From: a bacterium
GTDB taxonomy: Bacteria > JAGOBX01
Reading direction: 5' to 3'
Length of the DNA stretch: 64,000 nucleotides
NCBI GenBank assembly: GCA_029551925.1
Contig: JAKPEO010000121.1
Location: 1-64,000, forward strand
Shown here: positions 1-64,000 of the stretch, piece after piece
Layout: the number at the start of each line of letters is the position of its first letter
Position numbering within the stretch: the first letter of the stretch is position 1
The notes under the pieces: model-generated
The model's input: the letters and a program-made list of their open reading frames with translations, nothing else
Database searches by the model: none
What the model was told of the DNA's origin: nothing
Program-made: the position numbers and the translations under genes

Positions 1-2
1 TT

Positions 3-1154
3 TTTATTATTTCTTTTTTGACAGTTATTCAAATAAAGATTACAGGCGCAGCGCTTGTTGCAGATAGATATACCTATCTTTCATCAATCGGATTATTTTA
101 TATAATAGCGGAATTTATCGTTTATATTTACCGCAAAAACAAAACTATTTTTATTTTTCTATTTATATCCGCTTTTGTTTGGTTAATAACAACTTTTGGT
201 TATTATAATTTTGATTTTAAACCCCAACAATTTTATTATTATTTTGTAGGAACATCTATTATTTATATTTTATTCGCATTTATAATTTTGTTTTTTCACG
301 AGCGTAAAAAAATCATTGGCGCAGCAATATTAACTGTTATAGGAATTTTTATTTTTTTGTGCTGCTATCATATTTTTTCTTATAGATGCGGCGTCTGGCA
401 AAATACATTGAATCTATGGAATGATGTTATAAAACATTATCCGACCGCTACGCTTGCATATAATAACCGCGGCTGTATTTTTATGGGAGCAGGCGATTTT
501 GAAAAAGCCAAAGCGGATTTTACTGTTGGGTTAAAAATTAATCCCTATGATTATAGTTTACTTTCTAATTTAGGGCTGTTATATTATATGAATAATAAAC
601 TCGACGAATCTATTGGTATACATTTACAATTAATACAATTATATCCGCAATCATCTGAAAATTATTTTAAACTTGCATTTTTATATTACACTCAGAAAAA
701 GACATCAGAATGTCTGGCGGTCTATAAAACTTTAATGACTTATACAGATAAATTTAATTATAAAATTTATAATAATTTAGGAATAATCGCGCGTCGCGAA
801 AATAAATATGACAAAGCGGAATATTTTTTCAAACATTCGATAAAATTAAAAAATGATTATCCGTTAGTTTATAACAATTTGGGCGTGTTATATTATTACC
901 AAAAAAAATATGATGAAGCAGCAAAAAATTTTGAAAAAGCGATTGAACTTAATCAATATTATGCGGAGCCGCATAATAATTTAGGCGAAGTGTATTTTGA
1001 AAAAAAAGAATATCATAAAGCGCTTGAATATTATATTAAAGCGCTTATGCTTAATCCTAATTATCCCGATGCTATTGAAAATTATGAAAAAGTCCAAAAA
1101 ATTTTAGAAGCTGAAGAAAATAAAAAAAATCAATCAAATAAACTTGATTTATAA
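3..1154 (+). CDS. TMTC-like membrane protein with C-terminal TPR repeats (5' end outside window)
   Basis: The reading frame is open to the window edge (in-frame codons begin at base 3), so the N-terminus is missing. A TTG at base 18 is unlikely to be the real start. The first visible residues contain ADRYTYLSSIGLF, the hallmark that precedes the last membrane segments in TMTC/GT-C-like tetratricopeptide membrane proteins. About four hydrophobic segments follow, up to about residue 120. The remainder is about six TPR units (NNRG, SNLG, NNLG motifs, 34-residue spacing) ending in a charged tail. From the family one would expect a polytopic membrane protein with a soluble TPR domain, possibly acting in protein glycosylation or envelope assembly; that function is inference. 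The radical SAM gene follows 26 bases later on the same strand and may be co-transcribed. Confidence 0.8.
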   Translation, partial: FIISFLTVIQIKITGAALVADRYTYLSSIGLFYIIAEFIVYIYRKNKTIFIFLFISAFVWLITTFGYYNFDFKPQQFYYYFVGTSIIYILFAFIILFFHERKKIIGAAILTVIGIFIFLCCYHIFSYRCGVWQNTLNLWNDVIKHYPTATLAYNNRGCIFMGAGDFEKAKADFTVGLKINPYDYSLLSNLGLLYYMNNKLDESIGIHLQLIQLYPQSSENYFKLAFLYYTQKKTSECLAVYKTLMTYTDKFNYKIYNNLGIIARRENKYDKAEYFFKHSIKLKNDYPLVYNNLGVLYYYQKKYDEAAKNFEKAIELNQYYAEPHNNLGEVYFEKKEYHKALEYYIKALMLNPNYPDAIENYEKVQKILEAEENKKNQSNKLDL

Positions 1155-1180
1155 AAATTATTAGTTAAAATAATGAACAT

Positions 1181-2260
1181 ATGGATAAATTAGAATTAAA
1201 AAGATTTTATAACCGCGTAAGAATATTGTATTATATGCTCGCTATCAAAGCGCTTAGAAAAAAGAGATATCCTTTTTACACTAACCTTGTAATTAATAAT
1301 GTCTGTGGAATGAAATGCTCGTATTGTTTTGGAAATTATCATTCGCGGCAGCCGAATCAAATATCGCTCGATAAATTTAAACAATTAGTTGACTTATTAT
1401 ATTCAAAAGGCACAAGTTATATTCTTCTTCAAGGCGGCGAACCATTAATTCATCCACATTTTTCTGAATTTTTGAGATACTTAAACAGTAAAAATATTAT
1501 TAATGCGATTGTTTCTAATGGGCAATTTCCAGAACTTATTAAAAATATTCCAGAATTAAATTATATGGATAATATCTGCTTCTCGCTTGACGGAAATAAA
1601 GATGGTAATGATAAAGTTCGAAAAAATTCATTTGATAAAGTTATAGTTTCTATTGATGAAGTAAAAAAATATTATAAAGTTCCGATAAGAATAAATACTA
1701 CGCTTCATAAATTTGTATTACAAGACATTGATTTTTTAGCGGAATTTGTTAAAAAAAACAAATTAGAATGGGGCATAAATTTTTTGTTTATCGGCACTGA
1801 ACAAGCGATGGACGGCGAAAAATTAGCATTATCAAAAGAAGAAACTATTTACGCAATATCAAAAATATTAGAATACAAAAAAAAGCGATATCCGATTTTC
1901 ACTACTACGAAAGTGCTAAAATACGCATTATGCTGGACTGAATATACTGATAAAGTTTTTTTGGCAAAATCAGAACTAACTAATTTTCCAAAACCGATTG
2001 AATGTCAATACGGAAATTATGAAATCGCTATTGACGAAGATTTGAGACTTTATCCTTGTCAAGCGCTGCAAAATATCTTTCCTGCAAAATCAATTGAAAC
2101 AGACGGCTTTGACAATGCCTTTGAATTTCTTTTGACAAAACCGTGTTATTCTTGCAGAGTAGTTTCGATGATTAATACTTCCGCTATGATCAACTGGGAC
2201 TTTGAAATTATATTAGAAACAATTTTTGATACTATTAGAAATAGATTTATAAGAGACTAA
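1181..2260 (+). CDS. Radical SAM protein with SPASM-like C-terminus
   Basis: The protein has 359 residues. A CX3CX2C cluster (C42, C46, C49 in NVCGMKCSYCFG) binds the radical-SAM 4Fe-4S cluster, and LLQGGEPLIHP resembles the SAM-binding GGEP motif. In the C-terminal third, cysteines in IECQYGNYEIAI, LYPCQAL and KPCYSCR are spaced like a SPASM/twitch auxiliary cluster domain. Such enzymes mature peptides or proteins, modify sugars or make cofactors. No short peptide precursor was recognised next to it, so the substrate is unknown. The start is the ATG 26 bases after the TPR gene; another nearby ATG at 1173 is out of frame. The locus directly behind it is a decayed restriction-modification system. 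Confidence 0.85.
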   Translation: MDKLELKRFYNRVRILYYMLAIKALRKKRYPFYTNLVINNVCGMKCSYCFGNYHSRQPNQISLDKFKQLVDLLYSKGTSYILLQGGEPLIHPHFSEFLRYLNSKNIINAIVSNGQFPELIKNIPELNYMDNICFSLDGNKDGNDKVRKNSFDKVIVSIDEVKKYYKVPIRINTTLHKFVLQDIDFLAEFVKKNKLEWGINFLFIGTEQAMDGEKLALSKEETIYAISKILEYKKKRYPIFTTTKVLKYALCWTEYTDKVFLAKSELTNFPKPIECQYGNYEIAIDEDLRLYPCQALQNIFPAKSIETDGFDNAFEFLLTKPCYSCRVVSMINTSAMINWDFEIILETIFDTIRNRFIRD

Positions 2261-2266
2261 AAGTAA

Positions 2267-2630
2267 ATTTTTAAAAGGCAAAAAATAAAGAAAAATCATA
2301 TTGCCCAAAGGTTTCCATTATGTAATATCTTCATGTGGAGTGTTGATTTTTCTGAAAGATACGGATTTGATGTGCAGCCATTAGTAGCGACAATGCATCT
2401 AATTAATAAAGTAAATAGTAGAATAAAAAATAATGAGATACCCGGTCTCTCTCAAACTGAATTTTCGCTTTTTATCCCTTCGCTTATTAATTACAAACTT
2501 ATTGAAAAATATGTTGACAAAATTTTGAATATCGCCAACAAAATAAAAAAGATGAATATATAAAAAAATTTGCAAAAGAATTTTATAAAGCAGTAAAATA
2601 TCTAAACTCAATAAAGGCGATTGGGATATA
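2267..2630 (+). pseudogene. Remnant of a type II restriction endonuclease (AlwI-like), internal fragment
   Basis: Codons are readable from about 2267 with no proper start. They give a fragment with FPLCNIFMWSVDFSERYGFD and then LSQTEFSLFIPSLINYK, a pattern I associate with AlwI-family type II endonucleases. The frame ends at 2563. If one shifts frame in the A-rich run near 2550, the protein-like sequence continues as DEYIKKFAKEFYKAVKYLN up to about 2630. It lacks several hundred residues at the N-terminus and joins directly to a truncated DNA methyltransferase, so it is an eroded restriction-modification pair. The AlwI assignment is from memory of the family and should be tested by profile search. 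Confidence 0.5.
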
Positions 2631-3255
2631 ATAGCAGATATTCATAAATTTAACGAAGATTGGATTAAAGAATGTTTGCGCGTTTTATCTGATACTGGCA
2701 CAATTTGGATTAGCGGAACTTTACATAACCACCCGTCAATCGGAGTAATATTAAAAAAAATAGGCGTTTGGATAATTAACGATATAATCTGGTATAAACC
2801 TAATGCTACGTCACTTTTATCGCATAATCGGCTTGCGCCTTGCACTGAATTAATTTGGGGCGCAAGTAAAACCAAAAAATATTTTTTTAATTATGAATTA
2901 GCAAAACAAATGAATAACGGCAAGCAAATGAAAAATCTTTGGATGATTAATGCAGAACGCCATAAAACCAAACATCCAACAGAAAAACCAGAAAAATTAT
3001 TAGAAAGGATTATACTAATAGCAAGTGAAAAAAGGCGATATTGTTTTAGACCCGTTTATGGGCAGCGGCACGACAGGCGCGGTGGCAAAAAGATACGAGC
3101 GTAATTTTATAGGATTTGAATTAAATAAAGAATATTTTGAAATAGCGCAGAAACAGATAAATGAAACTGAAATTATAGATGATTTATTTTCATCAAAATA
3201 TATAAAGCAAACAACAATAACAATAGACAGTTCTAAAATCCCATTTATTTTATAA
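2592..3255 (+). pseudogene. Truncated, frameshifted DNA methyltransferase (M.HinfI-like, beta class)
   Basis: The 5' part reads SKLNKGDWDIIADIHKF, then VLSDTGTIWISGTLHN, WYKPNA, ELIWGA and KHPTEKPEKLLERII. After a one-base frame change in the A run near 3020-3030 it continues as VLDPFMGSGTTGAVA, the SAM-binding motif I of beta-class enzymes. The order (KGDWD, target-recognition part, HPTEKP motif X, then motif I) matches M.HinfI-like adenine methyltransferases. The catalytic motif IV (DPPY/NPPY) and everything upstream are missing, so the gene cannot encode an active enzyme. It runs on from the endonuclease remnant without an intergenic gap, suggesting a deletion that fused the insides of both genes. 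Confidence 0.8.
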
Positions 3256-3426
3256 AATTTTAGTAAAAAAAATAGAATATCCAAAAATAAAAAAGTGCAA
3301 TATAAAACAAACCAACTAAAAAAATAAAATAAAGAAAAATAAACAACGCCGCAGGCGTATGCGGGACTTTTAAATTATCTCTCAGAGCCACAGAGCCCAC
3401 AGAGATTTTAAATATAGTATATAGTA

Positions 3427-3447
3427 TGTCAGGCATTTTGCCTGACA
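3427..3447. repeat. Perfect inverted repeat (9-bp stem, 3-base loop)
   Basis: TGTCAGGCA and TGCCTGACA pair around TTT. The hairpin lies about 170 bases after the methyltransferase remnant. It has no T tract behind it, so it is not a standard terminator; it may be part of a small dispersed intergenic element. Confidence 0.7.
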
Positions 3448-3492
3448 AAATAGCAATGTAGTCGCGAATTTTAAATCGCGTAAAATAAAAAT

Positions 3493-3556
3493 GACGCAAA
3501 TATAAAATTTGCAATTACTATCCAGCGCAATTTATTTGGAACAATTTTTGACTGCA
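3493..3556 (+). repeat. Dispersed intergenic repeat, copy A
   Basis: From GACGCAAATA to TTGACTGCAC. Read on the opposite strand, 22756-22820 shows the same string of blocks: the TTTGC-ATTACTAT core, then GCAATTTATTT, GAACAATTTTTGACTGC, with a few substitutions. By eye it is about 80% identical over about 64 bases. Confidence 0.7.
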
Positions 3557-3586
3557 CTCTTTAGTGCTAATACACATAAAAAAATC

Positions 3587-3615
3587 TTGTTTTTTTTATG
3601 AGGATTTAGTAAAAT
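3587..3615 (+). promoter_or_regulatory. Predicted sigma-70-type promoter for the DUF47 gene
   Basis: TTGTTT at 3587-3592 and TAAAAT at 3610-3615 are separated by 17 bases. Transcription would start near 3622, just ahead of the CAGGAG ribosome-binding site of the gene at 3643. Confidence 0.5.
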
Positions 3616-3642
3616 ATTAAAAAAAAATCAGGAGTTGATTTT

Positions 3643-4302
3643 ATGTTTTTCAAAAAGCGCGAAGATAAAGTCATAGAATTAATGGGGAAACATTTAGACA
3701 AAATTGAAGAAACTCTTAAAGCATTTGAACTTTTAATTAATGAATATACTGATTGTTGCGCAGTTGATCCTGCAAAAATCAGAGAATTATCATTTAGAGT
3801 GCACGAGCGCGAGCCTGAAGCGGACAATATAAGAAGACAGATACAAAAAGAACTTATCGCAGGCGCATTTTTACCTTTTTATCGTGAAAACTTTTTAAAG
3901 ATTCCTGATATGATTGATGTTATTGCCGGCGATGCAGTGCGTATTTCAAAAGAACTATATCTCCAACAATTAGTATTGCCTAATGAAATAAAAATTTATA
4001 TGAAACAATTAACAACTGCGGTGCTCGAAACCTACAATAAATTTTTAGAAATGTTCAATTATATGCCTAATAATGTTGATAAAGTTTTAGCGCTTGCTGA
4101 AGAAGTTTCAACATATGAACAGCGTGCGGATAAAATCGAATGGGACGCGAAAAAATTTATTTTTATGGATAAAAATAATAATTTAGACAAAACAGATAAA
4201 TTAATTTTTAAAAATTTGATAGAGACAATTTCAGGAATTGCAGACAGAATAGAAAATTCTGCTGAATATATTGCGCTTACAATGGTAAAAATGCGAGTAT
4301 AA
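3643..4302 (+). CDS. DUF47 / PhoU-like phosphate-transport accessory protein
   Basis: The protein has 219 residues, the usual size of the TIGR00153/DUF47 family. It opens with MFFKKREDKVIELMGKHL and is almost entirely helical, with E/D-rich motifs (EREPEADNIRRQI, EQRADKIEWDAKK) typical of PhoU-fold proteins that bind metal clusters. Relatives usually sit next to a Pit-type phosphate permease and are thought to control it. Here no permease is adjacent, so any partner is elsewhere. A good ribosome-binding site (CAGGAG) precedes the ATG and a promoter is predicted at 3587-3615. It is convergent with the NifU-like gene. Confidence 0.85.
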   Translation: MFFKKREDKVIELMGKHLDKIEETLKAFELLINEYTDCCAVDPAKIRELSFRVHEREPEADNIRRQIQKELIAGAFLPFYRENFLKIPDMIDVIAGDAVRISKELYLQQLVLPNEIKIYMKQLTTAVLETYNKFLEMFNYMPNNVDKVLALAEEVSTYEQRADKIEWDAKKFIFMDKNNNLDKTDKLIFKNLIETISGIADRIENSAEYIALTMVKMRV

Positions 4303-4335
4303 AAAAATTATTAATCGCAAACTTGGTAGTTTTTT

Positions 4336-4734
4336 TTAATCTACTTTTATTCCAGCGTTAGCAAATACTCTGCGGTAATAATCTTTTATTGCTAAATGTA
4401 AAGCAGACGCTGCGTAATTAGAGCAGTGAACCTTATTATCAGGCAGTCCGCCGGCTGCTTGTAATGCTCGTTCGTCTGTTATTTGCAGCGCTTCTCCTAA
4501 TGTTTTTCCAATAGCCATTTCAGATACTATTGAACATAATCCAATTGCTGCGCCGCAACCAAACACTTTATATTTCGCTTCTGTTATAATATTATCTTTT
4601 ACTTTAATATAAAATTCAAAATAATCGCCGCACTCGCGACTGCCTATTTTACCGATACCATCAGCGCCTTCTATTATTCCGACATTTCGCGGTTTTAAAT
4701 AATGTTCCTTTAAAATTTCGCTGTATCCTACCAT
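4336..4734 (-). CDS. Iron-sulfur cluster scaffold, IscU/NifU N-terminal type
   Basis: About 132 residues. The three cluster-binding cysteines of IscU/NifU scaffolds are present: C35 in SRECGDYFEF, C60 in FGCGAAIG and C104 in VHCSNYAA. The family assembles Fe-S clusters with sulfur from a cysteine desulfurase and passes them to apoproteins. No desulfurase gene is adjacent. I chose the ATG at 4734 (MVGYSEILKEHYLKP, matching the family N-terminus) over the in-frame TTG at 4755. It directly follows the DUF72 gene, whose stop is at 4752. The extra cysteine at about residue 67 (GLCSIV) differs from the usual serine of this stretch. Confidence 0.88.
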   Translation of the reverse strand: MVGYSEILKEHYLKPRNVGIIEGADGIGKIGSRECGDYFEFYIKVKDNIITEAKYKVFGCGAAIGLCSIVSEMAIGKTLGEALQITDERALQAAGGLPDNKVHCSNYAASALHLAIKDYYRRVFANAGIKVD

Positions 4735-4751
4735 TTTTTTTATATTACAAA

Positions 4752-5582
4752 TCAAAGCGGCAATTCTAATTGATAATTGTCAATCGCCGGCTTAACTAAT
4801 AATTTTTTTCTTAAATATTCGCTATTTAATATTGCATTGCCTTCTTTTACATTATTAAAAACAATAAACAAATCTTCAATATTATTAATTAATTTTTCGT
4901 TTATATTTTTAAACCATTTTGTTAATATTTTTTGATTGTATAAATAATGAGTCCTATCTTCTTCTGTCAGCGGCTGCCACCAATTTTCCTGATTTTTACC
5001 ATAGAATTTTATATACGAAAAATCTGATGTTATCAAAAAATTCAAATCGTCAGCTAAATTATCAAATTTTGGAACATCTCTTAAACACACGGCTATTTTA
5101 TTTGTTGACAAATAATCTATGACTTCATCGTTTATCCATTCTTTATTAGAAAATTCTATTGTTTTTTTATAATTTTCAAAACATTCGCAAATTGCAATAA
5201 CTTTTGAAAAATTATTTTTATTAAAATAAAAAGAAAATGGGAAATCAATAATAATAGGACCAAACCAATTTTCTGAAACTAAATCACTAAATTGATTAGC
5301 AATATTTTCCGCAATAACTAAATTTTCTGAAATTGAAGATTTATTAATATTTAGATGCGTGACCGCTTTATTTAATCTAAACCCTATTTTTAATTTTCTT
5401 TCTGTCAATTTCGCCAAATTTTGAAAATAATTTTTATCTACTAATTCATTATAAGTTTTATTAATCTCTAAATAATTAAAAAATTTACAATAAACGAGCA
5501 GCCATTTATCAAATGGAACATTTTTATAAATTGATTCTTGCCAATCTTTATATTCCCAGCCAATACTACCAATATAAATCAT
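4752..5582 (-). CDS. DUF72 (YecE-like) protein
   Basis: The protein has 276 residues and begins MIYIGSIGWEYKDWQESIYKN, the diagnostic start of DUF72, with later RLNKAVTH and AVCLRDVPKF segments in the expected order. DUF72 proteins form a TIM-barrel-like fold and have no settled biochemical function. It precedes the NifU-like gene with essentially no gap, so the two probably form one transcript; a role in Fe-S metabolism would be speculation. Confidence 0.85.
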   Translation of the reverse strand: MIYIGSIGWEYKDWQESIYKNVPFDKWLLVYCKFFNYLEINKTYNELVDKNYFQNLAKLTERKLKIGFRLNKAVTHLNINKSSISENLVIAENIANQFSDLVSENWFGPIIIDFPFSFYFNKNNFSKVIAICECFENYKKTIEFSNKEWINDEVIDYLSTNKIAVCLRDVPKFDNLADDLNFLITSDFSYIKFYGKNQENWWQPLTEEDRTHYLYNQKILTKWFKNINEKLINNIEDLFIVFNNVKEGNAILNSEYLRKKLLVKPAIDNYQLELPL

Positions 5583-5679
5583 AATGCGAAATAAATTATA
5601 ATAATTTTCTAAAAATTACAAGTTTAAAATTGTTTTGCTCAGAATATAATATTTCTAATTTTAACTAATAAAAATTTAA

Positions 5680-5707
5680 TTGACAATTATAATTATCTAA
5701 CTAACAT
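5680..5707 (+). promoter_or_regulatory. Predicted promoter for the D-aminoacylase gene
   Basis: TTGACA at 5680-5685 and TAACAT at 5702-5707 with a 16-base spacer. The AAAGGTG ribosome-binding site follows at 5721-5727, about 8 bases before the chosen ATG. Confidence 0.45.
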
Positions 5708-5734
5708 AAAAACAAAAAAACAAAGGTGAAGATT

Positions 5735-7276
5735 ATGAAAATACTTTTAAAAAATTGTATTATACCTAATTTTGACACAAAAAAATTTATGAAAGTCAAT
5801 ATTATTATTGATAATGATAAAATCGAAGAAATTTTAAACAGCGGCGCGGAAATAGAATTGTCAAATTTTAAAAATATTGTAGATTGTGAAAATTTTATTG
5901 TAGCGCCGGGCTTTATTGACGCACATTCACACAGCGAATTAGCAGCAATAAATAAACATACAATAAATCCAAAATTTAGACAGGGGATAACAACTGAAAT
6001 TGTTGGAAATTGCGGATTATCTGTCGCGCCTGTAACTACTGCTAATAGAACTGACTGGTCGAGATTATATCAAAGCATCTGGGGCAATGAGAATGTCGAA
6101 TGGACTTGGACTGATGTAAATAGTTATTTGCAAAAAATCAATGAATTTAGTTGGAACAAAATCGAGACGCTTATCGGTTATTCGACTTTGCGCTTTTATT
6201 TGACCGGGTTAACTGCCAGCGCTTATGACAATGAGTTATTAAAAAAAATGGAAGCATTAATCGAACAAGAATTAGATGGCGGCGCAATCGGCGTGTCTAT
6301 CGGCATTGGCTATCCGCCAAATCTTTTTGCTCAAAAAAAAGAATACGAATTAATCGCTCGTATTCTTAAAAAAAAAGATAAAATATTTGTAGCGCATCTG
6401 CGCGATGAAGGAAATTTTGTATTAGAAGCAATAGACGAATTTGTCGGTTTTGCCGAAAAATCAAAATGTAAATTGCATATTTCTCATTTAAAAGCATACG
6501 GCAAAAATAATTGGAATAAAACAGAAACGATTTTAAAAAAAATCGATAATTACAACAAATATTTTGATATTACATTTGATTCGTATCCTTATACCGCCGG
6601 CTCTACTACTTTAACTTCGTTATTGCCACCGGAATTATTAAAACAACCAAAACACGAATTGATTAGTTCGCTAAAATCAGCAGATACTCGCAACTATATA
6701 AAAAATGCGATTGAAAATGGTTTAGATAATTGGGAAAATTACGCAAAAACAGTAGAATTTGAGAATATCGCGCCAACCGGTTTGCAATCGCCGGAATATA
6801 TGCTTTACGAAGGCAAAACGCTCAAACAATTATCAAAACATTTTAATAAACATCCAGTAGATATTTTATGCGATATATTAATCGCAGAAAAATGCAATGC
6901 GTCAATGATTATGTATTCAATGAATGAAGACAATGTCATCTCAATATTCAAACATCCAAAACATTTAGTCGGATCTGACGGTTTGTTTTCGTCCAAACCG
7001 CATCCGCGCACATTTGGCGCATTTCCGCGCGTTATTAATCGCTTATGCAAAGAACTAAAAATTATGGATTTAATAACAGCGCTTTATCAGATGACTAAAT
7101 TCCCAGCGGATAGATTCAATCTCAAAAATATCGGAGATATTAAAAAAAATTATTATGCTGATATTATAATCTTTGATTATGAAAAAATAAAGGATACTGC
7201 TACCTATAAAAATCCAATGACTTATCCAGAAGGCATTTATTATATTATTTTAAATGGTAAAATCCATAAATTTTAA
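5735..7276 (+). CDS. N-acyl-D-amino-acid deacylase (D-aminoacylase), amidohydrolase superfamily
   Basis: About 513 residues. It has the amidohydrolase pattern: GFIDAHSHSEL (metal-binding HxH), QGITTEIVGNCGLSVAPV (conserved with cysteine in D-aminoacylases), VAHLRDEG, ISHLKAYGKNNW, and an aspartate in LVGSDGLFSSKPHPRTFG. The family removes acyl groups from N-acyl-D-amino acids or D-configured dipeptide derivatives in the cytoplasm, allowing use of D-amino acids from peptidoglycan. The ATG at 5735 is preferred to the in-frame GTG at 5726, because AAGGTG forms the ribosome-binding site. The membrane protein gene follows after 9 bases, so the two are likely co-transcribed. Confidence 0.88.
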   Translation: MKILLKNCIIPNFDTKKFMKVNIIIDNDKIEEILNSGAEIELSNFKNIVDCENFIVAPGFIDAHSHSELAAINKHTINPKFRQGITTEIVGNCGLSVAPVTTANRTDWSRLYQSIWGNENVEWTWTDVNSYLQKINEFSWNKIETLIGYSTLRFYLTGLTASAYDNELLKKMEALIEQELDGGAIGVSIGIGYPPNLFAQKKEYELIARILKKKDKIFVAHLRDEGNFVLEAIDEFVGFAEKSKCKLHISHLKAYGKNNWNKTETILKKIDNYNKYFDITFDSYPYTAGSTTLTSLLPPELLKQPKHELISSLKSADTRNYIKNAIENGLDNWENYAKTVEFENIAPTGLQSPEYMLYEGKTLKQLSKHFNKHPVDILCDILIAEKCNASMIMYSMNEDNVISIFKHPKHLVGSDGLFSSKPHPRTFGAFPRVINRLCKELKIMDLITALYQMTKFPADRFNLKNIGDIKKNYYADIIIFDYEKIKDTATYKNPMTYPEGIYYIILNGKIHKF

Positions 7277-7285
7277 AATTATTTT

Positions 7286-8881
7286 ATGAATGGAAATTAC
7301 AGCCCAAAAAAGCATAATATAAAATTTTATTTGTTTGCTGGATTAGTGGGATTTTTTATTGGTTTTTATGTATATCCCACGCATCAATCTTCTGTTGAAA
7401 GCGCGCAAGTTTTAGCGAATATTGTCCGTTATCCTAATCATAATAATCCGATGTATATTTATCATAAAAAATTATGGTCTTTAATAAATCAAATAACCGC
7501 GGTATTTTTGTATTACGGTATTTCTGAAATAATGTTGTGCAAAATAACAAGCGGTATAGCAGGTGCATTATTTTTTCTATATTCTACTTTATTAATGCAA
7601 TTATTTGCTGCGGACTATTTAATCGCATTTGCAGCGCCTTTTATTTTGTTAATGTTAAGCAATTTTTCCGGACTGCTACAAGGATTTAATTATTACATTC
7701 ATTTTATTAATACATTTGCTACATTTGGTATGATTGGTTTTAGTTGGTGTTTAATCGCTATCGCATTAATATCTCATAAAAAATTTAAAAACGGCTTATT
7801 TCTTTGCGGATTAGCGCCAGCAATCCATCCGTCATTAGGCGTTTGGCTGAATCTCGCTGCAATTATATCGCTGCTGTTATTTTATAATTTGAAATTTTTA
7901 AAAAAATATTTTCACTATCTTTTTCTGGGATATCTCTTAACTTTGATAAGTTGGATTTGTCATTATGTTTTTTTTATGCCAAAAAACGATATTGATAAAA
8001 CTATAAAATCTCAATATTTAAATGCTTTTATTAAATATTGGGATATTCACCGCGAAAAAAAATTAATAATAACCAGTAATTTTATTTTTTTAATTTGCGG
8101 AGTAATCATTATTTCTATTATTCTAAAAAAACTAAAAAAAAAATATGATTTTAGTTTTTTGATGTTTTTGAATATTATATTTTTCTTGATTGGCATTATT
8201 GCAATAATCATATCAAAATATTCGCCGTCTTCTTATATTGAAAATTATATCCAAATATTAATGCCAATTAGAATTTTTAATTTTAGTTTTATTTTGACTA
8301 TTTTCATAATTTTCGGGTTGATAATTTTCTGCGCAAATAAAATAATGCAAACTAATCGCAAACAATTATTAACAACATTAACTGCTTTAAAAATTTCTGT
8401 CGTTATTTTTTTACTGATTATAAGTATAAAAAAATTTATAAACCTTAAGCAAAATAATGTTTTAGAATTTTGGACAAACAATAAAGTATTAGAAACAGCG
8501 CGTAAAATAAACAGCGGATTTTTACTTACAAGCGCAGAACTACCATTAATGCAATTAAAGACACGAACCGCTTTATTAATAGATTGTGACCAGTTGGATT
8601 TATTACCTTACACATTAGAAGCATCTTTAATTATAGATGACATTTTAAAAAATATTTATAATATTGATTTATTCAATCCGCCGCAATCTATTTTAAAAAA
8701 TAAACAACCATTTATTCCCTACTATGAAAACAAAAAAAATTGGGAACTGAAAAATATTGAAGAATGGCAAAATTTCAAAAAAAAATACAATATTTCAAGT
8801 ATCTTAACGCACAATGATTATTCTTTAAATCTACCTATAATAATTCAAGACGAGAAATATATATTATACGGCATACCTTAA
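7286..8881 (+). CDS. Large polytopic membrane protein, function unknown
   Basis: The protein has 531 residues with about ten hydrophobic segments in the first 380, then a soluble C-terminal part of about 150 residues (from about ARKINSGFLLTSAELPLM). The layout of many membrane helices plus a lumenal-type tail resembles GT-C or related envelope proteins, and the periplasmic loop after the first helix (YPTHQSSVESAQVLANIV) fits that. No catalytic motif is recognised, so no function is assigned. It lies 9 bases after the D-aminoacylase gene. Confidence 0.7.
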   Translation: MNGNYSPKKHNIKFYLFAGLVGFFIGFYVYPTHQSSVESAQVLANIVRYPNHNNPMYIYHKKLWSLINQITAVFLYYGISEIMLCKITSGIAGALFFLYSTLLMQLFAADYLIAFAAPFILLMLSNFSGLLQGFNYYIHFINTFATFGMIGFSWCLIAIALISHKKFKNGLFLCGLAPAIHPSLGVWLNLAAIISLLLFYNLKFLKKYFHYLFLGYLLTLISWICHYVFFMPKNDIDKTIKSQYLNAFIKYWDIHREKKLIITSNFIFLICGVIIISIILKKLKKKYDFSFLMFLNIIFFLIGIIAIIISKYSPSSYIENYIQILMPIRIFNFSFILTIFIIFGLIIFCANKIMQTNRKQLLTTLTALKISVVIFLLIISIKKFINLKQNNVLEFWTNNKVLETARKINSGFLLTSAELPLMQLKTRTALLIDCDQLDLLPYTLEASLIIDDILKNIYNIDLFNPPQSILKNKQPFIPYYENKKNWELKNIEEWQNFKKKYNISSILTHNDYSLNLPIIIQDEKYILYGIP

Positions 8882-9103
8882 AATATAATTTTATACAGTG
8901 CATTATTGTTGCGCAAACAAACCGTATAAAAAACCGCCGATATATTATTACACGCTTTTGTGTTGCAGGTATTTTTAAAAATAATCAAGCAATATTTTTT
9001 TATTCAGACATTATTCTACCAGCTTCTCCATTTTTCAGCAGTTAATTTTGATTATGTAGAAATTGTAAAAAACACCAAAATAAAAAAATATTATTTAATT
9101 TTG

Positions 9104-10378
9104 TTAATTTAATTTTATTTGTTTTAGCGCTGAAAATACAGTAAAAACTGTTATAATAACGCTTGCGCTAAAAACTAAAATATCTATATTATAAGTCAAA
9201 AAAAATAATGACAATTTAATATTTGTAAATTCAAATAATTTTTTTGAAATAAAATTGTCAAGATAATATATTAAAATACGCGTGATAATAATACTAAAAA
9301 TCGCTGAAAATATTGAAATTATCAATGATTGACAGAGATATATGAATCTAATATTGTTATTAGAAAACCCGATGAGTTTTAATATTCGTATTTCGGTTTC
9401 CTGACTTTTTAGATGAGTAAGATAATAATTGAAAATATTGAAAATCACTGCAATTGAAATAGACGATAAAACAATTATTACTAAAGAAATTATTCCAAAA
9501 GATACAGTATTAATTTTATCTACTATTTCTTGCAGCGAATAAGCGTTTAATCCCAGATTTTTTATTTGATTGGTTATTGGAATAATATCGCTAATTTTAT
9601 CTGTTTTTATATATAATGTCGAATATTTAGATTCGTATTTGTCGTCAAACCACTTATTTAATTTATCTACTGTTTCAATTGGAATAGTTAAGCCCAATAA
9701 TTCTGCGCGTTTTGAGAGTCCGACAATTTTACAGCGGATACGCTGCATTTTTTTTATTGCGCCAAATGACGAATAGCCAAATACAAGCGTAAAATGTCTG
9801 CCAATAATCGCTTCATACGATAATTTTGGAAGTTTATTGGCTTCAGCAAAATTTGAATTATACAAATCAATAATGCTATAAGATACTAAGGCTGGAATAG
9901 GCGTCTGCGGATTATCTGTAAGTTCATATTTGAATTCGCCTTTTAATTTTATATGGTCTTCCTCTAATAATTCTGAAGGTATGCCCGATATCGCTAAATC
10001 TGATTGAAAATTATAGCCGAATAAATCAATATATATGCTTACTGGAAAACTTATATTCTGCACAGGATAGATTTTTTTTACACCTTTAATTTCTGAAATT
10101 TTTGAAATTATTTCTTGGGTTATATCAGACGAACCAGAAAAACTAAAGTTTTTGAGCAGTGGCACATTTAACATAAAATTTTTACGCGTAACAATTATTT
10201 CATTAACAGGAATAGTTTCTAAATATTGGTCAATAAGATTTTTTTTGATTCCTAAACTTAACGCCAAAAAAAAATATAAAATTACGCTTATTGAGATAAG
10301 CCCTAAAAAAATAAAAAAAATTCTAAAAAAATTAAATTTTAGATTTTTCAAACTTAACAGCGCTAATTTACTATACAT
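9104..10378 (-). CDS. ABC transporter permease, FtsX/MacB type
   Basis: About 424 residues with one N-terminal membrane segment (about residues 15-40), a large extracytoplasmic domain (about 45-270) and three C-terminal membrane segments. This is the MacB/LolC/FtsX layout. The cytoplasmic loop with ETEIRILKLIGFSNNNIRFIYL is the conserved FtsX motif. The ATPase gene directly upstream overlaps by a few bases, so this is a two-gene transporter probably moving lipids, lipoproteins or peptides out of the inner membrane. The ATG at 10378 overlaps the ATPase stop; another ATG at 10393 is possible. Confidence 0.85.
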   Translation of the reverse strand: MYSKLALLSLKNLKFNFFRIFFIFLGLISISVILYFFLALSLGIKKNLIDQYLETIPVNEIIVTRKNFMLNVPLLKNFSFSGSSDITQEIISKISEIKGVKKIYPVQNISFPVSIYIDLFGYNFQSDLAISGIPSELLEEDHIKLKGEFKYELTDNPQTPIPALVSYSIIDLYNSNFAEANKLPKLSYEAIIGRHFTLVFGYSSFGAIKKMQRIRCKIVGLSKRAELLGLTIPIETVDKLNKWFDDKYESKYSTLYIKTDKISDIIPITNQIKNLGLNAYSLQEIVDKINTVSFGIISLVIIVLSSISIAVIFNIFNYYLTHLKSQETEIRILKLIGFSNNNIRFIYLCQSLIISIFSAIFSIIITRILIYYLDNFISKKLFEFTNIKLSLFFLTYNIDILVFSASVIITVFTVFSALKQIKLN

Positions 10379-11024
10379 TTTGAATTTTACCATTTTCTAT
10401 TAATAAAATTTCGTCAGCTAATTCATCAAAAATATCAATATGCGATACAATAATTATTGTTTTTTTAGATTTATATTTTTTAAATATATCCATTAAAATT
10501 TTTATGTTGTTTTTATCTAAATTATTTGTCGGTTCGTCTGCCAATATAATATTTTGTGATTTTATTATAGACGACGCTATTGCCGCGCGCTGATATTGAC
10601 CGCCTGAAATTTTTTCGGGATATTTTTTTAAAATATTAGTGATTCCGAATTGTTCTGATATACTATCAATCATTTTTTTTATTGCGGATTTTTCCATATC
10701 TTGGGCATCAATATAAAATGGCAATTCTAAATTATCGCGAATATTGAGCCAGTGCACTAATCCCTGAGTTTGACGAATATATGAAATATTGGCATTTCTA
10801 AATTTCGCTAATGCTGAATCTGATAATTCTGTAATCTCTATATTATTAACTTTTACTATTCCACTGTCCGGTTTGACAATACCGGCAATAATATTTAACA
10901 GCGTGGATTTACCTACGCCTGATAAGCCCTTTAAAATTATAAAAGATTTATCTTTTATTTTTAACGATACATTATTTAATACAATGTTTTCATAGGATTT
11001 TGAACAATCAATAATTTCAATCAT
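10371..11024 (-). CDS. ABC transporter ATP-binding protein (LolD/MacB-like)
   Basis: About 217 residues. Walker A GLSGVGKST, Q-loop SYIRQTQGL, signature SGGQYQRAAIA, Walker B NIILADEPTNNLDK and the H-loop IIIVSHID are all intact. This is the MacB/LolD/FtsE class that partners FtsX-like permeases, matching the next gene. I chose ATG at 11024 (MIEIIDCSKSYEN) since the in-frame TTG 13 codons upstream lacks family similarity. Confidence 0.88.
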   Translation of the reverse strand: MIEIIDCSKSYENIVLNNVSLKIKDKSFIILKGLSGVGKSTLLNIIAGIVKPDSGIVKVNNIEITELSDSALAKFRNANISYIRQTQGLVHWLNIRDNLELPFYIDAQDMEKSAIKKMIDSISEQFGITNILKKYPEKISGGQYQRAAIASSIIKSQNIILADEPTNNLDKNNIKILMDIFKKYKSKKTIIIVSHIDIFDELADEILLIENGKIQNV

Positions 11025-11213
11025 AGTAGTTGAAATTATATTTTCAAAAAATTTTAAAGTCAATTATTTTTTAAAAGCGCGCTTTCTTTACATTTAGTTT
11101 TGCTGATAAAAAATCAATCTGGCTTGGCGGTATTCATACATAGTCATCGTTTATTTAAAAATATTGGAACTTTTTTGACAGGCGTTCTAAATACAATTAA
11201 TTACTTAATTGTA

Positions 11214-11242
11214 TTGATTTTTTGTAAAATAAAAAGTATAAT
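11214..11242 (+). promoter_or_regulatory. Predicted promoter for the receiver-domain gene
   Basis: TTGATT at 11214-11219 and a perfect TATAAT at 11237-11242, 17 bases apart, 50 bases before the start codon. Just upstream, the palindrome CAATTAATTACTTAATTG could be an operator; that is inference. Confidence 0.6.
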
Positions 11243-11291
11243 AAATAATCTACAAGTATTTATAAAAAACTAAAAAAGTTGGTGAAATTAA

Positions 11292-11696
11292 ATGAATATT
11301 GTAATTGTAGATGACGATAAAAAAATATTGGAAATGTTAGAACGCGCATTTGTAATGGAAACTGATTACAAAATCATTTCCACCACGAATCCAATTGAAG
11401 CATACGATATAGTGACAAAACAAAAAATAGATTTGGTAATAACAGATATCCAAATGCCAGAAATGAACGGATTAGATTTATTGAAAAAAATCAAAAAAAC
11501 AAATGGAATGGTGCAGGTAATAACAATGACTGCATATACTTCTTTTGATAATGTAATGACTGCATTACGCCGCGGCTCTTATGAAATTTTTTTAAAGCCA
11601 TTCAAAGATGTCCAAGAAATTGTAAAATGCGCGCGCGAATTAGAAAATAAAATCAAAAGATGGAAACAAATTATAATAGAAATAACAAGAAAATAA
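11292..11696 (+). CDS. Single-domain response regulator (receiver)
   Basis: The protein has 134 residues and is one receiver domain: the acidic pocket at D7-D9, phospho-acceptor D52 in VITDIQMPEMNG, TMTAYTS with the conserved threonine, and the lysine in FLKPF. No output domain follows. It is CheY/Spo0F-like and would relay phosphate from a histidine kinase or bind a target. A truncated CheA-like Hpt segment follows 15 bases later, suggesting that its kinase partner was once encoded downstream. Confidence 0.88.
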   Translation: MNIVIVDDDKKILEMLERAFVMETDYKIISTTNPIEAYDIVTKQKIDLVITDIQMPEMNGLDLLKKIKKTNGMVQVITMTAYTSFDNVMTALRRGSYEIFLKPFKDVQEIVKCARELENKIKRWKQIIIEITRK

Positions 11697-11711
11697 AATT
11701 TTATTATTTCT

Positions 11712-11849
11712 ATGGTCTCTATACAAAATTTTGAAGTTGACAAAGAAATATTCGAAGAATTTATAAGCGATGCAAGCGAACAACTCTATAAATTAGACAA
11801 TATAATCTCTAATTTGAATGTAGAAAATGTTGATATGCAAGCACATTAA
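11712..11849 (+). pseudogene. Truncated Hpt (CheA N-terminal) fragment
   Basis: An ATG opens a 45-codon frame with EIFEEFISDASEQLYKLDNI, typical of the first helix of Hpt domains (CheA N-terminus). It stops just where the phospho-accepting histidine motif should lie (...MQAH then TAA). In another frame the next codons read TLKTSDYLSPAVGV up to a stop near 11930, consistent with a frameshift inside the HTLKG-like motif. No kinase core follows. I read it as a decayed CheA-like gene start behind the receiver gene. Confidence 0.5.
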
Positions 11850-11944
11850 AGACATCTGATTATCTATCGCCCGCTGTTGGCGTGATAAGCGTGCTATCGG
11901 CAAAAATTAACAATTCTTCCAACCACTAACAGAATGAGCAAAAT

Positions 11945-13789
11945 TTATTTTTTTACAGCAAGCAGCCCAGATATTTCTGAAAAATATATATGATAATTTT
12001 CAATAATTTTTTTTAGGATCTGATAGTTTTCAGGATTATAAGAGTTTGTAATTTTTCTAAATGACATTTCATCTAAATATAACGCCCATCTCAAAATTTT
12101 TGAAAGTTCGCAATTTAGTAAATTATTATACAAAACTAATATTTCAAAATAGAATCTTTCTGCATTTTTAGTATCGCCGCGCAATTCTATTCTTCCGATA
12201 TATTTGTCAATTTTTGTCAAAATATTATTTGCTTCTGTTAATTTTTCTTTTAAATCCTGCATTAATTTTTCAATATTCATTTTATTTGCTGATTTAAAAA
12301 TTGTCTTTAATTCCATTAAATAATCTCTATATATTTTTTTATTAGGTAAATAATCAATTATATTTTCAACATTGATTTTTTGCGCTGATTTTAGAGTTAA
12401 TCCGTATTTTGTAGCATTATAGAATTTTATATTATATTGTTTTTTTAGCAGGTCCATATTAGTATTAAACCACTCGCGCCAATTCAAAAATTTTCCGCTC
12501 GTAAAATGATTATTTTCAATCATGACATTTTCATCAACCAAAATTTGATAAAAAAAAGTTTCGATAGTAAAAAATTTATTTAATGCTTGATAGTTTTCAA
12601 CATCTGCAATTTTGCAGTGTATTTGATTTTTAGTATAGGCAAAATCAAAGCCTAAAAAGAAAAAGATACTGCAGCCTAATCTATTAGCAATATCAAAAGC
12701 TACAGCGCTTACTGTCCCGATGCTTGCAATCCTATCAATTTTTGTTTTTTCGCAATTTTTAAAATTATCAAGATAAACAGCGATAGAATGTCCGTAATGT
12801 ATCAATATAGTTTTATTTTTAAATTTTTCGAGTATATTTTTAGGCATTGCGATATCGCAAATTAATACAGCGTCAATTTCGACATTTTCTAAATATTTTA
12901 AATTATTTTTTGAAATATCTATTGACACAATAATATCAGGTGCGATATTATTTGCTATTAAAGTTTTTAAAGCAGTATCCACGCAAATAATCAAAATTTT
13001 ATTTTTTAAATTTTTTATGTGTTTAATGTCTTCGTCTAGCGACGGACCTGCGGCAATTATCAAAACTGGCGTATTTGTAAATAAATTATTTATAACAGAC
13101 AATTTCGGAGCGGACAAATAATCTAATGCGTTATTAATTATATTTTTTCGCCAGGATTCATTAAATAATCTTAAAGTCGCAAGATTTTTATTGATTTGTG
13201 TCGGTAAATTATTTGTCTTTTGCGGCAAGATAATTTCGCCGCGAAATAATTTTGCAAGCGTTGTATAAGCAATATCATAATCAAGATTAAGCAATATCGG
13301 ATTATCTAATAAAAATATTCCGCCAAATTTTAATTCAAGCCGCTGTAAAATATTGGAAATATTATTATTTACATCTAAAAAAAAATAAAAATTCTGATTA
13401 TTCAAAACATCAGAAATATCAATATTTTTAATGATTATATCAAATAATTCAAAATTATTTTCAAACACAATAAATTTCGCGGTTTGTTTTAGTTTGCTTA
13501 ATATTTGCAGATGATAGCCAGCGCCGAATCCTAAAAAAATATATTCAGAATAATCAGAGATATTCACCAAAACATTGTATAATTGTTTTATACAATTGTT
13601 CGGTTGATAAATTGTTTTTTTTGTTTGGATATTAACTGGTATCGGAATATTATCATCTGAATATATTATAGCGTATTTATTACCAGCATTATTCGAATAT
13701 TGCTCCGCTATTTTTTCATAAATCAGATATTCGCTGTAATGTTTACTTTTTAAAACTTCAATATTTTTTTGATATATGTTATTTGTCAT
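11945..13789 (-). CDS. DUF115 (MptE-like / Maf-type) protein
   Basis: The protein has 614 residues. The centre carries PVLIIAAGPSLDEDI, IICVDTALKTLIANNIAPDIIVSID and ASIGTVSAVAFDIANRLG, the signature of the DUF115 family. In motile bacteria, members of this family (motility-associated factors) act in flagellin glycosylation; in archaea a related domain is the MptE diphosphokinase. The N-terminal about 200 and C-terminal about 200 residues are typical of the bacterial long form. Its ATG overlaps the stop of the FUSC-like gene by four bases (ATGA), implying translational coupling. A glycosylation role is inferred. Confidence 0.8.
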   Translation of the reverse strand: MTNNIYQKNIEVLKSKHYSEYLIYEKIAEQYSNNAGNKYAIIYSDDNIPIPVNIQTKKTIYQPNNCIKQLYNVLVNISDYSEYIFLGFGAGYHLQILSKLKQTAKFIVFENNFELFDIIIKNIDISDVLNNQNFYFFLDVNNNISNILQRLELKFGGIFLLDNPILLNLDYDIAYTTLAKLFRGEIILPQKTNNLPTQINKNLATLRLFNESWRKNIINNALDYLSAPKLSVINNLFTNTPVLIIAAGPSLDEDIKHIKNLKNKILIICVDTALKTLIANNIAPDIIVSIDISKNNLKYLENVEIDAVLICDIAMPKNILEKFKNKTILIHYGHSIAVYLDNFKNCEKTKIDRIASIGTVSAVAFDIANRLGCSIFFFLGFDFAYTKNQIHCKIADVENYQALNKFFTIETFFYQILVDENVMIENNHFTSGKFLNWREWFNTNMDLLKKQYNIKFYNATKYGLTLKSAQKINVENIIDYLPNKKIYRDYLMELKTIFKSANKMNIEKLMQDLKEKLTEANNILTKIDKYIGRIELRGDTKNAERFYFEILVLYNNLLNCELSKILRWALYLDEMSFRKITNSYNPENYQILKKIIENYHIYFSEISGLLAVKK

Positions 13790-14826
13790 TTTTTTAAAGC
13801 ATTTTTTAATAATATCAATTTATCTTCATAATTGTTGACAGTTTTTAAAATCAGCAGCGCGCTTATTAAATTGCCTGAATATTGAGGATAATCGATTTTA
13901 CAGGTTTCGGCAATCTGTTGATATTTATTTGAAAATTCGCTGATAATTTCAATTTTCGAATTTTCTAAATAGTCCAAAAGTAATTTGGCAAAATCTGAGT
14001 AATAATCAATCAAACAATCAGGTATTTGCTCTTTAAAACTCAATGCGCTGATGCTATGAAATAATTGTAATAAATCGTGGATATTCCAGATATATAATTT
14101 ATACAATCTCAAATCTGGTATCTTATTGTATAAAAACGAAAAAAAAGATTTGTATTCTGCTTCAATGTCAGATATCACATTTATTATATAATTTATATGT
14201 TCGTAATATTGGTTGATACTATTCAATTCTTTTTCTATTTCCTGATGATTTTTAGTTTTTAACGAATACACTAATTTATTAATTTTCAAAAAAGTATTTT
14301 TTCGGATTTTTAATAATTTATTAGTTAATTTTTCTTTATAATACGATACGCCGAAGATATAGTTTATCACAATCGCTGTAGGTATCGCAATCGCCATTTG
14401 TTTTATTCTATCGTAAAAAAACGGGAGTGGCTGATCCTTGCCGAATATCCCTATATACAAAACCGAAAAATACGCTATTGGCAGCAAATTTTGATAATTA
14501 AAATAAATAACAATTAAAGAAATACACACTATGCTAAATCCGATAATTAAATGATAATCTATTTTTAATTGGAGAAATAGCCAAGCGATAGCAGAACCAA
14601 GTAGCATAATTACAAATTGTGTTCCCCCTGCGCGCAATCCGCCAATAACTGTTATTGTGCCGCATAAAAGACATACATATACCATAGTCAGATAATCTTT
14701 GACGCCCATCCAATAGCCGAATGTCAAACACAATATAACTAATGTAAATTGTTTAATTAGCCAACTAGCAATATCTGCAGCTGACATATAAGTATAATAT
14801 TTCGGTGGTTTAATTTCATTTTTCAT
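13786..14826 (-). CDS. FUSC / aromatic-acid-exporter-like membrane protein
   Basis: About 346 residues. Six hydrophobic segments lie in the first 170 residues (including LVILCLTFGYWMGVKDYLTM and FVIMLLGSAIAWLFLQL), followed by a helical cytoplasmic domain to the C-terminus. This half-size layout matches FUSC/ArAE-type proteins linked to small-molecule efflux. The start at ATG 14826 has AAGGTG as ribosome-binding site; the GTG at 14835 is part of that site. It overlaps the end of the cyclase gene and the start of the DUF115 gene, so the three genes look like one operon. The substrate is unknown. Confidence 0.65.
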   Translation of the reverse strand: MKNEIKPPKYYTYMSAADIASWLIKQFTLVILCLTFGYWMGVKDYLTMVYVCLLCGTITVIGGLRAGGTQFVIMLLGSAIAWLFLQLKIDYHLIIGFSIVCISLIVIYFNYQNLLPIAYFSVLYIGIFGKDQPLPFFYDRIKQMAIAIPTAIVINYIFGVSYYKEKLTNKLLKIRKNTFLKINKLVYSLKTKNHQEIEKELNSINQYYEHINYIINVISDIEAEYKSFFSFLYNKIPDLRLYKLYIWNIHDLLQLFHSISALSFKEQIPDCLIDYYSDFAKLLLDYLENSKIEIISEFSNKYQQIAETCKIDYPQYSGNLISALLILKTVNNYEDKLILLKNALKK

Positions 14827-16099
14827 TTTTATCACCTTTTTTGTTTGATACTTGCTTTTTATCGTCTTTTTCTAATAAATCAAAATCGGTTTCTACGCGG
14901 TTTCGACCATTTTCTTTTGCTTGATATAAAAATTCATCTGCGCGACGAATAATTTTATCTGGCGTATCATACATTTTAGTATAACAGCATAAACCCATAC
15001 TGATTGTCACACTCACTTTTTTTTCGGTTTTTGATTTTTTATTATTTTTGCCTATATTGATTTTTGTTTTTGAAATATATTTGCGAGTATTATCCAACTC
15101 TTCATAAATCTTTTTTATATTTTTATGAGGATAAATTATAGTAAATTCTTCGCCGCCGTATCTGAATACCTTGCCGCTTAATCGTTTTTCTAATATTTGA
15201 GCAATTGAAAATAACACAATATCGCCGGCTTTATGACCGTATGTATCATTAAATTTTTTAAAATGGTCAATGTCTAACATTACAATAGAATAATTAGCAT
15301 TTAATTTATTTAATTCTTCATTTAATGCGCGTCTGCCTTTGATTGCTGTGAGTTCGTCATTATAGGCTTTTTCAAAACCAACAGAAATACTTAAAGCGAA
15401 AAATATTATGCTAATAAATAAACCAATGAAAATATTTGTGTTTTGATTATAATTCGTTAAATAATTTTTTTGAAATAAAAAAAAGCAAATCAATAGCGCG
15501 CTTATAAAAAATTTAGCGCGATATCTAAATTTTTTCACAATAAAGATATACACAATAAATATCATAAAAAAAAACAATAAAATATTGATTATTCTAAATT
15601 CGAGATTGCCGAAAATTTTATAAAATCGCAATATTTTATATTTAGTATTTGCCGCGGCAACAATAAAATTATTAGGTTTGATAGAGATAAAAGTAAGAAG
15701 ATACAATTGCGCAACTATTGCAAATATTTTTTTTAAACCAAATAAATTAAATATTCCGCGTTCGCTTGATAATATAAAAAAAATATAATTTATCGGCAAT
15801 AATATAGATATTCCAAAAATAAAAGCAGAGTTAAAATATTTTGGTTTAAAAACTGAAATATAATACAAATAAAAATGGATAATCGTTAAAAAAAAAACTG
15901 ATGAGCAGTTAAATATCAGCGCTAATAACGCGGCAATCGCAAAAAAAATAAGCGGGATATATCCCAAATTTTTTTGTAATATCTCATTAGAAATAAAATC
16001 TTTATTTTGAAAACAATTAAAGTTTAAGGTAATAATATAAAAAATTACTGCAAATAAAATAATCCAATTATTTTTTAGAAAAAAAAATATTCTGTTCAT
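14816..16099 (-). CDS. Membrane-anchored diguanylate cyclase (GGDEF)
   Basis: The protein has 427 residues. The N-terminal half holds about seven hydrophobic segments (residues about 10-235) and the rest is a GGDEF domain: MLDIDHFKKFNDTYGHKAGD, active-site FRYGGEEF, and RRADEFLYQAKENGRNRV near the end. An intact GGEEF motif and metal-binding aspartates indicate synthesis of cyclic di-GMP at the inner membrane. No RxxD inhibitory site is evident five residues before the GGEEF. The insertion with many lysines (KINIGKNNKKSKTEKK) near residue 365 is longer than usual. It lies in the FUSC-DUF115 operon. Confidence 0.88.
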   Translation of the reverse strand: MNRIFFFLKNNWIILFAVIFYIITLNFNCFQNKDFISNEILQKNLGYIPLIFFAIAALLALIFNCSSVFFLTIIHFYLYYISVFKPKYFNSAFIFGISILLPINYIFFILSSERGIFNLFGLKKIFAIVAQLYLLTFISIKPNNFIVAAANTKYKILRFYKIFGNLEFRIINILLFFFMIFIVYIFIVKKFRYRAKFFISALLICFFLFQKNYLTNYNQNTNIFIGLFISIIFFALSISVGFEKAYNDELTAIKGRRALNEELNKLNANYSIVMLDIDHFKKFNDTYGHKAGDIVLFSIAQILEKRLSGKVFRYGGEEFTIIYPHKNIKKIYEELDNTRKYISKTKINIGKNNKKSKTEKKVSVTISMGLCCYTKMYDTPDKIIRRADEFLYQAKENGRNRVETDFDLLEKDDKKQVSNKKGDKNEK

Positions 16100-16101
16100 T
16101 T

Positions 16102-16869
16102 TTAGATGCTTGACGGACAGTCAATAAATTCCGCTTGTAATCGAAATTTATTTTTTAAATGCTTAATGATTTCACGCGCTCCGAAGATTTCAGTATTATA
16201 ATGCCCGCCGAAAATAATATTGATTTTATTTTCTTTTGCAAAATTGCAGATTGTATAATTTTGTTCGCCTGTTATAAAAGTATCGGCATCATACAATAAA
16301 CATTCATTGAATAATCCTGCTCCGCCGCCTGATACTATGCAAATTTTTTTGACTTTTGCGCAGCCGTTAATAAAAGCATTATAATCTGAAATTTTAGTTT
16401 TATAATATTTCAAAAAATCATCAAATGCCATAGTTTTTTTTAATTCGCCACAATATCCGATTTTGATATTATTATATTCTCCAAAAGATTGGATTTTTTG
16501 CAATTTTAATAATTTACAGATTGTTATATTATTGCCGTATTTACTGTGCAAATCTAATGGCAGATGCGCGGCATATAGATTTATATTATGTTTTAACAAT
16601 AATTCTATCCGCTTTTTATTTATACCTGTTAAAGTAAAAATAGAGTTTTTCCAGAATAGCCCATGATGGACTATTAATAACTCCGCTTTTTTTGTTATGC
16701 ACTGCTCAATTGTCGCTAATGACAAATCCACGGCTCCTGCTATTTTTTTTATATTAGCCGAACCTTCAACCTGCAAACCGTTAATACTCGCATCATTGAT
16801 TTTTTTGATTTCTAATAAATTATCTAAATATTCAATAATTTTTCGCGTTTCCATTATATTTTGTCTCAT
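16102..16869 (-). CDS. NIF3-family dinuclear metal protein (GTP cyclohydrolase I type 2 homolog)
   Basis: The protein has 255 residues. LLIVHHGLFWK, YAAHLPLDLHSKYGNN and TGEQNYTICNFAKENKINIIFGGHYNTEIFG carry the histidines and acidic residues of the two-metal site of NIF3 proteins. Family members form hexameric toroids; the cellular function is not settled despite the cyclohydrolase label. It starts 4 bases after the LhgO-like gene and is followed by the cyclase gene. An alternative start is the ATG at 16854. Confidence 0.88.
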   Translation of the reverse strand: MRQNIMETRKIIEYLDNLLEIKKINDASINGLQVEGSANIKKIAGAVDLSLATIEQCITKKAELLIVHHGLFWKNSIFTLTGINKKRIELLLKHNINLYAAHLPLDLHSKYGNNITICKLLKLQKIQSFGEYNNIKIGYCGELKKTMAFDDFLKYYKTKISDYNAFINGCAKVKKICIVSGGGAGLFNECLLYDADTFITGEQNYTICNFAKENKINIIFGGHYNTEIFGAREIIKHLKNKFRLQAEFIDCPSSI

Positions 16870-16873
16870 ATTT

Positions 16874-17983
16874 TTAACTCAAATTTTCAGAGATGATTTT
16901 TTCGACATAATCCGCAATAGATAGACAGCAAGTCAAGCCCGGCGATTCAATACCAATAAGATTTATCAAGCCGTCAAGATTTTTATCTTTTTCATTTTTA
17001 ATAATAAAATCTCGCACGCCTGCGCCCGCTAATTTTGGACGCACGCCCGCGCAGTCCGGCTGCATTTTTTCAATATCAAGGTCTTTTAATAATTTTTTTG
17101 CGCCTTCAAAAAAACTCGCGCGTTTCGATATATCAACATCATAATTGAGTTCATCAATAAATTCTACATCAGGACCAAATCTTAATCGCCCGCCTAAATC
17201 TATTGTTATATGCACCCCCAATCCTGCTAAATCTTTATGCGGTATTGGATATATCAATCTTTCAATAGGTAATCTTTGCGAATATGAAAAATACGAGCCC
17301 TTACAATATCTAATTTTGTATTCGTGTTTTTCTATATCTATACCAACTAATTTCGCTATTTTATCTGAATTCAAGCCGGCGCAATTAATTACTATCTCTG
17401 ATTGAAATTCATAATCTTCTTGCTCTACGCCGATTTTAAAATAATTGCCGTTTTTCTCTAATAAATTCACTGTGTTGTTAAAACAAAATACTACGCCGTT
17501 TTGTTCAGCTTGATGATATAATTGTTTCATCAGAGAATGAGAATCTATTATCCCTGTGTTTTTTGAATATATCGCGGCTTTGCCATTCGCTAAATGTTCA
17601 AGTGCTTTAATTTCATTTTCTGAAATTATTTGCATATTATCAACATTATTTTTTTGCCCTTGTTCATATAATTTTTCTAATTCCGCTATCTCGTGATTAT
17701 CTACTGCTATTATTAATTTACCTGTTCGTTTATGCGGAATATTATATTTTTCACAAAAATTATATAATAATTTATTGCCTATTGCGCATAATTCCGCTTT
17801 TAACGAATTTTCCGGATAATATATCCCTGAATGTATTACTTCGCTATTTCTTGAGCTCGTCTCCTGCCCGTATTTTTCGTTGCTTTCTAACAAAATTATA
17901 TCCTCGTATTTTTCAGATAATTTCGCAGCAATAGCCAAGCCAACTACGCCGGCGCCTATAATTGTAAATTTCACTTTTTCCAT
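16874..17983 (-). CDS. FAD-dependent oxidoreductase, L-2-hydroxyglutarate oxidase (LhgO)-like
   Basis: The protein has 369 residues, typical for LhgO/L2HGDH-like DAO-family enzymes. It has an N-terminal dinucleotide fold FTIIGAGVVGLAIAAKL with LLESNEKYGQETSSRNSEVIHSGIYY, where the SSRNSEVIH segment is the family signature near FAD, and a C-terminal LIGIESPGLTCCLSIADYV motif. Such enzymes oxidise L-2-hydroxyglutarate or related 2-hydroxy acids, passing electrons to quinone or oxygen. The substrate is not certain. It lies directly after the sensor kinase (3-base gap) and before NIF3. Confidence 0.8.
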   Translation of the reverse strand: MEKVKFTIIGAGVVGLAIAAKLSEKYEDIILLESNEKYGQETSSRNSEVIHSGIYYPENSLKAELCAIGNKLLYNFCEKYNIPHKRTGKLIIAVDNHEIAELEKLYEQGQKNNVDNMQIISENEIKALEHLANGKAAIYSKNTGIIDSHSLMKQLYHQAEQNGVVFCFNNTVNLLEKNGNYFKIGVEQEDYEFQSEIVINCAGLNSDKIAKLVGIDIEKHEYKIRYCKGSYFSYSQRLPIERLIYPIPHKDLAGLGVHITIDLGGRLRFGPDVEFIDELNYDVDISKRASFFEGAKKLLKDLDIEKMQPDCAGVRPKLAGAGVRDFIIKNEKDKNLDGLINLIGIESPGLTCCLSIADYVEKIISENLS

Positions 17984-17986
17984 AAT

Positions 17987-20900
17987 TTAATTAAATTCCT
18001 CTATTATATAATCAATTACTTTATTTTTTAAAATTATTTTACGCGCTATCGAATATTTCGATAATACACTGTCATTACTTTCTTGCGCAGAATAAAACAA
18101 AAATTTTTGCCACCAATATTTTTGTTTTAATTTTATTATTTGCTCAATATCCGCAGATTTTAAATTGTCTATATTTATAATTATCAAATTATAGAATTCA
18201 TCATCAAAAATCAATTTTTCAAAGTCGTTAATAATTTCAAGATTGAATATTTCTTTATTAGATAAAATTAAATTTATAAATTTATTGTCTTTTTCAACTA
18301 ATATATTCTTGGGAATAATTTGTTCGATTTTATTATCGCCAATTGGAAAATCAATAAAAACATTTGTGCCGAACCCTTCATCTGACAAATAGACAATAGA
18401 AGCATTATGTTCTTTTATTATACTATATACAATTGACAGTCCGATTCCTGTACCGCCACTGCTGTGTTTGGTCGTAAAAAACGGCTCCATTATTTTTTTG
18501 AGATTTTTTACTGAGATACCGCAGCCATTATCTATGAAATTAACGCGTATCATTTGATTTAAAAGTCTGCAAACTACTAATATTTTACCGTCTGGTTTTT
18601 CATTTATTGCGTCCGCTGCATTATTTAAAATATTAATAAACACCTGTATAATTTTATTTGGGTCAATATTTATTTCAGGTAAATTTTCTAAAATATCAAA
18701 TTCAACTTCCCGAACTTTGCGCAATAATGCGCTTTTACAAATTTTATAAGCGCGCATTATTATATCTTCTATTGAACACATTTTAAATTCAACATTCGTC
18801 TGTTTTGAAAAATCTTTTAAATCTTGCACAATTCTTTTTATTCTATCGCTGCCGTCTTTTAACTCATTTAATAAATTTTCTATATCATTTATCATTTCTG
18901 AATATTCAGAATTGTTTGATAAATCTTGATTTTGATTTATAAATTCCAAAAATAAAGGCAGCAGCATTTCAAAATATCTTTTTAGTGCTGAAATATTTAA
19001 AGATATATAATTATTCGGATTATTTATTTCGTGCGCTATACCTGCTATTAATTCGCCTAATGCAGCCATTTTTGTTGTTTGAATTAATATTTTTTGTTTT
19101 GTCTTTAATTCGTTTTCCAATTTTTTTTGAGATGTAATGTCTAATATTACTCCTAAAATATTCGGCTCGCCGAAATTATTTTCAAAATAAGTTTTGTAAT
19201 AAATCACATTTTTTAACTCATTTTTTACTTTTACTGATGTTTCTTTTATTATCATATTTTTATTTTTTAAAAGTTCTAAATCCATCTGATTTATAATTTC
19301 CGCTGTGTCAATCGGAGCAATATCAAATATTGTTTTTCCGAGTATTTCGTCATTAGATAAATTCACAAATTTTTTATATTCATTATTAGAGAATGTATAA
19401 ACTAAATTCTTATCTTTTATAAAAATGGGTAATGGTATAATATTTAATACCATATTTAAAAATTCATTCTTTTGTATTATCTCTTTTTCTTTTTTTTGCA
19501 ATTGCTCTCTGATTAATTTGTCGGATAGTACCAAAGATAATAAATTTGTTATTGCTTCTGTTATCATTAAATCATCTTCTATAAAATCCGTCGATTTATT
19601 AGCAAGCGCTACTAATCCATAAATAACACCGTCGTATAAAATCGGCGAAATCAAAAGATTATCTATTTCTATATGACCTTGCGGTATAATATTTTGCCAC
19701 TCTGTATTTTGGAAATTATTAATAATAAAACTTTTTTTGACTGCGTTTATATGTTGAGACAGTCCTTCTAATTTTAAATGTATTGGCAATTGATAATTTA
19801 ATTTACATTGTTTTTTGCCTAATTCAATAAATATTACTTGATAATTATTATATTCATTTTTTACAGCGATAAAGCCGCTATCAGCATCAGTGAGTTTAGT
19901 TAATATTTTAAAAATTTTATTTGCTATTTTATCAAAATCTAATTGCAGATTCTCTAATATAATTTTTGCAGCGTCATATAAATTATTTAAAATAAATTTT
20001 TGTTTTTTTTCGAGCGTTAAGAATCTTTGCTGCTCGCGTTCTTGTTTTAATCTTCTGCGAATATCGTGCGCTATAAATATTATTGCTTTTATATTTTTTT
20101 TATCGTCATACACAACGGAACTGGATAAAGATACATCAATTTCGCCACCGGATTTAGTAATAAATTTTGTATGATAGTTTTTTAAAGCGCCTAATATTAC
20201 ATATTCATTTATTTTGACGCCTAAATTATTCGCTGCCTTGTTAAGGTTTTTATCTTTAAATTCCAACATAATTATATCTATTGGGTTATTTATTATTTCC
20301 GATTCTTGATATTCAAGTATTTCTTCAAATGTTTTGTTTATTCTTATTATTTTTCCGTGTATATCGCATACTATTAAAATATCAGTAAGAGATTTTATTA
20401 TATTTTCTATAAAATTTTTGTATTCTATTATTTCTAATATCTGTTGTTTTTCTGTTGTTATATTTTCAGAAATTTTTATAAAATGTGTGATTTCGCCTAA
20501 TGCGTCTTCGCGCGAAAATATTGTTGCGCGTTCCCAATATAATTCACCGTTTTTTTTGCGATTATAAAATTCACCGCGCCAAATTTTACCTTCTAAAATA
20601 GTAGTCCACAAATTTCTATAAAAATTTTTTTCGAGTAATCCAGATTTCAAAATACACGTTTTTTTGCCCACTACTTCGCTGAAATAATAGCCGGTTACAT
20701 TTTCAAATGCTGAGTTAACATAAATTATTTTTCCACCCGTGTCTGTTATTACGATATTTGTCGGGATTAAATTGAAAATATAATATAAATTCAATAATTC
20801 AAATTCTTGTTCTTTTTCAAGTGAAATATCTTTTATCAAAAACACTAAATAATGTTCTTTTGGCGAATAAATGCTTATTTGATAATGTTTTTTTTGAAAG

Positions 20901-21532
20901 AGCGGAGAAAAGATAAATTCTTCTTTTATATTAATATTTTTTATATTTGATATTTGATTGAATAAAAATTTTATATCATCAGCGCAGTCCGGAGGGTATA
21001 AATATTTCAAAGATTTACCGCAAATTTCGGTTTTAGATAATTTCGTAATTTTTTCAATTTGATGATTTACATTTAATATAGTCAAATCGTCAATTTTATT
21101 ATCTTCGGCATATACTATTTTAGTTAATACATAACCTTCTAACAAAGAATTTATAAGCAGATTATCAGATTTTTTTTTGTTGACAGCAAGTTCGATTGTG
21201 TTTTTTATGTCCTGATTTTTACAGGGTTTGAGAAGATAATAGCAATCTCTGATTTTTTGAGCGCGCGCAAATAATTTCTCGTCCCAATAACCGCTAATAA
21301 AAATTATTGGTATATCATACTTTTCCTGGATTTTTTCACAGACATCAATGCCATCTTTTGCTCCGTGAATTACAATATCGCATAAAATTATATCCGGTAA
21401 ATTTTGTTCGATTTTTTTTAATGCTTCATCAAATGATTTTGCAAAACCGACAACTTCATAATCTGATTTTAAAAAAGTCGTATAAGTTCGGACTATTAAT
21501 TCTTCATCTTCAATTATAAAAATTTTTGTCAT
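17987..21532 (-). CDS. Receiver-PAS-GAF-PAS sensor histidine kinase
   Basis: The protein has 1181 residues. Order, with rough positions: receiver (1-120, phospho-site in IILCDIVIHG); a degenerate PAS-like region (130-240); PAS (255-365, TDTGGKIIYVNSAFENVTGY); PAS (370-500, CDIHGKIIRINKTFEEIL); GAF (530-690, SGFIAVKNEYN); PAS (700-820); HisKA with the H-box GELIAGIAHEINNPNNYI; HATPase with N-box INILNNAADAINE, DNGCGIS and GGTGIGLSIVYSII. About 110 residues after the ATPase look like a degenerate receiver without clear phospho-site. It should sense cytoplasmic signals, since no membrane segment is visible. No adjacent output regulator is seen; the fused N-terminal receiver may modulate or relay. 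Confidence 0.88.
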   Translation of the reverse strand: MTKIFIIEDEELIVRTYTTFLKSDYEVVGFAKSFDEALKKIEQNLPDIILCDIVIHGAKDGIDVCEKIQEKYDIPIIFISGYWDEKLFARAQKIRDCYYLLKPCKNQDIKNTIELAVNKKKSDNLLINSLLEGYVLTKIVYAEDNKIDDLTILNVNHQIEKITKLSKTEICGKSLKYLYPPDCADDIKFLFNQISNIKNINIKEEFIFSPLFQKKHYQISIYSPKEHYLVFLIKDISLEKEQEFELLNLYYIFNLIPTNIVITDTGGKIIYVNSAFENVTGYYFSEVVGKKTCILKSGLLEKNFYRNLWTTILEGKIWRGEFYNRKKNGELYWERATIFSREDALGEITHFIKISENITTEKQQILEIIEYKNFIENIIKSLTDILIVCDIHGKIIRINKTFEEILEYQESEIINNPIDIIMLEFKDKNLNKAANNLGVKINEYVILGALKNYHTKFITKSGGEIDVSLSSSVVYDDKKNIKAIIFIAHDIRRRLKQEREQQRFLTLEKKQKFILNNLYDAAKIILENLQLDFDKIANKIFKILTKLTDADSGFIAVKNEYNNYQVIFIELGKKQCKLNYQLPIHLKLEGLSQHINAVKKSFIINNFQNTEWQNIIPQGHIEIDNLLISPILYDGVIYGLVALANKSTDFIEDDLMITEAITNLLSLVLSDKLIREQLQKKEKEIIQKNEFLNMVLNIIPLPIFIKDKNLVYTFSNNEYKKFVNLSNDEILGKTIFDIAPIDTAEIINQMDLELLKNKNMIIKETSVKVKNELKNVIYYKTYFENNFGEPNILGVILDITSQKKLENELKTKQKILIQTTKMAALGELIAGIAHEINNPNNYISLNISALKRYFEMLLPLFLEFINQNQDLSNNSEYSEMINDIENLLNELKDGSDRIKRIVQDLKDFSKQTNVEFKMCSIEDIIMRAYKICKSALLRKVREVEFDILENLPEINIDPNKIIQVFINILNNAADAINEKPDGKILVVCRLLNQMIRVNFIDNGCGISVKNLKKIMEPFFTTKHSSGGTGIGLSIVYSIIKEHNASIVYLSDEGFGTNVFIDFPIGDNKIEQIIPKNILVEKDNKFINLILSNKEIFNLEIINDFEKLIFDDEFYNLIIINIDNLKSADIEQIIKLKQKYWWQKFLFYSAQESNDSVLSKYSIARKIILKNKVIDYIIEEFN

Positions 21533-21557
21533 AGCAGCCGCAGTATTAAAGATAAAA

Positions 21558-22640
21558 TTACAATCTTTCCACTATTAATTTACCCATTTCTTTTGTATTG
21601 ACTTTCTTACAGCCATCGCTCATAATGTCACCTGTTCTAAAACCATCTGCTAATGTCTGTTTAACCGCGTTATTAATTGCATTGTAAATATCATCGCGTT
21701 TGTATGTGTATCTAAAAAGCATTGCTAATGATAAGATTTGAGCAATTGGATTAGCGATGCCCTGTCCTGCAATATCCGGTGCGCTTCCGCCGCTCGGCTC
21801 GTATAATCCAAAATTATTTTCGCCTAAACTCGCAGATGCTAACATACCAATTGACCCTGTAATCATTGCTGCTTCATCGCTTAAAATATCGCCAAACATA
21901 TTATCGCACAAGACAACATCAAAATTATGCGGTTGTCTAATAAACTGCATTGTTGCATTATCTATATATAAATGTTCTAATTTCACTTCTGGGTATTTTT
22001 TTGAAATATTAACTACTACTTCGCGCCATAATACACTTGTAGTCAATACATTCGCTTTGTCTATCGAACATACCTTTTTTCTACGCTGCATTGCGGCGTC
22101 AAACGCTATTGTCGCAATGCGTTCAATTTCAGGCGCTGAATATATCAAGGTATCATATGCCACTGTTACACCATTACGCTGCTCGCGGCCTTTTGGTTGA
22201 CCAAAATAAATTCCGCCTGTTAATTCACGTATTACAAGTATATCTACGCCATTTGCTACTATATCGCGTCTTAATGGCGAAGCATCGGCAAGCGCCGGAT
22301 AAATTATCGCTGGTCTTAAATTAGCGTAAAGATTAAATAATTTGCGCAGCGGCAATAATGCTCCGCGCTCCGGCTGCTGATCTGGCGGCAGATTTTCCCA
22401 TTTAGGTCCGCCGACACTGCCGAATAATATGCAGTCAGACCATTTGCAAATTTCTACTGTTTCATCAGGCAGCGCTTTGCCTTTATTATCAATACCAGCG
22501 CCGCCAATATATCCCTCTTTTAATTCTATTTTTAAATTATATTTGCTCTTGATCGCATCAAGTATAAATAATGCTTGTTCCATCACTTCCGGTCCGATAC
22601 CGTCACCTGCTAATACCGCTATTTTCATTATTTTCGCCAT
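21558..22640 (-). CDS. leuB: 3-isopropylmalate dehydrogenase
   Basis: The protein has 360 residues, standard size. It starts with [19 protein letters not shown], has [14 protein letters not shown], the substrate and cofactor region [20 protein letters not shown], and [20 protein letters not shown]. It oxidises and decarboxylates 3-isopropylmalate in leucine synthesis, in the cytoplasm. An AGGGGG ribosome-binding site lies 10 bases before the first ATG. The leuA-type gene is far away at 62.5 kb; leuC and leuD are not in the window. A promoter is predicted at 22699-22727. Confidence 0.95.
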
Positions 22641-22698
22641 AGTTTTTTAGCCCCCTAATTTTTTTTGTAATTTTTATTCCTGAATTTTTAAGCACATT

Positions 22699-22727
22699 AT
22701 TTTACTATAAATTTTATTTTTTTACAA
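22699..22727 (-). promoter_or_regulatory. Predicted promoter for leuB
   Basis: On the minus strand, TTGTAA (22722-22727) and TAAAAT (22699-22704) have a 17-base spacer, ahead of the AGGGGG ribosome-binding site. Confidence 0.5.
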
Positions 22728-22755
22728 TAATTTATTTTTGTTTTTTAGTTTGGAA

Positions 22756-22820
22756 CGCAGTCAAAAATTGTTCAAAATAAATTGCGTAGAAATAGTAATC
22801 GCAAATTTTAATTTGCGCGC
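22756..22820 (-). repeat. Dispersed intergenic repeat, copy B
   Basis: In reverse complement it reads GCGCGCAAATTAAAATTTGC, then GATTACTATTTCTACGCAATT, TATTTTGAACAATTTTTGAC, TGCG, matching 3493-3556 with scattered substitutions. The shared centre is ATTACTAT..GCAATTTATTT.GAACAATTTTTGACTGC. Confidence 0.7.
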
Positions 22821-22839
22821 TTTATGTTAAAAAAAATTC

Positions 22840-22921
22840 AACACGAAGACACGAAGTTTTTCGAAGACACGAAGTTTTTTTTAATTTTAAATTATAATTT
22901 TTTTCTTTGTGTCTTAGTGTT
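22840..22921. repeat. Inverted repeat built from AACACGAAGACACGAAG units
   Basis: The arm AACACGAAGACACGAAG (22840-22856), with a partial second copy CGAAGACACGAAG (22862-22874), is complementary to CTTTGTGTCTTAGTGTT (22905-22921) with 15 of 17 matches. The spacer is AT-only. Similar short strings are common as dispersed intergenic elements in many bacteria; that statement is general knowledge, not a search result. Confidence 0.65.
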
Positions 22922-23352
22922 TATTTTTTTATTATTCAACCGCTTTGCGTTTGATATTGATTATGATTATTTCACCTGCGGCTAATGTTATTAAATACCT
23001 TCGGCGTTTTTTTGTCATATTAAAAAAAATCACTTTTATTCACATTAGTTCGTATGTTAAAATAAAAAAAACAAACGAACAAAAGTGAAAGTAAATGAAA
23101 TTATTTTCCTTTGCTGGCTTTGTATTAAATGTATTAAATTCGGCATTTTTTTATATTTTTTTTACCGCCACTAATTTCTACGCATAAATTGCTCGCTGCA
23201 TCCAGAGCAATTATCAGTATTTATCGCTTGTTAAATTTCATAATTTTTAATGACGAATTTTAAATTTTTAAAACTATATCCATTTTTTTAGACAATTTTT
23301 TTTTGAACTTTTTAGAAGTGCGCTCATTTATGACTACACTCTAATAAATTTA

Positions 23353-23381
23353 TTGACTAAAAAATTTTTTTATTATATATT
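23353..23381 (+). promoter_or_regulatory. Predicted promoter for the small ACT-like gene
   Basis: TTGACT (23353-23358) and TATATT (23376-23381) with a 17-base spacer, followed by a strong AGGAGGG ribosome-binding site at 23401-23407. Confidence 0.5.
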
Positions 23382-23414
23382 TTTTTAATTAGTTTTTTTT
23401 AGGAGGGAATAATT

Positions 23415-23663
23415 ATGAATTACAAAATTATTTTAATAAAAATCGGAAATCGCGAAAATACAGCGATTGAAGTGCAAAAAATATTGACAGAATTCGGCTG
23501 CAAAATAAAAACAAGATTGGGCTTACATAATATTGAACCTGACGCTTGTTCGCCGTTAGGATTAGTTATTTTAGAAGTAGTCGCAGATACAAAAGAAATC
23601 AATTCTTTAATAAAAAAATTAAACGCTGTAAAATCGGTATCGGCAAAATATATAAAAATATAA
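23415..23663 (+). CDS. Small ACT-like protein, possible TM1266-type hydrogenase-associated regulator
   Basis: The protein has 82 residues. The beta-alpha-beta-type pattern (YKIILIKIGNRENTAIEVQK, KIKTRLGLHN, CSPLGLVILEVVADTKEI, VKSVSAKYIKI) resembles the TM1266 family annotated as a putative iron-only hydrogenase system regulator, which has an ACT-like fold. The ribosome-binding site AGGAGGG is one of the strongest in the window, suggesting high expression. No hydrogenase or hydrogenase maturation gene is visible here, so the link is inference from family resemblance. Confidence 0.6.
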   Translation: MNYKIILIKIGNRENTAIEVQKILTEFGCKIKTRLGLHNIEPDACSPLGLVILEVVADTKEINSLIKKLNAVKSVSAKYIKI

Positions 23664-23711
23664 ATTATAATTTTTTAAAATTTTGATATTGCAAAAATAC
23701 TGATTACTTGG

Positions 23712-25787
23712 TTATTTACGCAATCTTATAGATTTAGCTGCGTCATTATACTGCATTCCCAATCCGTATTTATCTAATGACTTTATACGCAGCGCCAGAT
23801 ATATAGAAAAATCTTTGGTATTATCGCGGGTATAAGTAATTACGCTTTCAAGACAATGCAAATCTTTTATAATTTCTATATTTTGATTTTGTAGAGCGTA
23901 ATTATTCAAATCGATTATATGCCCGATTTTAAATTGCCAATTTTTAATGTTATTCTTCAAAATATTAAAATGTATCTGCGATTGCCATTGATATATTCTA
24001 TTTTCAATTTTCGGATTTAAATAATTTAAACTGTTAATCATATCAAGTTTTCCTGACCGTAAAGATAATTTATGCGAAATTGCCGATATTTCAAATTTCT
24101 TATAAAAAAGATTATAAATATTAGTGAAATATAATTTATTAGTTGAAGAAATATCATATTTAAAATCAGTATATACATTGTCTATACGCTGTTTCTTATT
24201 TGAAAATTGGATATTTTTTGAAAAATCATAACCGGTATTCAAATAAAAATTTATATTATCAAAATCATAATATTGCTGAAATGTCAACTTATTTTTGTTG
24301 ACGCTTGAATTATAGTTTTCCAAATACCTAACATTATAGTAATTTTTAGAAAAATCATAAATCAGCAAATTATATATTTTTTTATATCTTTTAGCGTTTT
24401 GCGCTGAAAAAAAATAATCGCTTTGCGTTAAATCAGAATTATTATCTGAATACTCTATTCTATACAATTTCAAGCCGGTTGTTAGTTTCAAATCTAAAAT
24501 GTCTGCAATTTTAAAATTTTTTGCGATACTATTGTCCGCGCCAAATATTGTTCGCCGCATTGTATCAGCAAAATACTCGCTTTTAAAATAAATATCCGGC
24601 TGATATATTAAATCCCACAGCCCTATATTTTGTTTATTATACATAAATCTGATATTAGGTATTTGCTTATATTTCACAACAAACTTATTTCTGGTATCCT
24701 GCCAATCTTGTTGATTTTCTATCGTTATATGCCAAACAAAATCTTGAGAATTTTGCGAAAACTCGAATTCTGAAATATTATCGTATTTTATATATCCGTC
24801 AAATCGTTCTTTATAATCTTTATTTACTAAATAATCAGAATTAATATTCGCATAACCCTTAATATTCAAATTATTTGAAAAATTAGCGTTTATTTTTCCG
24901 TCTAATTTCCAGCGTTCGCGCCGCGAAATATCAACTTTATTATATCGTCCAGTATTAATATCATATACTAATGGTTTTTCATTAATATAGTATCCAAAAA
25001 TTTCCGAATAAATATTTGCAGTATCGTATTTTATTTCTGCGCCGTTTGCTAATCCGCGATAATTATAATAGTCTGTAATTAGCGTATAAGTCAGTGGTTT
25101 TTGCGCGTCTAAATATACATCAGTCAAAATAAAACCGCCTTCTTTTTTACGATAGCCCAATTCATATTTAAAAAATTGTCTGTCAAATCTTTTATGAAAA
25201 TATGGAAACCAAAAAATAGGAATATTATAGAGTTTCAAAGTCGGCGCATAAAATTTTACATATTCATTTGGCGAAAATTTAGAATATTTAGCAAAAATAT
25301 AATAATGCGGATTGTCTTCGCTGCAAGTCGTAAATATGCCATTATACATTTTATAAACATTGTTGTTTTTTTTTTCAGTTTCGATTTTTTGTAATTCTAT
25401 TTTTTTTGCTGAAATATGCCAATCTGCATATTTAATTTTAACATCATTTATTTCATTATAATCTTTTATTAAATCAAATTTTATATGCTGCGCTATTAAT
25501 TTTAAATCATTTGTTATAATTTCTGACACAGTGTCGGATTCTAAAATTTTATCAGAAACCTTATAAAAAATTTTATTGGTCTTTATATAATAATCGCTGT
25601 ATTTTATTCTGACATTTTCTTCTAAACTCAATACCTGCGTTTGATTATCTACATTTTTCAAATATAAATAATCTGCATTTTCAATTACGATAGTATCTGA
25701 TAGGTTTTCGGATTTGGCTATAATTTGACGATAATTAATTATTACCAAAAACAAAATTAGTAAATTCAGTTTTATAATATTCTTCAT
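23712..25787 (-). CDS. LptD/OstA-like outer-membrane LPS assembly protein
   Basis: The protein has 691 residues with an N-terminal signal-like segment (KNIIKLNLLILFLVIINY). An OstA-type periplasmic N-domain follows (IENADYLYLKNVDNQ, VRIKYSDYYIKTNKIFY, ITNDLKLIAQHIKFDL), then the conserved NVYKMYNGIFTTCSEDNPHYYI and LKLYNIPIFWFPYFHKRFD that mark the plug/barrel junction of LptD. Many Tyr/Asn-rich alternating strands, expected of the beta-barrel, run to the end. It inserts LPS into the outer leaflet of the outer membrane. The start overlaps the end of the glycosyltransferase gene by 53 bases, unusually long. LptB is encoded at 62 kb. The C-terminus ends with basic rather than aromatic residues. 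Confidence 0.8.
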   Translation of the reverse strand: MKNIIKLNLLILFLVIINYRQIIAKSENLSDTIVIENADYLYLKNVDNQTQVLSLEENVRIKYSDYYIKTNKIFYKVSDKILESDTVSEIITNDLKLIAQHIKFDLIKDYNEINDVKIKYADWHISAKKIELQKIETEKKNNNVYKMYNGIFTTCSEDNPHYYIFAKYSKFSPNEYVKFYAPTLKLYNIPIFWFPYFHKRFDRQFFKYELGYRKKEGGFILTDVYLDAQKPLTYTLITDYYNYRGLANGAEIKYDTANIYSEIFGYYINEKPLVYDINTGRYNKVDISRRERWKLDGKINANFSNNLNIKGYANINSDYLVNKDYKERFDGYIKYDNISEFEFSQNSQDFVWHITIENQQDWQDTRNKFVVKYKQIPNIRFMYNKQNIGLWDLIYQPDIYFKSEYFADTMRRTIFGADNSIAKNFKIADILDLKLTTGLKLYRIEYSDNNSDLTQSDYFFSAQNAKRYKKIYNLLIYDFSKNYYNVRYLENYNSSVNKNKLTFQQYYDFDNINFYLNTGYDFSKNIQFSNKKQRIDNVYTDFKYDISSTNKLYFTNIYNLFYKKFEISAISHKLSLRSGKLDMINSLNYLNPKIENRIYQWQSQIHFNILKNNIKNWQFKIGHIIDLNNYALQNQNIEIIKDLHCLESVITYTRDNTKDFSIYLALRIKSLDKYGLGMQYNDAAKSIRLRK

Positions 25788-27219
25788 CTTGATTGCTTAT
25801 ATTTTTCTCCAATATTTTAGGAATAATTATTGACGAGACATTGATATATTGTTTGCAATTATTCAACGCTTCAAATATTTTATAATATTTTTTTCTTATA
25901 TTTTTCCATAAATAATTATTCTCGACTCTGCGTATCGCTTTTTCAGAATATAATTTATAAATCTTTTCATCAGTAAAAAGTAAATTTAATAAATTTTCCG
26001 CTTGCTTGATATTAACAAACATCAGCCCGTTTTTATTGTGTTCTATAAATTCATTCGCTCGCAAATTTTTATTTAAAATTATCGGCAGTCCGACAAGCGC
26101 CGCTATCATACTATTTCCTATATTATAATTATCATTAGAATAATAAAAATATACCGATTCTTTTTTCTTAAAATAATCGAAAATATAATATATTTCTTTT
26201 AAATAATCTTTTAATAAAACAATGTAAATTCCCTGCGTTTTATTATATTTATTAAGAAGTTTTTTTAAATCGTCATAATTAGATTTTTTATCGCAACTAT
26301 TCAATGTAACTATAATTACATTTGTTTTGTTTTTCAATATTTCTGATTTGTCATATAATTTCAATAGATTATTTATATTATCAGCGGATATTTTTTTGTT
26401 TTTAAAATCAGTTAATATGCAAGGCAAATTCTTTCTATCATCCGATATCTGCGGAATAATTAATGAACTAAGATACTCAATGTTGGCAGCAGTATTTTTT
26501 ACTTCTTCAATTTTTTCTGAAAATATGCCGGTATTTATTCTTTGAATATTCAAATTTTTTGAATTCAATATTTTTCTATAAAAAATATTATTGCTCAGTT
26601 TTTCAAAATTTAGATAATTTGGTATAACCAATACATCAGAATATTTTAAAATATTTTTTTCAATTTCGTAAAATATATGCCATTTATTTTTTTTAAATTG
26701 CGAATCTATACTTGTTTTTGTTATTTTTTTGTCAAAAAAATTATCAAATAAAAAAGAAGTGGCAAGATAAATATATGGTATTTTTAATTTTTTTTTTATT
26801 AATAGCGCAGCAGCTGTGGATTCAGGAGTAGTTGTTATAAAAAATTCAATATTTACGCGATTAAGCGAAATATAATTTACTATATTATTTGCAAATTCAT
26901 TTATATACCGCCAGATTTTTGTTTGATTGATAAATTTATTTGTCGGTCCGCAATTTATTCTAATTATTTTTAAATTAGCATCTGCGCTTTGTTGTTCTCT
27001 GCGCGAATAATCAAAATTTTCTTTACCTTCTTCATTTATTAATCTTGTAAAAATATCTACATTCATTCCATCATTAGCGAATGTCTTTGCTAATTCATAA
27101 CAATAAATCAAACGCTCATCTGTATCAGCATAAGAATATAACTGCAATTCTGACGGCTTTAAATACCCTGTCAATTGTATAAAAGCAATACGAAATTTTT
27201 TTTTTGATTTCATCATCAA
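25735..27219 (-). CDS. Glycosyltransferase, GT4/GT-B type (divergent)
   Basis: The protein has 494 residues. The N-terminus (FRIAFIQLTGYLKPSELQLY, then LAKTFANDGMNVDIFTRLI) has the layout of GT-B enzymes that start by scanning donor strands, like sucrose-phosphate-synthase-type GT4 proteins. The C-terminal domain has MIAALVGLPIILNKNLRANEFIEHNKNGLMF, the GT4 donor-binding segment in which the usual E..G.P region is partly altered. It should act at the cytoplasmic face in LPS or capsule synthesis, which fits the neighbouring lptD. The start lies 47 bases after the xanthine dehydrogenase gene. Confidence 0.7.
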   Translation of the reverse strand: MMMKSKKKFRIAFIQLTGYLKPSELQLYSYADTDERLIYCYELAKTFANDGMNVDIFTRLINEEGKENFDYSRREQQSADANLKIIRINCGPTNKFINQTKIWRYINEFANNIVNYISLNRVNIEFFITTTPESTAAALLIKKKLKIPYIYLATSFLFDNFFDKKITKTSIDSQFKKNKWHIFYEIEKNILKYSDVLVIPNYLNFEKLSNNIFYRKILNSKNLNIQRINTGIFSEKIEEVKNTAANIEYLSSLIIPQISDDRKNLPCILTDFKNKKISADNINNLLKLYDKSEILKNKTNVIIVTLNSCDKKSNYDDLKKLLNKYNKTQGIYIVLLKDYLKEIYYIFDYFKKKESVYFYYSNDNYNIGNSMIAALVGLPIILNKNLRANEFIEHNKNGLMFVNIKQAENLLNLLFTDEKIYKLYSEKAIRRVENNYLWKNIRKKYYKIFEALNNCKQYINVSSIIIPKILEKNISNQDEEYYKTEFTNFVFGNN

Positions 27220-27266
27220 CTGAACATCACATCTACTTTTTTTAGTATTTCTTTTTTTTGCATTAA

Positions 27267-29510
27267 TTATTCATAAATATACATAAAAACCTTTTCTGGC
27301 GTTAATGGCAATGAAGGTAAAGGTTTATCTTTTCTTATTTTCCGCAATACATCTAAAATAGCGAAATATGCGCCGAGCCCGTGTATAAACGGCGGTTCGC
27401 CAATTGCTTTGGAATTGCATACAGCGTATGGGTTCTCTGAATTTTCTAATAACATAACATTAAAATTTTTTGGGACAAATTTAATGTCCGGTATTTTATA
27501 TGAATTAGCGGAACTTAACATTTTGCCGTCTGGCGCATATCTTAATTGTTCAATAGTCGTCCAGCCGATAGATTGTATTACCGCGCCTTCTATCTGCCCT
27601 TTATCTATTTCTGGACTTAATGATTTGCCTACATCGTGAACTACATCAATTGAAACAATTTCATATACGCCGCGCAAAATATCCACCTCTACTTCTGTCA
27701 ACGATGTACCATAACTATAATAAGCAAATGGTCTTCCGCGCTCTTTTACTCTATCATAATATATTGCCGGCGTAGCGTAAAATGAATGGCAGGATAAATC
27801 AGTGCGTTCATTATAAGCATCTAAAATCAGTTCTTCCCAAGTATAATCTAATTTTGCTCCGCATAGATAAACTATTCCGTCTTTTATCCTTATTTTGTCT
27901 AAATCAAAAAAATTTGTTTTTTTCGCTATTAGTTTTTTTAATCTTGTCAATAGTTCTTCACACGCAAATTTTGTCGCCATTCCATTCAAATCTGCACCTG
28001 TGCTTGCAGAAGTCGGCGAAGCATTCGGTATTCTTGAAGTATTTGTAGTGTCAACTCTCACTTTTTCTTTTTGGATTCCTAATGTATTTGCGGCAACACT
28101 CAATATTTTTGTATTTACGCCCTGACCCATTTCTACTGCGCCTGTGCTTACTGATACGCTGCCGTCAATATAAATATTAACTAATGCGCTCGCTTGATTT
28201 AATGTTGATTGCGCAAAGGAAATGCCAAAACATACAGGTATTACAGATATTCCTCGTTTTTTGGTTTGATTATTTTTATTAAATTCTTCTACTGCTTCTA
28301 TTCGTTTTTTTATATTGACTTTTTCATCAAGTGTTTCCCAACATCTTACGGCATTTGTTTTTTTTAACTGCATACCGTATGGTAAAAAATCACCGTCTTT
28401 TAATAAATTTATTTTTTTTAATTCTATAATATTTTTTCCCATAATTTCAGACGCGTGAAATAATGCGCTTTCAATAATAAAAGTGCCCTGCGGCACGCCA
28501 AATCCACGAAATGCGTTATTCGGCGGAATATTAGTTTTGCAACTGACAGCAGTAATTTTCACATTCGGAATACAATAAGAACCAGAAGTATGCAAAAATG
28601 AACGACCTAATACAGCTGGCGAAATATCAGCGCAACCGCCTGCTTGCTGATACAAAAAAACTTCAAATGCCAATATTTTGCCATTTTCATCTAATCCAAT
28701 TTTATAGTCATAACTATATGGATGACGCTTGCCTGTCGTCGCTATATCCTCATTTCTGCTTATTACTAATTTTACTGGGCGATTCAATAATTTAGCGGCA
28801 AGCGCAGCAGCCACTACCCACACAGCAGTTGATTCTTTTCCACCAAATCCGCCGCCTAATCTTCGGATTTCCAACTCAACTTTATGCATCGGTATATCTA
28901 ATACTTCCGCTATATGATGTTGAAACGCACCGGGAGATTGACAACTCGCGCAAACCTTAATCGTATCCGCTTCCTTCGGAATCGCTAATGCTCGCTGCGT
29001 TTCAAAATAAAAATGCTCCTGCCCGCCGCTGTCTATTCTGCCGCTTGCTATATATTTAGATTTTTTGAACGCTTCTTCTATATTGCCATTAACCAATACT
29101 CGCTTTTGCGCGTGTATCAAACCTTTTTGATACGCTTCGCGCGGCTCGAATACCGGCTCTAATTTTTCAATGTCAACTTTTATTAGTTGACATGCTTTTT
29201 TCGCGTTTTTGCGAGTATCTGCCACAACTATTGCGATCGGCTGGCCAATATATTCAATCTCGTCAAACGCTAACAGCGGCTGATCCGCTATCATATGTCC
29301 TATTTGATTTTTGCCCGGAATATCTTTATGAGTAATCACCATTGCTACGCCTTCTGATTTTTGCGCTGCGGATATATCTATATTTTTAATTCTGCCTTTT
29401 GCTACTGGCGATGTAAATAATGCGGCATTTAATAAGCCAATCGGCGCTTTTATATCGTCTATAAATACAGATTGCCCTTTGACATGCATTTTCATATCGA
29501 CATTTTTCAT
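27267..29510 (-). CDS. Xanthine-dehydrogenase-family molybdopterin-binding subunit
   Basis: The protein has 747 residues, the standard size. Recognised signatures include IRRLGGGFGGKE, NNAFRGFGVPQGTFIIE, SVSTGAVEMGQGVNTKI, and the active-site glutamate in SKAIGEPPFIHGLGAYFA. It holds the Mo-cofactor and hydroxylates purines or related heterocycles. Together with the Fe-S/FAD subunit upstream it makes a complete two-gene enzyme. Strong ribosome-binding site (GGAGG) before the ATG. No XdhC or Mo-cofactor gene is visible in the window. The exact substrate is not determined. Confidence 0.9.
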   Translation of the reverse strand: MKNVDMKMHVKGQSVFIDDIKAPIGLLNAALFTSPVAKGRIKNIDISAAQKSEGVAMVITHKDIPGKNQIGHMIADQPLLAFDEIEYIGQPIAIVVADTRKNAKKACQLIKVDIEKLEPVFEPREAYQKGLIHAQKRVLVNGNIEEAFKKSKYIASGRIDSGGQEHFYFETQRALAIPKEADTIKVCASCQSPGAFQHHIAEVLDIPMHKVELEIRRLGGGFGGKESTAVWVVAAALAAKLLNRPVKLVISRNEDIATTGKRHPYSYDYKIGLDENGKILAFEVFLYQQAGGCADISPAVLGRSFLHTSGSYCIPNVKITAVSCKTNIPPNNAFRGFGVPQGTFIIESALFHASEIMGKNIIELKKINLLKDGDFLPYGMQLKKTNAVRCWETLDEKVNIKKRIEAVEEFNKNNQTKKRGISVIPVCFGISFAQSTLNQASALVNIYIDGSVSVSTGAVEMGQGVNTKILSVAANTLGIQKEKVRVDTTNTSRIPNASPTSASTGADLNGMATKFACEELLTRLKKLIAKKTNFFDLDKIRIKDGIVYLCGAKLDYTWEELILDAYNERTDLSCHSFYATPAIYYDRVKERGRPFAYYSYGTSLTEVEVDILRGVYEIVSIDVVHDVGKSLSPEIDKGQIEGAVIQSIGWTTIEQLRYAPDGKMLSSANSYKIPDIKFVPKNFNVMLLENSENPYAVCNSKAIGEPPFIHGLGAYFAILDVLRKIRKDKPLPSLPLTPEKVFMYIYE

Positions 29511-29542
29511 TATTTCAATCCTCCAATATTTTTTTCAATTAA

Positions 29543-30946
29543 TTATTTTTGCACGGTATTTATTTTGTTGAAATGCGCTATTATTAATTGCTTTAATAAT
29601 ATTTTTTTATATTTTGCGCTGCCGCGAATATCGTCAATAGGCGTCACTGATTGCATACAATATTCCGCTATTTCTTGGATTAATTTGGCGCTCAATTCTT
29701 TACCGATAAATTTTTCCAAACCGCTTAATAGTAAAGGTATTGGCGCTACGCCGCCAGCTGATATTCTTAATTTTTCAATATTTTTTTTGTCGGATAATTT
29801 TATCAGCGCCGCAGAATTGACAGAAGCGATATCCAATATTTTTCTATTCGATACTTTTTCAAAATTAAACTGTTCATTTTTTGAACATATTGGTATCTCT
29901 ATTTCCCGTATTATTTCGCACGGCTCTAAATCGTATTTTTTATACGATATATAAAATTTTGATAATTCAATTTTTCTAATATTTCCGTGACGATTTTCAA
30001 TTACTAATCTTGCGGATAATGCTAATAAAATAATAGTAATATCGCCTATCGGCGAAGCATTGACTATATTGCCTGAAAGCGTAGCGGTATTTCGCAAAAT
30101 TGTCGAGGAATGCAGCAACAAATAATCTTCTAATTCCGGATAGTGTTTTTTTATTACTTGCGATTTGCGGAAGTCTTCGATCGCTACTGCGCCGCCAACT
30201 AATATATTTCCATTTTCTTCTTTGATATATTCCAAATCTTTACGCTCTGACATAAAATATAATTTTTGATTTTCTAATGCTTCGGGTTTTTGAACAAATA
30301 AATCTGTTGCGCCCGCTACAATTACTGTTTCGTCTGAAATATTGATGTTAGATCTATTTCCTATTTTTTTCAATTTTTCAGGAATTTCAGCAAAATACGA
30401 CGGAATAATATTCATTTCTATTAACTTCTGCAATCTATCTTTTTTCGCTGTTTTTTCATAATCGTTCGCCTTTAAATTGTCAATTAGAGAACGCCCGGCA
30501 TTACGTATTGAAGCATAACCAGTACAGCGACAGATATTGCCGTCAAGAGCGTCTATAATTGCATCATAACTAATTTCTTCGCTCATAAAACAAAAACCTG
30601 TCATTGACAAAACTATGCCCGGCGTGCAATAACCGCATTGCGATGCCGAATTATCTATTATCAATTTTTGTACTAATGTAAAATCGCCTGTATCTAATCC
30701 TTCGACAGTTACAATATGACAATTTTTTAGAGAGCCGATAGGAGTAATACAAGATGCGATTGTCTTGTATTCCATTTTTTCATTATTTAAGCGACCAATC
30801 AGCACAGTGCAAGCGCCGCATTCTCCTTCGCGACACGCTTCTTTTGTGCCTGTTAATCCTTCTTCTTCTCTGATAAAATCTAATAAAATCATTCCGTCTG
30901 GTTTATGTGTCTCTATTATTTTATTATTCAAAATAAATCGAATCAT
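29543..30946 (-). CDS. Xanthine-dehydrogenase-family [2Fe-2S]/FAD subunit
   Basis: About 467 residues. The N-terminal part is [2Fe-2S] ferredoxin-like (EACREGECGACTVLI), then the second cluster motifs SQCGYCTPGIVLSMTGF and NICRCTGYASIRNAG. An FAD-binding domain follows (FVQKPEAL, GNILVGGAVAIEDF, TATLSGNIVNASPIGD) and the CO dehydrogenase flavoprotein-like C-terminal domain. This fused arrangement is like XdhA. The ATG at 30946 is chosen because AAGGAG lies 12 bases before it; the frame is open upstream to 30997, but the predicted promoter lies in between. It transfers electrons from the molybdenum subunit to NAD+ or another acceptor. Confidence 0.9.
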   Translation of the reverse strand: MIRFILNNKIIETHKPDGMILLDFIREEEGLTGTKEACREGECGACTVLIGRLNNEKMEYKTIASCITPIGSLKNCHIVTVEGLDTGDFTLVQKLIIDNSASQCGYCTPGIVLSMTGFCFMSEEISYDAIIDALDGNICRCTGYASIRNAGRSLIDNLKANDYEKTAKKDRLQKLIEMNIIPSYFAEIPEKLKKIGNRSNINISDETVIVAGATDLFVQKPEALENQKLYFMSERKDLEYIKEENGNILVGGAVAIEDFRKSQVIKKHYPELEDYLLLHSSTILRNTATLSGNIVNASPIGDITIILLALSARLVIENRHGNIRKIELSKFYISYKKYDLEPCEIIREIEIPICSKNEQFNFEKVSNRKILDIASVNSAALIKLSDKKNIEKLRISAGGVAPIPLLLSGLEKFIGKELSAKLIQEIAEYCMQSVTPIDDIRGSAKYKKILLKQLIIAHFNKINTVQK

Positions 30947-30977
30947 TTTCCCGTCGCTCCTTATCATTTTTTTAATT

Positions 30978-31005
30978 ATTATATTATAAAATTTCAATAT
31001 GTCAA
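30978..31005 (-). promoter_or_regulatory. Predicted promoter of the molybdenum-hydroxylase operon
   Basis: On the minus strand, TTGACA (31000-31005) and TATAAT (30978-30983) with a 16-base spacer, both perfect consensus boxes. A second TATAAT overlaps at a shorter spacing (11 bases). Confidence 0.65.
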
Positions 31006-31265
31006 ATTATTTCAAAATCTATAAATGATTTGTCCAATTACAGAAAGAGTGATAAAAAATGTAAAAAGATTTCGTGTTGAGCCAATGAAAAAATGAATTC
31101 ATTAAAATATGCTATTATTATTGCCCCTAAAATAGCATAAATTTTAATTTTTTTAATTCATTTTCCTATTATTTAGTAATTATATTCATATCCGCGATGT
31201 AGGCGGCGCTTTTATTTATGTATTAAAAAATTAGAATGCACTTAAAGATAAAATTTACAATTTAG

Positions 31266-31415
31266 GACTGTAAACAGCGAATTTATCCAAAAAAGAACTT
31301 TGCTAAAAAATCAAAGAATTTTATCCCTGATTTTTATTTTACAGTTGCAGAAATCGGCAAAGACCCTGACAAAAACGAAAAAATTGAAAAAGTTGGTTAT
31401 ATTCCAAAATTATAA
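31266..31415 (+). pseudogene. Possible protein-coding remnant without a start codon
   Basis: From 31266 to a TAA at 31413 the frame encodes KKNFAKKSKNF, then PDFYFTVAEIGKDPD and EKIEKVGYIP, a plausible globular sequence but with no ATG, GTG or TTG start. It could be the tail of a lost gene; it vaguely recalls the FYRIVVAD..GYYNP pattern of ribosomal protein S16 but the resemblance is too weak to claim. Confidence 0.2.
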
Positions 31416-31712
31416 TTACAATGGCAATATTTTTGTGAGCAATTTTTTTATTTTAATAAATAAACCCTTCAGTCTTTCTACTGAAAAAGTATATAATGTC
31501 GGACATTCTTTTTTACTTTATGAAATTTAGATATTGTATTTTTTTTAAACGCATAATTTTTATAAGTTTTGATTAATTCTTTTATTTCAAATTCGAACTA
31601 TAGATTTTATATCGGCTTTGTAATTTGCGTCTTGTTGTTTTTAGCTAATATTTTTGTAATTTTTTTTGAACAATTTATACCTTATTCCTCAAAAAATAAA
31701 AATAAAAAATAT

Positions 31713-31740
31713 TTGCTTTTTTTATTTTCATTAATATAAT
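31713..31740 (+). promoter_or_regulatory. Predicted promoter of the bS22-like mini-gene
   Basis: TTGCTT (31713-31718) and TATAAT (31735-31740) with a 16-base spacer; the ribosome-binding site GGAGG follows at 31764-31768. Confidence 0.5.
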
Positions 31741-31777
31741 ATCGTCATTTTAATTTTTAAAAAGGAGGCGCAATTTA

Positions 31778-31867
31778 AGGGGAAGTGTTATAAAAAAACG
31801 TAGAAAAAAAATGAAAAAACATAAACACAAAAAATTACGCGATAGATTCAAGCGGAAAAACAAATAA
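31778..31867 (+). CDS. bS22-like (AURKAIP1/COX24 domain) small ribosomal protein; canonical start codon absent
   Basis: The frame reads GSVIKKRRKKMKKHKHKKLR, then DRFKRKNK and TAA. This closely matches the tiny bacterial bS22 / AURKAIP1-COX24 proteins that begin M-G-S-V-I-K-K-R-R-K-x-M. The codon in the methionine position is AGG (31778-31780), not ATG, at the ideal 9-base distance from GGAGG. No in-frame ATG, GTG or TTG lies between the GGAGG and codon 12 (ATG at 31811, leaving only 18 residues). The protein would bind 16S rRNA in the small subunit. A mutation, a non-standard start, or an assembly error could explain it. The gene is too short for standard ORF calling. Confidence 0.65.
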   Translation, partial: RGSVIKKRRKKMKKHKHKKLRDRFKRKNK

Positions 31868-31914
31868 TATTTTTATGGCTGTCTAATATAAAAAATTAGA
31901 CAGCCATAAAAAAA
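31868..31914. repeat. Long inverted repeat between convergent genes
   Basis: ATGGCTGTCTAAT (31875-31887) pairs with ATTAGACAGCCAT (31895-31907), and the flanking T and A runs extend the stem. On either strand the T run is 5' and the A run 3' of the stem, so it lacks the U tract expected of an intrinsic terminator. It nevertheless sits between the bS22-like gene and the convergent helicase gene and may stabilise the ends of both transcripts. Confidence 0.6.
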
Positions 31915-31921
31915 TCATATC

Positions 31922-34546
31922 TTATTTTTCAATTAAATCTTTTGGTATTAATTTCAAAAAACGCGACGGTTTATGTTTTACGATTTTGTTAAACCACTTT
32001 CGTTTTTTAGCATAAGTCAGAAATAATCGATTTTGAGCGCGCGTTACACCGACATAAAACAATCTTTTTTCTTCGTCTAATTCGCGCTGACCGATTTTAT
32101 CTTTTGTAGGCCATTTATAAGGGCAGACCTCTTCTTCTAATCCTGTAAAAAAAACATTTTCAAATTCCAGTCCTTTTGACGCATGCAAAGTCATCAAATA
32201 AACACCGTCATTATATACATCAGTGCTTTGCTGATCGCTGCTGCGATAAACAATATATTTCACAAATGCTTCTAATTTATCTTTTGCCGCGCTGCGATTA
32301 TGTAATTCAAAATCAAGTAGAATATTACGAAATTGTTCGATATTTTTTTTCATAACATTGCTTGTAGATGTGCCTTGAAACATTTTGGCACTATAATCCA
32401 AAAACTCATTAATTTTTTGCAAAATATAAGTTATTTTTTTTTCTTCAAATACAAAAAAAATATCTTCGCATAATTTCATTAATGTCTGCAAATAATTAAG
32501 TCCCGGCGCAGTTAATAGCGAAGAATGTTCAGATATATACATATCGCTTATCAAAAACATACTTGCTGGACAATACTCAAAAGTCACTCTATCTTTATCT
32601 GACACGCGAAAATGCGGTAAATACGATAAATTTACAATTTCTAAATTTAACTGCTGATAATTAACATAATGGTCTATTTTTAATCTATCTTTAATATAAC
32701 CATTAATAATTTTAAACATCGCAATTATATTTTGGATTTCGCGAAAACTGAATAATTTATTATTTCCAACTTCAATATATGGAATATTTGCATCGCCCAA
32801 TTTTTTTTTGAATATTTCCTTTTGCGAATTAATTCGATAAAATATAGCAAAATTCCTATACAGCGGCGATTTAGCAAATAAAAAATTCATTTTTTCTTTG
32901 AGCGTTTCAAAAAATTCTCCGAGCAGCGCGCGCTCCGGTTCATACATTTCGCCTATAACATTATACAACTGATAAAAATCAAAAAATAATGCTATTAATT
33001 TATTAGCTGTATCAAAATCTATGCTTTCAAGTAACTGATTATAAAAATTTATCCATTCTGTTGTTTTTGCCCAGAGCGGCATAGTGTATTCGGTCAGCAT
33101 ATTATAATGATTAAGCATTTTATTAGTTGCTTCGTAAATGTCATTATTAATCGCTGCATAAGTTTTGTTCAATTTTTCAAGCAGCGAACTTTTATACTGC
33201 TTAACATATTCGGTTATTATATATTTGCAAAATTCCGCTTCATCTTCGTCGTCTTCCGCTTGATACATTATTATCTTTTCGCCTAATCCAGCTTTGCCAA
33301 TAGAATAATTTCCGCTGACTTTCAGCACTTTTCGTATAGATGCATCTTTATCGTGAAATATATTATTCGCAGCTTCTAAAATGCGCGCGCTGCTGCGATA
33401 ATTTCGTTCAAACTTGACAATAAAAGCATTATTAAAATCTTCTTTGAAATTCAAAATATTCCTAATATCAGCGCCGCGCCAGCCGTAGATACTCTGGTCG
33501 TCATCGCCGACAGCAAAAATATTTTTGTGTTTTTCTACTATTTTCAAAGCGAACATATATTGTGCGTAATTTGTGTCTTGATATTCGTCTATCAAAAAAT
33601 ATTGATAGCGATTGCTGTAATGACTCGCTAATTGTTCGCTCTTTTGAAGCATTGTAACAACATAAAAAATAATATCGTCAAAATCAATCAAATTAGAAGA
33701 CACTAAATGCTTGCGGTATTCGCTATATACCTTCATAACATTTTGTTTTTTACATACTAAATCTTTCGCATTATTTACTAATTCCGGCGGCAACAATTCA
33801 TTTTTACAATTGCTGATGTCTGTCATCATTTCTTCAACAACTTCATTAATTTTATAATACTGCATAATTTTTTCTATTATGCCTTTTTGTTTTACAGGCT
33901 CTAATATTTCAGGCGCAGCAGTATATCCGAAAATCTCATAATTATAAAAATCATATATTTTTTCGAGCAGTAAATCATAGCATATAGAATGAAATGTCCC
34001 GACTTTCATTGTATATGCTGATTCTATTTTATTGTCAATATAATCAATAAATTCCGCCGTAGTGACATCTTCTTTTAATTTAATTATTAAATCAAGTAAT
34101 CTTTTACGCATTTCTGCCGCAGCTTTATTTGTGAAAGTAACAGCCATAATATTTGTCGCATCTATACCTGATACTAATAAATAAACTATGCGACGCGTTA
34201 ATACCGCGGTTTTGCCTGAACCTGCTCCAGCAAGTATCAACAATGGTCTTTTAGATGTATCGTGTAAAGCCGCTGTGACTTGCTCGCTGTTCAGCGACAC
34301 ATCAAGTGGCGGTAATACTTCAAAATCAGTTGGAGAGGTATATTCAAAATCCGGATTATTAGCGCAAAAATTAATAAATTTTTGGTAATTATTTCCGCCT
34401 ATTAGATTTAATACGCAAATTACATAATCAAGCGAATTTGAATTTTGAATGATATTTAATAAATTTTCGCGAGTAGCCGAATTCAAATCCAATAACCGCC
34501 ATTGTAAAAACAGCGCTAATGGTTTCGGTAATTCGTCAATATTCAT
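31922..34546 (-). CDS. UvrD/PcrA-type superfamily 1 DNA helicase
   Basis: The protein has 874 residues. Motifs: LLILAGAGSGKTAVLTRRI (Walker A), AVTFTNKAAAEMRKRLL, VGTFHSICYDLL, FLIDEYQDTNYAQY (Walker B), VGDDDQSIYGWRGADI, KFERNYRSSARIL, VYLMTLHASKGLEFENVF and EEKRLFYVGVTRAQNRLFL. All helicase motifs are intact. It unwinds DNA 3'-to-5' in repair or replication restart. The N-terminal 90 residues precede the usual start of homologues, and a stretch at about 440-530 is an additional helical insertion of the 2B region. It starts 8 bases after the biotin carrier gene. Confidence 0.9.
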   Translation of the reverse strand: MNIDELPKPLALFLQWRLLDLNSATRENLLNIIQNSNSLDYVICVLNLIGGNNYQKFINFCANNPDFEYTSPTDFEVLPPLDVSLNSEQVTAALHDTSKRPLLILAGAGSGKTAVLTRRIVYLLVSGIDATNIMAVTFTNKAAAEMRKRLLDLIIKLKEDVTTAEFIDYIDNKIESAYTMKVGTFHSICYDLLLEKIYDFYNYEIFGYTAAPEILEPVKQKGIIEKIMQYYKINEVVEEMMTDISNCKNELLPPELVNNAKDLVCKKQNVMKVYSEYRKHLVSSNLIDFDDIIFYVVTMLQKSEQLASHYSNRYQYFLIDEYQDTNYAQYMFALKIVEKHKNIFAVGDDDQSIYGWRGADIRNILNFKEDFNNAFIVKFERNYRSSARILEAANNIFHDKDASIRKVLKVSGNYSIGKAGLGEKIIMYQAEDDEDEAEFCKYIITEYVKQYKSSLLEKLNKTYAAINNDIYEATNKMLNHYNMLTEYTMPLWAKTTEWINFYNQLLESIDFDTANKLIALFFDFYQLYNVIGEMYEPERALLGEFFETLKEKMNFLFAKSPLYRNFAIFYRINSQKEIFKKKLGDANIPYIEVGNNKLFSFREIQNIIAMFKIINGYIKDRLKIDHYVNYQQLNLEIVNLSYLPHFRVSDKDRVTFEYCPASMFLISDMYISEHSSLLTAPGLNYLQTLMKLCEDIFFVFEEKKITYILQKINEFLDYSAKMFQGTSTSNVMKKNIEQFRNILLDFELHNRSAAKDKLEAFVKYIVYRSSDQQSTDVYNDGVYLMTLHASKGLEFENVFFTGLEEEVCPYKWPTKDKIGQRELDEEKRLFYVGVTRAQNRLFLTYAKKRKWFNKIVKHKPSRFLKLIPKDLIEK

Positions 34547-34553
34547 TTTTTCC

Positions 34554-34925
34554 TTATTCTAATTCAAATAATAAATCATCTTTATTTACTTTTTGACCAA
34601 CTTCTACATAAATATTTTTTATTTTTCCGTCAATCAGCGCAACAATTTCATTTTCCATTTTCATCGCTTCTAAAATCAATACTCCGTCATTTGCGTTTAC
34701 GCTGTCACCTTTGTTTTTTAAAATTTTCAAAATATTGCCCGGTAAATTTGCAAATACTTTTTTGGGATCATTATTTTGTTTAGATGCTGCGCCACTGGCT
34801 TTTGGTTCTGAAACCTCATTAATATCAATATTTGCTGTTGGTCGGACTTTTTGTTTTTTTTCTACTATCGGCTCTATCTCTACAATAAATTCTTTATCAT
34901 TAATTTTTACTCTGTATTTTTTCAT
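34554..34925 (-). CDS. Biotin carboxyl carrier (biotinyl-domain) protein
   Basis: About 123 residues. The N-terminal strand-rich segment and a Pro/Ala/Ser-rich linker (KASGAASKQNN) are followed by a biotinyl domain with the attachment lysine in ILEAMKMENEIVAL. This layout matches the small carrier subunits of decarboxylase or acyl-CoA carboxylase complexes. No carboxyltransferase or biotin carboxylase gene is adjacent. The ATG at 34925 is favoured, since GGAGG lies just upstream; the in-frame TTG at 34937 overlaps that site. Confidence 0.85.
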   Translation of the reverse strand: MKKYRVKINDKEFIVEIEPIVEKKQKVRPTANIDINEVSEPKASGAASKQNNDPKKVFANLPGNILKILKNKGDSVNANDGVLILEAMKMENEIVALIDGKIKNIYVEVGQKVNKDDLLFELE

Positions 34926-34927
34926 TA

Positions 34928-35113
34928 TTACCTCCAATATTTTGAATAATTCAAATTGGTATTAATCGCTGCGCGCCGGCCTTTTTCTTTCCAATCTCTA
35001 CCTGTTATATTCTTTATTTTTTTGATTTTAAAATTGCCTTCTAATAAATTATTCAAACAAGCAGCAATTGCCGCAGCTTCTTCTTCTGTGATTTTTATGT
35101 TATCTTTAACCAT
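34928..35113 (-). CDS. Small carboxylase/decarboxylase-associated protein (epsilon/OadG-like position)
   Basis: The protein has 61 residues. An amphipathic helix ITEEEAAAIAACLNNLLEG is followed by a basic segment with GRDWKEKGRR. Small proteins with an E-E-[IA]-A-A-I-A-A helix and a W...GR tail are found directly upstream of biotin carriers in decarboxylase and acyl-CoA carboxylase loci, including epsilon-type subunits. It ends 2 bases before the chosen start of the biotin carrier, so the two are almost certainly partners. Its function is inferred from position and pattern. Confidence 0.6.
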   Translation of the reverse strand: MVKDNIKITEEEAAAIAACLNNLLEGNFKIKKIKNITGRDWKEKGRRAAINTNLNYSKYWR

Positions 35114-35145
35114 ATTTTTATAAAACTCCGATTTTTTTGTTTCTA

Positions 35146-35174
35146 ATATAAATTAAAATCATTAATCATTCAAG
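35146..35174 (-). promoter_or_regulatory. Predicted promoter of the biotin carrier-helicase operon
   Basis: On the minus strand, TTGAAT (35169-35174) and TATATT (35146-35151) with a 17-base spacer, upstream of the 61-residue gene. Confidence 0.5.
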
Positions 35175-35219
35175 AGTTTTTTTAACTTTATTAAAAACAT
35201 AAATTTTAAATTTTAAATT

Positions 35220-36644
35220 TTATTGCCGCGCGAGCATCTGCTTATATCGCATTATTTCTAATTCGTATTTTTTTAAATCACCTAATTCTTTATAGCATTC
35301 AGCAATATATTTATGCGCCTCTATTAGAGCATTATTCAAATTCAGCGATTTTCTAAAATTAAGCAGTGCGCCTTTATAATTTTTATTGTGAAATTGCGTC
35401 AATGCTTCATTATATAATTTTTCATCTTCTGAATTTTCTATCTTTTGCGTTTTTTTTAATAAAACATCTTTATATTTCAATACTGTCGTATGCGAAGGAT
35501 TAATTTTTTCTAATTTATTCAAATAGTCAAGCGCCTTGCCGTATTCCTTTTTGTCAAAATATAAAATAATAATATTATTTAATGCATTCGCATCAAATTC
35601 GTTTTCTTTCAAAATGCGTAAATAACATTGTTCGGCATTAATATAATCGCGTAGTTCCTGATATATCACTGCTAAATTATAATAAGCGTTTATATGATCC
35701 TGTTTTTTATTTATTATTTTCCGCAATTTTTCAATAGCTAAATCATATTCTTTTTTTTTATATAATAGCGAAGCGTAATTATTTAATGCTGAAATATTTT
35801 CAGGGTCAATTTCCAATATTTTTTTTAAAGCCCATTCTGCTTGTTCAAAATTATTTTGAGCGAGATGCAGTGCGCTCAAATCATTATAACAATCCGCTAT
35901 CCGATATTTTTTTTTTATGCATTCCAGATATAATTTTTCAGATTCGGCAAATTTATTCATTACTCTTTTTTGTTTGGCTAATTCATAGCAAGATTTTATA
36001 TCGCGCTGTTCTAAATATTTTAATTCATTTAATTTTTCGTAATGTTCTAATTTTTTAGAATATTTTTTATTGTCTAATTTTGAATATAAATATCCGTAAT
36101 GATAAATAAAAAAATCAGCGTCTGCAATTTTATTCGACAATAATTTTTCGTCTAACATTTCATGGATGCGTCCGTAAAATCTATAATCAGTTCTATTTCT
36201 AAACAATCGAATTTTTTCAGAAGGAAACCAGCCACCAGCAGATTTGCATAATCTAAAATCCGCCGCTGTTTTATTTTTATGCCAATTAACTGCGTTCACA
36301 TTAAAATCAAAATTTTTGGTAATGCAAATATATGCTTCTACATTTGAATTTTTCAGAGCATTCAATATCAGCGGATATTCTTCAAAATTCAATACTTCAT
36401 CAGCGTCAATCAAAAAAATCCAGTCGCCTGATGTCTTGCTTTTAGCAAAATTGCGCGCAGCTGAAAAATCGTTTATCCATACAAATTCAAATATTTTATC
36501 AGTAAATTTTTTAGATATTTCAACCGTAGCATCAGTTGAGCCAGTATCTACTATTATAATTTCATCTGCTATTGGTTTAATGGATTGCAGGCATTCTTCA
36601 AGGCAATGCTCTTCATTTTTAACTATCAGATTAAAACTCAACAT
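35220..36644 (-). CDS. Family 2 glycosyltransferase with TPR domain
   Basis: The protein has 474 residues. The N-terminal GT2 domain has IIIVDTGSTDATVEISKKF and DWIFLIDADEVLNFEEY (donor- and metal-binding D-x-D), characteristic of SunS-like transferases. From about residue 225 there are about seven TPR units with regular spacing (YNLAVIYQELRDYINAEQCY, ALNNYASLLYKKKEYDLAI). This fusion is typical of bacterial transferases that glycosylate proteins or peptides. It lies just before ComEA on the minus strand (5-base separation). Confidence 0.85.
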   Translation of the reverse strand: MLSFNLIVKNEEHCLEECLQSIKPIADEIIIVDTGSTDATVEISKKFTDKIFEFVWINDFSAARNFAKSKTSGDWIFLIDADEVLNFEEYPLILNALKNSNVEAYICITKNFDFNVNAVNWHKNKTAADFRLCKSAGGWFPSEKIRLFRNRTDYRFYGRIHEMLDEKLLSNKIADADFFIYHYGYLYSKLDNKKYSKKLEHYEKLNELKYLEQRDIKSCYELAKQKRVMNKFAESEKLYLECIKKKYRIADCYNDLSALHLAQNNFEQAEWALKKILEIDPENISALNNYASLLYKKKEYDLAIEKLRKIINKKQDHINAYYNLAVIYQELRDYINAEQCYLRILKENEFDANALNNIIILYFDKKEYGKALDYLNKLEKINPSHTTVLKYKDVLLKKTQKIENSEDEKLYNEALTQFHNKNYKGALLNFRKSLNLNNALIEAHKYIAECYKELGDLKKYELEIMRYKQMLARQ

Positions 36645-36648
36645 AAAA

Positions 36649-37365
36649 TTATTTTATTGTGATTTTAGATTTGAGCGCTTCTAATCTCTTTTGACCAATG
36701 CCCGGTATATTTGTTAATTCTTCGAAACTCGAAAATTTACCGTGAACTTTGCGATATTCGATAATTGCTTCTGCTGTTTTTTTACCGACACGCGGCAGCG
36801 TCATTATTTCTTCTAAACTTGCGGTGTTGATATTTATTAATTGCTGAACGCTCGACGATTTCTGTTGATTTTCTTTTTTTTCTTCTAAATTTGCGCGCTT
36901 TAATAATTCGTCTAAATTTCCGAAAATTTCGTTCGTCAAAACAAATTTATTTTCATATTTGCCGTATTGCAATCTTACAGGTATAATCACAGTGTCTCCG
37001 TCTTCTAATAAAATATTGTCATATTTTATCGCATTATAATTTGCGCTTGTATCTAATCCGGAAGCCGCGCTTATTAATTCTTTTAATTTTGGACGATTTG
37101 CAAATTTATAAACGCCCGGTTTTTTCACGCCGCCAATTATCGAAACGCTGATTTTTTTAGTGTCTTCTGCTATATTATTGGCAATATTAATTATCAAATT
37201 TGTATCATTATTATTGCCAGCGATTGCATTATTTACCGCGCTATTTTTTTCAGGTAATGTGTAGGGCTCTTGATAATAAAAATTGGATTTATTCTTGTAA
37301 AATAAAAATGCTGAAATTGCTATTATTCCGATAATAACAATGATTTTTATTTTTAAATTTTTCAT
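36649..37365 (-). CDS. ComEA-like DNA-binding protein (SLBB and helix-hairpin-helix)
   Basis: The protein has 238 residues. A single N-terminal membrane anchor (about residues 5-23), a SLBB domain (SIIGGVKKPGVYKFANRP through EDGDTVIIP) and a C-terminal pair of helix-hairpin-helix motifs (ININTASLEEIMTLPRVGKKTAEAII and TNIPGIGQKRLEALK). This is the ComEA layout: it binds incoming DNA during natural transformation in the periplasm. No comEC or pilus genes are in the window. It lies within a minus-strand run shared with PAP2 and thiG. Confidence 0.88.
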   Translation of the reverse strand: MKNLKIKIIVIIGIIAISAFLFYKNKSNFYYQEPYTLPEKNSAVNNAIAGNNNDTNLIINIANNIAEDTKKISVSIIGGVKKPGVYKFANRPKLKELISAASGLDTSANYNAIKYDNILLEDGDTVIIPVRLQYGKYENKFVLTNEIFGNLDELLKRANLEEKKENQQKSSSVQQLININTASLEEIMTLPRVGKKTAEAIIEYRKVHGKFSSFEELTNIPGIGQKRLEALKSKITIK

Positions 37366-37368
37366 TTA

Positions 37369-38217
37369 TCAGCCAATCAATTTATCATAAATAAATTTTA
37401 TAAATAAATAAAAAATATAACCAACCAGCAAACCTGCAACCACATCAATAAAATAATGCGCTCTGATATATATTGTGGATACGCATATTCCTAAAAAACA
37501 AATAAAAATTATTGCACTGAATATTTTATTATAATTTTTCATAATTAAAAAAACAATCAAAGAAATACCGACATGCGAACTCGGAAACGCGGCGCCCGGC
37601 CGTTCAGCTTTTGATAGGATAAATTTCAAAATATTATGAAAATAATAACCGCTCAATTTTTTTGGCGATACGGTTTTCCCTAAATATTCCATATAAAATT
37701 CAGGACCATATACTGGATAAAAAATAAAAATTACATAAAATAAAAAAAAACTGCATAATAAAATAAACAAATATCTTTCAAGTCCAGATATGGATTTTTT
37801 CAATAAATAAAGCGCAGGGACAATAGTGACTAAATAATATGAAAAATAGAAAAAATGCATAATTTCAGAAAAAATTCTACTTGGAAAATGCCGGCATAAA
37901 GTTAATCCGATATTTTCGCGAAAGATAAATTTGTCTATTTGCATAAATATCGCATCTTGCGGAACAGAATATAAAATATGATGAAGTAATCCTATTTCAT
38001 TATAAAAAAACGGCAGTATCAAAAAAGGATAAAACAATCTGATAAAATTATTTTTGATGAGCGGTATAAAAAAAATTATAGTAAGTATGCATATAGTATG
38101 CAGAGCAATAAGATAACGATAATCGATTTCTGTTATGTTTTTACGATATGCTGCAATTATAACAATTAAAATTAATTGATAAACAATCAGCAACCATTCA
38201 AAAGCTTTGAGTTTCAT
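37369..38217 (-). CDS. PAP2-superfamily membrane phosphatase
   Basis: The protein has 282 residues with about six membrane segments. The PAP2 motifs are present: KAERPGAAFPSSH (K-x6-R-P-like and PSGH-equivalent PSSH) and STIYIRAHYFIDVVAG (SR...H...D-equivalent). The N-terminal extension and the RENIGLT loop resemble the inositolphosphotransferase/AUR1-like branch. It would dephosphorylate a lipid or polyprenyl phosphate at the membrane. The substrate is not determined. It begins immediately downstream of thiG. Confidence 0.8.
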   Translation of the reverse strand: MKLKAFEWLLIVYQLILIVIIAAYRKNITEIDYRYLIALHTICILTIIFFIPLIKNNFIRLFYPFLILPFFYNEIGLLHHILYSVPQDAIFMQIDKFIFRENIGLTLCRHFPSRIFSEIMHFFYFSYYLVTIVPALYLLKKSISGLERYLFILLCSFFLFYVIFIFYPVYGPEFYMEYLGKTVSPKKLSGYYFHNILKFILSKAERPGAAFPSSHVGISLIVFLIMKNYNKIFSAIIFICFLGICVSTIYIRAHYFIDVVAGLLVGYIFYLFIKFIYDKLIG

Positions 38218-38230
38218 AATATGAATAAAT

Positions 38231-39001
38231 TTAATTAAAAAAATTAGTCAAAGGCGATGAAGCTGAGGCATTTAATCGAACGCTGTCAGCGCCGGATACA
38301 TTATATTTTTCAGCTGCTTCTACCGCCAACTTAAATGCTTGCGCCATTAATATTGGATCATCAGCTGCGGCAATCGCAGTATTAATCAAAACCGCGTCAG
38401 CGCCGATTTCTATTGCTAACGCCGCATCAGACGGTTTGCCTATTCCAGCGTCTATTACTACTGGAACATTAGATTGCTCTATAATTATTTTCAGCATTGA
38501 AATTGTCTGCAATCCTTGATTAGAACCGATCGGCGAGCCGAGCGGCATTACTGCCGCGCATCCGACTTCTTCTAATCTTTTACAAATCACAGGGTCTGCA
38601 TTAACATACGGCAGCACATTAAAGCCCATCTTTACTAATTTTTCCGCAGCTAATAATGTCTCAACTGGATCAGGCAATAAATAATTCGGGTCTGGATGTA
38701 TCTCTAATTTCAGCCAATTATATCCTGCGGATTTTATATATTCGCCTGCTTTGATAGCTTCTTCGGCATTACGTGCGCCTGATGTGTTTGGCACTATCAA
38801 GATTTTAGATTTATCTATATGCGATAAAATATCGTCTTTATCTGGATGCTCAATATCTATTCTTTTTAATGCAACTGTTACTAATTCCGCGCCTGATAAA
38901 TTTATTGCTTCTGCCATTATGCGGCTGCTCGAAAATTTGCCTGTGCCGATAAATAATCTCGAATTGAATTTTTTATTTGCTATTATTAATTTTTTTTTCA
39001 T
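38231..39001 (-). CDS. thiG: Thiazole synthase
   Basis: The protein has 256 residues, standard size. The family features include [12 protein letters not shown], the helix-strand [61 protein letters not shown] and [25 protein letters not shown]. It forms the thiazole phosphate of thiamine from DXP, glycine-derived imine and ThiS sulfur. No other thiamine gene is next to it; thiS, thiH/O and thiF must be elsewhere. It is followed downstream by the PAP2 gene and preceded by the cNMP-binding gene. Confidence 0.93.
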
Positions 39002-39010
39002 ATAACAATA

Positions 39011-39490
39011 TTATCCGCGAAATATTGTTTTTATCAATACCTTCTGGTCTGTAATCTTTAATCTATTGCATACAATTAATAGCATCTGTTTATACAAATC
39101 AGATAATAAATCAGGATGCTTTATTCGTAATTTTTCAAAATTTTCAGAAGTCAGCATCACTAATTCGGACGGCTCTACCGAAGAAACATCAGCAGTGCGT
39201 TGCTGTTTGGTAAGCATTGCTATTTCTCCAAAAAAATCGCCGCTTTTTAAATATGTGAATATTACTTCTTTATCCTGCGCTATATTAGAAATCTTTACTT
39301 TACCTTCAATTATAATATACATTGCATCGCTTTTTTCTTTTTCTCTGAATACATATTCGCCTTCATTATAAAATAAAACAAGCGCATCTTCTAAAAAATA
39401 GCCGATGTTCTCTAATGAAAAATTACTGAACAGCACGCAATTCTTTAATTTTTTTATATCTTCGTTTTGCAATAATCGTATTTCAGACAT
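39011..39490 (-). CDS. Cyclic-nucleotide-binding (CRP-type) domain protein without DNA-binding domain
   Basis: The protein has 159 residues. The CNB fold is evident: NEGEYVFREKEKSDAMYIIIEGKVKI, LKSGDFFGEIAML and the phosphate-binding-cassette region with R in QQRTADVSSVEPSELVML. There is no helix-turn-helix, so it is not a Crp/Fnr regulator in itself; it may act as a sensor or scaffold. The start overlaps no other gene. It might be co-transcribed with thiG (10-base gap). Confidence 0.8.
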   Translation of the reverse strand: MSEIRLLQNEDIKKLKNCVLFSNFSLENIGYFLEDALVLFYNEGEYVFREKEKSDAMYIIIEGKVKISNIAQDKEVIFTYLKSGDFFGEIAMLTKQQRTADVSSVEPSELVMLTSENFEKLRIKHPDLLSDLYKQMLLIVCNRLKITDQKVLIKTIFRG

Positions 39491-39531
39491 AACTAAAAAC
39501 TATTATAAAATTAAAATAAAAATTAGTCAAT

Positions 39532-42033
39532 TTATTTAATAACAAAACTTAATAATTTTTTTGGCACATATACGCTCTTTATTATTTCTTTGCCTTTCAA
39601 CCACTGCGTTACTTTTTCGTCGGCCATTGCAGTTTTACGAATCTCGTCTTCTGTAATATCTGAATTGACAACTAATTTACTCCTTATTTTGCCATTTATC
39701 TGCACCACGACTGTGATTTCGTCAAACACAATAAATCGTTCATCATATTTAGGCCAAGATTGTTTAAATATTGTTTCAGTATTGCCAATAATCTCCCATA
39801 ATTCTTCAACTATATGCGGAACAAACGGCGCTAATAATTTTAATACAGTTTCAGCAAACAATTTTAATATTTCAGGTTTCAGCACTTCAACATTTTTTAG
39901 TTCATTCGTTAATTCCATAATCGCTGCAACTGATGTATTAAAATGAAACGAGCGTTTTATATCTTCGCTGACTTTTTTTATTGTCTGATGTATTTTACAC
40001 AATATTTTTTTGTTGTCTTTATCTAAATCGCCGCCGTCGCTATTATAAGTTTTTGCCGATTTGATAATATCGGAATTTTCAGTTATTATTGTCCACAATT
40101 TTTTCAAAAATTTATGCGAGCCAATTACGCTCGTATCTATCCATTCAGCGTCTTTTTCAGGCGGCCCTATAAATAAAGTATATAATCTTTGGGTATCAGC
40201 GCCGTATTTCGCAATTAATTCATCTGGCGAAACAACATTGCCTTTTGATTTGCTCATCTTTTCTAATTGCCCGCTAATTGAACTAACTTTGCAAATCATT
40301 CCCTGTGTAAATAGCGCTTTAAATGGCTCGCGAAAATTTACATAACCGGCATCATATAAAACTTTGACAATAAAACGCGAATATAATAAATGCAATACAG
40401 CATGTTCAATGCCGCCGATATATTGGTCAACAGGCATCCATTTATTTACATCTTCTTTAATAAACGGAACATCGTCAGAATGCGGTGAGATAAATCTTAA
40501 AAAATACCAGCAGCTGCACAGCCATTGCGCGATTGTATCTGTTTCGCGTTTTGCCGACGCGCCGCATTTCGGACATGTTGTATTTACCCACTCTTCAACT
40601 GATGCTAATGGACTCTGTCCTTTTGGCTTGAAATCTACTTTATCTGACGATGGAAGCAGCACTGGTAAATCGTTTTCAGGCACAGGCACTTCTCCGCAAT
40701 TTTCGCAAAATATAATAGGTATCGGCGCGCCCCAATATCTCTGCCGTGAAATCAGCCAATCTCTAATACGATAATTTATCTTGTATTCTCCTAATTTATT
40801 TGCTGATAAATATTCTATAATCTTTGGTATCGCCGGAAAATTGATAAGGCCATTAAATATACTGGAATTTACCATTATACCTTCGTCAACATACGCTTCT
40901 GTCATCTCTTCAACTATTAATTCTCTATCTTTCGGTTGTATAACTATTTTTATTGGAATATTGTATTTTTTAGCAAATTCAAAATCGCGCTGATCGTGAG
41001 CAGGCACTGCCATTACTGCGCCTGTGCCGTAATCCATTAGAGCATAATTTGCTATCCATAACGGCACTTTTTCATTATTTATAGGATTGATTACATATTT
41101 GCCTGTAAATACTCCTTCTTTTTCAGCAGTATCTGATGTGCGCTCTATAAAACTTTCTTTTTTTACTTTTTCGATGAATTCTAAAATTTTAGTTTTTTCT
41201 GGATTATTTTCTATTATCTTCGCAATTATCGGATGCTCCGGCGCTATTGACATAAATGTCACGCCGAATAATGTGTCAGGTCTTGTAGTATAACAAGGCA
41301 GCGGCTCGCCGCTGTCCGCTAATTTAAAATATACTATTGCGCCTTCGGAACGACCTATCCAATTGCGCTGCATAGTCACTACTTTTTCAGGCCAGTCAGT
41401 TAATAATTCTAAATCATCTAAAAGTTTTTGGCTGTATTCTGTAATTTTAAAAAACCATTGCTTTAAATCTTTTTTTGATACTTCTGCGCCGCAGCGCTCG
41501 CAACCGCCGTTTACTACTTCTTCGTTTGCTAATGTAGTATTACAAGAGGGACACCAATTAACAGGCGCTTCTTTTTTGTATGCTAATCCGCGCTCGTATA
41601 ATTTTAAAAATATCCATTGCGTCCATTTGTAATAATTCGGTTCGCAAGTGGCAATTTCTCTTGACCAATCATAACCAATACCCCATTTTGAAAATTGCTC
41701 TTTCATCTTTTTGATATTTGAATATGTGTAGTCTTCCGGCTTGATATTAGCTTTAATTGCAGCATTTTCAGCAGGCAATCCAAAAGCGTCCCAGCCCATC
41801 GGCGACAATACATTATAGCCGTTCATTATCATATATCTTACTACTGCATCACCTAATATGTAATTTCTGCCGTGACCTACGTGTAATGTTCCTGACGGAT
41901 ACGGAAACATTGTTAAACAATAATATTTCGGTTTGGTTTGGTCTGCTAAATCAACCTTAAATAATCCTTCTTTTTCCCAGCGTTTTTGCCATTTTTCTTC
42001 TATTTCGCGAAAATTGTAATCAATACTTTTCAC
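39532..42033 (-). CDS. leuS: Leucyl-tRNA synthetase
   Basis: The protein has 833 residues. The HIGH-equivalent is [16 protein letters not shown], the KMSKS loop is [15 protein letters not shown], and there is an editing (CP1) domain with [11 protein letters not shown] and [16 protein letters not shown]. Zinc-like cysteines are present ([24 protein letters not shown], then ENCGEV and CPKCGA). It charges tRNA-Leu. The start codon is GTG (GTG AAA AGT ATT), preceded by GGGAG. The predicted promoter is at 42074-42101. Confidence 0.95.
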
Positions 42034-42073
42034 TTTATCAACACTCCCGTTTTTTTTTCAAAAAAATCTTTAA

Positions 42074-42101
42074 ATTATATAAATAAAAAAATGAATTTCA
42101 A
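42074..42101 (-). promoter_or_regulatory. Predicted promoter for leuS
   Basis: On the minus strand, TTGAAA (42096-42101) and TATAAT (42074-42079), 16-base spacer, overlapping the very end of the upstream glycosyltransferase gene. Confidence 0.6.
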
Positions 42102-43696
42102 TTATTTTTTTTTCTAAATCTTTTTGGCAAATCTAATTTCGCTATTTCGATATATTCCGAAAAATCGTAAAAAATATCAAAATCAAAAATTGTATGTTTT
42201 TTGAATGATATGTTTAATGCAGTCAATTTTGAAATTAATGCTTGCGAACTATACGAATCTTTAAAAAATATAAATGTATTGGATTTATTAACAGATACTA
42301 TATTAGTATAGGATGGGATTCTATCTTCATTATAAAAACCAGCGGCTGGCGAAGCGATTATTCGCTCATCGCTTAAATATGCAAGCGGATAAGCAATATA
42401 CATATCGGCATAAACATATTTTATATTTTGCGATATTAAAAATTTTTCGGTTGCTCGATACTTATCAAAAAAATTTTGAATATCTTTTGTTTTATCTATT
42501 TTCAGAATTTTTGTTAAATTCAAAAGTATAATTATGATAAATACCAGAACCGCTATTTTTTTGAAATTATTTTGTAAATGCGAGATTATATGAAATATTC
42601 CGATTGTTATTGCAGGATAAAACACCAGTATATATCTTTCTCTATCAGCAGCGCGCGAACTAATAGAAAACAAAATAAAAATAATCAAACTATACAATCC
42701 GACTAATTTAAAAAAATTAGTTTTTGATTTTAAACCAACAATTATTGTATAAATTAATACGCTGAAATATATCAGCCCGTCAAAATAATAATTTCCAGAA
42801 TTTAATATTATGCTCTTTGATATTTTTATTATACCTAATGGTATATTAGTCAACATACCAATAATTTTTTGAAATATCAAAATATGTATTTGTGTATCAG
42901 CTGAATGATATGCGGACGATGAGATTCCTAAAAAAAACGCCGCTAATTTTTTGAAGGTTATAAAATTATTTTGAATATTATAATAAACAAGCGACAGACA
43001 GCCAATTGTAAAAAATATTGCTAAATAAAAAAACAAAAAAGTTTTTCTATATTCTTTGTTTTTTAAAATATCGTATAAAAATAAAATTAAAAATGAAAAT
43101 ATCACAAAAATCGAAAAAGGATTGACCCAAAACGCAAAACCAGAAATCAAAAAAAAACTATATAATACTGCAGCATTTTTCCGCGTTTCAAAATATTTAT
43201 ACGCCAATAAAAATAAAATAAAGACAAACAATAAATTTTCAATATGTCCGCCAGTTGGCGATAAAGACCATTGTAATATCAGATACGGCGGCGCAGTCCA
43301 GAATAAGATTGATAACATTGCAATTTTTTTATTAAATAATTTTGCGATTAAAATAAAAACAAAAATTAATAATAAAAGTGAATAGAATGCAGGCGCTGAT
43401 TTTAAAACATAAATAGAATTGCCGAATATAGAAAATAACAAAGCCACAGTATATCCTTCAAAACTACCCATATAATCTTGACCATATACAAAAACTGGTC
43501 GAATTTTATTTTCGATTATATGTTTAGCCATTAATCCGATTAATGCTTCATCGCCGTCAAATATTAATTCGCTTTTGATTAATGCTCTATATCGCAAAAA
43601 TCCTGCAAAACTTAAAATTATAAAAATTATAAACAGCGTTTTTATTTTTTGGGGAATTTGGCAAAATTTAAAGGGACAATATCTGCAAAAAGCCAT
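42098..43696 (-). CDS. Polytopic glycosyltransferase, PMT/ArnT-like GT-C (GT39 type)
   Basis: The protein has 532 residues with about eleven membrane segments in residues 15-400 and a soluble C-terminal domain of about 120 residues. The first extracytoplasmic loop carries FDGDEALIGLMAKHI, with an acidic pair of the kind that binds metal and lipid-linked donor in GT-C enzymes, and GQDYMGSFEGYTVA. It should transfer a sugar from a polyprenyl-phosphate donor at the periplasmic side. The first residues (AFCRYCPFKFC) are unusually cysteine-rich for a membrane-protein N-terminus. It lies 10 bases after the GAF protein gene. Confidence 0.75.
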   Translation of the reverse strand: MAFCRYCPFKFCQIPQKIKTLFIIFIILSFAGFLRYRALIKSELIFDGDEALIGLMAKHIIENKIRPVFVYGQDYMGSFEGYTVALLFSIFGNSIYVLKSAPAFYSLLLLIFVFILIAKLFNKKIAMLSILFWTAPPYLILQWSLSPTGGHIENLLFVFILFLLAYKYFETRKNAAVLYSFFLISGFAFWVNPFSIFVIFSFLILFLYDILKNKEYRKTFLFFYLAIFFTIGCLSLVYYNIQNNFITFKKLAAFFLGISSSAYHSADTQIHILIFQKIIGMLTNIPLGIIKISKSIILNSGNYYFDGLIYFSVLIYTIIVGLKSKTNFFKLVGLYSLIIFILFSISSRAADRERYILVFYPAITIGIFHIISHLQNNFKKIAVLVFIIIILLNLTKILKIDKTKDIQNFFDKYRATEKFLISQNIKYVYADMYIAYPLAYLSDERIIASPAAGFYNEDRIPSYTNIVSVNKSNTFIFFKDSYSSQALISKLTALNISFKKHTIFDFDIFYDFSEYIEIAKLDLPKRFRKKNN

Positions 43697-43706
43697 CTTT
43701 TAATTT

Positions 43707-44639
43707 TTAGATTTGAGACAGACAATGTTCGAGTATCTCATTAACATTTTTTCCGTCAATCGGATAACTTGAAACACCGCAAACAACATTTAATATCGGA
43801 TAATTTGTTATATCTGAAGGATAATATTTTTTTGCTTCGACATTTGTATATAATCGCTCGACTTTTTTTTGAGCGCCGCCTTTGCCGGTTTCTGGCGTGA
43901 TTACAGCAAATGTGTTCAAATTATAGACCGCGCAAATATCTACGCGGCGCGAAGTATTTTTTATAAATGCGCCGAAATAACGCAATGTTTCTTTTATTTT
44001 CGTATCATCCCATTTTTTTATTAATTCATTAAAATTTGTTATTTTTATCAATATCAATGAATATACTTCATTATATCGTTCAGCGCGGTCATTTTCTCGT
44101 CGCAAATTTTCAATAAAAAATGAATAATTATACAATCCAGTTGTCTCATCTATAAAATTTAATGTTAATTCCTCGCCGGTCATATTGAAATTTTTAAGTG
44201 CATTAAGTATCAATGTCGCATAATTTTCTAAATAATTTATGGTCTTTTCAGAAAAATTATTTGTCTTACTCGATGAGACATTTATTATTGCAATTACTTT
44301 ATCATTATCAATTATTGGATAAGCGATTATAGACCCGAAATTCTCGCGCTGAAATGAAAAATTTTTGAAATATTCAGAATTAAAAACATTGTTTTCATAA
44401 ATACATTTCTTTTCGCTATACGCTTTACCTGCGATACCGTCATTAAAATCAAATGAGATATTTAATATTGAATCCATCGATAGCCCTATCGCTTCGATAA
44501 TAGACAATTTCTGTTTGATTTCATCGGGCACCATTAGCGAAACAATATCTGCTTTTAAATCATTTGATATTGTAGTCAATATTAATTTAAAAACATTTTT
44601 TATATCGTATAATGCTGAATATTTGTCTGCTGCATTCAT
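43707..44639 (-). CDS. GAF domain protein with degenerate GGDEF domain
   Basis: The protein has 310 residues. Residues about 15-150 form a GAF domain (LKADIVSLMVPDEIKQKLSI, NDGIAGKAYSEKKCIYEN). From DETTGLYNYSFFIENLRRE the C-terminal half follows the GGDEF fold, but the active-site loop is VYNLNTFAVITPETG in place of RYGGDEF, and the usual C-terminal ADEALYQAKE helix is lost. It should therefore not synthesise cyclic di-GMP; it may be a sensor or a regulatory partner. It lies 6 bases behind cheV and precedes the GT-C gene. Confidence 0.8.
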   Translation of the reverse strand: MNAADKYSALYDIKNVFKLILTTISNDLKADIVSLMVPDEIKQKLSIIEAIGLSMDSILNISFDFNDGIAGKAYSEKKCIYENNVFNSEYFKNFSFQRENFGSIIAYPIIDNDKVIAIINVSSSKTNNFSEKTINYLENYATLILNALKNFNMTGEELTLNFIDETTGLYNYSFFIENLRRENDRAERYNEVYSLILIKITNFNELIKKWDDTKIKETLRYFGAFIKNTSRRVDICAVYNLNTFAVITPETGKGGAQKKVERLYTNVEAKKYYPSDITNYPILNVVCGVSSYPIDGKNVNEILEHCLSQI

Positions 44640-44645
44640 AAAAAA

Positions 44646-45611
44646 TTAGTTCGGATAAAATTGTTTGATGACTTTATCAAGTGTCGCTTTTATATGTTCA
44701 ACTGAAAATTTAGTGATGTATTCATCTGCGCCAACTTCTTTACCGCGTAATTTTACATTATCGCCGCTTAATGATGTGTGCATTATTACAGGCAATTTTT
44801 GCAATACATTATCTGTTTTTATTTTATTAGTCAATGTATAGCCGTCCATCTGCGGCATTTCTATATCTGTAATTACAATTGATACTATTGAATTAATAGA
44901 CACATCTTGCTCTTCTGCCTGCGCTTTTAAATTATTCAACATTTTAAGCGCTTCAGCTCCGTTTTCCGCTAACATAACATTAAAACCCAATTTTGTTAAT
45001 AATTCATTCATCTGTTTTCTAACTATTTTTGAATCGTCCGCTAATAATACTGTATGTTTTTTATGAACTTCTTTTTTCTTTTCTTCTACACTAACATTAC
45101 CAACTTCAACATCAGTAACAGGATTAATTTCATTCACTATTCTTTCAAAATCCAGTATTACTAATGATTCGTCATTTTCTAATTTTACTACTCCAATAAT
45201 TAAATCAGATTCAGGTGATGATGTTATTTTTGGCGAGGGTAAAATTTTTTGCCACGAAATTCTATGTATCTGCACTACTTCATGAACCAATAACCCAATA
45301 AATATATTATTGAATTCTGCAACAATCACTATATTTCTTGAATATTCGCGTTCTTCGCCGCCTAATCTTTCTACTAAATTTAACAGCGGGATATTTTCAT
45401 CGCGCAGGTTAAACATTCCGTCTATATATTCTATTTTTTCTGGCAGCGGCACGATTTTCGGTGTCTTGATTACTTCTCTCACTTTAAAAACATTTATGCC
45501 ATAATTACATTTTTTTTCATTACCAAATTTATCTTTTTTATAAATTACAAATTGTATTAATTCCATTAAATTTGTGCCGACTTTTACTACATCGCCTATT
45601 GGTTTCGCCAT
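44646..45611 (-). CDS. cheV: CheV-type chemotaxis coupling protein
   Basis: The protein has 321 residues. The N-terminal CheW domain (FVIYKKDKFGNEKKCNYGIN, VREVIKTPKIVPLPEKIEYI, DGMFNLRDENIPLLNL, KLENDESLVILDFERIV) is followed by a short linker and a C-terminal receiver domain (TVLLADDSKIVRKQMNELL, phospho-site VSIVITDIEMPQMDGYTL). This fusion is CheV, which couples receptors to CheA and adapts signalling by phosphorylation. AAGGAG precedes the ATG. The predicted promoter (45653-45681) is one of the best in the window. No CheA is intact in this window. Confidence 0.93.
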   Translation of the reverse strand: MAKPIGDVVKVGTNLMELIQFVIYKKDKFGNEKKCNYGINVFKVREVIKTPKIVPLPEKIEYIDGMFNLRDENIPLLNLVERLGGEEREYSRNIVIVAEFNNIFIGLLVHEVVQIHRISWQKILPSPKITSSPESDLIIGVVKLENDESLVILDFERIVNEINPVTDVEVGNVSVEEKKKEVHKKHTVLLADDSKIVRKQMNELLTKLGFNVMLAENGAEALKMLNNLKAQAEEQDVSINSIVSIVITDIEMPQMDGYTLTNKIKTDNVLQKLPVIMHTSLSGDNVKLRGKEVGADEYITKFSVEHIKATLDKVIKQFYPN

Positions 45612-45652
45612 TTTTTTCTCCTTAATTTCAAAAATTAAAATATTTTTTATAT

Positions 45653-45681
45653 ATTCTATTTTTAAATAAAAAAAATGTCAA
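45653..45681 (-). promoter_or_regulatory. Predicted promoter for cheV
   Basis: On the minus strand, TTGACA (45676-45681) and TAGAAT (45653-45658) with a 17-base spacer. Confidence 0.6.
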
Positions 45682-45690
45682 TTAAAAAAA

Positions 45691-46632
45691 TCAATATACG
45701 CTAAAATACCAATTATAATAAAACCATGATAATATACATAAAACTAATGCGCCGCCAACTATTATCAGATAAAATAAAAATGTATTATCTGTAATAAATT
45801 TCAATCGGTCTATACCGCTCTCTTCTTTTGACATTATATATTTTATTTTTTTTTCTTTTAATTCTGGCTTTACTTCAAATCTGCAAAATACATTTTTTGT
45901 GATATTAAATACAGCGTATTCTTTATCACTATCTTTATAAAATTCTACAAAACTACCGTATAATCTGCCGAATTTATAATTAGGCAGTTTTTTATAAAAT
46001 TTTTCAGTGTAATTTGGGTCAGCAGGTATTAATGGTATTAGATCATTTTTCTTCAACTTTTTTATCTGTTTGCCTAATAATTCATCTACTATCGGCTCGA
46101 CATTAATAAATTTATCTACTGGCGATTCTAATAATTCTTTCTCTTTATCTTCTTCTTTTTTTGTTTTTTCCTGTATGATTTCGTCTTCAATTATATTTTT
46201 TTCTATTTCACATTGAACTTCCAATCTTCCAGGAATAAATTCCGATAATTTACTTTTTATTGTTTCTACTACCATTCCATATTTTTCACTATCAGCATAA
46301 TCAAAAATATTTTCACGAAAAGTAGTATCTTCTAATGCTTGCGTAATCGCTTCCATCATATCTTCTGTCAGCGGCTGATTTATCATCTCTTTTTTAGTAA
46401 GCGAAAAATTAAATATTTTCTCTTTTAATGTATTCCATCTTTGGTCAATTATAAATTCTTCAAAAAAATTAGGCAACAGCGATGCTAATACTTGCTTAAA
46501 CCCAACTAATTTACTATCGCGACGAATTGAAAAAAATATAAAAGAATACGCTACTAATTTTACAGCGCGGAATTTAATTTTAAAAATTATTTCTTCTTTG
46601 GTATTTTGTTTTTCGTTTACTACGCCTTCCAC
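45691..46632 (-). CDS. Unknown protein with C-terminal membrane anchor
   Basis: The protein has 313 residues and no recognised domain. It has an N-terminal region (about 1-120) of mixed helices, an acidic/lysine coiled segment (about 150-170: EDEIIQEKTKKEEDKEKELL), a second globular part with NYKFGRLYGSFVEFYKDSDKEYAVFN, and one hydrophobic segment (about 287-309, FLFYLIIVGGALVLCILSWF) near the C-terminus. It is therefore tail-anchored and mostly cytoplasmic. Its own promoter is predicted at 46670-46698. It precedes cheV on the same strand; a relation to chemotaxis is not shown. Confidence 0.7.
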   Translation of the reverse strand: MEGVVNEKQNTKEEIIFKIKFRAVKLVAYSFIFFSIRRDSKLVGFKQVLASLLPNFFEEFIIDQRWNTLKEKIFNFSLTKKEMINQPLTEDMMEAITQALEDTTFRENIFDYADSEKYGMVVETIKSKLSEFIPGRLEVQCEIEKNIIEDEIIQEKTKKEEDKEKELLESPVDKFINVEPIVDELLGKQIKKLKKNDLIPLIPADPNYTEKFYKKLPNYKFGRLYGSFVEFYKDSDKEYAVFNITKNVFCRFEVKPELKEKKIKYIMSKEESGIDRLKFITDNTFLFYLIIVGGALVLCILSWFYYNWYFSVY

Positions 46633-46669
46633 TTTTTACTCTTTAATCACAATTTTTATTTTTTCAAAA

Positions 46670-46698
46670 ATAATATATATTTTTTTTTTATTTGTCAA
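46670..46698 (-). promoter_or_regulatory. Predicted promoter of the tail-anchored unknown gene
   Basis: On the minus strand, TTGACA (46693-46698) and TATTAT (46670-46675) with a 17-base spacer made of an A run. Confidence 0.5.
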
Positions 46699-46775
46699 TA
46701 AAAATCACTTAATTTTTATATTTTTTTCTAAATTACAATTTTTTTTTATGCGCAACAAAAATTAAAATATATTTA

Positions 46776-47465
46776 CTATTTCTGTTTAAAAATATTTATA
46801 TCTATTTGCTCGCGCGTAGTTTGGTGATATTCAATGTTTATATTTATATTATTAGTTTTTATATTTCCGTTATGATTTACAGGATAATCAGCGCCAGCGC
46901 GCCATTTATTGCTTTCAGGTATAATATATGGTTTTATATAATTATTTTCTATAAGTCCTTTGGTATCAAATGTTATATAACTATCAAGTATTTTCGACAT
47001 TTCATTATCTGGCGTAACATCAAAATAAAAGCCGCCCGGCTGATAACTTACCCAAACATCTTGATTATAAGTCGTATAATTTTCCGTCATATAAATTTTA
47101 ATTTTTTTTACTTCGCCCATTGCTATTAAAAATGGCGGAATTTGATATTTTCTTTGTAGTCGCGCAAATTCTACCGTGCCGTCTGATATGCTCACTCTAA
47201 TAATCGGCATAGTTTTATATATCTGTTCGTATTTTGCTTTCTGCTGCTCTTCATAAATCTTTTTTTGTTCTAACATTTTTTCTTGGTATTGTAAATCTTG
47301 TTGATATTTCTGCGCATCTATCTCTGCTTGTTTTTTACGCGCTTCTAATTGTTCTTGCTCGCTTAATTTCATAAATTCTTTTTTAGTCATACCTAACGGA
47401 TATTTTGTTGAGCAAGCAAGTAAAAGCACTGCAATAAAAAAAATAATAACTCCGTATTTTTTCAT
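46776..47465 (-). CDS. Putative lipoprotein with coiled coil
   Basis: About 229 residues from the ATG at 47465 (MKKYGVIIFFIAVLLLACST), which gives a proper signal peptide ending in a lipobox (LLLAC). The in-frame upstream start would bury this signal. A Gln/Lys/Glu-rich coiled coil (about residues 35-80) is followed by a globular beta-rich domain with VRVSISDGTVEF-like strands and PYIIPESNKWRAGADYPV. It is therefore an envelope lipoprotein of unknown function. Confidence 0.75.
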   Translation of the reverse strand: MKKYGVIIFFIAVLLLACSTKYPLGMTKKEFMKLSEQEQLEARKKQAEIDAQKYQQDLQYQEKMLEQKKIYEEQQKAKYEQIYKTMPIIRVSISDGTVEFARLQRKYQIPPFLIAMGEVKKIKIYMTENYTTYNQDVWVSYQPGGFYFDVTPDNEMSKILDSYITFDTKGLIENNYIKPYIIPESNKWRAGADYPVNHNGNIKTNNININIEYHQTTREQIDINIFKQK

Positions 47466-47777
47466 ATTATCTTTTTCGCCTATATGTAATCTAAAAATAT
47501 TATAAAAATTTATATTACCGCAAAAAAAAATCAATTGTTTTTTAATAGAAAAAATAAATACAACTGGGGATTTATTAATAAACTATACCTGCGCAAAGGT
47601 TTTCGATATCAAATAAAAAAATACAGCAAAAAAAATAATTCATTCTTTTGTTAAAAATATTGTTTTTTTTTTGCCGGCGCACCTCAAAAAAAATTATTCG
47701 ATAAATTTATATTGAAAAAAAAAAATGTAAAAGTATAATCTAAAATTTAAAATTATTGTTTTTGGAAAAAGCAAAAT
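47466..47777. other. Divergent intergenic region; promoter only
   Basis: The 312 bases between the lipoprotein gene and hisH hold the hisH promoter at 47712-47739. The rest is AT-rich and shows no gene, tRNA or clear hairpin. Confidence 0.6.
47712..47739 (+). promoter_or_regulatory. Predicted promoter for hisH
   Basis: TTGAAA (47712-47717) and TATAAT (47734-47739) with a 16-base spacer, 38 bases before the ATG. It likely drives hisH, the TPR lipoprotein and yggS together. Confidence 0.6.
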
Positions 47778-48389
47778 ATGAAGGTATCAGTTGTTGATTA
47801 TAATATTGGCAATATAAAAAGCGTAGTCAAAGCATTAAAATATTTAGGCGCTGATGTTAGATTAGCGGCAAATGCAAATGATATAAAAACCAGTGAAAAA
47901 TTGATTTTACCAGGCGTGAGCGCATTTGGCGCGGCTATGGATAATTTAAAAAAATTAGAATTAATACAAGCAATACAAGATTATATAAAATCCGGCAAAT
48001 GGTTTTTAGGAATATGCGTAGGTTTACAGTTGCTTTTTGAAACAAGCGAAGAATCGCCTAACTCGCAAGGTTTAAAAATTATACCGGGCATAGTAAAAAA
48101 AATGGACGATACAAAATTAATAGTTCCGCATATCGGCTGGAATACTATTAAAATTCTTAAACCCAGCATTTTTTTTAAAGGATTGTCTGTTAACGAAAAT
48201 TTATATTTTTATTTTGTACATTCTTATTATGTATGTCCTAATGATAAAAATGTGATAATTGCCGCAACTAACTACGGTTCTGATTTTTGTTCCGCTGTTG
48301 AATATAATAATGTTATAGCCACACAATTTCACCCAGAAAAAAGTCAAAACAACGGATTGCAATGTTTAAAAAATTTTTTAGAACTATAA
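47778..48389 (+). CDS. hisH: Imidazole glycerol phosphate synthase, glutamine amidotransferase subunit
   Basis: The protein has 203 residues, standard size. The catalytic cysteine is in FLGICVGLQLLFE and the His-Glu pair in QFHPEKSQNNGLQCLKNF; the start VSVVDYNIGNIKSVVKALKYLG and ILPGVSAFGAAM are family hallmarks. It supplies ammonia to HisF in histidine synthesis. No hisF or other his gene is adjacent. It is followed directly (0-base gap) by the TPR lipoprotein gene. Confidence 0.93.
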   Translation: MKVSVVDYNIGNIKSVVKALKYLGADVRLAANANDIKTSEKLILPGVSAFGAAMDNLKKLELIQAIQDYIKSGKWFLGICVGLQLLFETSEESPNSQGLKIIPGIVKKMDDTKLIVPHIGWNTIKILKPSIFFKGLSVNENLYFYFVHSYYVCPNDKNVIIAATNYGSDFCSAVEYNNVIATQFHPEKSQNNGLQCLKNFLEL

Positions 48390-50090
48390 ATGAAACTCAA
48401 AATAAATTTATTATTATTATTTATTTTTATATTGTCTAATTGTTCGACATTAAAAATAAAAAAAAACATCGAATCTGCGGATATTAGAATAACAAAAAAA
48501 TTAAATGAACAAAATTTGATAAATATAGATAATGAAAATATAGAAATTTCAGAATTAGAAAACAATAAAAACAAAGCTCGCGTAAAATTCCATATTTCAA
48601 ATCTATATTTTTATGATGAAAATTATAATGCCGCATTGCAATATTTATTAGAAGCACTGCAATTAGATACTGCTAATGCTTATTATCATTACAAATTAGG
48701 CGAGATATATTCGATATTGCGCAATATTCCAAAAGCAAAAAGATACTATTTAAATTCTTTAATGCTAATGTCGGAAAATCCAGATATTTATTACAAATTA
48801 GGCAAATTGTATTTATTAGAAAACTCGCCAAAAATCGCTTTAAATTATCTTATCAAAGCGTTTAATTCAAAAAATCAATATTACTCAAAAGATACAGAAT
48901 TTTTGTTTAATTTGGCAAATGCGTATTATTTAAACGGCTTATATGAAAATGCGCTGTTTTATTATAAACAATGTTCGGACGCCTATTATAATAATCCAGC
49001 AATATTATATAATATCGGGCTTTCGTATTATATGACAAATGATTTGAATAACGCGGAAAAATCATTTTTGCAAGTATTAGAATTAAACGAAAATTATTTT
49101 GAAGCGTATATACAATTAATGCAAATTTATTCGCTGCAAAATAACCTTGACGAAGCGGACAAAGTATTTAATAAATTTCTTTCTGCTGAATTTTCCAAAA
49201 GCGATTCCAAAAAAAAAGATGTGTTTTTAACAAGCGCTGGTATTTATTTTGCCAATAACGACAGATTAGACGCAGCAATATCTGCATTTGAAAAATTAAT
49301 TGAAAAATATCCACAAAATAGCAATGTTATTTTTATGTTGGCAAAATTGTATTTTTATAATGATAAATTCGATAGCGCGCTGCCGCTATTTACACAATTA
49401 GCAGAAAAAAAAAACGAGATGCCAGAACCATTTATTTTTTTGGGATACATCTATCAAAGAAAAATGGCATTTCGTCATTCTATCATAAATTTTGAAAAAG
49501 CGCTAAAATTAAGACCGAATATACCGGAATTATGGCTGATGCTTGCCACTGCTTATTCAAAAAATAAACAAGATACAGATGCATTAAACTTATTGGAAAG
49601 AGCAGTAAAATACGAAAATCTCAAAACGCCTGAAATATATTACTATTTAGCGTATTTATATTTTTCGCAAAAAAATAGCGATATGACTTTTCATTATTAT
49701 GAACAGATTATCGAACATTTTCCAAATTATGCAGATGCCCATATATACAATTATGTCGGCTATTCTTATTTAGAAAAAAATATTAATTTCGATACTGCGT
49801 TTGATTTTATTTCACGAGCGGTAAAAGAACAACCCGATAATCCTTATTATTTAGACAGTCTCGGCTGGTATTATTATTTAACGCAGGATTATAAAAAATC
49901 TCTTGAAATATTTAACAAAATAGATTTAGAAAATTTTCAAGATGCGGTAGTATATGAACATTGCGGCGATGTTTTATATAAACTCGGAGATTACGAAAAA
50001 TCTTTGGAATGGTATGAAAAATCCTATAATATCGACAAACGCGAAGAATTAAAAAATAAAATAAAAAATTTAAAAAAAAACGGAAATTAA
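48390..50090 (+). CDS. TPR-repeat lipoprotein
   Basis: The protein has 566 residues. The signal peptide LKINLLLLFIFILSNC ends in a lipobox (LSNC), so the mature protein is lipid-anchored in the envelope. The remainder is an almost continuous array of about twelve TPR units (YHYKLGEIYSILRNIPKAKR, YLNLANAYYLNGLYENAL-like, AIVYEHCGDVLYKLGDYEKSL). Such solenoids scaffold secretion, cell-division or envelope complexes. Its partner is unknown. It starts directly at the hisH stop and ends 1 base before yggS, so it is in the same operon. Confidence 0.85.
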   Translation: MKLKINLLLLFIFILSNCSTLKIKKNIESADIRITKKLNEQNLINIDNENIEISELENNKNKARVKFHISNLYFYDENYNAALQYLLEALQLDTANAYYHYKLGEIYSILRNIPKAKRYYLNSLMLMSENPDIYYKLGKLYLLENSPKIALNYLIKAFNSKNQYYSKDTEFLFNLANAYYLNGLYENALFYYKQCSDAYYNNPAILYNIGLSYYMTNDLNNAEKSFLQVLELNENYFEAYIQLMQIYSLQNNLDEADKVFNKFLSAEFSKSDSKKKDVFLTSAGIYFANNDRLDAAISAFEKLIEKYPQNSNVIFMLAKLYFYNDKFDSALPLFTQLAEKKNEMPEPFIFLGYIYQRKMAFRHSIINFEKALKLRPNIPELWLMLATAYSKNKQDTDALNLLERAVKYENLKTPEIYYYLAYLYFSQKNSDMTFHYYEQIIEHFPNYADAHIYNYVGYSYLEKNINFDTAFDFISRAVKEQPDNPYYLDSLGWYYYLTQDYKKSLEIFNKIDLENFQDAVVYEHCGDVLYKLGDYEKSLEWYEKSYNIDKREELKNKIKNLKKNGN

Positions 50091-50091
50091 T

Positions 50092-50808
50092 ATGGAATTA
50101 AAAAATATTACTCCTGAAAAATTTCAACAAAATTATTTTAGGACAATCGATTCGATAAAAGAACAATGCCTTAAAAACAATAGGCGGTTTGATGAATTAA
50201 CAATTATTATCGTAAGCAAGTATATAACAAGTTCTTCATTAAAAGAATTAATCTCAACAAATCTCATAAAAGATATAGGAGAGAATCGCGCACAATTATT
50301 AAGAGAACGCTATGAAACGATAAATAATGCTGTAAACTGGCATTTTATTGGGACATTACAATCTAATAAAATAAAATATTTTGTTGAATATATAAAATTA
50401 ATACATTCAATAACATCTGAAAAATTATTGAGCGAAATAAATAAACAAGCGCTAAAAAAAAATAAAATAGTTGATGGTTTGATTGAAATCAATACTTCCG
50501 AAGAATCCAGTAAAACAGGCGCAGAAAAAGAAGCAGTATTTAGATTATTTGATTTTTATTGTAATGAAAAAATAAAAAATAATTTGACCAATCTTAATAT
50601 TCAGGGCTTGATGACTATGGCTGCACTTAATGCTGATGAACTAAAATGCCGAAAAAGTTTTAGTTTTTTAAGAAAAACATTAGAACAAATTAATAATAAA
50701 TTCGGAATAAATATGAAAGTTTTATCTATGGGTATGAGCGCAGATTATTTATATGCTATTGCCGAAGGTGCTACGCATTTGCGCATCGGCTCGATATTTT
50801 TCGAATAA
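50092..50808 (+). CDS. YggS/PROSC-family PLP-binding protein
   Basis: The protein has 238 residues. The PLP lysine is in LTIIIVSKYITSSSLKELI, and IGENRAQLLRERYETI, VNWHFIGTLQSNKIKYF, QGLMTMA and SMGMSADYLYAIAEGATHLRIGS follow in family order. It maintains PLP homeostasis in the cytoplasm. It is the third gene of the hisH operon. Confidence 0.9.
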   Translation: MELKNITPEKFQQNYFRTIDSIKEQCLKNNRRFDELTIIIVSKYITSSSLKELISTNLIKDIGENRAQLLRERYETINNAVNWHFIGTLQSNKIKYFVEYIKLIHSITSEKLLSEINKQALKKNKIVDGLIEINTSEESSKTGAEKEAVFRLFDFYCNEKIKNNLTNLNIQGLMTMAALNADELKCRKSFSFLRKTLEQINNKFGINMKVLSMGMSADYLYAIAEGATHLRIGSIFFE

Positions 50809-50867
50809 AATAATTGCTAAAATATCATGCTTATTAAAATGCTATAACAATATTAAAGTTCATATAA

Positions 50868-51911
50868 TCACGCTGAAAATTTTATGCACGAATCAATTAA
50901 TACATAACAAAAATCTGATATAATATTGCCGATAAGCGCTAAAAATGATTATATCACAATTATTCCCATAAATAAATTATAATCGCAACTTGTAATAACG
51001 TCTAATACCAATTGCCCCATACCGGGAATATCAAATACTCGTTCAATTAATACGGACCCGGCAAACATCAAAGTCATAAAACTTCCAAAACCAGTTGCAA
51101 TAGGTATCAATGAATTCCTAAACGCATGTGAAAATACTGCGCGTTTGTAAGAGCAGCCCTTTGCCATCACAGCGCGCACATAATCGCTATTCACTTGTTC
51201 GATTATCGAATTTTTCATTAAAATAGTAAGCGCGGCAAACGCATCTATCATATAACAGACAACAGGCAAAAACATATGCCACGCTACATCCTTCACTTTT
51301 TCAAAAAATGTCATATATTCAAAATTTTGAGAGACAAATCCGGCAATAGGAAACCAATCAAATAATCCGTCTGTTGTTCCGCAAAACAGCATTTTTAAAA
51401 GCATACCAAACGCAAATGCCGGCACAGCATAACCAATAAAAATAATCACGCTTGTAATTGTATCAAATGCGCTGCCGTGCTTCATCGCTTTCCACACGCC
51501 GAGCGGAATACATATTAAATACTGCAAAATAAATCCGGTCAATCCGAAAATTAACGATACAGGAAAGCGCTCTTTTATCAACTGCCATACGCTTTTATTC
51601 GGATATTTATAAGATTCGCCAAAATCTAAACGCGCTACGCCGCCGAGCCAATTAAAATATCTTATTATTAACGGCTTATCAAAACCAAAATGTTTTTCCA
51701 GCATTTTTTTATGCTCTTCTGTCAGCCCGCGAGTTTCTGTTGATTTTGCGCCTATATTATCGCCCGCGCTAATACCGCGCATTTGCAACAATAATTGTTC
51801 AACAGGTCCGCCCGGCACAAATTGGCTTATCATAAAACAAACAATAGTTATTCCTATCAATGTAGGTATAACTAAAATCATTCTTTTGATAAAATAATTA
51901 AAATTACTCAT
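50868..51911 (-). pseudogene. YejB-like ABC peptide-transporter permease interrupted by an in-frame stop codon
   Basis: The open frame ends at 50949 after NLFMGIIVI, giving 320 residues. Reading straight through the TAA at 50949-50951 continues in the same frame as SFLALIGNIISDFCYVLIDS up to TGA at 50868. This is the expected C-terminus of YejB/DppB-type permeases (normally ending near D-P-R). The N-terminal part is typical: ILVIPTLIGITIVCFMISQFVPGGP, FGLTGFILQYLICIPLGVWKA and RAVMAKGCSYKRAVFSHAFRNSLIPI. The truncated product would lose part of the last helix. No other peptide-transporter gene is adjacent. Its start overlaps the transketolase gene by 8 bases. Confidence 0.8.
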
Positions 51912-53841
51912 TTATTTTTTGTTTTAAAAGCTCCAAAAAAATATTATCAGTATCCAATTTAAAATATTTATAAAGCGCAATTCTATCAAGCGTGCAGAAT
52001 GTAAAATCATTAACCGCTCGATAATATATTTGCGGTAATTTTTCTGGATTATCTTGCGATGCTAATTTTTTCATAAATTCATCAAATAATCCTGCGCAAT
52101 CAATCAATTCTTCAATAAAAAATATTTTTTTATATTTATCTGTAATTTCATTTACAAATTTAATATCTAAATTTTTTAAAGTTGACACTGCGAAAAGATC
52201 CGCAGATATTTTATTTTTTTTCTTTAATTTATCTAATGCCGCGCCGCAAAAATTTATCAATTGCGGTCCTGAGGTTAATACGCATACTTCGGAATTATTA
52301 TCTATTATTTTATTTCCAAATCCATAATTAAACGCAATATTCAATTTTCCGAAAAAATTCACAAGCGGCGCAGTACGATGCAATTTAAAATAAATCGGCG
52401 CTTGAATTTTTTCAATTAAATACCAATTAAGAATCTGCGGTATTTCAAAATTGAAGGTCGGATAAAAAACAAGCATATTCGGAATACTGCGAAACATCGC
52501 GACATCTCCTGTCGCTTGATGTGTCTTGCCGTCAGTTGTATAACACAAACCGGAATAATGCCCGGCATAAATCACGCGAGTATTTTCTGTAGCGTTAACA
52601 TAAATCTGTTCAAAGCCGCGTCTGTAAAAATTAGCATAAGTATTTACTATCGGCAGTTTGCCTGACAATGCCAGCCCGCCGGCAATAGAAATCATATCCT
52701 GCTCTGCGATGCCAACTTCAATAAAACGATGAGAAAAATTTAAAGCAAATTCCGTCAATTTACAAGATTTTTCTAAATCAGCATCTATACAATAAATATT
52801 TTTATTCTTTTTCGCTAATTCAGTTATTGTTTTTGAAAAATACTCGCCTGTAGAATATTCTTTTTTTGATTGCGGTTTTTCTTTCGGTTCCGATAATTTT
52901 TGTTTTTCTAATTTTATAAATGTCGTTAATTCTAAAAAAATTTTTTCGTTTTTGATTTTTTGTTTTAGTTCTTCTAACGCTTCTAAATATTGAATTTTAT
53001 CTGGTATCGCAGAATGCCAAATATATTTTCGCCTTTTTGCTGCGCTTGCGCTCATAAATGATACACCTGCGCCTTTTTCTGTATAGGCAATCATAATTTG
53101 ATTTTTTTCTTGCGTATTATATATTTTTGAAAGTTTTAATATTAATTCATCATAATTATGTCCATCAACTTCCAAAACATCAAAACCAAAGCCCCGTAAC
53201 ACGTATCCTAAATCATAAATTTTTTTTATGTCATCTACGTTGCTGTCAGATTGTATTCTATTACAATCTATTATAGGTATAACATTAAACAATTTATATT
53301 GTTTAATAGTCATTAACGCTTCATAATTCTGACCTTCCTGCAATTCGCCGTCGCCTAATATTACAAATATTTTTGATTTCGAATTTGCCAGCGCTATACC
53401 TGTTGCTTTTGACAAAGTTTGACCTAATGACCCGCTGTTTATATATATTCCTTTTGTAGAAATGTCAGTATGTGCTTGCGGGCCATTCGGCGTTTTATAA
53501 TTCAATAATGATTTCGTCGGTATTATTCCTAATCCCGCAAGACAAGCATATTGCATTACCGCAGCATGCCCCTTGCTCAACAGCGTATAATCAAAATCAT
53601 TAAATTTATAAACTCCTTCTATTTTCGCTAAATAAAAATATATGACTGTCAATATATCGGCAATAGAAAACGAAGCGCCAAGCCAACCGTGCTGCGCTTT
53701 ATATATCGCCGTCAAAGTATTAATTCTATTATAAATTGAATATTCCTCAAGCGCCGATATTATTTCAAAAATATTGCTTTTTCTTTTTAATGATTTTTTA
53801 TAATATTTACGGTCAACTAAAAAAAAATTATCTAATATCAT
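51904..53841 (-). CDS. Transketolase (full-length single polypeptide)
   Basis: The protein has 645 residues. The N-terminal half binds thiamine diphosphate: FDYTLLSKGHAAVMQYACLA, GSLGQTLSKATGIALA, VILGDGELQEGQNYEALM and IIDCNRIQSDSN. The second half has FIEVGIAEQDMISIAGGLALSG and GKTHQATGDVAMFRSIPNML. Enzymes of this size transfer two-carbon units between ketoses and aldoses in the pentose phosphate pathway. An N-terminal extension of about 25 residues and divergent C-half motifs suggest a specialised rather than housekeeping enzyme; that is inference. Neighbours are the broken yejB downstream and a small unknown gene upstream. Confidence 0.85.
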   Translation of the reverse strand: MILDNFFLVDRKYYKKSLKRKSNIFEIISALEEYSIYNRINTLTAIYKAQHGWLGASFSIADILTVIYFYLAKIEGVYKFNDFDYTLLSKGHAAVMQYACLAGLGIIPTKSLLNYKTPNGPQAHTDISTKGIYINSGSLGQTLSKATGIALANSKSKIFVILGDGELQEGQNYEALMTIKQYKLFNVIPIIDCNRIQSDSNVDDIKKIYDLGYVLRGFGFDVLEVDGHNYDELILKLSKIYNTQEKNQIMIAYTEKGAGVSFMSASAAKRRKYIWHSAIPDKIQYLEALEELKQKIKNEKIFLELTTFIKLEKQKLSEPKEKPQSKKEYSTGEYFSKTITELAKKNKNIYCIDADLEKSCKLTEFALNFSHRFIEVGIAEQDMISIAGGLALSGKLPIVNTYANFYRRGFEQIYVNATENTRVIYAGHYSGLCYTTDGKTHQATGDVAMFRSIPNMLVFYPTFNFEIPQILNWYLIEKIQAPIYFKLHRTAPLVNFFGKLNIAFNYGFGNKIIDNNSEVCVLTSGPQLINFCGAALDKLKKKNKISADLFAVSTLKNLDIKFVNEITDKYKKIFFIEELIDCAGLFDEFMKKLASQDNPEKLPQIYYRAVNDFTFCTLDRIALYKYFKLDTDNIFLELLKQKINE

Positions 53842-53848
53842 AAATGCA

Positions 53849-54262
53849 TCAACCAGTTATTCTTTTGCGTTTTTCTCTGCGTTTTTTGCGCAATTCGATT
53901 TTTTTACGATGATATTCTATAAAGCGCTCGATTAATTCCTCATCGTCTGGAAATTTCTTTTTGATTAACTTTAAATCTTCTTCTAATTTTTGTAATTTTT
54001 CTTCGGCAAAACTTAATTGTATTCCTTCGTCAGAATTAGAAATTTCTTTAAATGTATCGGGATATTTTGTTTTTAATTTATTAGCAATACGCGTGGGTAA
54101 TAAAACCACTAATTCATTATCGTTCAATAAACTCACTTCATATTTGATATTCGGATATTTTTTAGAAGCATAAGCAGTGCGTATTGTAATATCTCCTATT
54201 TCATCAATATTCAAATAATAATCCAACCAATATTTAAGCAAATAATCTCGTCTTTTTTCCAT
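53849..54262 (-). CDS. Hypothetical protein, basic charged C-terminus
   Basis: The protein has 137 residues with no recognised domain. The start MEKRRDYLLKYWLDYYLNID and a beta-rich middle (YPNIKYEVSLLNDNELVVLL) are followed by a helical Lys/Glu-rich tail ending in KKRREKRKRI. The basic tail could contact nucleic acid, which is only inference. It is 7 bases upstream of the transketolase gene on the same strand. Confidence 0.65.
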   Translation of the reverse strand: MEKRRDYLLKYWLDYYLNIDEIGDITIRTAYASKKYPNIKYEVSLLNDNELVVLLPTRIANKLKTKYPDTFKEISNSDEGIQLSFAEEKLQKLEEDLKLIKKKFPDDEELIERFIEYHRKKIELRKKRREKRKRITG

Positions 54263-54330
54263 AATAATAATAATTCATCTCGAAAAATATATTTTAAAAT
54301 TAAAAATTATGTGGAATTTATCGAATTTTG

Positions 54331-55017
54331 TCAATCAATAAATTTATATTTTATCAATGTAAATAATGCGCTGAATCCATCGCGCCAAGTAATTTTCTTA
54401 CCTTCTGTATAATCGCGACCATAATATTTTATCGGCACTTCAACTAATTTACATTTTCTTTTTAAAATTTTAGCAGTTATCTCCGGCTCAAAATCGAAGC
54501 GTTTTGATTTTATATCTATACTTTTAATTAATTTTGTTTTAAAAACTTTATAGCAGGTTTCCATATCCGTAATAAGAGTATTATACAAAATATTCGTCAT
54601 AATGGATAAAAATTTATTACCGACATAATGCCAAAAAAACATCGAAGTAGAAATTCCTTTAAACCGCGAGCCATACACAACATCTGCATAGCCGTCAATT
54701 ATCGGCATTAATAATGTCCCATAATCATTTGGATCATATTCTAAATCAGCGTCTTGAATTATTGTAATTTCGCAGTCATCTGGAACTGCTTTAAATCCTT
54801 TTGCAAGTGCAGCGCCTTTGCCTTCGTTCTTTTCGCTGAATATTTTTATTACATTCTGGTATTTTATTTGTTCTTTAATAATCTCGCGTGTGCCGTCGGT
54901 AGAGCAGTCATCAACAATAATTATAGTTTTTTCGAATGGCGTCTTTTGGACTTTTTCTAATATTTTTAATATTGTATTTTTTTCATTGTAAACTGGCATT
55001 ACTACTGCTAATTTCAT
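54331..55017 (-). CDS. Family 2 glycosyltransferase, dolichyl-phosphate-mannose-synthase-like
   Basis: The protein has 228 residues, the single-domain form. AVVMPVYNEKNTI, TIIIVDDCSTDGTREII, EGKGAALAKGFKAV, ITIIQDADLEYDPNDY (metal-binding DAD) and VYGSRFKGI are the DPM1-family motifs. It probably transfers a sugar from a nucleotide donor to polyprenyl phosphate at the cytoplasmic membrane face, feeding GT-C enzymes such as that at 42-43.7 kb. No membrane segment is present. Confidence 0.85.
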   Translation of the reverse strand: MKLAVVMPVYNEKNTILKILEKVQKTPFEKTIIIVDDCSTDGTREIIKEQIKYQNVIKIFSEKNEGKGAALAKGFKAVPDDCEITIIQDADLEYDPNDYGTLLMPIIDGYADVVYGSRFKGISTSMFFWHYVGNKFLSIMTNILYNTLITDMETCYKVFKTKLIKSIDIKSKRFDFEPEITAKILKRKCKLVEVPIKYYGRDYTEGKKITWRDGFSALFTLIKYKFID

Positions 55018-55050
55018 TTTCTTGACAATCGCACCTTTTTTATAATAAAT

Positions 55051-56658
55051 TTATTTTACTAAAAATTTTCTGCTGACTTTTTCCAATGTCTTTAAATCAT
55101 CATATAATTCGCTAACTTGATTTTGATTTAACCGCAATTTCATTAATTCTTTTAAATTTTGTTTTATCGCTTTATATTGAGCAAAATATTCTTCGGTAAT
55201 ATTCGCGCGCAAGCGTTTATATTTTTCACTATCTAATCCTTTAACTTCTGCATTGGTTAAATTTACCATTTCTCTCAGCGCCGGAATATATGTGTCAAAT
55301 CCAAAGTTTTCTTTGATTGATTTTTCCAAGCCCAATTGCTGGTCTTCCTCGCCGTGTATTATAAATGTCTTTATAGGTTTTTTCTTTAATGACGAGAGCC
55401 ATTCTAAAATTCCGGGATTATCTATATGCCCTGAAAATCCTTCTAATTTTATTATTTCAGCTTTGACCATAACGCTGTCGCCGTGTATTCTGACAATCTT
55501 TTCTCCTTCAATTAATCTACGGCCTAATGTCCCTTCTGCTTGATAACCAGTAATTAAAACAGTGGCATTTTCACGCCACAAATTATGTTTTAAATGATGT
55601 TTGATTCTTCCAGCATCGCACATACCGCTCGCTGAAATAATCATTATTCCGCCTGATACTTTATTTAATTCTTGCGATTCTTCCGCTGATTTTGTAAATT
55701 TCAAATTATCAAATAACAGCGCAAATTCGCCATTTTTATTATATTCTGAAACTTGGTTGTGAAAATACTGATGATGTCTCTGAAATATTTCAGTTGCAGA
55801 AATAGCGAGCGGCGAATCAATATAAATTGGAAATATTGGTATTTCTTTGTTTTTTATTAAAATATTCAAGTCAACAAGTAAATCCTGCGTGCGTTCAACA
55901 GCAAAAGCGGGCACTATTATATTTCCGCCTTTTTTATAAGCGTAATTAATAACATCGCACAATTGTTCGCGTTTCTTCTGCAAATCTCTAATACCGTGAA
56001 CTTTATTGCCGTAAGTTGACTCTAACACTAAATAATCAGTTGTCTCAATTTGATGAGGGTCCTTTACAATCGGCTGGTCCTTATTTCCTAAATCGCCGCT
56101 GAATACTATTTTTATGAGTTCATTGTTTTCTTTTATGTAAAGTTCTACTAATGCTGCGCCAAGTATATGCCCCGCGTTCCGAAAACGGAATTTTATATTT
56201 TCTGTCATTTCTATCATCGTATCATAATCTACTCTTTGAAAATATTTCAAGCAATTATAAGCATCAGCAGCAGTATATATCGGTTCAATCATCTTCTGCC
56301 CGCGTCTTAAATATTTTTTGTTCTTACGCTCGCATTCTGTTTCTTGAATATATCCGCTGTCAGGAAGCATTACTTGACACAATTCAACAGTGCCGGATGT
56401 ACATATTACTTTGCCTTTAAAGCCTTTTTTGAATAATTTCGGGATTAACCCTGAATGGTCTATATGCGCGTGCGTTAATATAACAAAATCTATATCCGCA
56501 GGATTAAACGCAAAATCTGCATAATTCAATTCTTTGATTTCTTTTGATCCTTGAAACATTCCGCAATCAATAAGGAATCTATTTTTATTGTCATTTGTTT
56601 CTATCATATAACAAGAGCCAGTCACGCATTTTGCCGCACCTAAAAATGTTAGTTTCAT
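55051..56658 (-). CDS. Metallo-beta-lactamase/beta-CASP RNA-processing nuclease
   Basis: The protein has 535 residues. The metal-binding HAHIDHSGLIPKLF motif, LTFLGAAKCVTGSCY, SGDLGN, then beta-CASP-type elements (VPAFAVERTQDLLVDL, IIISASGMCDAGRIKHHLKH) and the RMMBL domain (EIIKLEGFSGHIDNPGILEW, FIIHGEEDQ) identify a CPSF73/Ysh1-like RNA nuclease of the bacterial type. The C-terminal 90 residues form a helical extension. It begins after AGGAG and follows ptsI by about 24 bases, likely in the same operon. Confidence 0.88.
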   Translation of the reverse strand: MKLTFLGAAKCVTGSCYMIETNDNKNRFLIDCGMFQGSKEIKELNYADFAFNPADIDFVILTHAHIDHSGLIPKLFKKGFKGKVICTSGTVELCQVMLPDSGYIQETECERKNKKYLRRGQKMIEPIYTAADAYNCLKYFQRVDYDTMIEMTENIKFRFRNAGHILGAALVELYIKENNELIKIVFSGDLGNKDQPIVKDPHQIETTDYLVLESTYGNKVHGIRDLQKKREQLCDVINYAYKKGGNIIVPAFAVERTQDLLVDLNILIKNKEIPIFPIYIDSPLAISATEIFQRHHQYFHNQVSEYNKNGEFALLFDNLKFTKSAEESQELNKVSGGIMIISASGMCDAGRIKHHLKHNLWRENATVLITGYQAEGTLGRRLIEGEKIVRIHGDSVMVKAEIIKLEGFSGHIDNPGILEWLSSLKKKPIKTFIIHGEEDQQLGLEKSIKENFGFDTYIPALREMVNLTNAEVKGLDSEKYKRLRANITEEYFAQYKAIKQNLKELMKLRLNQNQVSELYDDLKTLEKVSRKFLVK

Positions 56659-56682
56659 CTAACTTTCTCCTATAAAAAAAAA

Positions 56683-58464
56683 TTAAACTAACCAGAAATC
56701 AGCATCGCGATATGCAGGTATTAATTCAATAATCGCCGGCTTGATTTTTTGCAATATATACTGTTTTATTTCACTGACCATAGACATTGCCATTATATCA
56801 TCAGTATATTTTTTTGCTTGTTCATAACTAATACTCGTCAAAATAGTTTTTATATCCGGCAAAACTGACGGATTCATACTAAAATCAGTCAAGCCCATAC
56901 CTAACAATAATATTGCAGTCGTAGGTATCTCTGCCATATCGCCGCAAACTGTCACCGGTTTATTTTGTTTTTTTGCAAGAGTAATTGTTTGATTCAATAA
57001 TTGCAGCACTGCCGGATGCAATCGCTGAAATAAATAATTTACTTTGTCATTTGTTCTATCTACCGCAAGCGTATATTGAATTAAATCATTTGTGCCGATT
57101 GAAATAAAATCTACATATTTAAATATTTTTTCAAGGATTATCACCGCCGCTGGAATTTCAATCATTGCGCCTAACTCTATATTTTTGTTATACGCTATGC
57201 CTTCCTCGTCAAAGGTCATTTGTATTTCTTTTATTAATTCTCTGGTTTTTAAAATTTCAGAAATAAACGCTATCATTGGCAGTAAAATTTTTATATTGCC
57301 AAATGCCGAAGCGCGCAATATTGCGCGCAATTGCGTTTTGAAAATATCGCGGTTTTCTAAACAAAAACGAATAGCACGCAAGCCCAAAAATGGATTTGCT
57401 TCTTTTTCATCAGGAGAATGATGCAATAATATCTTATCTCCGCCTATATCCAATGTTCTTATTACAATAGGCATATTTTTCGGTAATGTTTGTGCGACAT
57501 TTTTATAAATCATGAATTGTTCGTTTTCTGATGGCAATCGTACTTTATCCATAAATAAATATTCTGTCCTAAATAATCCGATGCCTTCAGCGGCATAATT
57601 GATTACATCTTTTGTTTCATAGTCAAACTCTATATTCGCATAAAAATTTATTTTTATATCGTCTAATGTCTTTGTTCTGGTAAGCGAATTAGTTAATATT
57701 ATTTTTTCGCTTTCTATATATTCTATTTGTTTTTCTTGATATTTAGCAATTGTTTCAGGCGTAGGATTTTGAATAATTGTGCCTGTTAACCCATCTATAA
57801 TTAAAGTTTCACCGTCTATTACTTTTGAAACTATATCGTCTGCTTCAATTAGCGCCGGCACTTTTAATGCGCGCGCTAATATCGCAGTATGCGATGTCCG
57901 CCCACCTTTTTCAGTTACAAAACCAACTATATTTTTTTTGGCTATTTGTAAAGTATCAGACGGCAATAAATCTTCAGTTACAAGTATTACTGGCTCGTCA
58001 AAATCTTCTTCTAATGTGTCATATACTTCTGTCAAATTTTGCAATATTCTGCGCCCGACATCATATATATCGCTTGCGCGCTGCCGAATTATTTCGTTGT
58101 CCAGATTCTCAAAACTTTCGCTGATTATTCGCAATACATCATCAAGTATATATTCGCAATTAATTTGTTCAGTCTTAATACGACCTACTACTTCGTTTAT
58201 AAAAAATTGATCTTGTAAAATTAATAAATGAACATCGAATATTTTCGAATTTTCTTCGCCTACCTCTTCTTTTATCTTATTTCGAATCTCTTCTATCTGC
58301 TTATAACTTTTTGCAACTGCATTTTCAAATCTTATTATCTCGTCTGTTACATCTTCCGGTCTTAAATTATATTGACGGATTTTTAAATCGCGATGCTTAA
58401 ATTTTAAAACTTTGCCTATGGCAATACCTAATGATACTGGATTAGCTGTGTGAATAATTTCCAA
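56683..58464 (-). CDS. ptsI: PTS enzyme I (PEP-protein phosphotransferase)
   Basis: The protein has 593 residues. The phospho-histidine lies in TEKGGRTSHTAILARAL. PEP-binding IVIRTLDIGGDKIL, ANPFLGLRAIRFCL, EIGAMIEIPAAVI-like (LGAMIEIPAAVIIL), ISIGTNDLIQYTLAVDRTND and VCGDMAEIPTTAILLLGMG are intact. It autophosphorylates from PEP and passes phosphate to HPr. The start codon is TTG (TTG GAA ATT ATT), preceded by GAGG. It follows ptsH by 6 bases. No sugar-specific membrane EII is in the window. Confidence 0.95.
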   Translation of the reverse strand: MEIIHTANPVSLGIAIGKVLKFKHRDLKIRQYNLRPEDVTDEIIRFENAVAKSYKQIEEIRNKIKEEVGEENSKIFDVHLLILQDQFFINEVVGRIKTEQINCEYILDDVLRIISESFENLDNEIIRQRASDIYDVGRRILQNLTEVYDTLEEDFDEPVILVTEDLLPSDTLQIAKKNIVGFVTEKGGRTSHTAILARALKVPALIEADDIVSKVIDGETLIIDGLTGTIIQNPTPETIAKYQEKQIEYIESEKIILTNSLTRTKTLDDIKINFYANIEFDYETKDVINYAAEGIGLFRTEYLFMDKVRLPSENEQFMIYKNVAQTLPKNMPIVIRTLDIGGDKILLHHSPDEKEANPFLGLRAIRFCLENRDIFKTQLRAILRASAFGNIKILLPMIAFISEILKTRELIKEIQMTFDEEGIAYNKNIELGAMIEIPAAVIILEKIFKYVDFISIGTNDLIQYTLAVDRTNDKVNYLFQRLHPAVLQLLNQTITLAKKQNKPVTVCGDMAEIPTTAILLLGMGLTDFSMNPSVLPDIKTILTSISYEQAKKYTDDIMAMSMVSEIKQYILQKIKPAIIELIPAYRDADFWLV

Positions 58465-58470
58465 AACTTA

Positions 58471-58761
58471 TCATTCCTCGTTAAATTTGCTTTCAAAAAC
58501 TTTCTCTATCGCCGCTAATGCTTCTTCAGCGTCTGGACCTTTCACATAAACTATTATTTTTGAACCGAACGGCGCGGCTAATGTCATTACACTCAAAATA
58601 CTTTTACCGTTCACTTGCAGCCCTTCTTTCTCAAATATTACATCAGAAATATATTGCCCGCAGGTCTTGACTAACAATGCGGCGGGACGCGCATGCATTC
58701 CTAATTTATTCTTTATTTCAAGAGTCTTTGTTAATTCCTTGATTTCACCTTTTAACATCAT
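58471..58761 (-). CDS. ptsH: HPr phosphocarrier
   Basis: The protein has 96 residues. The active-site histidine is H23 (LGMHARPAALLV) and the regulatory serine S54 (VNGKSILSVMTLAAPFGS) is the site used by HPr kinase. Both are intact, so it can act in phosphorelay and in HprK-dependent regulation. It sits between rapZ and ptsI. Confidence 0.95.
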   Translation of the reverse strand: MMLKGEIKELTKTLEIKNKLGMHARPAALLVKTCGQYISDVIFEKEGLQVNGKSILSVMTLAAPFGSKIIVYVKGPDAEEALAAIEKVFESKFNEE

Positions 58762-58779
58762 TTTTTTAACTCCGTTTTT

Positions 58780-59661
58780 TTAATTTTTATTTTTATCACG
58801 ATGTTCAAGTCGCGTTATAATATTTTTACTATTCAAATTTTCAATAAATTCATTTAATAATGATGCTATCATCACAGACCTGTGTTTGCCGCCCGTGCAA
58901 CCTATTCCTATTGTCAAATATGTCTTGCCTTCTTTTACATAATTCGGCAATAAAAATTTTATAAATCCAAAAAATCTATCTAAAAAATCTTTAGAAATCT
59001 GCCAACTTAATATATAATCGCGCACCGGCTGGTCATCGCCAGTCAAATTTACAAGTTCATCTACATAAAAAGGATTAGGCAAAAATCGCACATCTATCAA
59101 TAAATCTACATTATGCGGAATTCCATATTTAAAGCCAAACGATATGATATTTACTGACATCTTATGCGTGTCTTTCTCTAATACATATTTTTCCCATAAT
59201 AATTCTTTAAATTGTTTGTTTGTCAATTTAGATGTGTCTATTATCGTAGTGGCTAATCCTTTAATTTCTTGAAGTAATTGCCGCTCTTTTTTTATAGCAT
59301 TTACCACATTTTTTTTGGAAAGCGGATGCGGACGACGAGTCTCGCTAAATCTTCTGATTAAAGTATCGTCATCAGAATCTAAAAATAAAATATTGTAATC
59401 TATTTCTAAATTATCGAGCAGCAGCAAATTATTAACTATATTTTCAGAAAAATGCTTATCGCGGACATCTATAACGCAAGCGATTTTTTTTATTTCGTTT
59501 CCTGAATTTTTGAATAACTCGCCAAATTTAGGCAGTAAATCAGTCGGTAGATTGTCTACGCAAAAATAACCGCCGTCTTCTAAACATTTAATAGCGAAAC
59601 TTTTACCAGAACCAGACATTCCTGTAATAATCAAAAATTCTGTTTTTTTACGATTCTTCAA
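58780..59661 (-). CDS. rapZ: RapZ-type nucleotide-binding RNase adapter
   Basis: About 293 residues. Walker A LIITGMSGSGKSFAIKCLED, GGYFCVDNLPTDLLPKF, LFLDSDDDTLIRRFSETRRPHPL and the C-terminal TIGIGCTGGKHRSVMIASLL are diagnostic. In enterobacteria RapZ controls glucosamine-6-phosphate synthase RNA; the family also links PTS and cell-wall metabolism. I chose TTG 59661 because it overlaps the hprK stop codon (TTGA) and has AAGG eight bases before; a longer in-frame start at 59682 would overlap hprK further. Confidence 0.9.
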   Translation of the reverse strand: MKNRKKTEFLIITGMSGSGKSFAIKCLEDGGYFCVDNLPTDLLPKFGELFKNSGNEIKKIACVIDVRDKHFSENIVNNLLLLDNLEIDYNILFLDSDDDTLIRRFSETRRPHPLSKKNVVNAIKKERQLLQEIKGLATTIIDTSKLTNKQFKELLWEKYVLEKDTHKMSVNIISFGFKYGIPHNVDLLIDVRFLPNPFYVDELVNLTGDDQPVRDYILSWQISKDFLDRFFGFIKFLLPNYVKEGKTYLTIGIGCTGGKHRSVMIASLLNEFIENLNSKNIITRLEHRDKNKN

Positions 59662-60620
59662 ATTTCGCGACCTTGTATCCAATTTATTAATCTTTTATTG
59701 AATTCTTTCACTGAATAAAATCCCATCTTTTTTGAACGATAGGTCATAGCTGCAACTTCTATTATCGACGCTATATTTCTACCTACACGGACCGGCAAAC
59801 ATAAAGCGCTGACATCAACTCCGAGAAAATTTCGTTTTGTGTCTGTCAAACCAATACGATCGTATTCTTTATTTTTATCCCATTCTTCAATTTCTATAAT
59901 TAAATCAATTTTACTCTCATCCTTTACCGCACCTACTCCGAATAATGTCTTGACATTAATGATACCAATTCCTCTAATTTCTATATGATATTTGATAATC
60001 TCCGCCCCTTGCCCTATTAATTCATTATTATTGTTTTTATAAATTTCAACAACATCATCGGCAATTAGAATATGATTCTTTTTAACAAGTTCTAATGCAC
60101 ATTCGCTTTTACCTATGCCGCTTTTACCTAATAACAAAATTCCTACGCCAAACACTTCGACTAATTCTCCATGTAAAACAATACGCTGGCTCATCTTCAC
60201 TTCTAAAAATGCAATTAATTTTCTTATTATTTCAGATGCTTTAAAAGGCGTCTGTAATAGCGGTGTTTTCGTCTCACGCGCTTTGGCAATCATATAAGCA
60301 GATGGTTCGATTTTTCGAGTAATTATCACTGCTGTATTTTCTTTTTCAAAAAATTCGTTTAGCGCTAAATTACATTCCTCTTCTGTTAAATTTTTTAAAT
60401 ATTCGATTTCTGTCAGGCCTAATACTTGCAAACGATGCAAAGTAAAAAAATTATACCAACCGGCTAATGCTAAACCCGGTCTGCTTATATCTAATGATTC
60501 TATTAGTTTTTTCAAGCCCTCTCTGCCTTCAATCACAGTAAAATCAAAACTCTTTTCTTTAACTAAATCTTCAACAAAAACATTGTTCTTTTTTATTACT
60601 TGATTTATTGGATAACTCAT
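59658..60620 (-). CDS. hprK: HPr kinase/phosphorylase
   Basis: The protein has 320 residues. Walker A is GVGILLLGKSGIGKSECALEL (about residue 160), followed by HILIADDVVEI and the HprK signature RGIGIINVKTLFGVGAV. It phosphorylates and dephosphorylates HPr at the serine, adjusting PTS-dependent regulation. Its ATG overlaps the ptsN stop (ATGA). HprK with RapZ, PtsN and enzyme I in one cluster is typical of diverse Gram-negative lineages. Confidence 0.95.
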   Translation of the reverse strand: MSYPINQVIKKNNVFVEDLVKEKSFDFTVIEGREGLKKLIESLDISRPGLALAGWYNFFTLHRLQVLGLTEIEYLKNLTEEECNLALNEFFEKENTAVIITRKIEPSAYMIAKARETKTPLLQTPFKASEIIRKLIAFLEVKMSQRIVLHGELVEVFGVGILLLGKSGIGKSECALELVKKNHILIADDVVEIYKNNNNELIGQGAEIIKYHIEIRGIGIINVKTLFGVGAVKDESKIDLIIEIEEWDKNKEYDRIGLTDTKRNFLGVDVSALCLPVRVGRNIASIIEVAAMTYRSKKMGFYSVKEFNKRLINWIQGREI

Positions 60621-61090
60621 AAAAATCGTTTGTCCTCGTTTTTCAATATTTCATAAAATTTTTTTGCAGATGTGGCAGACAATAATGAATTTCTAATAAA
60701 ATCTTGTTTCAATATTCGCGATATGCGAGCAAGCATATTGATATGTTCGTTAGGTTCGTCTTCCGGCGATATTAATAAAAATATTAATTTTACCGGCTCT
60801 TCATCAAAACTTTCATAGTCTTCAATGCTTTTTTTGCTTCTGCCTACTGCTAAAATTATTTTATCTGTATGTATAGTTCGACAATGTGGAACGCCTATGC
60901 CTTTACCTATTCCAGTACTGATTATCGCTTCGCGCTCTAAAATAGCTTTTTTTATCTCCTTGACATTAGCAATCAACGAATTTTTTTTCAATAGTTCCAG
61001 TAATTCTGTTATCGCTTCGTTCTTTTTTTCAGCTGCCAAGTTCAAATTAATATTCTCTTTTTGTAATACATCAATTATATTCATAATCAA
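60617..61090 (-). CDS. ptsN: PTS EIIA-like protein, PtsN (nitrogen/fructose) type
   Basis: The protein has 157 residues. The phospho-accepting histidine lies in GIGVPHCRTIHTDKI (H69), and FLLISPEDEPNEHINMLARISRIL is the typical PtsN C-terminal motif. It receives phosphate from HPr and acts as regulator rather than sugar carrier. The start could be TTG (61090) or ATG (61084); the AAGGAG upstream fits the TTG spacing better. Confidence 0.9.
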   Translation of the reverse strand: MIMNIIDVLQKENINLNLAAEKKNEAITELLELLKKNSLIANVKEIKKAILEREAIISTGIGKGIGVPHCRTIHTDKIILAVGRSKKSIEDYESFDEEPVKLIFLLISPEDEPNEHINMLARISRILKQDFIRNSLLSATSAKKFYEILKNEDKRFL

Positions 61091-61147
61091 TTACAGTTTT
61101 CTCCTTTTTTTGAGTTTATTAATTAAATTCATAATTTTAATCAATGA

Positions 61148-61711
61148 CTACATTTCAATTAAACCCAATTTGTTTTTATCGCTTTTTCTATACACTATAC
61201 TTACTCTGCCAGTATTTATATCATTAAATGCATAAAAATTTAATCTATCGGAAGTTAATATACACACGGCTTCTTCTATTGATATGGGTTTTAATAATTC
61301 ATTTGCTTTTACTAATATTTCATAATCATCAACTTTCAAAATATGCTTTTTTTTAGATTTGCGCTCTTCAGTTTTTAATAATTCTTCCATTGTCTTTTCT
61401 TTGGTCTTTTTCGCTAATGTTTTACTATGCTCTTTCATTAATTCGCGCTCTTTTTTTAATGCCGCTTCTAATTTTTCTATCACTGCATTTAATGAATCAG
61501 CCATCTGTTCAGTTGTTTCTTTTGCCGTAATAGTTAAATTTTTACCTAATAATACTACTTCCATTGTATTCAAATTTTTTTGACTTGACAATATAACTTT
61601 TGCTTCAGCAATATTTTCATTATATTTCTGAAGTTTACTTATTTTTTTCTCAATTTTTGACTTGAATTTTTCTGGTACTGTAAAATGTCTGCCTGTAATT
61701 GTAATTTCCAT
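61148..61711 (-). CDS. hpf: Ribosome hibernation promoting factor, long form
   Basis: The protein has 187 residues. The N-terminal domain (EITITGRHFTVPEKFKSKI through ADSLNAVIEKLEAALKKERE) binds the decoding site of idle 30S subunits. A lysine-rich linker and a C-terminal dimerisation domain (IEEAVCILTSDRLNFYAFND, TGRVSIVYRKSDKNKLGLIE) make it the long HPF type that drives 100S dimers. AGGAGG precedes the ATG. It follows lptB with 21 bases between and no rpoN gene between them. Confidence 0.92.
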   Translation of the reverse strand: MEITITGRHFTVPEKFKSKIEKKISKLQKYNENIAEAKVILSSQKNLNTMEVVLLGKNLTITAKETTEQMADSLNAVIEKLEAALKKERELMKEHSKTLAKKTKEKTMEELLKTEERKSKKKHILKVDDYEILVKANELLKPISIEEAVCILTSDRLNFYAFNDINTGRVSIVYRKSDKNKLGLIEM

Positions 61712-61732
61712 AAATAATTCCTCCTAAAAAAT

Positions 61733-62455
61733 TTATAATTTAAAATTATGTCCTAAATATAATTCTTTCGCTTTCTCGCTTGAAACCAATGTTTTTGCAT
61801 CGCCTGCAATAAATATTTCGCCATCGCTCATCATATACGCTTTATCTACTATTTCTAATGTCTCTCGAACTTTATGGTCTGTTATCAATACTCCGATACC
61901 TTTGTCTTTTAAATGCAGTACTATATTTTGAATATCATTCACGCGGATTGGATCTACTCCAGCAAATGGCTCGTCCAATAACAAAAATTTCGGTTTATTA
62001 ACTAATGCTCGCGCAATTTCTACCCTGCGCCGTTCGCCGCCTGATAATTGATGCCCGTAATTTTTACGAATTTTTTGTAAATTGAACTCTTCTAATAATC
62101 GTTCGCATTCTTCTTTTTTCTGAGTTTTGGATAAACTCTGCATTTCTAATATTGCTTTGATATTTTCTTCGACTGTGAGTTTTCTAAATACAGATGCTTC
62201 TTGCGGTAAATAACCTATTCCTAACCTTGCTCGTCTATACATCGGCAAATTTGAAATTTCTTGATTATCTAAATATACTTTACCACGTGATGGCGTGATT
62301 AATCCGACTATCATATAAAATGAAGTAGTTTTGCCAGCGCCATTAGGTCCCAATAACCCGACAGTTGCGCCGCATTCTACATCTAAACTGACATTTCTTA
62401 CAACTTCTCGGTTCTTATATATCTTGCACAGATTTTCGCAAAGCAATTTTGTCAT
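61733..62455 (-). CDS. lptB: LPS-export ABC ATPase LptB
   Basis: The protein has 240 residues. Walker [19 protein letters not shown] (residues about 36-44), Q-loop [16 protein letters not shown], signature [17 protein letters not shown], Walker [14 protein letters not shown] and [17 protein letters not shown] are all intact, with LptB-type wording. It powers LPS extraction by LptFG. With LptD at 23.7 kb it implies an LPS-bearing outer membrane. Confidence 0.93.
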
Positions 62456-62518
62456 ATAGTTAAATTTTACATCATTTACAATTTAAAATCAACAAAATAA
62501 TTAGAATTTTTATATTTT

Positions 62519-64000
62519 TTATTTTTTCTGGTCTTTTAATTTTTCTAATAAATTTAAACCATTAATAATAGCATATAAATTCGCTTTGCGAGTGTCATCG
62601 TGCAAACTGCGACAAATTATTTTTAAATCTTTATCTAAATCTGTTAATTGTATAATTGTCATTGCCTTTGCCTTTGACCCTAATTCATTATCATTTAAAG
62701 CAATTTGTTTATAATGCAATAATTTTATATTCTGCTCTAATGTTCTGCGTATCATATAAACTATCGCTTCTATCGGACCCTTCCCTTCACCTATACCTTC
62801 TATTATTTTTCCATTGTATTCAATAACTATATAATATTTTTCAATTTCATTCGCAACATCAATATCCTCAAATTTTACTAATCTATACGGACCTTTAATA
62901 TAAATAAGTTCTTTAAAATAAACATCAAGCATTTCGGATTCTGTCAACTCCCCACGTTCTTCAGCAATTTTTTTCATTATCGGCTGCAAATATTGCGCTT
63001 CTTCCATACTTATTGGATAACCAGCATTATTGATAATTTCGTAAATTGCCGTTTTTCCTGATTGACTTGTAAACCCGATGAATTCGCCTTCGCGACCAAT
63101 TAATTCCGGCTGTATCGGTCTATATGCGCCTTTTTTCATTCCTTTTGTTTTTGCAGCGCCATCTTGATGGATACCGCTGCGATGAGCTAATGCGTCATCG
63201 CCAATCAATGGCATCTTTTCGTATATTGGTATTTCTGCCATTTCTGATACTAATACTGCTGTTTCATAAATCTTTTTCAAATTTAATGGAACTTCTACGC
63301 CTGAATTATATAATGCAATTGCTACTTCATAAATATTAGTATTTCCTGCGCGCTCGCCTAAACCGTTCAAACTGCATTCCAACTGCCGAGCTCCTAAAAA
63401 ATAACTTTCGACAGTAGTGGCAGTAGCCATACCTAAATCATTATGGCAATGAACAGATATTATAGCTTTATCTTGAATTTTTTCCGCGACCTTCTTAACA
63501 AGATTTAAAAATTTTCCTGGACGCGAACGTTCTACTGTATTTGGTAAGTTAATCACATTCGCACCTGCTTCTATTACTGCTAAAAATGTTTCTATTACGA
63601 AATCTATATTGCTTTCACAATCGCCAAAATGTTCAGCGCTGAATTGCACATCTGCATCCTTGCCAAATAGCGATCGCGCAAATTTTACGGCATTAACAGC
63701 GGTTTTTTGCACTTCTTCTGGCTCTTTTTGCAATACATATTTCATATTAAATTCGCTTAATGCTATAAATGTATGAACGCGCGGTTTTTTAGCGTATTTT
63801 ACAGCTTCATATACTTTTTTTATATCGTATTCTATCGCTCGAGCTAATCCGGAAATAACAACATCCTGCGGAGCAATTTTAGCTAAATACTCGCATGCTG
63901 CAAAATCCATATCGCTCGCGCCAGCAAAACCAACTTCAATACCCTGCACGCCTAATTCTATTAATTTATTAAATATTATTTCTTTTTGTTTTAAATTCCA
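62519..64000 (-). CDS. leuA: 2-isopropylmalate synthase (N-terminus outside window)
   Basis: The frame is open to the window end (codons reading NLKQKEIIFNKLIELGVQGI are visible upstream of the first ATG-like codon), so at least the N-terminal strand and first helix are cut off. VHTFIALSEFN, ISVHCHNDLGMATATTVESY (metal histidines), NGLGERAGNTNIYEVAIAL and SGIHQDGAAK are the LeuA motifs. The C-terminal LeuA regulatory domain is present (EKYYIVIEYNGKIIEGIGEG). It condenses acetyl-CoA with 2-oxoisovalerate, feeding leuB. Its 3' end lies 64 bases upstream of lptB. Confidence 0.9.
   Translation of the reverse strand, partial: WNLKQKEIIFNKLIELGVQGIEVGFAGASDMDFAACEYLAKIAPQDVVISGLARAIEYDIKKVYEAVKYAKKPRVHTFIALSEFNMKYVLQKEPEEVQKTAVNAVKFARSLFGKDADVQFSAEHFGDCESNIDFVIETFLAVIEAGANVINLPNTVERSRPGKFLNLVKKVAEKIQDKAIISVHCHNDLGMATATTVESYFLGARQLECSLNGLGERAGNTNIYEVAIALYNSGVEVPLNLKKIYETAVLVSEMAEIPIYEKMPLIGDDALAHRSGIHQDGAAKTKGMKKGAYRPIQPELIGREGEFIGFTSQSGKTAIYEIINNAGYPISMEEAQYLQPIMKKIAEERGELTESEMLDVYFKELIYIKGPYRLVKFEDIDVANEIEKYYIVIEYNGKIIEGIGEGKGPIEAIVYMIRRTLEQNIKLLHYKQIALNDNELGSKAKAMTIIQLTDLDKDLKIICRSLHDDTRKANLYAIINGLNLLEKLKDQKK

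Follow-up and report, generated by a model that had tools for sequence, protein, structure and literature searches.

A bS22 ribosomal protein gene that reads AGG at its start position in a bacterial metagenome-type assembly

Within the window, the whole 64 kb stretch of bacterial DNA analysed here, a short frame that is firmly supported as a genuine bS22 gene, bS22 being a protein of the small ribosomal subunit, carries AGG at the position of its start codon. The gene adds a further member to a known family, and any novelty would lie in the start codon alone, if the AGG is real. Our best explanation, held with evenly balanced confidence, is that this is a working bS22 gene whose ATG at 31778-31780 was misread in the consensus. 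The wrong base is the part that we infer: the organism would have a normal ATG at this place, and the G at 31779 would be either a one-base error or the base of a minority strain in the consensus. The 16S rRNA would then pair with AAAGGAGG, the initiator tRNA(CAU) would read the ATG nine bases further on, and the resulting 29-residue basic peptide would bind the h2/h27/h44/h45 pocket of the 30S subunit, as judged from the solved ribosomes of other bacteria.

The identity of the encoded peptide was examined with its natural residues, and it matches both the NCBIfam profile NF047430 ribo_bS22 (E = 9e-7) and the Pfam profile PF08213 COX24_C (E = 2.5e-6), while its family profile matches the bS22 chains in solved ribosomes. 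A sequence-only reading of this DNA had already proposed a bS22 / AURKAIP1-COX24 protein, and the two curated profiles together with the homologues in solved ribosomes bear this out. Against the curated cut-off of 34 bits for NF047430, the peptide reaches 34.3 with M replacing the AGG residue, 28.9 as encoded and 25.9 in the genome search; for PF08213 the gathering cut-off of 23 is passed both unchanged (27.7) and with M (33.4). In an alignment with 46 distinct relatives the invariant residues K6, R8, K16 and K19 are all kept, and of the positions conserved in at least 90% of these relatives R25 alone is changed, to K; the departures lie mainly near the C-terminus, where positions 25/26 are K/R and the relatives mostly have R/H. 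The product is a short basic peptide within the ~29-33 aa class that shares the core G-S-V-x-K-K-R-R-K-K-x-x-K-H-K-x-x-K-L, in agreement with relatives drawn from many families. What the frame lacks is a usable start codon before GSV, where the assembly has AGG, and this deficiency vanishes if the AGG base is an error.

The features of the locus are set out in Table 1. The -10 element is a perfect TATAAT and the -35 element is weak, agreeing with three of six consensus bases, which is the reason that a consensus promoter scan left this promoter below its threshold and unlisted. The sequence-only reading had described TTGCTT-16-TATAAT, GGAGG, an intact coding part and the AGG, and its coordinates proved exact on re-reading, with the qualification that the -35 is weak. 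The Shine-Dalgarno sequence AAAGGAGG is complementary to the 3′ end of the same genome's own 16S rRNA, and AAGGAGG turns up nowhere else in the 64 kb window, whichever strand is read; no other Shine-Dalgarno there is as strong. The whole frame at 31778-31867 on the plus strand reads AGG, GSVIKKRRKKMKKHKHKKLRDRFKRKNK and a stop, the TAA at 31865-31867, and is preceded by an in-frame TAA at 31751-31753. Close to the Shine-Dalgarno the frame offers no standard start codon. Its nearest substitutes are an ATA at codon 5, which a distance of 21 nt separates from the Shine-Dalgarno, and an ATG at codon 12, the latter rejected as a start because the conserved N-terminus would be lost and no Shine-Dalgarno precedes it; no plausible alternative start was found either upstream or downstream of the AGG. 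RNA structure that would mask the start region was not detected (z = 0.3 to 0.5). Behind the gene, the hairpin of Table 1, which precedes the convergent UvrD-like helicase gene, is bordered by T and A runs and is a probable 3′ end or terminator.

Table 1. Features of the bS22 locus in window coordinates
Feature	Position	Strand	Remarks
Promoter, sigma-70-like	31713..31740	+	TTGCTT 31713-31718, 16-nt spacer, TATAAT 31735-31740; read directly
Shine-Dalgarno, AAAGGAGG	31761..31768	+	9 nt ahead of AGG
AGG codon at bS22 start position	31778..31780	+	aligned relatives have ATG, GTG or TTG there
bS22 coding part, GSVIKKRRKKMKKHKHKKLRDRFKRKNK + TAA	31781..31867	+	28 sense codons; NF047430 and PF08213 matches; core K6, R8, K16, K19 kept
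18-pair hairpin between convergent bS22 and UvrD-like genes	31870..31912	.	1 found vs 0.1 expected

Two other regions of the window were also noted. At 2267-3200 a decayed fragment of an AlwI-type restriction endonuclease is followed by an N6/N4 DNA methylase without its N-terminus and with a frame change near the end, together a restriction-modification pseudogene. At 56683-61723 lies a PTS-type regulatory cluster whose consecutive genes are those for a PEP-utilising enzyme I, RapZ, HPr kinase, PTS EIIA and a hibernation factor (S30AE).

The misread ATG is favoured because all but one base of the locus is intact, including the core residues defined by the 46 relatives, the Shine-Dalgarno and the TATAAT. 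AGG is a single step from ATG and two steps from GTG or TTG. The survey of start codons points the same way, since ATG (38), GTG (11) or TTG (5) opens each of the 54 bS22 genes that could be aligned from the first residue, two further variants having their ATG one codon later, and since no AAG, ACG or AGG was found directly before a degenerate bS22 motif in one genome for each of ~85,000 species, a scan whose motif fits 7 of 56 surveyed bS22 genes and so covers part of the family, and which may leave the window's own genome outside. The assembly is of metagenome type, 2.96 Mb in 131 contigs and 86.3% complete, and this fragmentation was counted for an error. Moreover, bS22 is an essential candidate in Borrelia, where a fixed loss of the start would therefore be costly (PMC10618245). 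Against a misread base stands the decayed restriction-modification remnant described above, which indicates that real gene decay does occur in this window. Substitution errors in a consensus are also rare at any one base.

A second bS22 copy was not found elsewhere in the 86.3%-complete assembly, so that the gene is single copy there, and the ATG-bearing homologue elsewhere in the genome that the sequence-only reading had envisaged did not turn up. A comparison with the same locus in the clade, which that reading had proposed, led to a sister genome contig without bS22 beside the UvrD-like orthologue, whose flank carries a response regulator instead; a weak bS22 match in the sister genome was dismissed as chance. 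Named relatives, sought by way of the UvrD-like protein, gave no match. A ribosomal protein cluster, sought near the tRNA-Thr/Tyr/Gly genes of the window's own genome as a source of other starts, was not there.

It is rather unlikely, in our judgment, that the AGG reflects a real and very recent ATG to AGG loss of the start in this strain, with the gene transcribed and hardly translated and the ribosome working without bS22. The distribution of the protein can be read in both directions here, being patchily spread over the phyla (35 of the 386 genomes in a broad sample) and nearly universal in one sampled phylum (37 of 40 genomes). In the one other genome of the same phylum that was examined bS22 was not detected, which together with the response regulator beside the UvrD-like orthologue would suit a loss, as would the frameshifted restriction-modification remnant and the C-terminal K and R (positions 25 and 26), which hint faintly that constraint has relaxed. 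However, the 28 codons, the promoter and the Shine-Dalgarno are otherwise undamaged, so that any loss would need to have happened extremely recently, and the essential candidacy in Borrelia speaks against it as well (PMC10618245).

That the AGG is really used for initiation seems improbable. On this account the very strong Shine-Dalgarno would pin the 30S subunit and the initiator tRNA(CAU) would be accepted despite a mismatch at the middle base, and, by analogy with infC (ATT, ATC, ATA) and sigR (GTC), the peptide, which in excess inhibits translation, might be made at a low and possibly self-limiting rate. Free bS22 has been found to inhibit cell-free translation (PMC10085706), which would give a reason to restrain its synthesis, and the Borrelia gene uses GUG (PMC10618245). 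Extended Shine-Dalgarno motifs, as seen here, accompany the conserved non-canonical starts of infC and ccpN (PMC13009471) and the GTC of sigR (PMC5472188). Weak starts are also common in bS22: outside an ATG-rich phylum, the one in which 37 of 40 genomes have bS22, GTG or TTG was counted in 13 of 24 genes as opposed to none of 38 bL36 genes (30 from a broad sample, 8 from genomes that carry bS22; Fisher p = 3e-7, with phylogenetically uncorrected sampling). Yet this weak-start tendency is lineage-specific, since in the ATG-rich phylum non-ATG starts, all GTG, make up 3 of 30. When pooled, the 16 of 54 non-ATG starts lie above bL36 (p = 1e-4) and not clearly above the general 20% non-ATG share (p = 0.06), both comparisons being phylogenetically uncorrected. 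GTG and TTG bS22 genes occur in many unrelated families, often behind a strong Shine-Dalgarno, and bL36 in a comparable sample always has ATG.

A relaxed selection of the start codon would be helped by the absence of the IF3 C-terminal domain (PF00707), which was not found in the 86%-complete assembly, but IF3 may simply be encoded in the 14% that the assembly lacks. The search for bL36 (PF00444) in the same assembly was negative too, and both could be either sequence absent from an incomplete assembly or a real absence. Of all start-codon mismatches, one at the middle base should be among those tolerated least. The starts of the infC and sigR type keep the middle U and are tested, whereas AGG mismatches precisely this base, and the same non-canonical start, which in such cases is kept in relatives, is not kept here, the 54 aligned genes including no close relative that carries bS22. 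The ~85,000-species scan, which returned no AAG, ACG or AGG start, likewise argues against it. Furthermore, a ribosomal protein needs near-stoichiometric synthesis, and AUU and AUA starts give ~10-30% of AUG (PMC13009471). We rate a working AGG start below an error or a very recent loss, and the full scenario, in which bS22 would be truly translated from AGG by means of a maximal Shine-Dalgarno and possibly a relaxed or absent IF3, the poor start balancing a peptide harmful in excess with ribosome assembly, is more improbable still.

The genetic code of the organism is unaltered and AGG is a rare arginine codon here (17 of 18,258 codons counted in the window), because an ordinary tRNA-Arg(CCU) is present in the genome, next to an initiator tRNA with the CAU anticodon, and because, when the UvrD-like gene is aligned to its sister-genome orthologue, an AGG in either of the two stands opposite Arg in the other in seven of nine cases, and never opposite Met. 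A reassignment of AGG to Met in this lineage, to which its rarity and the precedent in one clade of uncultivated Bacilli (PMC8629427) might lend some appeal, is therefore almost certainly wrong and was rejected on the grounds of this arginine-type tRNA, this alignment and the use of ATG 322 times in the window. Altogether, of the three possibilities left by the sequence-only reading, namely loss, an unusual start and an error, the choice has been narrowed by the single copy, the normal code and the failure to find AAG, ACG or AGG starts.

If the base is an error, as we prefer to think, one unannotated bS22 gene is added in a sparsely sampled phylum, and the case illustrates how such genes escape annotation. 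If the AGG were real and used, a gene for a bacterial ribosomal protein would naturally start with AGG, and this would tie start-codon strength to the dosage of bS22. In either event, the preference of bS22 for GTG or TTG in many lineages, as against the exclusive ATG of bL36 in our sample, makes the idea of a controlled bS22 dosage testable.

Compared with the known members of NF047430 from mycobacteria, Cutibacterium and Borrelia, the peptide is alike in its length of ~29-33 residues, its high basicity, its GSVIKKRRK(K/R)M core and its KHK motif, and differs in having AGG for ATG, GTG or TTG and KR for RH at the C-terminus. The C-terminal domain of mitochondrial mS38 / AURKAIP1 / COX24 proteins is the same profile domain (PF08213), but these proteins are longer and bear it at their C-terminus, unlike the peptide of the window. 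The closest parallel in circumstance is bb0822, the bS22 gene of Borrelia burgdorferi, which was missed by annotation and found through structure (PMC10618245); both genes are unannotated and non-ATG, yet the GUG of bb0822 is a standard alternative start and the AGG of the window is not. With infC and the sigR gene of Streptomyces the gene shares a strong Shine-Dalgarno before a weak start, and these offer a model for regulated low initiation, but whereas their starts are conserved and tested, the AGG of the window stands as one isolated, unconfirmed case.
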